Virus record (IMG/VR): IMGVR_UViG_3300025913_000318
Coordinates: 1 to 24,200 of that record
DNA length: 24,200 nucleotides
Strand: one strand, 5' to 3'
DNA from: a virus
Position numbers and translations under genes: made by a program. Below are positions 1 to 24,200 of this stretch, in pieces; the stretch's first letter is position 1, and every line of letters starts with the position of its first letter. The notes under the pieces were generated by a model. That model did not search any database, was not told the DNA's origin, and saw nothing but the letters and a program-made list of their open reading frames with translations.

Positions 1-74
1 AAGAAAATCTATCAGACAAATTTCGTTGCAACTCTTTCGGCGTAGGGTGATGATTCGGCCTGATAGATTTTCTT
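1..74. repeat. 15-bp perfect inverted repeat at the nozzle gene end
   Basis: Positions 1-15 (AAGAAAATCTATCAG) are the exact reverse complement of 60-74, with a 44-nt loop between them. In the sense of the nozzle gene the first arm encodes KKIYQ, and the second arm carries the TGA stop codon (12-14). The stem is AT-rich. It is not a classic terminator, because the loop is long and the window ends at the arm. As the arm begins exactly at position 1, it may continue beyond the window, or it may be a fold-back artefact at a contig end. Confidence 0.8.
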
Positions 75-1739
75 GACCAGATTCGTTCCCTGATTGCGTC
101 TTACGGGATCGCTTGAATTCGCTGTGATTTCCTGAAATGCTGGGCTTCCGCTTGTGGGGTCTTCGTCAATCAGGTAATAGACGTTCTGGGCAGTGTGTGA
201 ATCCGTCTCAACTGCTACGCCTTTAAACTGTGAATCAGGCTCACCTAAGCGCAATAGGTTAACGATTCCAACCGGAGAATAGGCTGTGCCGCCATCGTTG
301 TAAGAACTGGGATTCATTTTATACAGCTTGGCTTTTCCTAGCGCGCAGGTAAGGCTTACTGTGCTCGATGCGCTTTCCCCGGAAGTTAAACCCGATGCCC
401 CGGCAGGCAGGACCTTCGGAGGGAGCCATTGCTGCGTGTCCATGTCATAGAGATAGAGTTTCCCGTTGGCTCCATCTAATAGGCAGAGCCAATGGAATCT
501 GCCTTGAAGATGCATGGCCATGTACGCTTGAGAATGGTCAATATTTTTGATGTCGATGCGAATATCAAATCCGACTTCCTGCCCGTCCAGAAAGACTTGC
601 GAAGCCGTATCGAGCCATGCAACAGAATTTCCCAGAGCTGCTGTGGCGTTGTGTGAAATCGCCCCGCGCCTATCAAGCAACCCGGAATAGATGAAGTTGT
701 CTCTTTGTGTTCCTGAAATCTTCCACATCTTTGTTCTGGTAAAGATTGCTACTCCATCCGCTACAGGTCTTTGGCTGGTTACTTCCTGGGGCCATGAGTG
801 GTTGTTTCCGTCAAGCCCTGATGGCCAGCATTCTTCCGGGACACCCCTTGCCGGGAGTTCTTCATCGCCAGAGAAGTAGGTTGTTGCATTCGCTGCGGAG
901 AAGATTCTTCCGCTATAAGCACAGAGTTTTGAGCTTGGGGTTGGCGGGTCATTGGTCGTGGTTCCCGGTGCCGTGTTAATGGAAAGCGCGGTATCCGTCG
1001 TTGTGTCGTTGTGCGTGGTCGTAGTATTCGCAAAAGGACTCCCTGTAATCTCCTGCATTTCGGTTGGATCGGTCGATCCGCCGTCCGTGGTTCGGTAAAC
1101 GTGGATCTGGTCTACCTGTGAATCTGTCGAAGCCGTAACGCCCACAACCACAGTTTTGTTAGTAACAATCCCTGTGCACGTCGAAAGATCAGACGCTGAA
1201 GATTCGTGCCCGGTCGTTGAGTTTCCATAAGTGCAGCGGTAATACCAACCTGAAAATGCGGAGATTCCTGTGCCTGTAGTGCTTATGGTCGGAACTGCTG
1301 AAGGTCTGACAATCCCCCAAAGCTGAGTTGAAGATCCCGAGCCGGAATACTTCCGCATGTCCGTGTTGTTGCCCATGTAGAGCGTGTCATTTGAGATAAG
1401 GAAATCAAAAGCAACAGACGTGGAAGATGTGAAGATAAGAACGTAATTTGTGTCTACTCCAACCTCGTACTTATAGACCTTTGAGAATCCCCCAGAGATG
1501 TCGTTGACAAAATGAATGAACCTGGCCCCGCCCCACTTTGCCCACCAGCCAGAGGCTTTTACGGCGGTAAAGGTGGTCGGGCTGGCCTCAATCGGGTCAG
1601 AGAATCCGGGTATCCTTTCCATTAACTGCTGGGCAGTCGTTAGAATGTTCTGCGATCCCAAAACGAAGTTCGCCCCATCGCTGGTGATGTCAGCGTAGGA
1701 CTTGTAAGGGATATTTGTTTCTGTTATTTCGCGCTTCAT
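12..1739 (-). CDS. Tail nozzle / tail tubular protein B-like (stabilisation protein)
   Basis: The 575 aa product probably forms the nozzle closing the short tail, the role of T7 gp12 and P22 gp10. The assignment rests on position directly after the adaptor gene and on composition: short Ser/Thr/Gly-rich beta segments with propeller-like repeats such as GRIFSAANATTYFSGD (about residues 279-294), TRTKMWKISG, and FHWLCLLDGANGKLYLYDMDTQQW (about 410-433). These resemble the beta-propeller of podoviral nozzle proteins. The N-terminus has a segment around residues 31-46 (ILTTAQQLMERIPGF) where such proteins usually describe the fitted sites. The start ATG abuts the adaptor stop as TAAATG, without a clear Shine-Dalgarno site, so translation is probably coupled. 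The stop lies inside one arm of an inverted repeat at the window edge, so the true C-terminus could be longer. Family assignment is inferred, not proven by a catalytic motif. Confidence 0.7.
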   Translation of the reverse strand: MKREITETNIPYKSYADITSDGANFVLGSQNILTTAQQLMERIPGFSDPIEASPTTFTAVKASGWWAKWGGARFIHFVNDISGGFSKVYKYEVGVDTNYVLIFTSSTSVAFDFLISNDTLYMGNNTDMRKYSGSGSSTQLWGIVRPSAVPTISTTGTGISAFSGWYYRCTYGNSTTGHESSASDLSTCTGIVTNKTVVVGVTASTDSQVDQIHVYRTTDGGSTDPTEMQEITGSPFANTTTTHNDTTTDTALSINTAPGTTTNDPPTPSSKLCAYSGRIFSAANATTYFSGDEELPARGVPEECWPSGLDGNNHSWPQEVTSQRPVADGVAIFTRTKMWKISGTQRDNFIYSGLLDRRGAISHNATAALGNSVAWLDTASQVFLDGQEVGFDIRIDIKNIDHSQAYMAMHLQGRFHWLCLLDGANGKLYLYDMDTQQWLPPKVLPAGASGLTSGESASSTVSLTCALGKAKLYKMNPSSYNDGGTAYSPVGIVNLLRLGEPDSQFKGVAVETDSHTAQNVYYLIDEDPTSGSPAFQEITANSSDPVRRNQGTNLVKKIYQAESSPYAERVATKFV

Positions 1740-2483
1740 TTAGCCGAATATGCGGGGCTGACCATCGTCACGCGATGGCCCAAGACTTCCACCTGAGGGG
1801 AAAATTACGTCCTCACCATCGCTGAAATCTTCTGCTTCTCTCATGCTTTGGAAGGCATCCATGAAAGATGCTTTCTGTCCGGTGTTAACTGCTCGCCCTT
1901 TGACAAACTGCGTAGTTCCGGCGCGTGGATCGTCTGTGAGTTCATAGAATTTCCAGCGCAATCCTTCAACAAATACCTGAAAGTAATGGTCTGGGGCAGC
2001 GAATGCCGTGGTCAGGTTCGAGCCTGTAATCTGTGTTGGCTGCTTCTGGAATTCGCCATTCAGTACCAATGTGGTACCGGAAGGAACGGCAGCGGGATAG
2101 TCCAGCCTGATTTTGTTGATCGTGGCTTCCCATGAGAAAAACCGGATAGTTTCCAGTCCGCCTTTGGTTACGAGTTCCACGCTCAAATCGTTCTTCTGAT
2201 TCAGCCGTCTTGAGGCTGTCGGACTAACCGAAGTGTTCTGAATTTCAATCTTCGAGAAGCGGTAAAACGTGGTCAGGTCCGTGCCGCCCAGAGAGTAATC
2301 CTGTTGGCCATCCACCAATGTTATCTGTGTGAGAGCTTGCTTCGTCCAGTTCCACGGAAACGCTGTCCAGATAAAGGCGTTTACGATGTTGCAGGCGTAT
2401 ACCTGCATGGTGCTGGATGGCGCTTTGTGGTTTAGCGCCGTGGCCAAATTGATTGCATCTTGGGGATTAAACGTGGTTGACAT
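1740..2483 (-). CDS. Head-tail adaptor (tail tubular protein A-like)
   Basis: The 247 aa product is probably the ring-forming adaptor bound to the portal, like T7 gp11 or P22 gp4. The N-terminal helical part, with the Trp-rich stretch NAFIWTAFPWNWTKQ (about 34-48), is followed by a beta segment starting LVDGQQDYSLGG (about 56-67). That 'xxGqxdYxlp' pattern is characteristic of these adaptors. A second helix near residues 160-185 (HYFQVFVEGLRWKFYELTDDPRA) also fits. It sits directly upstream of the nozzle gene (TAAATG junction), the standard adaptor-nozzle order. No Shine-Dalgarno site is visible before ATG 2483. Upstream lies a plus-strand cassette, so minus transcription from the spike would cross it in antisense. 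Confidence 0.75.
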   Translation of the reverse strand: MSTTFNPQDAINLATALNHKAPSSTMQVYACNIVNAFIWTAFPWNWTKQALTQITLVDGQQDYSLGGTDLTTFYRFSKIEIQNTSVSPTASRRLNQKNDLSVELVTKGGLETIRFFSWEATINKIRLDYPAAVPSGTTLVLNGEFQKQPTQITGSNLTTAFAAPDHYFQVFVEGLRWKFYELTDDPRAGTTQFVKGRAVNTGQKASFMDAFQSMREAEDFSDGEDVIFPSGGSLGPSRDDGQPRIFG

Positions 2484-2546
2484 AGTAGTTACCGCGAATG
2501 TTAGGCGATTGCGTTTTTAGGGAATTGAGAGGATGATGACTGGCCT

Positions 2547-2840
2547 ATGAAAGTGTTCAATAGTTTGTCGCTTGTCGCCATAGGAGCAATTCTTACTTTT
2601 GCGGCCATGAAATACGGCAAGCCGCCTTCTGCTCCTGATTTAATGCCCGTTGCTCAGGCCGCTCCCGATACCGGACAAATTGGACGATTCCAAACCTTTA
2701 ACAATCTCTCTGGTGTGGCGCTTGATACAAAGACTGGCCGACTGTGCCGAACTCACGATTGGCATATTCAGAAGCCGGGACATGGAGTTGTAACCGTCAT
2801 CCCAAGCCCTTATGAGCACGAGCCGTTGTGCTACCAATAA
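2547..2840 (+). CDS. Small secreted or membrane-anchored protein, moron cassette gene 1
   Basis: A 97 aa protein on the strand opposite to nearly all others. Residues 5-21 (NSLSLVAIGAILTFAAM) form one hydrophobic segment, a signal anchor or uncleaved signal peptide. A soluble tail follows with TFNNLSGVALDTKTGRLCRTHDW (about 48-70) and a C-terminal Cys (LCYQ). The segment 'ALDTKTGxLCxTxxW' is a pattern I recall from short hypothetical proteins of environmental bacteria and phages, but I cannot name a family. A GAGAGG purine box lies 14 nt before the ATG, a long spacing; the frame is closed just upstream, so this is the first ATG. It is followed closely by two or three other plus-strand genes and a terminator. 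Function is unknown; a superinfection or envelope role is only a guess. Confidence 0.7.
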   Translation: MKVFNSLSLVAIGAILTFAAMKYGKPPSAPDLMPVAQAAPDTGQIGRFQTFNNLSGVALDTKTGRLCRTHDWHIQKPGHGVVTVIPSPYEHEPLCYQ

Positions 2841-2848
2841 CCCCATTT

Positions 2849-2965
2849 ATGCGCTCTCTGCCATATGAGCACAGCATTTATAACTGGCCTTGGAAACTAC
2901 TCGGTTGGCTTTGGGAATTGATACAATCTTTTTGGTATGACCGCCGCCGACCGCGCCAACATTGA
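2849..2965 (+). CDS. Trp-rich 38 aa peptide, moron cassette gene 2
   Basis: ATG at 2849 opens 38 codons ending in TGA 2963-2965. The peptide has the core NWPWKLLGWLWELIQSFWYD, with six Trp residues and an amphipathic, membrane-interface character, then a basic tail DRRRPRQH. It starts 8 nt after the stop of the preceding gene, lacks a clear Shine-Dalgarno site and ends 11 nt before the next ATG, so translational coupling is likely. Its build resembles the minus-strand protein at 17,071-17,268 (AERLWHWIYYKRLKPL). No function can be assigned. It is supported by the tight packing and the non-random residue use. Confidence 0.55.
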   Translation: MRSLPYEHSIYNWPWKLLGWLWELIQSFWYDRRRPRQH

Positions 2966-2976
2966 GAGGTTTAACA

Positions 2977-3105
2977 ATGGAAACGATCATTTCTCATCCG
3001 TTTATTTCGGCTACTGTTTGTTTGTCGCTAGTCTTGGCCCTGTGTGCTTACGTTTGGATTGCCAGCGCCGGAATCAACGACTGTGACCGGGCCAAAGACA
3101 TATAA
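2977..3105 (+). CDS. Single-span membrane peptide, 42 aa, moron cassette gene 3
   Basis: ATG 2977 is preceded by AGAGG at a 7-nt spacing, a good ribosome binding site. The product begins METIISHPFISATV, continues with one transmembrane helix (about residues 8-30, ending CAYVWIASAG) and finishes with a short polar tail INDCDRAKDI. The stop is TAA at 3103-3105. It is too short for most gene callers. The topology is compatible with a small envelope peptide or a pinholin-like protein, but no sequence signature fixes that. Confidence 0.6.
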   Translation: METIISHPFISATVCLSLVLALCAYVWIASAGINDCDRAKDI

Positions 3106-3137
3106 AAAATTTCAGTGGTGCAAGATAGAGGCCGCTC

Positions 3138-3281
3138 ATAAAACGACTATTTCGTGCTGTATCTCAATTCCTATCCCGTCGCCGTTGCCAAGCTGTCGGT
3201 CTTTCCGGTCGGCAATGCCGGGGAACTGCTATCACTTCCGGTAAGCCTGCGTTCTGCGCCGAGCATAAACACTTGGCGTAA
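3138..3281 (+). CDS. Putative zinc-binding peptide with ATA start (moron cassette gene 4)
   Basis: A frame open from 3129 to the TAA at 3279-3281 encodes a convincing small zinc-knuckle-like peptide: RRCQAVGLSGRQC then GTAITSGKPAFCAEHKHLA, giving Cys-x9-Cys-x12-Cys-x2-His. This 'CQAxxxSGxxCxxxA...FCxxH' layout is known from small phage and bacterial proteins. There is no ATG, GTG or TTG in the usable part of the frame. The codon at 3138 is ATA, and AGAGG (3127-3131) lies 6 nt before it, exactly where a start codon would be expected. It is either a rare AUA start, a start lost by mutation (decaying gene) or a base error. The in-frame stop TAG at 3126 excludes a longer form. The terminator hairpin begins 8 nt after the stop. 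Confidence 0.5.
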   Translation: MKRLFRAVSQFLSRRRCQAVGLSGRQCRGTAITSGKPAFCAEHKHLA

Positions 3282-3288
3282 GGAGAAG

Positions 3289-3332
3289 GGCGCTGGTCTT
3301 TCAACCCGCATAGTTGCAGCCAGCGCCTTTTT
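3289..3332 (+). terminator. Rho-independent terminator of the plus-strand cassette
   Basis: GGCGCTGG (3289-3296) pairs perfectly with CCAGCGCC (3320-3327) across a 23-nt loop, and a T5 run (3328-3332) follows directly. Read on the minus strand the hairpin is followed by CTTCTCC, without a T run, so it works mainly for plus-strand transcripts. The T run overlaps the stop codon of the convergent spike gene (3331-3333), so the cassette and spike meet end to end with no spare DNA. Confidence 0.85.
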
Positions 3333-5157
3333 ACTGGATTTCCTCAACAATCCACTGCGCCGGAGTCACCTGATCCGTATTGGCAACATTGAATGTGGCC
3401 TTAATCACAATCGCGTTCGCTGTGTTTTCCGCTGGGGCTATTCCAGCGACTATCGTGCTAGCTGTTCCAGTTGGCGTGAATTTACCGCTTGCGCGCTGGG
3501 CTGTGGTTGAAGCTGAATTATTCATCACAACTAATTCCATGCAACCGTTTCCAGTGACAGCAGAAGATGTGTTGATTGCCGCCGTTCCTCCAAAAGAGAG
3601 TTTGTAAGTTACGCTAGCTGTTCCGGTGCCATGCACATAGAAGCACGTGATCCTGACACCCTTTCCGGCTGCGAGTGTTCCCGCTGGCAGAGTGTATGTG
3701 TAAAGAGTTTTGTCGGTTCCATCTCCAGTAATCGCTCCTAATGTGCCTTGGGCGTTAAGTAGGGTTGTGTTATTTAAACTGTTGGCCTGAGTCAACGTGG
3801 AACCATAAAGAGCGGTGCTCCCCGCTGAAAATGGGCTGTTGAATCCGACTAGCTTGTTTGTTCCTGTTCCCGCGTCATTCAGTCCAGCGCTTGTGAAATT
3901 TACAAACCTGTTTCCTGTAATCCAGTAGCGGTCTGAAGTTCCGGCAACAATAAGAATGTTTTGGAACGGCTGATTAGCGGAACTCAATATTGTGGTGAAA
4001 TCATTGTCTTGAATGGCGAAGTCCGTCATGTTCGCCGCAACTATGATGGAGTTGGAACCGCCATTTGTCGCAACGCTCGTATCGGCAATCCGGTTTCCGG
4101 TGATCCTGATATTTGTTCCACCAGAAAGAATGATGCCTTCATTCTGAAGGCCCACGAGTTTATTGTCCCTGATAGTGAGCGCCTTTACTCCGCTCACGTC
4201 ATAGGCAACTTTGGAGGTGGCGCACTGGCATCCCTCAAAGTTAATGAGAATTCCCTGCGTGATGACAACGGCCTCTTTCGTAGTTCCTGATTCAAACGTG
4301 CAATCGGTAAACCTGATCCACTGCGGATCATTGCTCGTGCTGGTATTGTGGATCATCACGCATTGCGAATCACCCAAGCCCACCTGTACAAACTGGCAGT
4401 TCTCAAAATCAATCGTGTCGCAACCGCTATCCAAATCCACCATGAAACCGGAGAATGCGGCAGAGCCTTCAATGTTTACGTTATGGAATACCTCGCTCGT
4501 TACGGTTCCGCTGGCTACCCCGCCAAGCAGAATTCCAGTATGCCAGCTACCGCTCGAAGCGATTCCAAAGCCCATCGTTATATCAATGAACTTGTTTCCA
4601 GCCGAAGCTCCTGACAGGGAATCAATGATCGAAATGCCGTTGAAGGTTTTGTCAATTGTTATGTTTCCGAACGTCCCATTGCCACCCTTACAGCGGATTC
4701 CTGCTCCTCCTGTACGCGCAACGGAAGAAACTAGACTAACCCCATTTACAGAATTGAAATTAGCCGTAGTCTGGATAATATCGGCTGTTCCTGAGCTTGT
4801 CTGTAAAACCGTTGTTACCGGCCCCAATCCAACAATAGAGCTGCCATCGGCGGTCATGTTGATGCCGGGAGAACCTGCTAACTGCAAAGTCACATTTCCC
4901 AAGCGCAACTGGCACGCTTTATTCAGCGTGATTGTTGATGCAGATGTCTGCGCACCCGTTAAGGCTGTGGCATCGACAATGCCGCCCGGATTGCAAAGAT
5001 AGATAAAGGATTGGAGAAAGTTTCCATGTTCTAGTCCAAGCCATTCCAATATCCAAGAGCGACGAAAAATAACGTGGTCATCAGGCGAACAAAGACCAAG
5101 CTTGGCGCATACTTTGTTGCGCAAAAAGTAATAGATAATCAGGAATAACACTGTCAT
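3331..5157 (-). CDS. Tail spike, beta-helix and C-terminal part (split from its N-terminal domain)
   Basis: The 608 aa product carries a right-handed parallel beta-helix of the pectate-lyase/tail-spike type. From residue 58 on, repeated short strands and turns are visible (NFNSVNGVSLVSS, GNGTFGNITIDKTFNGISI, FENCQFVQV, FTDCTFESG, LTIRDNKLVG, IRITGNRIAD, WITGNRFVNFT). The last 130 residues (from about 480, TLYTYTLPAGTLAAGKGVRI to the end WIVEEIQ) look like the C-terminal trimerising beta domain common in such spikes. The first 55 residues are foreign to the fold: MTVLFLIIYYFLRNKVCAKL is a hydrophobic segment, and spike homology begins at NPGGIVDATALTGAQTSAST. The preceding gene ends in exactly the region (FSGADMGAKVIAAIGDL) that normally joins to it. 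ATG 5157 has GGAG 8 nt upstream and abuts the upstream stop (TAAATG), so separate translation is possible. Enzymatic activity on host glycans is inferred from the fold only. Confidence 0.8.
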   Translation of the reverse strand: MTVLFLIIYYFLRNKVCAKLGLCSPDDHVIFRRSWILEWLGLEHGNFLQSFIYLCNPGGIVDATALTGAQTSASTITLNKACQLRLGNVTLQLAGSPGINMTADGSSIVGLGPVTTVLQTSSGTADIIQTTANFNSVNGVSLVSSVARTGGAGIRCKGGNGTFGNITIDKTFNGISIIDSLSGASAGNKFIDITMGFGIASSGSWHTGILLGGVASGTVTSEVFHNVNIEGSAAFSGFMVDLDSGCDTIDFENCQFVQVGLGDSQCVMIHNTSTSNDPQWIRFTDCTFESGTTKEAVVITQGILINFEGCQCATSKVAYDVSGVKALTIRDNKLVGLQNEGIILSGGTNIRITGNRIADTSVATNGGSNSIIVAANMTDFAIQDNDFTTILSSANQPFQNILIVAGTSDRYWITGNRFVNFTSAGLNDAGTGTNKLVGFNSPFSAGSTALYGSTLTQANSLNNTTLLNAQGTLGAITGDGTDKTLYTYTLPAGTLAAGKGVRITCFYVHGTGTASVTYKLSFGGTAAINTSSAVTGNGCMELVVMNNSASTTAQRASGKFTPTGTASTIVAGIAPAENTANAIVIKATFNVANTDQVTPAQWIVEEIQ

Positions 5158-5163
5158 TTAAAG
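4995..5163 (-). other. 165-bp block separating the two halves of the tail spike
   Basis: On the minus strand the upstream half reads GAC CTT TAA ATG and the downstream half resumes at TAT CTT TGC AAT CCG GGC. The same CTTT occurs at 5163-5160 and 4998-4995, exactly 165 nt (55 codons) apart. Removing one unit gives ...AAIGDL-CNPGGIVDATALTG..., which restores the usual start of a beta-helix spike. The block has a stop as its first in-frame codon and is otherwise open in that frame (54 codons). It contains a 10-bp palindrome CCAAGCTTGG and an arm pairing with the upstream coding sequence. It may be an insertion, a very small intron, a translational bypass element or a real gene boundary; the sequence alone does not decide. 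Confidence 0.6.
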
Positions 5164-5190
5164 GTCTCCAATCGCAGCTATTACTTTTGC
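5121..5190. repeat. Long inverted repeat around the spike stop codon
   Basis: GCAAAAAGTAATAG (5121-5134) is the reverse complement of CTATTACTTTTGC (5178-5190) except for one extra A. In RNA of the spike gene this is a 13-bp stem with one bulged base and a 43-nt loop, with the stop/start TAAATG in the loop. The first arm encodes AKVIA at the end of the N-terminal half; the second arm is inside the 165-bp block. A 13-bp match at this distance is very unlikely by chance. Confidence 0.8.
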
Positions 5191-5664
5191 TCCCATATCC
5201 GCGCCTGAGAACTGATCGGCATAACGGACTTGCTCAAAGCGATTGATGAAAAGATTAGTCCCTGAGGGCTGGACTATCGTTTGGCTTCCGCTGGGCAACT
5301 GCATTACTGCATTGGCAAAGCTGGCTCCTGTGGTCGTTGGAACCATTGCGCTCAAATCTGCCGATGCCCCAGAGATTGACCAATACCCTAAGTCCTGTAT
5401 CAGCAGCAGGCCGTTAGAGCCAAAAAGTTGCGCTGAGTAGACTGTCCCGCTTGGAGTCAATTCATCATTGAACCAGATCGCCTGAGAGGTAATCTTGCCC
5501 GATGAATCCAGAGCAAGGAAAAGAGGCTGGTTTGTTACCTGCCCACCGCCGCTGGTAATCTCGGCATTCTGTGAAAGTTGAAGGCGCAAGAATCCATTGG
5601 CAACGACCGTGCCGGATGAGTTCTGAAAACCTACTGAGGTTGAAATGAGCTTACTGGGAGCCAA
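5158..5664 (-). CDS. Tail spike N-terminal (virion-binding) part
   Basis: The 168 aa product starts at TTG 5664, preceded by AAGGA at a 6-nt spacing and abutting the upstream stop (TAATTG). Residues 1-110 look like a beta-sandwich virion-attachment domain (GTVYSAQLFGSNGLLLIQDLGYWSISG, about 72-98). Residues 140-168 (INRFEQVRYADQFSGADMGAKVIAAIGDL) are the linker that in many spikes leads straight into a beta-helix: 'yaDqFsGaDxGaKi.aAIadL'. The protein stops right after that motif, at TAA 5160-5158, where homologues continue with a GGxVDA segment. That segment occurs 55 codons further on in the next gene. Product may therefore be an isolated head-binding domain, or the first half of a protein joined by RNA splicing or ribosome bypassing. 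Confidence 0.75.
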   Translation of the reverse strand: MAPSKLISTSVGFQNSSGTVVANGFLRLQLSQNAEITSGGGQVTNQPLFLALDSSGKITSQAIWFNDELTPSGTVYSAQLFGSNGLLLIQDLGYWSISGASADLSAMVPTTTGASFANAVMQLPSGSQTIVQPSGTNLFINRFEQVRYADQFSGADMGAKVIAAIGDL

Positions 5665-5853
5665 TTAGTATCCTTTTGACTTCTTCTTTTTTGCCAATGC
5701 CTGAGCTAGCGGACTTGGCGCGAGCGTGGAATTTCCTGCCTGAGAGTTCTTAATTGCTATTGCTGCCAAGGCGCGCGGATTCGTGACAATCTGCCCTGAT
5801 TGCTTTGGTCCTGCTGGAGTCTTGGGCCGCGAATTTAAGTTCTGATTCAGCAT
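5665..5853 (-). CDS. Small basic protein of unknown function
   Basis: The 62 aa product is rich in Ala, Pro, Asn, Gln and Lys. It has a flexible N-terminal part with PKTPAGPKQSGQIVTNPRALAAIAI and a lysine cluster AKKKKSKGY at the C-terminus. Its ATG overlaps the stop of the upstream gene (TAATG) and its stop abuts the spike TTG. No family is recognised. The position between an unknown Cys protein and the spike suggests a virion or assembly accessory, but this is context only. Confidence 0.55.
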   Translation of the reverse strand: MLNQNLNSRPKTPAGPKQSGQIVTNPRALAAIAIKNSQAGNSTLAPSPLAQALAKKKKSKGY

Positions 5854-6482
5854 TACGCAGTCAGCAATTCGGCCTTGATTTTTCCATTGGGCAGAATCTC
5901 CGGCTCAGGATCAAGCCGCCCTTGTTTCAGTTCTCGCAGATCGCGCACTGCACACGCGCCCAAAGAACAATCTTTGCAATCAGGAAATGACCGCATGTGA
6001 GCCATCAGCAGGGCTTCCGCCGTCAGGTTCTTGACGTTCTGCAAGGACATGCCGGATTTCAACTGCTCTTCTGAAACCTTGAACGGCGGGAACAACTTAT
6101 TGCAGCGGATACACTGCGGACGGCAGCAGTTGTCATTGTTCACCTGCCCACGAAAAGCATGTTCCTGCTTGTAGACACCTTCCGCGTGTTTGATGTGAGA
6201 GCAGGCAAATTGAGTATGTCTTTTTACGCGCTCATCCTGGACAGCTTCTTTCACGCGACGCACGCGAGCTTCTGCCAGTTTCCGTTTCTTTTCGTCCAAT
6301 GCTTCCTGCTCATCGGCGGGAAGTTTCTTGGTTTCCTGAATCGCCGTGGCGACTGCCGTGGCGACAAGCTGCTGAAGCATCTCAATCGTGAAATTCATGC
6401 CCTGAGGCTGTTCCATTGGTTCCTTCTCCCTTGGCTGAATGAGTCCAGCCGCTTCTAATTTTTCTCTGGTGGCTTGCTTCAT
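5853..6482 (-). CDS. Cys-rich protein with putative zinc site, unknown function
   Basis: The 209 aa form starting MKQATREKLEAAGL is chosen because ATG 6482 has GGAG 9 nt upstream and overlaps the upstream stop (ATGA). The first third is helical and charged (residues about 55-90 could form a coiled coil, KKLPADEQEALDEKKRKL). The middle holds a Cys/His-rich stretch: FACSHIKH, then NNDNCCRPQCIRCNKLFPPF. Near the end comes CKDCSLGACAVRD. These pairs suggest one or two structural zinc sites. It lies between head and spike genes of the late operon. I recognise no family. Confidence 0.65.
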   Translation of the reverse strand: MKQATREKLEAAGLIQPREKEPMEQPQGMNFTIEMLQQLVATAVATAIQETKKLPADEQEALDEKKRKLAEARVRRVKEAVQDERVKRHTQFACSHIKHAEGVYKQEHAFRGQVNNDNCCRPQCIRCNKLFPPFKVSEEQLKSGMSLQNVKNLTAEALLMAHMRSFPDCKDCSLGACAVRDLRELKQGRLDPEPEILPNGKIKAELLTA

Positions 6483-7072
6483 TGAATACTGCTCCGTTTG
6501 CCAGTCAATACAGCCCAATACGCCGAATCACGGCTTGGCGGGCCAAACATAACTTCAACCTGTGATAGCGAAATCAGTCGGCGCTGGACTAACCGCATCA
6601 GAATTGTTCTGTAACCCTGCCTGAGAATCCCTACGTTCTCACCATCTTCTCCTGGATCTCGTTGCAAGGTAAATTCCGGCATGATGCCGATATGGAAACC
6701 GAACAGAAATTGTTTACCTTCGATGTATTCAAGGCTGATTGGGACCTGAAGATAAATCCCCATTTTCTCGGGATCGGCATGGGATTGCTCAAACCAGAAT
6801 GACGGGTTAAGCTGCATCAATCGCTGAATGAATACGTCGCTGTGAAGCGGCATACCGATTGCTTCATCTGGGTTCGTGCGTGAGCGTCCATTGTCCAGCG
6901 CTACACATTGGGTTTTCTTCTGCTCCGCGTCGGCAAACAGAGCATCTTGAAAGTCTTTTTTGTAGCCTGCGCGGTCTTTGTCATGACGCTCTTGTGGTGA
7001 AAGATTGGAGCTGACTGAATTAACAGCCAGCTCCCTATCCACTGAGGCAGGTAAATCAAGAATCAGGGCCAT
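6479..7072 (-). CDS. Conserved-looking late-operon protein, unknown function
   Basis: The 197 aa product shows no signal peptide or membrane span. A charged N-terminal region (LSPQERHDKDRAGYKKDF, about 24-41) is followed by a mixed alpha/beta part with NPSFWFEQSHADPEKMGIYL and a C-terminal SQVEVMFGPPSRDSAYWAVLTG. ATG 7072 abuts the upstream stop (TAAATG), and its own stop overlaps the next ATG (ATGA), so it is translated as part of the late operon between the decoration-like gene and the Cys-rich gene. A role in the virion or its assembly is inferred from place only. Confidence 0.6.
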   Translation of the reverse strand: MALILDLPASVDRELAVNSVSSNLSPQERHDKDRAGYKKDFQDALFADAEQKKTQCVALDNGRSRTNPDEAIGMPLHSDVFIQRLMQLNPSFWFEQSHADPEKMGIYLQVPISLEYIEGKQFLFGFHIGIMPEFTLQRDPGEDGENVGILRQGYRTILMRLVQRRLISLSQVEVMFGPPSRDSAYWAVLTGKRSSIQ

Positions 7073-7522
7073 TTAGGTAAGCAATCCTGATCCTGTGGGC
7101 ATCGCAAACAACGTCAAGCTGAAAGTAAAGCTCGGCGTTGTGGCCGCGATGGTGTATTTGATCTTCATGTGAAGAACATCAACCACGGTCGGCTTGGCCA
7201 GGGTTCCGCCCGTATCCGCGGCAGCGCCTTCTGCCCCGACTTCGCCAATGCCCAGACCAAGGCGAACGGTCAGGTAGTTGGTTCCGGCAGCGGTGATTTG
7301 CGTATGCCGCCACGGAATGTCAACATAGGTTGTTCCGCCATCAATCGAGGTTTGGTAAACCACGTCCATGGTCGGGGTTGTGCCTGAAACCGCCGTAGTG
7401 TTCAGGATGAAGGTATAGGTATCGGCCATGCCGATAGAAAACGCAGCACTGGAGCCGGTCGCGGTAACAGCAGCAGACGAAACCAGAGTTTTGATTGTTG
7501 GTTGCTGAATGCTTCTCGGCAT
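7073..7522 (-). CDS. Decoration-like virion protein (paralogue of the 15,419-15,868 product)
   Basis: The 149 aa product is rich in Thr, Ser, Ala and Gly with a beta-sandwich look. It shares two segments with the protein beside the terminase gene: VSGTTPTMDVVYQTS against ASGTTPTMNVYVQDV, and KYTIAATTPSFTFSLTL against KWVIAATTPSFTWSLTA. Both proteins have the same length. Location immediately after the capsid gene and another beta-rich protein supports a capsid decoration or head-fibre role, as inference. ATG 7522 overlaps the upstream stop (TAATG) and has GAGGT about 6 nt upstream. Confidence 0.65.
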   Translation of the reverse strand: MPRSIQQPTIKTLVSSAAVTATGSSAAFSIGMADTYTFILNTTAVSGTTPTMDVVYQTSIDGGTTYVDIPWRHTQITAAGTNYLTVRLGLGIGEVGAEGAAADTGGTLAKPTVVDVLHMKIKYTIAATTPSFTFSLTLFAMPTGSGLLT

Positions 7523-8076
7523 TACATCACCTCGATATAAAAGTCATCGAGCGTTGCGGAGTTCGATGCGTTGGATGTGCCGAAAATAGCAGCAACCACA
7601 AAGCCGCAGGTTCCGGTGGTCAGGTCGATTCCAGTTAACGCCGTGATCGAGGCATTGGCCGTTTCAATGGTTTCTGCGTTCAACCCATTGGCCTGCCCTG
7701 TAAGCCTCTGAGAGGTTGAATCCCAGACAACTTCAAGGTCGATGTACCAGGGCCGCGTGATCGTCGCATAAGAACGGTTGGTCAAACTCAAAAAGTCCGT
7801 ATTGTTTCCCGCCGTGATCGGAGTGGTGCCCGATGCGGTAGCAATAACATTTGAGTTGAACTGGATTTTCGCCAGAAAGTTTGAGGTTGTGCCAGTCGTT
7901 GCACGCCCACGCGCCGAGACAAAGAATCTCAGGTTGGTGGAAGAAGCAATGTCAGGTTTGATCTGCACGTAGGCAGCTTTGGCGCTGTTATCGTTTTGCA
8001 CGAAAACAGATGCCGAGGTAGGGTTCGCAAGCGCCGGTGCTCGCTTCGCCCTGTAAAACGCAATTCCAGATGCCAT
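7522..8076 (-). CDS. Beta-rich virion protein, probable head decoration or fibre
   Basis: The 184 aa product reads as a jelly-roll-like chain: short strands with many Thr, Ser, Asn and Ala, for example AYVQIKPDIASSTNLRFFVSARGR (34-57), WYIDLEVVWDSTSQRLTGQANG and a C-terminal ATLDDFYIEVM. The pattern is that of a LamG/concanavalin-like sandwich ('...v.lDDfyie'). It follows the major capsid gene by 12 nt and has the strongest ribosome binding site in the window (AAGGAGATAAAC before ATG 8076), which fits a protein made in many copies. Exact virion position is not determinable here. Confidence 0.65.
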   Translation of the reverse strand: MASGIAFYRAKRAPALANPTSASVFVQNDNSAKAAYVQIKPDIASSTNLRFFVSARGRATTGTTSNFLAKIQFNSNVIATASGTTPITAGNNTDFLSLTNRSYATITRPWYIDLEVVWDSTSQRLTGQANGLNAETIETANASITALTGIDLTTGTCGFVVAAIFGTSNASNSATLDDFYIEVM

Positions 8077-8088
8077 GTTTATCTCCTT

Positions 8089-9045
8089 CTAAACGAGGCT
8101 TGAATCCGCAATCACAATGCGATAGCGGAATACGGTTGAGTCCAGGGTCTTTGCGACGGTTACGAACCAGTACGAAACATACTGGCCGATGTTGCCTTCA
8201 GGATCAGCAGCAGACGGGCCACCAGGAACGATGTTCACCTTGAAACGCTCATTCCGTGGATCGACTACCTTGCTGGGGCCTTTGCCGGAAATGTCAATCA
8301 TTCCGACTGCTCCCTGTCCGACAATGTAAGTCGAGTACAGGACTGAAGGCGCTGTGCCTGAAGTGGCGACGTTGGTTGATTCCATGAAGCGAACGCCGCC
8401 AATCTTGCCAATTTCGGCATTCAGGAGCGGAGTGTTGTTGGTGTACTTCAGAACGTCGATGAATCCGCCGGCAGTGTTGTCCGAGGTCAAATCGTAGGAG
8501 ATGAATGGATGGATAATTCCAACCATGTCTCCACCTTCACGCGGACGAACATCGCGGCCTGTGAGCTGGAATTTGTTGGCGCGAGCATCCGCAGCAGAGA
8601 ACGATGTTCCAATCGTGTTGACTGTCGGGCTGCTGTTGGAATCGAATTCCGTCCGGTAAAGCGTGTCAACCGTCTTGGCCGCACGGTAGGACATGTCATC
8701 CACCATCTTTTCAGTGGTAGGAGAAATGTCCGTAGTGAGCAGAAGTTCCGATGCCGAAGTGAAATCGGAATACTGCTCAACCGTGGCAGAGACGGTGCGA
8801 GACGTTTGAACGAACGGAGTGCCTACAACGCCTTCAGCCGATGGCGTGGTGTTGGCACCAGGAAGGTCAAAGCGGTACATCTGCGTGGTCTTACCGGAAC
8901 CAGCAGGAATTGTTCTTGGGTCACAGACAGTTGCAAAGTAGAACTTCTGCTCCAAGCGATCCAAACTCACGCGGTCGTAATAGACAGTCGGGTAATGCGC
9001 AAGAGTCGGGGTTTGGGTAGTATTTGCCGCAGGCGAAATACTCAC
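8089..9045 (-). CDS. Major capsid protein, N4-gp56 family
   Basis: The 318 aa product matches the pattern of the N4-gp56 HK97-fold capsid family: YYDRVSLDRLEQKFYF (22-37), then a conserved PAGSGKTTQMYRFDLPG segment (47-63) that is structural and not a Walker motif, EQYSDFTSASELLLTTDISP (about 90-109), IHPFISYDLTSDNTAGGFIDVLKY, and the family signature EIGKIGGVRFMESTN (about 210-224). The start is GTG 9045 with GGAG 8 nt upstream. It stands at the head of a transcript, behind a strong promoter (9,197-9,226) and a 130-nt leader with two direct repeats. It forms the icosahedral shell. Confidence 0.9.
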   Translation of the reverse strand: MSISPAANTTQTPTLAHYPTVYYDRVSLDRLEQKFYFATVCDPRTIPAGSGKTTQMYRFDLPGANTTPSAEGVVGTPFVQTSRTVSATVEQYSDFTSASELLLTTDISPTTEKMVDDMSYRAAKTVDTLYRTEFDSNSSPTVNTIGTSFSAADARANKFQLTGRDVRPREGGDMVGIIHPFISYDLTSDNTAGGFIDVLKYTNNTPLLNAEIGKIGGVRFMESTNVATSGTAPSVLYSTYIVGQGAVGMIDISGKGPSKVVDPRNERFKVNIVPGGPSAADPEGNIGQYVSYWFVTVAKTLDSTVFRYRIVIADSSLV

Positions 9046-9093
9046 GTATCACGCTCCAAAAGAGATTTTTAGTTTTGTCTTTTGGTTTCGCTC

Positions 9094-9183
9094 AAAGGAA
9101 CGCTTTGGCTTCGCCTACAGTCGAGTAACGGGAACACCGCTTCGGCTGGTCTTGCTAAGTTGGCGGGAGGAAAGGAACGCTTT
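9094..9183. repeat. Two direct copies of AAAGGAACGCTTT in the capsid leader
   Basis: The 13-mer AAAGGAACGCTTT occurs at 9094-9106 and again at 9171-9183, both in the 177-bp gap between the promoter and the capsid gene. Its ends (AAAG and CTTT) are complementary. The downstream copy begins just past the predicted transcription start. The copies could be a regulator site, an RNA stability element or a recombination scar. Confidence 0.7.
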
Positions 9184-9196
9184 ACTACCCACCACC

Positions 9197-9226
9197 ATTA
9201 AACTCATACCAGGAAATGAATGTCAA
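9197..9226 (-). promoter_or_regulatory. Sigma70-type promoter for the major capsid gene
   Basis: On the minus strand TTGACA (9226-9221, perfect -35) and TTTAAT (9202-9197, 5 of 6 for the -10) are separated by 18 bp. The predicted start of transcription is near 9190, giving a leader of about 145 nt before the capsid GTG. The -35 overlaps the stop codon of the upstream methyltransferase gene. It would add extra transcription to the structural genes that follow. Confidence 0.65.
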
Positions 9227-9726
9227 GACTGAAATATTGCCAAGCCTTGAATTGTGTCCACTTCCCAAATTGCTTTCCATGGCCTGAGGAGCTTAATAGG
9301 CTCATACTGAGGCCGCTTAGAATCATGTAAAACCACTACACCACCGGGAGCTAGGTTAAGGGCTGCTACCTCGGCAACGCGATCACCGGATGAGTCGATA
9401 AAGGCTAAATCAACATTCTCTGCCTTGGAACACAATTCAAGCCCTGTACACAGATCAGCTCCCCACCAAATTCCATCGCTGTTGACAACGCCAGCGAATT
9501 CAGCAGCTTCAGTAAGTTTTTTAGCGTCTGTGTCGCATGTCCAAAGAAATCCCATGCCATTCTCTTTGGCTGCCTTCGCCATTGCCTTTGTCGCCCCGCC
9601 CTTATATGTTCCGGTTTCCAGAATAACCTTGGGCTTTAGCAACCTGACCAGCGCATACAGTAAGTCATACACCTCATACTCAGAGGCCATTTCGTCATCT
9701 GCGGTAAGAAGTCCGTATCTAATCAA
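9223..9726 (-). CDS. Class I SAM-dependent methyltransferase
   Basis: The 167 aa product has the Rossmann-type order of small-molecule methyltransferases (Methyltransf_24 type). VILETGTYKGGAT (34-46) is the glycine-rich SAM loop, CDTDAKKL (64-71) the acidic end of strand 2, VDLAFIDSSGDR (105-116) a later strand with an Asp, and GGVVVLHDSKR (128-138) the following strand. The start is TTG 9726, overlapping the stop of the glycosyltransferase (TTGA), so the two are co-translated. Substrate is unknown; the pairing with a glycosyltransferase suggests a sugar or a glycosylated product. At 167 aa it is compact but all core motifs are present. Confidence 0.8.
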   Translation of the reverse strand: MIRYGLLTADDEMASEYEVYDLLYALVRLLKPKVILETGTYKGGATKAMAKAAKENGMGFLWTCDTDAKKLTEAAEFAGVVNSDGIWWGADLCTGLELCSKAENVDLAFIDSSGDRVAEVAALNLAPGGVVVLHDSKRPQYEPIKLLRPWKAIWEVDTIQGLAIFQS

Positions 9727-10316
9727 ACCATCACCCCGCCCATGCCCAAGTAGGCTATCTGCGTTTTTCCTGAGGCGTAATTGTCCGGCCAGACAGTTGA
9801 GAGTCCATCACCGTAATGGTTCCGTCTGACATCGCGCATACGGCCAACCTTAAAGCCTTTGGCTCTGATCTGCTGCCCTTGTGCCGAGCCATCCCATGTT
9901 TGGCCGTTGAATGCCGGGATTTCTAAAATACCTTTACGCACAACATTGATTCCGCCTGCCGTTGTCGTTTCGTAAATCTCATCCGGCCCATAGGGAGCAC
10001 AGTAGTCCTCAGTTCCCAAGATTGCATATTCGGGATACTTATGCATAAGAGCTTCGCAGCGTTCCAAAAACTTTTTTCCTAGCGGCATACAGTCGTCATC
10101 GGCAACAATGTAGAACGGCGCTCTGGACCAATTTTCTGCCCGCTTTCTTCTAATTTGCTGAAACTCTCGCCCTGACATACCTTCATCTGGCCTGACAACT
10201 ACAAGGCCGCTGCCCGGAGTGGCATTTTGAATCTGTTTCCACATCATCAGGCATGGCTTGGCAATCGCTTCCCTGAGTGGATCATTGGGCATGGTGCAGT
10301 AGAAAACGTCAATCAT
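9723..10316 (-). CDS. GT-A-like glycosyltransferase
   Basis: ATG 10316 (MIDVFYCTMPNDPLREAI) is chosen because it overlaps the upstream stop (ATGA); this gives 197 aa. FYIVADDDCMPLGKKFLERC (about 68-87) contains the acidic DxD-type motif DDD that binds the metal and nucleotide sugar in GT-A enzymes. Downstream, GGINVVRKGILEIPAFNG and QTWDGSAQGQQIRAKGFKVGRMRDV (about 138-162) fit the acceptor side, and a His (RRNHYGDG) lies where many GT-A enzymes have a metal-binding His. It lacks membrane spans. It lies between scaffold and capsid genes, next to the methyltransferase. The acceptor (capsid protein, host wall or lipopolysaccharide) is not known. Confidence 0.7.
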   Translation of the reverse strand: MIDVFYCTMPNDPLREAIAKPCLMMWKQIQNATPGSGLVVVRPDEGMSGREFQQIRRKRAENWSRAPFYIVADDDCMPLGKKFLERCEALMHKYPEYAILGTEDYCAPYGPDEIYETTTAGGINVVRKGILEIPAFNGQTWDGSAQGQQIRAKGFKVGRMRDVRRNHYGDGLSTVWPDNYASGKTQIAYLGMGGVMV

Positions 10317-11200
10317 ACATACCCAAGCCTCTGCGCTTCTGCCCACTTCGCCTTGATCTGCTCAGGAGTATCGGCCATTGTCGCTACAAGGTTCTCTGGC
10401 AACGCTCCTACGGCTACAGGCGCTCTCCCTGATGGCGGGGGCGGAGGCGGTGCTTGTACTCTCATCGGCGCGGCTCCAGCAGGCTTAGGCTCGTAAACCT
10501 TATTCATAATGCAGTAAGCGTGTGCCTGTCTCAACATCTGTACCTGCTGAGGGCGTTCGGCGGAGTCAAACGCCTGTCCCATGCCGGACTGAGTAATCAC
10601 CTCAATCAGCTTGTCTGAGTTTTCCTTTGTCGGATTGAAGTCCGGTTGCGCTGCCTGAAACTGCAAAGTCACGGCCTGTGAAGCGTAATCGGTAGTATTT
10701 TCCTGAATGTGGCCTAACGCTCTCTGCATAGTGGCCGCATCGGGATAGCCAAGAGTTTTGGCAATCAGGTTGGCCGTGTAGGTCGCTACAGCCGCTTCTT
10801 CTTCATTGGCGAAGGGAGATTTTGGCGGTTCAACTACTTGAGGTGGAGGCGGGGGAGTCTGCACCTGATTCTTTGCCCACATCTTAGTGTTGACGTGAGC
10901 CTGCCCGACCTTTGCCAACACTTCAGCGGCGGTGCCTTCAAACTTCTCCCCGGTCAGGTATTCAACCTGAAACTTTCCTTCGCCAAGGTCGCGGGTGACT
11001 ACCGGATTCTCCGCGGTGGGAGTGACTACCGCGGGAGGCGCTACAGCCGCGGGAGCAGCAAACGTGCCATCGGGATTCCGCGGCTGCCCCGGTGTTTCAG
11101 TCGCTTGACTCGCTACGTTCGCGGCGGCAATCGCCGGAGCTGGAGTATTGATGTCGATTGGCGGTGCAGGATTAGACGGTGTATTCGGTGTCGTACTCAT
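10313..11200 (-). CDS. Candidate scaffolding protein
   Basis: The 295 aa product (start MSTTPNTPSN at ATG 11200; a TTG at 11224 would add 8 residues) has a Pro/Ala-rich disordered N-terminus, a short folded region (GEGKFQVEYLTGEKFEGTAAEVLAKVGQAHVNTKMWAKNQ, about 73-112 in two parts), poly-Pro linkers (QTPPPPPQ, APPPPPPSG), a helical middle and a helical C-terminal tail (DTPEQIKAKWAEAQRLGYV). An intrinsically disordered, helical protein between portal and major capsid genes is the usual profile of a scaffold. It overlaps the upstream gene by 29 nt. No catalytic motif is seen. Confidence 0.6.
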   Translation of the reverse strand: MSTTPNTPSNPAPPIDINTPAPAIAAANVASQATETPGQPRNPDGTFAAPAAVAPPAVVTPTAENPVVTRDLGEGKFQVEYLTGEKFEGTAAEVLAKVGQAHVNTKMWAKNQVQTPPPPPQVVEPPKSPFANEEEAAVATYTANLIAKTLGYPDAATMQRALGHIQENTTDYASQAVTLQFQAAQPDFNPTKENSDKLIEVITQSGMGQAFDSAERPQQVQMLRQAHAYCIMNKVYEPKPAGAAPMRVQAPPPPPPSGRAPVAVGALPENLVATMADTPEQIKAKWAEAQRLGYV

Positions 11201-11495
11201 ATTCTGGTCTGTTCTCCCTGGCAAGACGGTCTAAGTCCTGCCGCATGGCTAAAGTGATTTCTTCCAAGCCTTTATTGGCTGAATCAATGAAGTTTTCTAT
11301 TTCGCGTTTCAAGCAAAGCCTCTGCTGATAACGCAGGCTCAAATCTGCCCTTGCAGTGGATGAAAGCGAGCCAATCATCTGCTCATGCGCCTCATCTACC
11401 CAGCCGTCAATTAAGGCTTTGAGATCGGCAAAGGCTCCAGACTTTGACATCTGGACAATCTCTTGGAACCTTGATAGTTCGGCGTGATCGGTCAT
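11172..11495 (-). CDS. Small helical protein after the portal, unknown function
   Basis: The 107 aa product is charged and almost entirely helical (SRFQEIVQMSKSGAFADLKALIDG, then RYQQRLCLKREIENFIDSANKGLEEITLAMRQDLDRLAREN), so a helical bundle or coiled coil is likely. The start ATG overlaps the portal stop (ATGA 11492-11495), and its end overlaps the scaffold candidate. Such small helical proteins are common between portal and scaffold, but I cannot identify it. Confidence 0.6.
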   Translation of the reverse strand: MTDHAELSRFQEIVQMSKSGAFADLKALIDGWVDEAHEQMIGSLSSTARADLSLRYQQRLCLKREIENFIDSANKGLEEITLAMRQDLDRLARENRPEYEYDTEYTV

Positions 11496-13618
11496 TTCGT
11501 TTTCGCTGGCAACTGCTTCGGCGCAACTCGCGCCTTGAGTTCTTCAGGATGCTCCATGCTGTACAGCCCACCAAACAGAGCATGTGTAGCTTCTGGCGTG
11601 AATACTTTGGCAATGAGCTGCTTGATGATTCCTGATTCGTCTTTCTCTTGAGCAATGCCAAGCTGAGCCTGAAGTCTAGAATCCTGCAACTGCTGCTTCA
11701 ACTGCATTTCGGCCATCTTTTCAGCATTCAACTGCTGCATTTCCTCTGGTGATAATTGCCGCGTCAAGGTCATGGCCTGAATATCAAGCGTCTGCGAAAT
11801 CAGGATGTCGATGTTTTTCCAGTCTGGAGTGATTCCAGCTTGATTCATCTGCTGCACGAGGCCCGGATTGCCATAAGTCTGCAAAATCGTATTCAGTCCG
11901 CCCGATTGCAGAGCGGTTTTGGTTCTCATCTTCTGTGAGGCCAGAACCTTGAATCGCACATCGGCATTCAAAACGTCCAAGGGATCTAATTGGATCTGTT
12001 GAGCATCAGGCCCAAGAATTTCCAGTAATTGAGAGGGGTCGAGATAGATTTTGTTGAGTCTCAAAAGCAGATAAAGAAAAGGCTCTAACGCCTGATCTTC
12101 GAGATTCGCTACCTGGTAGCCGATTCTTCCGCTGGCTGCTGCCTGTTTTGCTCCCACACCTGTAGCAGTGCGCGAAGAGGAATCGCCGCCTTCCGTAGCA
12201 ACTCCATATGCTGCTGCATCAGTGTTTCCGGTAAGTTTCTGGACTCGCTGTTCACTGGCATTTACCTCAGCAAACGCAGCCGGGTTGACTGCTCCCATCT
12301 GCATTCTGACAACATCTTCCGTAGGAGATTCGTTTACTTCCCAGCTTGCGCCCGGATGGAATCTCTTTCCGCTGGTTCCCATCATGGCCCCGCGCTTGCG
12401 GATGATGGGCGGGTGCAACAGGATCGTTAATTCATCAATCCTGTCATTCAGGATGTTCATTACCAACTTATGATCGCCCTCCACCAGATCGGGGATTGAA
12501 AAACCGTGGAACCTTCCCAGAAAATCAATGTAGAACACGTTAAGGTGAGGGATGATGCCATAAGGATTACACTCGTTTCTGAAAACCCATTCCCGGCCCA
12601 AAATCTCGACATGGCGATTCGGTCGCCAATAGCGAATCAATTCAATCTTCGCCAGTGCTGGATCGACTGATTTATCGGTATTCGGTTGGAATGAGTTGCC
12701 GCGATAAGATTCTTGAGTCTGCTTGGAAAAATCACCTTGAGTTGCAAATTTCTTGCTTGCCAACTCTTTCAACTGCGCATCGCTAGGAAGTTTAAATCCT
12801 GATTCTGGATTGCTGGCAATCGTTTTCAGTTCTTCTATTGTCAGCAGATGGCGTGTTGCTGTTCCTCTTGCCTCTTGGCAGGACGGCCCCGGCGTATCAG
12901 GATCAATGTAGAAATCCCGAATGTCGATGTTCTGCGCCATTGGCCGCGATACCACACGCTTATCCTCGCGCACGGATGAAACCATGCGGAGTTTCCCGCT
13001 TGGCGCTTGAATCTGGCCTAATACCGGATGGTTTATTTCTGAGGTGTCAGCGACGGCGCGGCGGTCGTAAATCTTCCGATTGACCTCATACATTATTTGT
13101 GACAGTTCAATGATGCCAGCGCCATAAGTGAGAGCTGATTTGTTAGCACGGCGGAAAATCTCACGGCCTGTAATGAATGTGTCCGGCTTGCCGATGGTGC
13201 GAAGCTGCGAAGCAAGAAGATTTTTAACTGCCATTGCCTGAGCAAGCGTTGTTCCTGGTTCCGGACTTACATCAAAAGGCGTTTCATCGGAGAAAATCTG
13301 GTCAATGAGTCGGCTTTGCAGGACTTCGATTTCCTGAAGCGCAATGAATATTGGGATGGAAGACCGTTCGACTTTGGTTCCTTCCCAGAATTTCTTCTGC
13401 ACCCATCCGGTAATCAGTCTCTCTGCTTCCCTGAATTTGCGGTCATGGTTGTAAGCACGGTACTGCTCCCATGCCTGAAAATCTCGCACGGCAACTTTCT
13501 TCGCAAAATCGTCAGTCCATTCCTGCGGATCGGTGACAATCGTGTTCTTCTCTGTCTCGGTTAAGGCAAGAGAGGAAGGGTTGTTTGAATTATCGGGTAC
13601 TTGAGAGACTGTTGCCAT
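11492..13618 (-). CDS. Portal protein
   Basis: The 708 aa product is the expected size for the large podoviral portal, which forms the 12-mer DNA gate at one capsid vertex. Supporting segments are IFIALQEIEVLQSRLIDQIF (89-108; early helices), FRRANKSALTYGAGIIELSQ (about 160-179), NIDIRDFYIDPDTPGPSCQEA (the wing region), HKLVMNILNDRIDELTILLHPP (about 396-417), GDSSSRTATGVGAKQAAASGRIGYQVANLEDQAL and a Gln/Met-rich helical C-terminal tail (QQLNAEKMAEMQLKQQLQDS) that suits a barrel. It sits directly after the terminase with a TAAATG junction and no Shine-Dalgarno site. Confidence 0.85.
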   Translation of the reverse strand: MATVSQVPDNSNNPSSLALTETEKNTIVTDPQEWTDDFAKKVAVRDFQAWEQYRAYNHDRKFREAERLITGWVQKKFWEGTKVERSSIPIFIALQEIEVLQSRLIDQIFSDETPFDVSPEPGTTLAQAMAVKNLLASQLRTIGKPDTFITGREIFRRANKSALTYGAGIIELSQIMYEVNRKIYDRRAVADTSEINHPVLGQIQAPSGKLRMVSSVREDKRVVSRPMAQNIDIRDFYIDPDTPGPSCQEARGTATRHLLTIEELKTIASNPESGFKLPSDAQLKELASKKFATQGDFSKQTQESYRGNSFQPNTDKSVDPALAKIELIRYWRPNRHVEILGREWVFRNECNPYGIIPHLNVFYIDFLGRFHGFSIPDLVEGDHKLVMNILNDRIDELTILLHPPIIRKRGAMMGTSGKRFHPGASWEVNESPTEDVVRMQMGAVNPAAFAEVNASEQRVQKLTGNTDAAAYGVATEGGDSSSRTATGVGAKQAAASGRIGYQVANLEDQALEPFLYLLLRLNKIYLDPSQLLEILGPDAQQIQLDPLDVLNADVRFKVLASQKMRTKTALQSGGLNTILQTYGNPGLVQQMNQAGITPDWKNIDILISQTLDIQAMTLTRQLSPEEMQQLNAEKMAEMQLKQQLQDSRLQAQLGIAQEKDESGIIKQLIAKVFTPEATHALFGGLYSMEHPEELKARVAPKQLPAKTK

Positions 13619-15418
13619 TTACCAAGGTTGATACACGGAGTTGTATTCCGGGTCTTCTGCTTCCATGCCATTCAAAGCGGCTTGGCTCAGATTCTCTACT
13701 GGAATTCCGCGCCACTCTCTTACTTGTCCATCGTAATCCGGGCCTAAATCAATCTCAGACTTTGGACGGCCTTCAACGTCTGCTGTTATTCCTTCTCTTG
13801 ACTGCAAAGCATCCGCAACCGTGTCCAAAATGTCATCATGATTGAATCTAGGGAAATAGAGAGCTTCTAATTCGATCTGGTTTCTAACGTCTGCCTGGAT
13901 GTCAGCACAGAAAACGAACGCGCCATTTTTCCAGTACGGCTGGGTGCCGCGAATTCTGTGGACTTTAGAAGTTCGATTATCTCGCTGAAGTTCCATGACC
14001 GGCAGATATGTTCCTCTTTTGGCCATAGCTTTTCGCAAAAAGGGCAATAGAACTCGCGCATGGGCTTCTTTTTCTATCTTGATAAACTGGATACGCGGTT
14101 GACGGAGAAAAAGCGCGAACAGTTTTTCAATAACCTGGTCTGGACTGAATCGACCCCACTCAATCGTGTCGAAGTAGCATCTCCCATCAGTACCCCAGCC
14201 GTGCAGGTTGATGACTGTATAATCGGTATCTCCCTTTGCCTGAGTTTCCATGCCTGCAAGGTCAACCGTGACATTCCACGTAATTCGAGCCGCATAGTTG
14301 TCTAATTCCTTGCGTGGTATCCAGCGGATTTCTGATTTGTCGGTAATCAGGCCGTCTTTGTCCTGCAAGGGCTTCAAGAGATATTGCGGATAAAGAACTC
14401 CTGGCCCCAGAGCGGGATCTTTCTCGATCTTGCGAAGGTGTCTGAGTCCGATTCTTTCCTTCCACCAGACGTGAGCATTTTCAAGTTTGGCAACTTCTTC
14501 CTGCATCCGCTCAATGTCTTCTGCGATTCCTTTTTCTTCGGCAGCTTCTAGGCGCTCAAGCGCAGCGGAGCATGTTGGCCAATCATCACACGCTGGAATG
14601 TAGAGCAAGTCCCATTCGCGCTTGTGTTCTGGTTTTTGTATTTCTTCGGAATATATGGTCCAGTGGGCATCGGAAAAGCTGTAAATCGTCCCCGTGAGAT
14701 TGAGCCATCCATGTCCCGGCGGTAGCGGGTTGGTTTCGATCAAAGGCCAAAGGCTTGCGATAAATTTCTTTGTCTGCTCGATTGATCCTGGCGTTCTGGT
14801 GTTCTGATCTTCTACGCCGTCATCAATGTCCCCAACGTCATAGTGACCGCCAGCGACGGATGAATCAGCGGAGAGCACGCGCAACGTAGGCTCTTTAATT
14901 CCCGGCTTTCTCCGGCATGGAACTGTAAATTGCTCATCATTGCCAAAATCTTCAGTCTTTCCGGCCTCTGTCAACTTGGGGCAGAACTCAGGGAATAGCC
15001 AACGGAACAGTTCATTTTTGGTGAATTGCTCTTTCGTGCCTCTCAGAAAATCCTTTGATCGCGAGAGTTGGGCAGATCCTTGAAAAATTCTTATGTCTGG
15101 ATAGTTGATAATCCATTGAATCTTTTCGGCTTGCGTGATAATGCTGGTTTTTAGTCCGCCGCGAGTGACAAGCCTTAACTTCTTACGCTTGCCCGGTAAC
15201 TCCCACATCGAAACCAACGGATTGTAACCAGCGCCGTCTTTCAGTGTAACTTGCTTCTTTGGCTCCGTGCCGCCTAAAAACTTTTGGCAGTGGTTGTAAA
15301 TGCGACCATGTACCGCTTTCGACACATCCCTGTAACCTAAGACCCCGCAAAGGTATCTCAGGTCAGTCCGGCACCGTTGCCGTCTAGCCTTCCAGTCTTC
15401 TATGTCGAACTTAGGCAT
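13619..15418 (-). CDS. terL: Terminase large subunit
   Basis: The 599 aa product is the DNA-packaging motor ATPase and nuclease. LVTRGGLKTS (83-92) is the Walker A loop, in the variant form with Gly-Leu-Lys-Thr seen in some phages, and DVGDIDDG (194-201) is Walker B. The C-terminal RNase H-like nuclease shows TVDLAG (384-389), KGDTDYT (395-401) and HDDILDTVADAL (527-538), which supply the acidic metal ligands. A charged helical insert (about 283-315) lies between the domains. It follows a decoration-like gene and precedes the portal, both through TAAATG junctions. No small terminase is adjacent; a candidate lies at 17,978-18,394. Confidence 0.9.
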   Translation of the reverse strand: MPKFDIEDWKARRQRCRTDLRYLCGVLGYRDVSKAVHGRIYNHCQKFLGGTEPKKQVTLKDGAGYNPLVSMWELPGKRKKLRLVTRGGLKTSIITQAEKIQWIINYPDIRIFQGSAQLSRSKDFLRGTKEQFTKNELFRWLFPEFCPKLTEAGKTEDFGNDEQFTVPCRRKPGIKEPTLRVLSADSSVAGGHYDVGDIDDGVEDQNTRTPGSIEQTKKFIASLWPLIETNPLPPGHGWLNLTGTIYSFSDAHWTIYSEEIQKPEHKREWDLLYIPACDDWPTCSAALERLEAAEEKGIAEDIERMQEEVAKLENAHVWWKERIGLRHLRKIEKDPALGPGVLYPQYLLKPLQDKDGLITDKSEIRWIPRKELDNYAARITWNVTVDLAGMETQAKGDTDYTVINLHGWGTDGRCYFDTIEWGRFSPDQVIEKLFALFLRQPRIQFIKIEKEAHARVLLPFLRKAMAKRGTYLPVMELQRDNRTSKVHRIRGTQPYWKNGAFVFCADIQADVRNQIELEALYFPRFNHDDILDTVADALQSREGITADVEGRPKSEIDLGPDYDGQVREWRGIPVENLSQAALNGMEAEDPEYNSVYQPW

Positions 15419-15868
15419 TTACGGGATGAGCTGAGCGGTCAAAGACCAAGTGAAACTGGGGGTAGTTGCCGCGATCACCCACTTGACGCGCCACAATAGC
15501 CCCACAGGGCCAACCCTGACGGTTCCTGCGGTCAAACTACCATCCGCGAGCACATTGCCAGCAGAAACCCCACCAAAGGCCGCACGCACTACCCAATCAC
15601 CTGTAGACGTTACCTGTGTGAATGAAGCAAAATCATCGAATACTGCCGTGCCTGTCGGCGGATTAAGGATCAAGTCTGTCGCTCCGGCGGGTTGGAGCAC
15701 GTCCTGCACGTAAACATTCATCGTTGGCGTAGTTCCAGACGCGGCTGAGACGTGCAAATGGAGAATTGCGCCGTTATAGCCTGCGGGAATGTTCAAAGTG
15801 CTGCCATTGCTTGAACTGGTGGACGTGGTTACAGGCTGAAGGACTATTCTTTTTGGATTTAAAATCAT
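15419..15868 (-). CDS. Decoration-like virion protein beside the terminase
   Basis: The 149 aa product is a paralogue of the 7,073-7,522 protein. They share the internal motif SGTTPTM and the C-terminal IAATTPSFTxSLTxxxxP, and have identical length. It is a beta-rich, Ser/Thr/Gly/Val chain without charged helices. ATG 15868 has GGAG 8 nt upstream. Genes of this type near capsid genes usually encode decoration proteins, but here the copy precedes the terminase, which is unusual. Function stays inferred. Confidence 0.6.
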   Translation of the reverse strand: MILNPKRIVLQPVTTSTSSSNGSTLNIPAGYNGAILHLHVSAASGTTPTMNVYVQDVLQPAGATDLILNPPTGTAVFDDFASFTQVTSTGDWVVRAAFGGVSAGNVLADGSLTAGTVRVGPVGLLWRVKWVIAATTPSFTWSLTAQLIP

Positions 15869-15884
15869 TGCGTTAGCTCCGATG

Positions 15885-16313
15885 TCAGAAAGTCACGATC
15901 TCGCAGCCACGGCGCTGGAGTTCTGCTTTAATTTCTGGCCACATATTTGAATGCCCTACGCCCATTGCTCTCTGGCCTGCGCTAAGCGGTTCTTTCGCTT
16001 CCTCGCTCCAATAAACAACTTCGCACGGCTTCCCTTGGGGATTATTCTTGAGCCATTTTCTCATTGCTCTCAAGGCAGTTACGCCTTCTATGACCCAATC
16101 GCCGGATTGTGCCATCCAGTCATCAGAAACAATTCGACTTTCTTCCGACCAATCGCCTTTGCCTATAAGAGAATCCGTATGCATAACATTGCCGCCCATC
16201 TTTAAGGCCAAGGTAGTCTTGCCGCTTCGCGGAATACCGCAAATAATTACCCTTTTAGTCATTGAATTGGGGATCATAGGGCAACCGAGATATTTCTTTA
16301 CCTGCTCAAGCAA
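15885..16313 (-). CDS. P-loop NTPase, small kinase-like
   Basis: The 142 aa product has a Walker A motif GIPRSGKTT (26-34) after a hydrophobic strand (RVIICG) and a further aromatic/acidic segment MHTDSLIGKGDWSEESR (44-60), the arrangement of adenylate-kinase-like or nucleoside/antibiotic kinases. A second hydrophobic strand, GDWVIEGVTALRAMRKWL (71-88), follows. Two starts are possible: TTG 16313 (overlapping the deacetylase stop) or ATG 16262 (MTKRVIICGIPRSG); neither has a clear Shine-Dalgarno site. A lid (arginine-rich) region is short. Substrate is unknown. Confidence 0.7.
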   Translation of the reverse strand: MLEQVKKYLGCPMIPNSMTKRVIICGIPRSGKTTLALKMGGNVMHTDSLIGKGDWSEESRIVSDDWMAQSGDWVIEGVTALRAMRKWLKNNPQGKPCEVVYWSEEAKEPLSAGQRAMGVGHSNMWPEIKAELQRRGCEIVTF

Positions 16314-16929
16314 GTTCGCTTACCGTCACAAACTTTTTATTCGGCCACTTCTGGAGAATCATTTCCACCGCTTTGAGAGTATGCGAGCGATCCGCGCTTT
16401 TTTCCGGCGATCCATCATGCAAAAGCACGATTTCCCCTTTGTCGGTGTCCAGGTTCACCTTGGAAAATATGTCTTCGGCGGATTTAGCCGCCCAATCGCC
16501 TGATAACTGGCTCCACATTACGGTTTTAAGCCCAAAAATGTCAGCAGTTTTAGTGGCTCGATCAGGATTGTTGCCGTAAGGAGGTCGGAAGAGTTTTGGA
16601 AGTTGCCAAGTAGCGTTCTGAATGCGCTTACTACAGCTTTCTATCTCTATTTCAAGCTGCTGTTCCGAAATTGACCCTGCGGCAAAGTGGTTTTCCGTGT
16701 GATTGCCTATCTCATGTCCTAAACGGCTGATAATGTTCAAGATTTCAGGGTTCTCGGCAACCCATTTTCCCAGCACGAAGAAGGTAGCTTTAGCGTTGTA
16801 CTTTGCCAAAATAGGCAGTAACTCAACCGTCCAGCCACTAGGCCCATCATCAAACGTCAAGGCCACCTGCGAAGGATCGCTACCATGCGAAAGGATCAAA
16901 TCTTTAAATCTCTTCTTCTGTGCTAGCAA
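16306..16929 (-). CDS. Polysaccharide deacetylase (NodB / CE4 family)
   Basis: The 207 aa product contains all five NodB motifs: TFDDGP (25-30; the first Asp is the base, the second binds metal), HTENH (77-81; His ligands), RPPYG (115-119), the W139/D145-W146 region, and LLHDG (159-163). A metal-dependent N- or O-deacetylation of a glycan is expected. No signal peptide is seen, so it may be virion-borne, released at lysis, or act on cytoplasmic sugar. TTG 16929 overlaps the preceding gene by 26 nt; an alternative TTG at 16899 just after that gene's stop has a purine-rich stretch upstream and would give 197 aa. The target is not known. Confidence 0.85.
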   Translation of the reverse strand: MLAQKKRFKDLILSHGSDPSQVALTFDDGPSGWTVELLPILAKYNAKATFFVLGKWVAENPEILNIISRLGHEIGNHTENHFAAGSISEQQLEIEIESCSKRIQNATWQLPKLFRPPYGNNPDRATKTADIFGLKTVMWSQLSGDWAAKSAEDIFSKVNLDTDKGEIVLLHDGSPEKSADRSHTLKAVEMILQKWPNKKFVTVSELA

Positions 16930-17071
16930 TTCGCATACGCAAATTGGGCGGCACTATGGCCTTGAACGTAATATTGGCGACCGGATGCAGGCAAGGTTGA
17001 TCTTTGCCACAAAGCGGGCACTTGCTCTGCCGATCTACAACCTCTTGCTCATCTCCTACGTAGCCTTCCAT
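16904..17071 (-). CDS. 55 aa zinc-ribbon-like peptide
   Basis: ATG 17071 is preceded by GGAG with a 6-nt spacer and overlaps the upstream stop (TAATG); the stop TAA is 16904-16906. The peptide reads MEGYVGDEQEVV, then DRQSKCPLCGKDQPCLHPVANIT. This gives Cys-x2-Cys plus a Cys-x-His pair (CPLC, CLH), suited to one structural zinc. The C-terminus is acidic (ASTEEEI). Its end overlaps the deacetylase start. It is too short for most gene callers. Function is unknown. Confidence 0.7.
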   Translation of the reverse strand: MEGYVGDEQEVVDRQSKCPLCGKDQPCLHPVANITFKAIVPPNLRMRIASTEEEI

Positions 17072-17268
17072 TAAAAGCTCCTATAAACCTGCTTCACCAC
17101 GATTCCAATCTCTTTTTCTGCCGGAGAAGGTTCGATCTGATGACTGAAGAAAAACCGTGATTCAGGTTGAGGAATCGCTGGGTCAAGAGGCTTGAGGCGT
17201 TTGTAATAAATCCAGTGCCATAGCCTTTCTGCTGCATTGTGCGCCCACTGCCAGAATTTAAGCCTCAT
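17071..17268 (-). CDS. Small Trp-rich protein, unknown function
   Basis: The 65 aa product starts at MRLKFWQW (ATG 17268), chosen for a GGGAG ribosome binding site about 6 nt upstream and the TAATG overlap with the gene before it. The N-terminus is an amphipathic, aromatic helix (FWQWAHNAAERLWHWIYYKRLK) followed by a Pro-rich linker and a short beta-like tail (IGIVVKQVYRSF). It may bind membranes at the interface. A similar aromatic-basic build is found in the plus-strand peptide 2,849-2,965. Confidence 0.6.
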   Translation of the reverse strand: MRLKFWQWAHNAAERLWHWIYYKRLKPLDPAIPQPESRFFFSHQIEPSPAEKEIGIVVKQVYRSF

Positions 17269-17525
17269 TACGCTCTCCCTGTCTTCAGCTTGCAAGCAAC
17301 GCGCTCGCACGTATATTCATTCCCGCCGTGCTGACATTTGCGGTATCGCGGTTTTTCCAAAATTTTTTCAGCCTCAGGCCCTGACCCATTCCAGCCCCAG
17401 CACCGCTTTGCCGGATTACCGCATCGCTTCCCGATCTTGAGCGCAAGCCACACATGCCCGCACTTCTCACATCTGCATACCTGCCTGCCGTAGACTTCCG
17501 TAATAGCCATGTCATATTGTGACAC
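17268..17525 (-). CDS. Zinc-ribbon protein
   Basis: The 85 aa product has a ribbon: VCRCEKCGHVWLALKIGKRCGNPAKRCWGWNG, i.e. CxC-x2-C followed by C-x6-C, with the 'CxxCGHxW' signature of small phage zinc proteins. It is a paralogue of 20,769-20,981 (CHCQQCGNVWVADSLERPKRC). GTG 17525 has AGGA at 6 nt, so I prefer it. GTG 17540 and ATG 17510 are also possible, and all three lie in or next to a 15-bp tandem repeat. Another Cys/His cluster (KCQHGGNEYTCERVAC) follows. It probably binds nucleic acid or protein. Confidence 0.65.
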   Translation of the reverse strand: MSQYDMAITEVYGRQVCRCEKCGHVWLALKIGKRCGNPAKRCWGWNGSGPEAEKILEKPRYRKCQHGGNEYTCERVACKLKTGRA

Positions 17526-17564
17526 GTCATATCCTGACACGTCAACCTATGACACACATTCTCA
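17520..17564. repeat. 15-bp tandem repeat (iteron-like) at a gene start
   Basis: Three units in register begin TGACACGTCATATCC (17520), TGACACGTCAACCTA (17535) and TGACACACATTCTCA (17550). The core TGACACGTCA is identical in the first two and its ends (TGAC.../...GTCA) are inverted. A weaker half copy (ATGTCATATTG) precedes them. The repeat overlaps the start of the zinc-ribbon gene, and the half-site TGACA/TGTCA is also found as an inverted pair at 17,958-17,972. Confidence 0.75.
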
Positions 17565-17700
17565 GTTTTGTTTTGCGCTACACTTGGCATTAAGCGCCGG
17601 ATTTTCCGAGGGTGCCGAGGGGTTTCCCCGCCAGTAGGCATGAAAGGTACCGGGAAAAAGAATTCTTTTGAAGTGACGCAGGCATGATGTTTAGCGGTGA

Positions 17701-17895
17701 TTAAGGCTTGTTTGGCGTGTGGTTAGCGAGGTGTTGATGGTCAGGCAAGGGTATGCCATTGTCGCGGCAGAGATCGGCATAGACACTGGCAGGCACATAG
17801 ATTGAAACACCATGAGCCTTGGTGTGCAATGGCGACTCGACACAATACACCTTATCGGACGCTGATCTATTAAGTGCGCTGTTATCATCGCTCAT
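17701..17895 (-). CDS. Small protein of unknown function
   Basis: The 64 aa product starts at ATG 17895, with GAGG 9 nt upstream. Its sequence MSDDNSALNRSASDKVYCVESPLHTK and then GVSIYVPASVYADLCRDNGIPL suggests one small folded unit, a beta strand with a helix. It is the first gene after a good promoter and operator-like repeat. Its end is followed by a 160-bp gap holding the tandem repeat and an EcoRI-containing 14-bp palindrome (17,656-17,669). No family is recognised. Confidence 0.6.
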   Translation of the reverse strand: MSDDNSALNRSASDKVYCVESPLHTKAHGVSIYVPASVYADLCRDNGIPLPDHQHLANHTPNKP

Positions 17896-17934
17896 ATGTA
17901 TAAGCCTCGCCGTTCATTCGCCCAAAAATGCATG

Positions 17935-17972
17935 GTTATACAGGAAATGCCGCAAAGTGTCACAGGTTGACA
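17935..17972 (-). promoter_or_regulatory. Sigma70-type promoter with TGTCA-TGACA operator candidate
   Basis: On the minus strand GTGACA (17963-17958, 5 of 6) and TATAAC (17940-17935, 5 of 6) are separated by 17 bp. The predicted start is about 30 nt before ATG 17895. TGTCA and TGACA form a perfect 5-bp inverted repeat with a 5-bp spacer at 17,958-17,972, overlapping the -35, so a dimeric regulator could block polymerase. Confidence 0.6.
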
Positions 17973-17977
17973 GTGGG

Positions 17978-18394
17978 TTATTCATCGCCTGCCCAGTCAT
18001 CCAATGCGCCCAGACTGGCCTCCGCCGGCATCATCACCACAATACCGCGCATGTCCACACGCTGCGTTGCCTTGCCATCCACTCGATCTGTAATCTCTGA
18101 TGCCGCTGCCAGCCTGTCACGCGCATTCTTGGCCGTAAGCGCATCATTGTACACAACTTGTGCAAGCTCAGTAGCGCCACGCTCAGCAAGAATTTGCTTG
18201 TATGCAGCCGTAGGAGATTCGATATTTCGCGGCCTGCCAGGCCCGCCAGGATTGCCCGGAGCGAAGAACCCGTTTTCTGCACGCTCAAGCGCTGGGCGTT
18301 CGCGCTGAATTTCTCGGTTTTCGCGCGGTTTTTCAATAAGCGAACTAAGTTGATTGTTTTCAGTGTGATTCAGATTTAAGTCTTGAGATGCCAT
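17978..18394 (-). CDS. Candidate small terminase-like protein
   Basis: The 138 aa product has a charged, disordered N-terminal part followed by GNPGGPGRPRN (about 47-57) and the helical region AAYKQILAERGATELAQVVYNDALTAKNARDRLAAASEITDRVDGKA. The 'GNPGGxGRPK' motif followed by helices with a late DRVDGK is shared with phage and bacterial DUF5681-type proteins and with small terminase-like proteins, which bind DNA for packaging start. It is 2.5 kb upstream of the large terminase on the same strand. This is a motif-level assignment, so confidence is moderate. ATG 18394 lacks a clear Shine-Dalgarno site. Confidence 0.55.
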   Translation of the reverse strand: MASQDLNLNHTENNQLSSLIEKPRENREIQRERPALERAENGFFAPGNPGGPGRPRNIESPTAAYKQILAERGATELAQVVYNDALTAKNARDRLAAASEITDRVDGKATQRVDMRGIVVMMPAEASLGALDDWAGDE

Positions 18395-18406
18395 TTAGTT
18401 AGGTGA

Positions 18407-18499
18407 TTAGTTGAAGCTGAGAATTACTGGAATGGTCACATTAGCGAACTGAATGCCTGGTACTTCGTGCTGAAAGTCGATTAGCGTTACTGTTTGCAT
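18407..18499 (-). CDS. Possible 30 aa peptide
   Basis: ATG 18499 reads MQTVTLIDFQHEVPGIQFAN and on to VTIPVILSFN, ending at TAA 18407-18409. The frame is open further upstream (TTG 18538, 43 aa), where it overlaps the preceding gene. The residue use is plausible and the gap between neighbours is otherwise empty. No ribosome binding site is seen, so this remains uncertain. Confidence 0.35.
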   Translation of the reverse strand: MQTVTLIDFQHEVPGIQFANVTIPVILSFN

Positions 18500-18506
18500 G
18501 TGGGTT

Positions 18507-18791
18507 TCAATACGCTGGAAAGCTTCTCTGATCTGCAATCGGATAGGTCAAAAGTAGTGGTTCTTTCCACTCGCGACGCTTTAAATATGGAATCCAGACT
18601 GGTTCTGTTTTTCCCTTGCGATAGCGATAGTCCAACTTGATTAGCTGATCTTCGCGGGTCATTTTGATCTTGTTTTTATCCAGCCATTTAGCGTAGCCGC
18701 GCTCGACAAAGGACATGGCTCGGCTCTTTGAGATGTGCCGATGAGGAGTTTCTGATGGTGATTGCTTGGTATCTAGAACGCCGATTCGCAT
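18507..18791 (-). CDS. Small basic protein, unknown function
   Basis: The 94 aa product is strongly basic (SRAMSFVERGYAKWLDKNKIKM, then LDYRYRKGKTEPVWIPYLKRREWKE). The core 'RAMSFVERGYAKWxD' is a short helix-turn pattern I have seen in small phage proteins but cannot assign. ATG 18791 abuts the stop of the upstream small gene (TAAATG). Nucleic-acid binding is possible from charge alone. Confidence 0.6.
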   Translation of the reverse strand: MRIGVLDTKQSPSETPHRHISKSRAMSFVERGYAKWLDKNKIKMTREDQLIKLDYRYRKGKTEPVWIPYLKRREWKEPLLLTYPIADQRSFPAY

Positions 18792-18890
18792 TTAGAGAAA
18801 GGATTTCCCTTGTTCGGGAGCTACCGCTTTTACGTGCGGGCTACGTTTCCATGCGCGAGAGATTCCGTTCCCCCGCGCACAAAAATTCAT
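18792..18890 (-). CDS. Possible 32 aa basic peptide
   Basis: The ATG at 18890 reads MNFCARGNGISRAWKRSPHV and on to KAVAPEQGKSFL, ending with TAA 18792-18794 which abuts the next ATG (TAAATG). That zero-gap junction is the usual style of this operon and is the main support. No Shine-Dalgarno site is visible. The 74 bp between it and the next small gene upstream hold no other frame. Confidence 0.45.
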   Translation of the reverse strand: MNFCARGNGISRAWKRSPHVKAVAPEQGKSFL

Positions 18891-18964
18891 GATTTCAGAC
18901 GGTTGTTGAATGTGAGAGTAGAAGGGTTAAGGTGTGAATTGCAAATAGTTGTGTAGGAAACTCT

Positions 18965-19090
18965 CTACGTAGAACTTTTCTTGGGCCTGCCGCCCAGTTT
19001 GCCATTCTCCGCGCTCTTGGGCTTTGGTATTCCTTTGTTGGCTTTGCCGCCTTTGCGACCGAGAGCTACAGCGTGAGGATTTTTGGCCAT
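18965..19090 (-). CDS. 41 aa basic GRKGGK-type peptide
   Basis: The ATG at 19090 has AAGG 8 nt upstream and abuts the previous stop (TAAATG); the stop is TAG 18965-18967. The product is MAKNPHAVALGRKGGKANKG, then IPKPKSAENGKLGGRPKK, with two Gly-Arg/Lys-rich turns (GRKGGK and LGGRPKK). Such AT-hook-like or 'KGG' peptides often contact nucleic acid. It is too short for routine calling. Function is inferred only. Confidence 0.6.
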   Translation of the reverse strand: MAKNPHAVALGRKGGKANKGIPKPKSAENGKLGGRPKKSST

Positions 19091-19411
19091 TTAGCTCACC
19101 TTCTGGAAATCAACCCAAGGAAAGTATTTAGCAGTTCCACGGGCCAAGTCAAACATGTGAGCGCGGCGCATTTCAGCAATGGCTTGTTCGCGCTGGGCAG
19201 AAAAGTCAAATCCAGGGATGGCATAAACAGTTTTGAGGATCGGGAATGGGCCACCTTTGCTCTTGCACAAAACACCATGCTTTACAGCATATTCAAGCTC
19301 GCGCTTCTGAATCCGACCAGCTTCATCGCGGCCAAACTGGCCAAGGTCGGTAACGGTTTCAATCATTGCCCTTTTCACTATCGCGGTCAGAATCTCTTTT
19401 CTTGCTTTCAT
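19091..19411 (-). CDS. Small early protein, unknown function
   Basis: The 106 aa form starting MKARKEILTAIVKRAM at ATG 19411 is chosen for the GGAGG box 5 nt upstream and the short 13-nt leader from its own promoter. The sequence is mixed alpha/beta without membrane spans: ETVTDLGQFGRDEAGRIQKRELEYAVKHGVL, then GGPFPILKTVYAIPGFDF, and REQAIAEMRRAHMFDLARG. The middle 'KRELEYAVKHGVLCKSKGG..LKTVY' resembles a winged-helix-like segment, so DNA binding is possible. It is the first gene of a transcript. Confidence 0.55.
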   Translation of the reverse strand: MKARKEILTAIVKRAMIETVTDLGQFGRDEAGRIQKRELEYAVKHGVLCKSKGGPFPILKTVYAIPGFDFSAQREQAIAEMRRAHMFDLARGTAKYFPWVDFQKVS

Positions 19412-19430
19412 AACAACCTCCACTGCCAAT

Positions 19431-19459
19431 ATCCTATAGCGCTATAGGTTTATTGTCAA
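19431..19459 (-). promoter_or_regulatory. Early promoter with a 16-bp palindromic operator
   Basis: On the minus strand TTGACA (19459-19454) and TAGGAT (19436-19431, 4 of 6) have a 17-bp spacer. Inside lies CCTATAGCGCTATAGG (19433-19448), a perfect 16-bp palindrome overlapping the -10. An AT-rich stretch (19,460-19,489) upstream could act as an UP element. The -10 ends 20 nt before ATG 19411, the same distance as in the 21,293-21,322 promoter. Confidence 0.65.
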
Positions 19460-19489
19460 GAGGAAAATAAAACTTTATTACTATTAGAA

Positions 19490-19699
19490 TCAGTGACTTA
19501 GAGAGCGAATTTCCTTAAGCCAGTCATTTACTACGCGAGACATGGATGTACCGCGCTCTTTTGCCAGCCTGTACAGTGCATCATAGTTAACGCTTGCCAA
19601 GAGAATTTGGAAGCGTGTCTTTGGTGATTTCTTGCCCTGTCTGCGTGTCTTTGGTTCATCGCTCACGATGGCCTCGTATCTGTTCCGCAGCTCAAACAT
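19490..19699 (-). CDS. Ribbon-helix-helix-like regulator
   Basis: The 69 aa product starts MFELRNRYEAIVSDEP at ATG 19699, with AAGGA 8 nt upstream. After a basic linker (KTRRQGKKSPKTR) comes a strand (FQILLAS) and two helices (YDALYRLAKERGTSMSRVVNDWLKEI). This is the CopG/Arc type of DNA-binding fold, in which the strand enters the major groove. It lies directly upstream of a palindromic promoter, so autoregulation or control of the adjacent gene is a reasonable guess. Its start overlaps the end of the previous gene by 37 nt. Confidence 0.65.
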   Translation of the reverse strand: MFELRNRYEAIVSDEPKTRRQGKKSPKTRFQILLASVNYDALYRLAKERGTSMSRVVNDWLKEIRSLSH

Positions 19700-19857
19700 T
19701 GCCAGTATCCTTCGTGGCTGAAGCCACAAAATCCTTCATTGTCACAAGAGCAGGGCATCACAGGAACAATAATCGCTCCGCATACCTGGCACGGCGGGCC
19801 GTCCAGATCGCCTCTTACTTCTTGAAGGTATCCGCTGGTAAAGTCACCGCTATTCAT
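19663..19857 (-). CDS. 64 aa Cys-rich zinc-ribbon-like protein
   Basis: ATG 19857 has AGGA 8 nt upstream and overlaps the preceding stop (ATGAATAG). Cys positions are PPCQVCGAII (23, 26), MPCSCDNEGFCGF (36, 38, 44) and YWQCLSCGTD (54, 57), so the first and last pairs can form a zinc ribbon. The N-terminus MNSGDFTSGYLQEVRGDLDG is polar. A longer frame exists upstream, but that part overlaps another well-supported gene. It overlaps the regulator gene downstream. Confidence 0.6.
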   Translation of the reverse strand: MNSGDFTSGYLQEVRGDLDGPPCQVCGAIIVPVMPCSCDNEGFCGFSHEGYWQCLSCGTDTRPS

Positions 19858-20002
19858 CGCAGCATTCCTGAATAAAAACATCCCGGCATTCTCCGATGTG
19901 CAACTTAATGCCGCGCTGAAGTGTGTACATCTGCCCCGGTAATATTTCTTCGGCGCACCATCCGCAAAGCTCATCAAGCGAAATTTGTGTTTCTGCGCTC
20001 AT
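19850..20002 (-). CDS. 50 aa Cys-rich peptide
   Basis: The ATG at 20002 has AGGAG with a 6-nt spacer, an excellent ribosome binding site; the stop TAG is 19850-19852. MSAETQISLDELCGWCAEEI, then LPGQMYTLQRGIKLHIGECR and DVFIQECCDE, give CGWC, then His and a C-terminal GEC and ECC. One zinc site is likely. It is too short for most gene callers. No family is recognised. Confidence 0.65.
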   Translation of the reverse strand: MSAETQISLDELCGWCAEEILPGQMYTLQRGIKLHIGECRDVFIQECCDE

Positions 20003-20021
20003 TTGTGGCTCCTGAAGTGGT

Positions 20022-20321
20022 CTACTCACTCAACACTAAGGCTGCTATTGCTAAACAAAATGCTGCACATCTGCGGATCGTCAGCGGCTCTCCGTAATAT
20101 CCCGTTGCCACCATAACGCCCAGAATCACCCCTACAACCGACCAAAGTATCCATGCCTGCCCAAACATCGTGATCTTGAACATGAAGTAAGCAGGCACAG
20201 CGCAGAGGCCGTAAACCACTATTCCCGGCCAGAGCTGATGCCGCTTGAGGTAAACATCTGCCACAATCGACATGGCCACTTGCAGGGCAATCAAGGCCAA
20301 ACTAGCCTTCCATTTGCTCAC
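20022..20321 (-). CDS. SMR-like four-helix membrane protein
   Basis: The 99 aa product has four hydrophobic segments (about 6-24, 30-48, 55-73, 82-98). LYP-like turns and the signatures QAWILWSVVGVIL and GYYGEPLTIRRCAAF match the 'AxWSGVGxVL' and 'GFFGExL' regions of small multidrug resistance proteins such as EmrE. The residue aligned with the essential EmrE Glu14 is Ser18 in my alignment (the nearest acid is Asp22), so proton-coupled drug export in the usual way is doubtful. GTG 20321 overlaps the upstream stop (GTGA) and has AAGGA at 7 nt. A holin-like or host-membrane role is an alternative. Confidence 0.65.
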   Translation of the reverse strand: MSKWKASLALIALQVAMSIVADVYLKRHQLWPGIVVYGLCAVPAYFMFKITMFGQAWILWSVVGVILGVMVATGYYGEPLTIRRCAAFCLAIAALVLSE

Positions 20322-20479
20322 GGCTCAGTCCTTTCTGCTACGCCACACGCGCAAATGGCCAATAATCCAACGCATTCAGGATGAGCACATACAATCGTTT
20401 CACAGTTGGGACACCAGCCCTCACGCGGAAACAATGAGCGCCAAAACCCCAAAGGCTTTTCACATCCGTGACATTTCAT
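20318..20479 (-). CDS. 53 aa zinc-ribbon peptide
   Basis: The ATG at 20479 overlaps the upstream stop (ATGA) and the end overlaps the SMR-like GTG. The product is MKCHGCEKPLGFWRSLFPRE, then GWCPNCETIVCAHPECVGLL and AICACGVAERTEP. Pairs CHGC, CPNC, CAHPEC and CAC give at least two possible zinc sites, a double ribbon in 53 residues. It was missed by length cutoffs. Function is unknown. Confidence 0.65.
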   Translation of the reverse strand: MKCHGCEKPLGFWRSLFPREGWCPNCETIVCAHPECVGLLAICACGVAERTEP

Positions 20480-20772
20480 TCAGTCCCTTTCTGCTCGCCA
20501 GCTCTCAGCTTGGCTAGTGCGGTGCGGAGCCGGTCACATACTGGACTTGAGTTCCAATCTTTTGAGGTTTCGTCCCGATATGGCGGGTATCTTGCAGCCC
20601 ACATATGGGCATCTTCTGCCGCTTCGCACAACTCCTGCACGTCCCGCTCTCTGGCTTCCAAAGCGGAGGAGATGATTTCGGTAAATTCATCCACTCGCCA
20701 ATAGTCGCCAGCCGGATACAGCTTGTTACATAGCCGCTCTGCAATCTCCACGGCCAATTTGATTTCGCTCAT
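20476..20772 (-). CDS. Small acidic helical protein, unknown function
   Basis: The 98 aa product is mainly helical (SEIKLAVEIAERLCNKLYPAG, then VDEFTEIISSALEARERDVQELCEAAEDAHMWAAR). The 'iveiAerl...' start and 'ISSALEARERDVQEL' middle are common in short phage hypothetical proteins attached to early operons, without known function. Its ATG overlaps the upstream stop (ATGA), and its stop overlaps the next ATG. Confidence 0.6.
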   Translation of the reverse strand: MSEIKLAVEIAERLCNKLYPAGDYWRVDEFTEIISSALEARERDVQELCEAAEDAHMWAARYPPYRDETSKDWNSSPVCDRLRTALAKLRAGEQKGTE

Positions 20773-20981
20773 TTCCGCCCCTCCCCCTGCGCGTCCCCGG
20801 CCCCGCGTTTCTTCTTTCTTGGTTTCGGTCCCCTAGGCTGTGGCTCACGATCCCAGAGAACGCTTTTGCAAGCCGTAGCTCCGCAGCGTTTTGGCCGCTC
20901 AAGAGAATCTGCCACCCAGACGTTTCCGCATTGCTGGCAGTGGCAGATAAGATGGTTGAATACAATCTTAGTTGGAGTCAT
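20769..20981 (-). CDS. Zinc-ribbon protein (paralogue of 17,268-17,525)
   Basis: The 70 aa form starts MTPTKIVFNHLICHCQQCGN (ATG 20981, GGAGG close upstream). CHCQQCGNVWVADSLERPKRCGATACKSVLW parallels the other ribbon (CRCEKCGHVWLALKIGKRCGNPAKRCW) in spacing: CxC-x2-C, W four residues on, then C-x4/6-C. A basic, Pro-rich tail (PRGPKPRKKKRG) suggests nucleic-acid contact. It overlaps the neighbours on both sides. Confidence 0.65.
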   Translation of the reverse strand: MTPTKIVFNHLICHCQQCGNVWVADSLERPKRCGATACKSVLWDREPQPRGPKPRKKKRGAGDAQGEGRK

Positions 20982-21273
20982 TGTCCTCCAGTTTGGCCAG
21001 CCGGATTTCAAGATTGCGGATGTAAGCCGCCAGTTTCAAATTGTCTGGAATACCGTATCTCTCAGCATCAATCTTAAGTTCCCGTTCATACTTAGCGCGG
21101 TTAATCTTCTCCCTCTCCAAACGGTAATTCAGAAGTTCGGAGCGGTGAGCCTCAAATCCTTCTGTCTCTTCGATGTCCCAGCATGGATCTTCATTCCATG
21201 ACCGCTTGAGTTCGTCAAGTTCTACTGCTGTGCGCGCTGCCGGTATGTGAAAGCTAACTTTTCCATGTGCCAT
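20968..21273 (-). CDS. Coiled-coil early protein, unknown function
   Basis: The 101 aa form begins MAHGKVSFHIPAARTAVEL at ATG 21273, with GGAGG 5 nt upstream and a 13-nt leader from its promoter. The second half is one long charged helix (ETEGFEAHRSELLNYRLEREKINRAKYERELK) ending in another leucine-rich helix (LAAYIRNLEIRLAKLEDND), a likely coiled coil. It is the first gene of a transcript that runs into the Cys-rich peptides. Function is not recognisable. Confidence 0.6.
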   Translation of the reverse strand: MAHGKVSFHIPAARTAVELDELKRSWNEDPCWDIEETEGFEAHRSELLNYRLEREKINRAKYERELKIDAERYGIPDNLKLAAYIRNLEIRLAKLEDNDSN

Positions 21274-21283
21274 AAGCACCTCC

Positions 21284-21347
21284 AATGTTCTAATTCTGCA
21301 CCATTGGGACATTATCTGTCAAGATAATAATGCACTATTAGAACATT
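21284..21347 (-). promoter_or_regulatory. Early promoter flanked by an 11-bp inverted operator pair
   Basis: On the minus strand TTGACA (21322-21317) precedes CAGAAT (21298-21293, 4 of 6) at an 18-bp spacing. The perfect 11-bp inverted repeat AATGTTCTAAT / ATTAGAACATT lies at 21,284-21,294 (overlapping the -10) and 21,337-21,347 (overlapping the upstream stop). A second inverted pair ATTATC / GATAAT brackets the -35. This is the layout of a repressor-controlled promoter, with possible looping between two sites. Confidence 0.65.
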
Positions 21348-23034
21348 ATTTCTTCTCCGTTGGCGCGTCCCCGGTAGGTGGAGCGGGTGTTACAAGTCTG
21401 AGATTCTCTGCTCCTGGAATGCTGAAGAACATTCCGTTTATACAGTTTGCCGTTATTGGCACAATGAATCTTCTGTCCCTTACTTGCACAAATGCGTCCG
21501 CTTTCGGCCACTCTTCAATGGCCACCCACCCTTGCCCGTTCTGCCCGGCCAGCGCGGAATAGAGATCGAAATACTTTTCAGCATTTTCTCTGTGCTCTTT
21601 CGCCTTGGCTCTCGCCACATTTCTCACGTCAATTTCATTTGCCTGAACTGGCAGTCCAAGGGCTTCGCATATATCTCTGATCTCGGCTTTGAGCGAATCC
21701 CTTCCTGAAATCACTTTCTGTAACTCCGCTTTCGGCGGCTCCGGCGTTCCTTGCGCTGGAGAGGGGGTGGATTCAAATGCTTCATCCAATGCCATAAACA
21801 CGCGGTCTATGCGCGCTTGGTCCGCGTTTGTAATCGGCCCGCCGAGTTTCTTGATGTAGAAGGGTGACGTGTTAGCGAATAACTCTTTCACTCCGCGCAA
21901 CGCCGATTCCAGTTTTGACGGCCCCGGCTGAGCGGGTGCGCCTACTAAGCGCGAACGTAGGATGTCCGCTATTGCTTCAGCAGATGGGCATATTGCCAAC
22001 TCGTCATACACGTCATCAGGTAGAACTAATGGGCCTTTTATTACTTGCGCCGATGCAACAATTTCCCGGGCGATCTCTTCCACCTGTGGCGTCCCTTGGG
22101 CCGCGCCGTGCAATGCTTTCACGTAATCAAACACGGCATCTTCTGATGGCCCATCTTCGTCACCGCTGCCAAGTTTAAGCAGTTCGGCAATTCGATCTTT
22201 AAGGGTCTGACACTTTGCGCATCCATCCCCATCACACTCAGAACAAGATTCTTGACGAATCCAGGCGGGCTGCGTTCCTGCCACGGAGGGAGCGGCCAGC
22301 GACTTCGTATAAGCGAGCAGAAAAAGATATTGCTGTCTCCACCATTCCTCCATTGATTGCTCGGTTGCTTGTGGCGCGGAGGCCGTCTCCGTTGCTTGGG
22401 TGGGCGCGATTAGATAACCCGTACCTTCAAAGTATTTACGCTCTGGATGCGCTGGCTCAACTTTGGGCGCGGATGGCTCAGAGGGACGCGGAGCCCGACA
22501 GTTACAAGTTTCTATTCCTCGTGACGCTAAAAATATGCAACCCGGATCGTGCGGCTCCCCTGTGGATGCTCCGCCTGAGATGGGCTCGGCCTCGTGGAAT
22601 GACGTGCTTGTTTGGCAGCAATAATGTCCAGATTTGTCAGCGTGAATAAATCCCTTACAATTTCTTATAGCCATTCCTGTAAAATCGCATGGCTTTATTG
22701 CCCTGTGGCACCACTTGCACCTATTCTCCGCGGGCTGCGCGGGGGCGGTGATACGTTTGGCCATTCTCTGCGGCTCATTTTCTGGCCTGACCCCACCATA
22801 TTGCGGACAAGATGGTGCATGATGTGGGCCAATAACCCCCTGTTTAAGCCTAGAATTGCGGATGGCACAGTTACAGGGCGGATCAAACTCTTCGGCGGCT
22901 CCTGAGCTGGGGCTGGGCTGCGGAGAGGCTGAGACTGCGGCCCCCAGGTTCGCATATTCTCTTAATAGCAATCCGATATGATTAAGCGAATTGAGAGGAT
23001 CGCGGGCCTCGTCAAGTAGTTTTTCTAGCGTCAT
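21346..23034 (-). CDS. Modular 562 aa protein with several Cys clusters and a DUF551-like end
   Basis: ATG 23034 is preferred for the GGGAG box 5 nt upstream; ATG 23046 would add four residues. Short folded units are joined by Ala/Pro/Ser/Gln linkers (SASPQPSPSSGAAEE, ASAPQATEQ, STPSPAQGTPEPP). Cys clusters include PPCNCAIRN, APSCPQY, RCKWCHRAIKPCDFTG, HYCCQTS, TCNCRAPRP and SCSECDGDGCAKCQ. The second last portion is helical (EIRDICEALGLPVQANEID). The end, GWVAIEEWPKADAFVQVRDR, resembles the DUF551 type ('WisveerlP'). It looks like a bead-on-string fusion of small phage peptides. Codon and linker style suggest growth by module gain. No enzyme motif is visible. Confidence 0.65.
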   Translation of the reverse strand: MTLEKLLDEARDPLNSLNHIGLLLREYANLGAAVSASPQPSPSSGAAEEFDPPCNCAIRNSRLKQGVIGPHHAPSCPQYGGVRPENEPQRMAKRITAPAQPAENRCKWCHRAIKPCDFTGMAIRNCKGFIHADKSGHYCCQTSTSFHEAEPISGGASTGEPHDPGCIFLASRGIETCNCRAPRPSEPSAPKVEPAHPERKYFEGTGYLIAPTQATETASAPQATEQSMEEWWRQQYLFLLAYTKSLAAPSVAGTQPAWIRQESCSECDGDGCAKCQTLKDRIAELLKLGSGDEDGPSEDAVFDYVKALHGAAQGTPQVEEIAREIVASAQVIKGPLVLPDDVYDELAICPSAEAIADILRSRLVGAPAQPGPSKLESALRGVKELFANTSPFYIKKLGGPITNADQARIDRVFMALDEAFESTPSPAQGTPEPPKAELQKVISGRDSLKAEIRDICEALGLPVQANEIDVRNVARAKAKEHRENAEKYFDLYSALAGQNGQGWVAIEEWPKADAFVQVRDRRFIVPITANCINGMFFSIPGAENLRLVTPAPPTGDAPTEKK

Positions 23035-23064
23035 CTTCTCTCCCATTACCCCATTCCCCCAGCG

Positions 23065-23229
23065 TCACGATTTCAGTTTTTCTATTGCCTCTAAGACTTG
23101 AATAATTGCCGCAGCCCGAGCCCTCGAAAATATAAGAAGACTGTCAATACTTTTGGATGTTCTGATTTCCTTGGCCCACTCAGTAGTCATGTTCTCGGCT
23201 TCGTTGTATAGAATTTTGGGAACGTCCAT
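23065..23229 (-). CDS. Small helical protein, 54 aa
   Basis: ATG 23229 has GAGAGG with a 6-nt spacer, an excellent ribosome binding site; stop TGA is 23065-23067. MDVPKILYNEAENMTTEWAK, then EIRTSKSIDSLLIFSRARAA and AIIQVLEAIEKLKS form two or three amphipathic helices. It lies between two larger early genes. No family is recognised. Confidence 0.6.
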   Translation of the reverse strand: MDVPKILYNEAENMTTEWAKEIRTSKSIDSLLIFSRARAAAIIQVLEAIEKLKS

Positions 23230-23250
23230 TGTTTTCCTCTCTCATCCCCT

Positions 23251-23646
23251 TTACCGTTCGCCGCGAATCGCCTTTGCAATATCATGGGCCAGCACATCTC
23301 GCGTGATCGTCCAGTTGTCTTTATTCTCGCCGCTGGAAATAAACTGCTCCGCAATCCTCGCGCACTCTTCTCTTGCTTCCTTTATGGCTGAGGAACGTTC
23401 GGATGCCACGTAAGCAGCTGCAAATCTGTCTTCCCAGCGTGATTCCCATGCAGGGTTGTAATCTGCCGGTATCACGGTCGGCCATTCGCCGTGCTCACGA
23501 AATTCACGCGCTTTTAATTCCAGCTCCCGCGCCTTCGCTGTCCGCTCGACTGGCCATACTCGCTGATACTCAATGCAGGGTGTTCTTCCGTGATTGCAGG
23601 CCGCGCATTGCTTCAAGTGTTCTTCTGCTGTCATATCTGGAGTCAT
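23251..23646 (-). CDS. Early protein with a CxxC motif, unknown function
   Basis: The 131 aa product starts MTPDMTAEEHLKQCAACNHG (ATG 23646, GAGG 5 nt upstream, overlapping the previous stop as ATGA). One CxxC-x6-C cluster (CAACNHGRTPC) may bind zinc. The remainder is helical and charged (TAKARELELKAREFREHG, then AAAYVASERSSAIKEAREECARIAEQF). The final region, 'REECARIAEQFI....' with a later AKAIRGER, is typical of short phage hypothetical proteins. Function is unknown. Confidence 0.6.
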   Translation of the reverse strand: MTPDMTAEEHLKQCAACNHGRTPCIEYQRVWPVERTAKARELELKAREFREHGEWPTVIPADYNPAWESRWEDRFAAAYVASERSSAIKEAREECARIAEQFISSGENKDNWTITRDVLAHDIAKAIRGER

Positions 23647-23759
23647 TTTTTCCTCGTTAGTTTCCTGAGTTTGGCGGCGTTCAACCGCTGCATCTCTTTG
23701 ATCGCCACAAGTTTCAGCCGCAACAATTCCGCTGTCCGCTCGTCCGCGCTAGTTGTCAT
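23643..23759 (-). CDS. 38 aa basic helical peptide
   Basis: ATG 23759 has GGAG 7 nt upstream and overlaps the preceding stop (ATGACAACTAG). The stop TGA overlaps the next ATG (ATGA). MTTSADERTAELLRLKLVAI, then KEMQRLNAAKLRKLTRKK is one amphipathic helix with a basic end. Its double overlap and ribosome binding site support translation. Confidence 0.55.
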   Translation of the reverse strand: MTTSADERTAELLRLKLVAIKEMQRLNAAKLRKLTRKK

Positions 23760-23994
23760 CTTTGCTCTCCATTAGCGTTCTGATTGCCGCCACAATGCTT
23801 TCTACTTTCGCCGCTGATCCCCTGAGAACTATTTGGGCAGTCACGTTTAACGTCTTGCCCTCGAACACCGCTGAATCAATTCTGATAGCCGCTAGCGGAT
23901 TAGCTGCCTGCCTGCGGGCCAACTCTGGATCATCGCCAAAGTTTTTGAACGATTCCCGCGTTATCCGTACCCGCTCGTCCGCTGGTTTGGTCAT
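23749..23994 (-). CDS. Small protein, unknown function
   Basis: The 81 aa product starts MTKPADERVRITRESFKNFG, overlapping the upstream stop (ATGA). The second half, AVFEGKTLNVTAQIVLRGSAAKVESIVAAIRTLM, reads as strands followed by an amphipathic helix. This gives an alpha/beta unit without known motif. Its end overlaps the next small gene by 11 nt. Confidence 0.55.
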   Translation of the reverse strand: MTKPADERVRITRESFKNFGDDPELARRQAANPLAAIRIDSAVFEGKTLNVTAQIVLRGSAAKVESIVAAIRTLMESKDDN

Positions 23995-24164
23995 GGCTTC
24001 CTCCGCGTAAAAAATGGGTTGAAGTTTTGCTTGAGTATCCTTACGACTCGATCCACCTCATGTTTCGGCGCAAGAATCTGCCCAATAACTTCTTTGGCAA
24101 TCGAACGATAGGTTTTGTCGCTCGGCTTTTCGACTTTTCGCGGCTTCCGCCCTGAGTCAGTCAT
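23991..24164 (-). CDS. Small basic protein at the window edge
   Basis: The 57 aa form starts MTDSGRKPRKVEKPSDKTYR at ATG 24164; a TTG at 24194 would add 10 residues, and the start lies within 40 nt of the window edge, so it is only partly judged. The N-terminus is lysine/arginine rich; the C-terminus IAKEVIGQILAPKHEVDRVV and RILKQNFNPFF is helical. No family is recognised. Confidence 0.5.
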   Translation of the reverse strand: MTDSGRKPRKVEKPSDKTYRSIAKEVIGQILAPKHEVDRVVRILKQNFNPFFTRRKP

Positions 24165-24200
24165 AGGGTCACCGCCCGGCCAAAATGTTTTCAACTATTT

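Follow-up and report, generated by a model that had tools for sequence, protein, structure and literature searches.

Some phages divide their receptor-binding apparatus between two proteins, one serving as the anchor and the other as the enzymatic or receptor part. In phage G7C (gp66/gp63.1) and in the KP32-type phages of Klebsiella, a T4gp10-like domain receives the second protein, which docks there through its conserved N-terminal peptide (PMC6872550). Where two genes abut, termination followed by reinitiation is an established mechanism of translation (PMC6728339, PMC10666635). Short blocks inside genes are known as well. In T4 gene 60 a stop directly follows a codon that is repeated at the point from which homology returns, and this 50-nt bypass system becomes less processive once the gap exceeds 56 nt (PMC11194080); the byp inserts of Magnusiomyces mitochondria are likewise short blocks within genes (PMC5009743). 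The locus described here shares one feature or another with each of these systems and differs from all of them.

The window we analysed is a whole linear IMG/VR virus record of 24,200 bp, a soil-type phage record. Genes for the terminase (13619-15418), an SU10-like portal protein (11492-13618) and the capsid (8089-9045) lie on its minus strand, as do the tail genes. Eight relatives were found by way of the capsid, several of them with the same gene order. Between the capsid and scaffold-like genes (9223-10346, minus strand) are ORFs that by eye appear methyltransferase-like and glycosyltransferase-like, and the ORF at 16306-16929 (minus strand) resembles a polysaccharide deacetylase, again by eye, with the motifs TFDDGPSGWT and RPPYG.

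In this genome the tail spike is encoded by two minus-strand ORFs. ORF1 (5158-5664, 168 aa) comprises the spike head or anchor module and a capping helix (YADQFSGADMGAKVIAAIGDL), and ends GDL-TAA. ORF2 (3331-5157, 608 aa) is open throughout and begins at the very next base after the ORF1 stop; homology to the spike returns exactly 55 codons further on. Read on the minus strand, the junction is ATT GGA GAC CTT (5163-5161) TAA (5160-5158) ATG (5157-5155), and the far side of the intervening block is TAT CTT (4998-4996) TGC (4995-4993) AAT CCG GGC GGC. The distance from CTT to CTT is exactly 165 nt, as the sequence-only reading had it, and the GGAG that it placed 8 nt before the ATG is present at 5169-5166; the junction proper occupies 5155-5169. 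After the 55-residue head encoded by the block, ORF2 continues with the resumed spike (3334-4992, NPGGIVDATALTGAQ...), consisting of a beta-helix and a C-terminal module of about 150 aa (3334-3774). Residues 271-428 of ORF2 give a weak NosD beta-helix match, under the curated cut-off, and the ORF2 structure model is strand-rich and of low confidence.

Comparison with homologues points to a single ancestral gene. ORF1 matches single-ORF receptor proteins of four syntenic relatives (L003, L004, L006 and L013) across their N-terminal ~130 aa, at 52-66% identity. In each of these the head module opens the receptor protein gene and always lies within one long ORF (605, 741, 406 and 393 aa). The C-terminal module of ORF2 is 42% identical to the 393-aa protein of L006 and 36% identical to the 406-aa protein of L013/G003; head and C-terminal modules are fused in one ORF in two syntenic relatives, G003 and G004. 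When the C-terminal part of the spike was used as a query, viral_contigs gave no match and the sole hit in genome_contigs was a weak one, to Legionella; a further search, across 398 genomes from the phylum of that Legionella locus, was empty and uninformative.

At the junction, a motif is interrupted. A search for a DNA pattern whose two halves could lie 0-30 nt apart found two viral loci, in each of which L and GG are separated by exactly three codons, and an alignment-based scan then brought more homologues. Eight distinct homologues from other viral contigs (L028, L029, L033 and L035-L039, with L034 left out as a duplicate of L033) align with the motif and run uninterrupted through the junction as ...GAKxxAAIxxL-Pxx-GGxVDA..., the spacing from L to GG being exactly three residues in every one. 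The window has the capping helix, the GGxVDA first-strand motif and the beta-helix of a phage tail spike. It reads ...AAIGDL, then 55 codons, then CNPGGIVDATALTGAQ..., and the canonical length returns when those 55 codons are taken away; hence 165 nt have been inserted in the loop between helix and strand. The suggestion that one spike gene was interrupted by a 165-nt block is borne out, and the homologues are continuous across GDL-NPGG. For an intact homologue, a local, single-sequence AlphaFold2 model was poor overall (the mean confidences of our structure models were 40.6 and 51.1), with one confident stretch at residues 21-40 (pLDDT ~82). In that stretch, a helix (residues 17-28) stops two residues short of the Leu, and GG marks the start of a strand (35-39). 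According to this model, the block lies in a surface loop that leads from the capping helix into the beta-helix at its first strand.

The block (TAA ... CTT, 4996-5160, minus strand) is unlike the gene that surrounds it. Its GC content is 39.4%, compared with 49-51% for the flanking parts of the spike, and the lowest-GC 165-nt segment of the spike begins at 4995, that is, on the block. By in-frame codon score the block ranks below every one of the phage's 84 real coding pieces. Block DNA has no relative among phages or plasmids, and the block protein gave one weak, chance-level match among phages (E 0.4) and none among viral contigs; searches with the block or the ORF2 head found no relative in Pfam or PHROGs and no convincing match in the fetched relatives. 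Given its low GC content, odd codon usage and lack of relatives, the block is taken to be a foreign or newly made piece. Its exact ends cannot be fixed, as CTTT occurs at both (5160-5163 and 4995-4998) and leaves the register free. A few flanking codons may have been replaced along with it, since the CNP that follows the block differs from the conserved Pxx. A coding origin in another frame was considered and rejected: no frame is spike-like, and the plus-strand frame with the best codon usage contains two stops.

These properties would also fit a random recent insertion that simply broke the spike gene, leaving ORF1 as a truncated anchor and ORF2 without a useful product, in a genome that is defective, in the minority or reliant on another receptor protein. 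The foreign composition and codon usage, the absence of relatives and the separation of the helix cap from the beta-helix all agree with such an event, and the 4-nt CTTT at both ends would fit a short target duplication or microhomology. However, the 553 downstream codons of ORF2 are intact, and the block is open, in frame and ATG-first, its junction having a Shine-Dalgarno (SD) sequence and the form usual for this genome. We consider gene breakage unlikely, although it is the main rival to the reading we prefer. A chimeric or erroneous metagenome assembly could also have placed the block: the record is a single metagenomic one, composition shifts at the block, and no collection searched holds a second copy. 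But two chimeric joins 165 nt apart would have had to keep both the frame and the exact homologous spacing, and we judge an assembly error to be quite improbable.

The form of the junction is habitual in this genome. The claim that TAAATG junctions are common here proved correct, there being five zero-gap boundaries of adjacent, co-directed stop and start in the window: that of the spike (5157/5158) and those at 1739/1740, 7072/7073, 13618/13619 and 15418/15419, which mostly have no SD. TAA/ATG junctions are also found in relatives L003-L007, the 1739/1740 type in L005, L006 and L007. The GGAG at the spike junction is owed to a Gly codon (GGA) in the window where all eight homologues carry Ala. 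On this strand ATG directly follows a stop triplet in 26 of 851 cases (3%), and 5.6% of shuffled blocks achieve a fully open frame like that of the block; the junction form, the open frame and the GGAG were noticed post hoc, and their numbers are guides rather than formal probabilities. An open block of exactly 55 in-frame codons, in a loop where a domain could be accommodated, might also be joined to both flanks by UAA readthrough, which would give a spike of 777 aa carrying 55 inserted residues in a loop. Against this, TAA is a normal stop that ends many genes in the window, other TAA/ATG boundaries included; the window has no tRNA gene and hence no suppressor tRNA; and the codon usage of the block is not coding-like. 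Readthrough therefore seems to us an improbable account. An intein was rejected on the grounds of the internal stop, the length of 55 aa (versus at least ~130 aa) and the lack of an HN-C end.

We also considered whether the block is removed at the level of decoding or RNA, by bypass over a long in-frame gap or by splicing of a miniature intron, to yield a continuous GDL-CNPGG spike; taken together, such routes seem very improbable. Programmed bypass as in T4 gene 60 had been proposed from the CTT that precedes the stop and recurs at the far side, together with a stem-loop around the stop, and the restoration of canonical length without the block is in keeping with it. The matching codon loses weight because CTT occurs four times in frame within the block. 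Folding around the stop and block is no better than that of shuffles (z -0.4 to -0.6), and no stem-loop stands out. What is present instead of a take-off hairpin is an imperfect inverted repeat (5121-5190, minus strand) whose arms, GCAAAAGTAATAG (5190-5178) and CTATTACTTTTTGC (5134-5121), bracket the SD, stop and start. It has 11 exact nt, extends to 13/14 with a bulge, and encloses a wide loop of ~43 nt. This level is reached by 6 of 500 shuffled blocks and 5 of 394 real segments (about 1%), a signal that, being post hoc, is suggestive; the repeat could serve coupling, bypass or nothing.

Other features of gene 60 are missing or altered. The gap of 165 nt is three times as long as the one in gene 60 and is in frame, and the block is an open frame with its own ATG and SD. 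No purine SD stands ~6 nt before the landing CTT, where the sequence is TCCTTTATCTAT. As to a nascent-peptide signal, ORF1 has no KKYK, but other such signals may be present. The joined product would carry Cys where eight of eight distinct homologues have Pro, and natural in-frame stop hopping is without a known case (PMC5009743). Like the block, the Magnusiomyces byp inserts are short and lie inside a gene; the window has a single block that keeps the frame and brings its own start codon and SD. Bypass thus has at best a slim chance of being correct. Splicing of a tiny intron at CTTT could account for the exact length relation and the short direct repeat. The block is nevertheless too short for group I or II introns, its folding energy is ordinary, and none of 4227 Rfam families matches it, even at E 5, so that a conserved ribozyme core was not found. 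Splicing is the least probable of the explanations considered.

The observations are best accommodated by the alternatives that the sequence-only reading itself had offered, namely that a small insertion took place and that the two ORFs make separate proteins. We propose, with a probability of roughly 0.5, that the insertion split one spike gene into two translationally coupled cistrons. Comparison with the homologues shows that a continuous tail spike gene gained a 165-nt AT-rich insertion in the loop between capping helix and first strand, and as this opens with TAA/ATG the reading frames show that the gene became two cistrons. ORF1 would then supply a virion-anchor module and ORF2 a beta-helix spike headed by 55 new residues. 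Since TAA/ATG junctions are habitual in this genome, ribosomes that end ORF1 probably restart directly at the abutting ATG, aided by the GGAG within the Gly-Asp codons, and the two proteins would meet non-covalently on the virion. The recurrent junction form, the 55 open codons, the GGAG created by the Gly codon and the ordinary nature of TAA all favour the split into two cistrons. On the other side, residues 1-55 of ORF2 may not be a selected protein, because the codon usage of the block is unlike that of all 84 coding pieces; this head has no known relative and a low-confidence model; once parted from the capping helix, the beta-helix would be expected to fold less well; and the split is seen in one genome only. 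A transmembrane role for the head was rejected, the best 19-residue hydropathy being 1.23, under the usual ~1.6.

Two coupled cistrons would resemble the G7C and KP32-type systems in placing the anchor and the enzymatic or receptor part on separate proteins; unlike in those phages, the cut falls within a motif of what was one spike, and no docking domain was recognised. The zero-gap TAA/ATG arrangement, common to several gene pairs of the window, is like that of other abutting genes subject to termination-reinitiation (PMC6728339, PMC10666635), whereas here the pair derives from one polypeptide. If both proteins work, a one-chain spike has been converted to an anchor and a separate spike by a single short loop insertion, which would represent a possible route to two-part receptor-binding systems; if they do not, what this metagenomic record contains is simply a receptor gene that has been disrupted. 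Peptides MTVLFLIIYYFLR.../SWILEWLGLEHGNFLQSF in virions would fit two proteins.

Elsewhere in the window, two 149-aa proteins of similar make-up are encoded on the minus strand at 7073-7522 and 15419-15868, and further copies of the former are found in relatives L003 and L006. The two proteins likely represent a small duplicated family of structural proteins.
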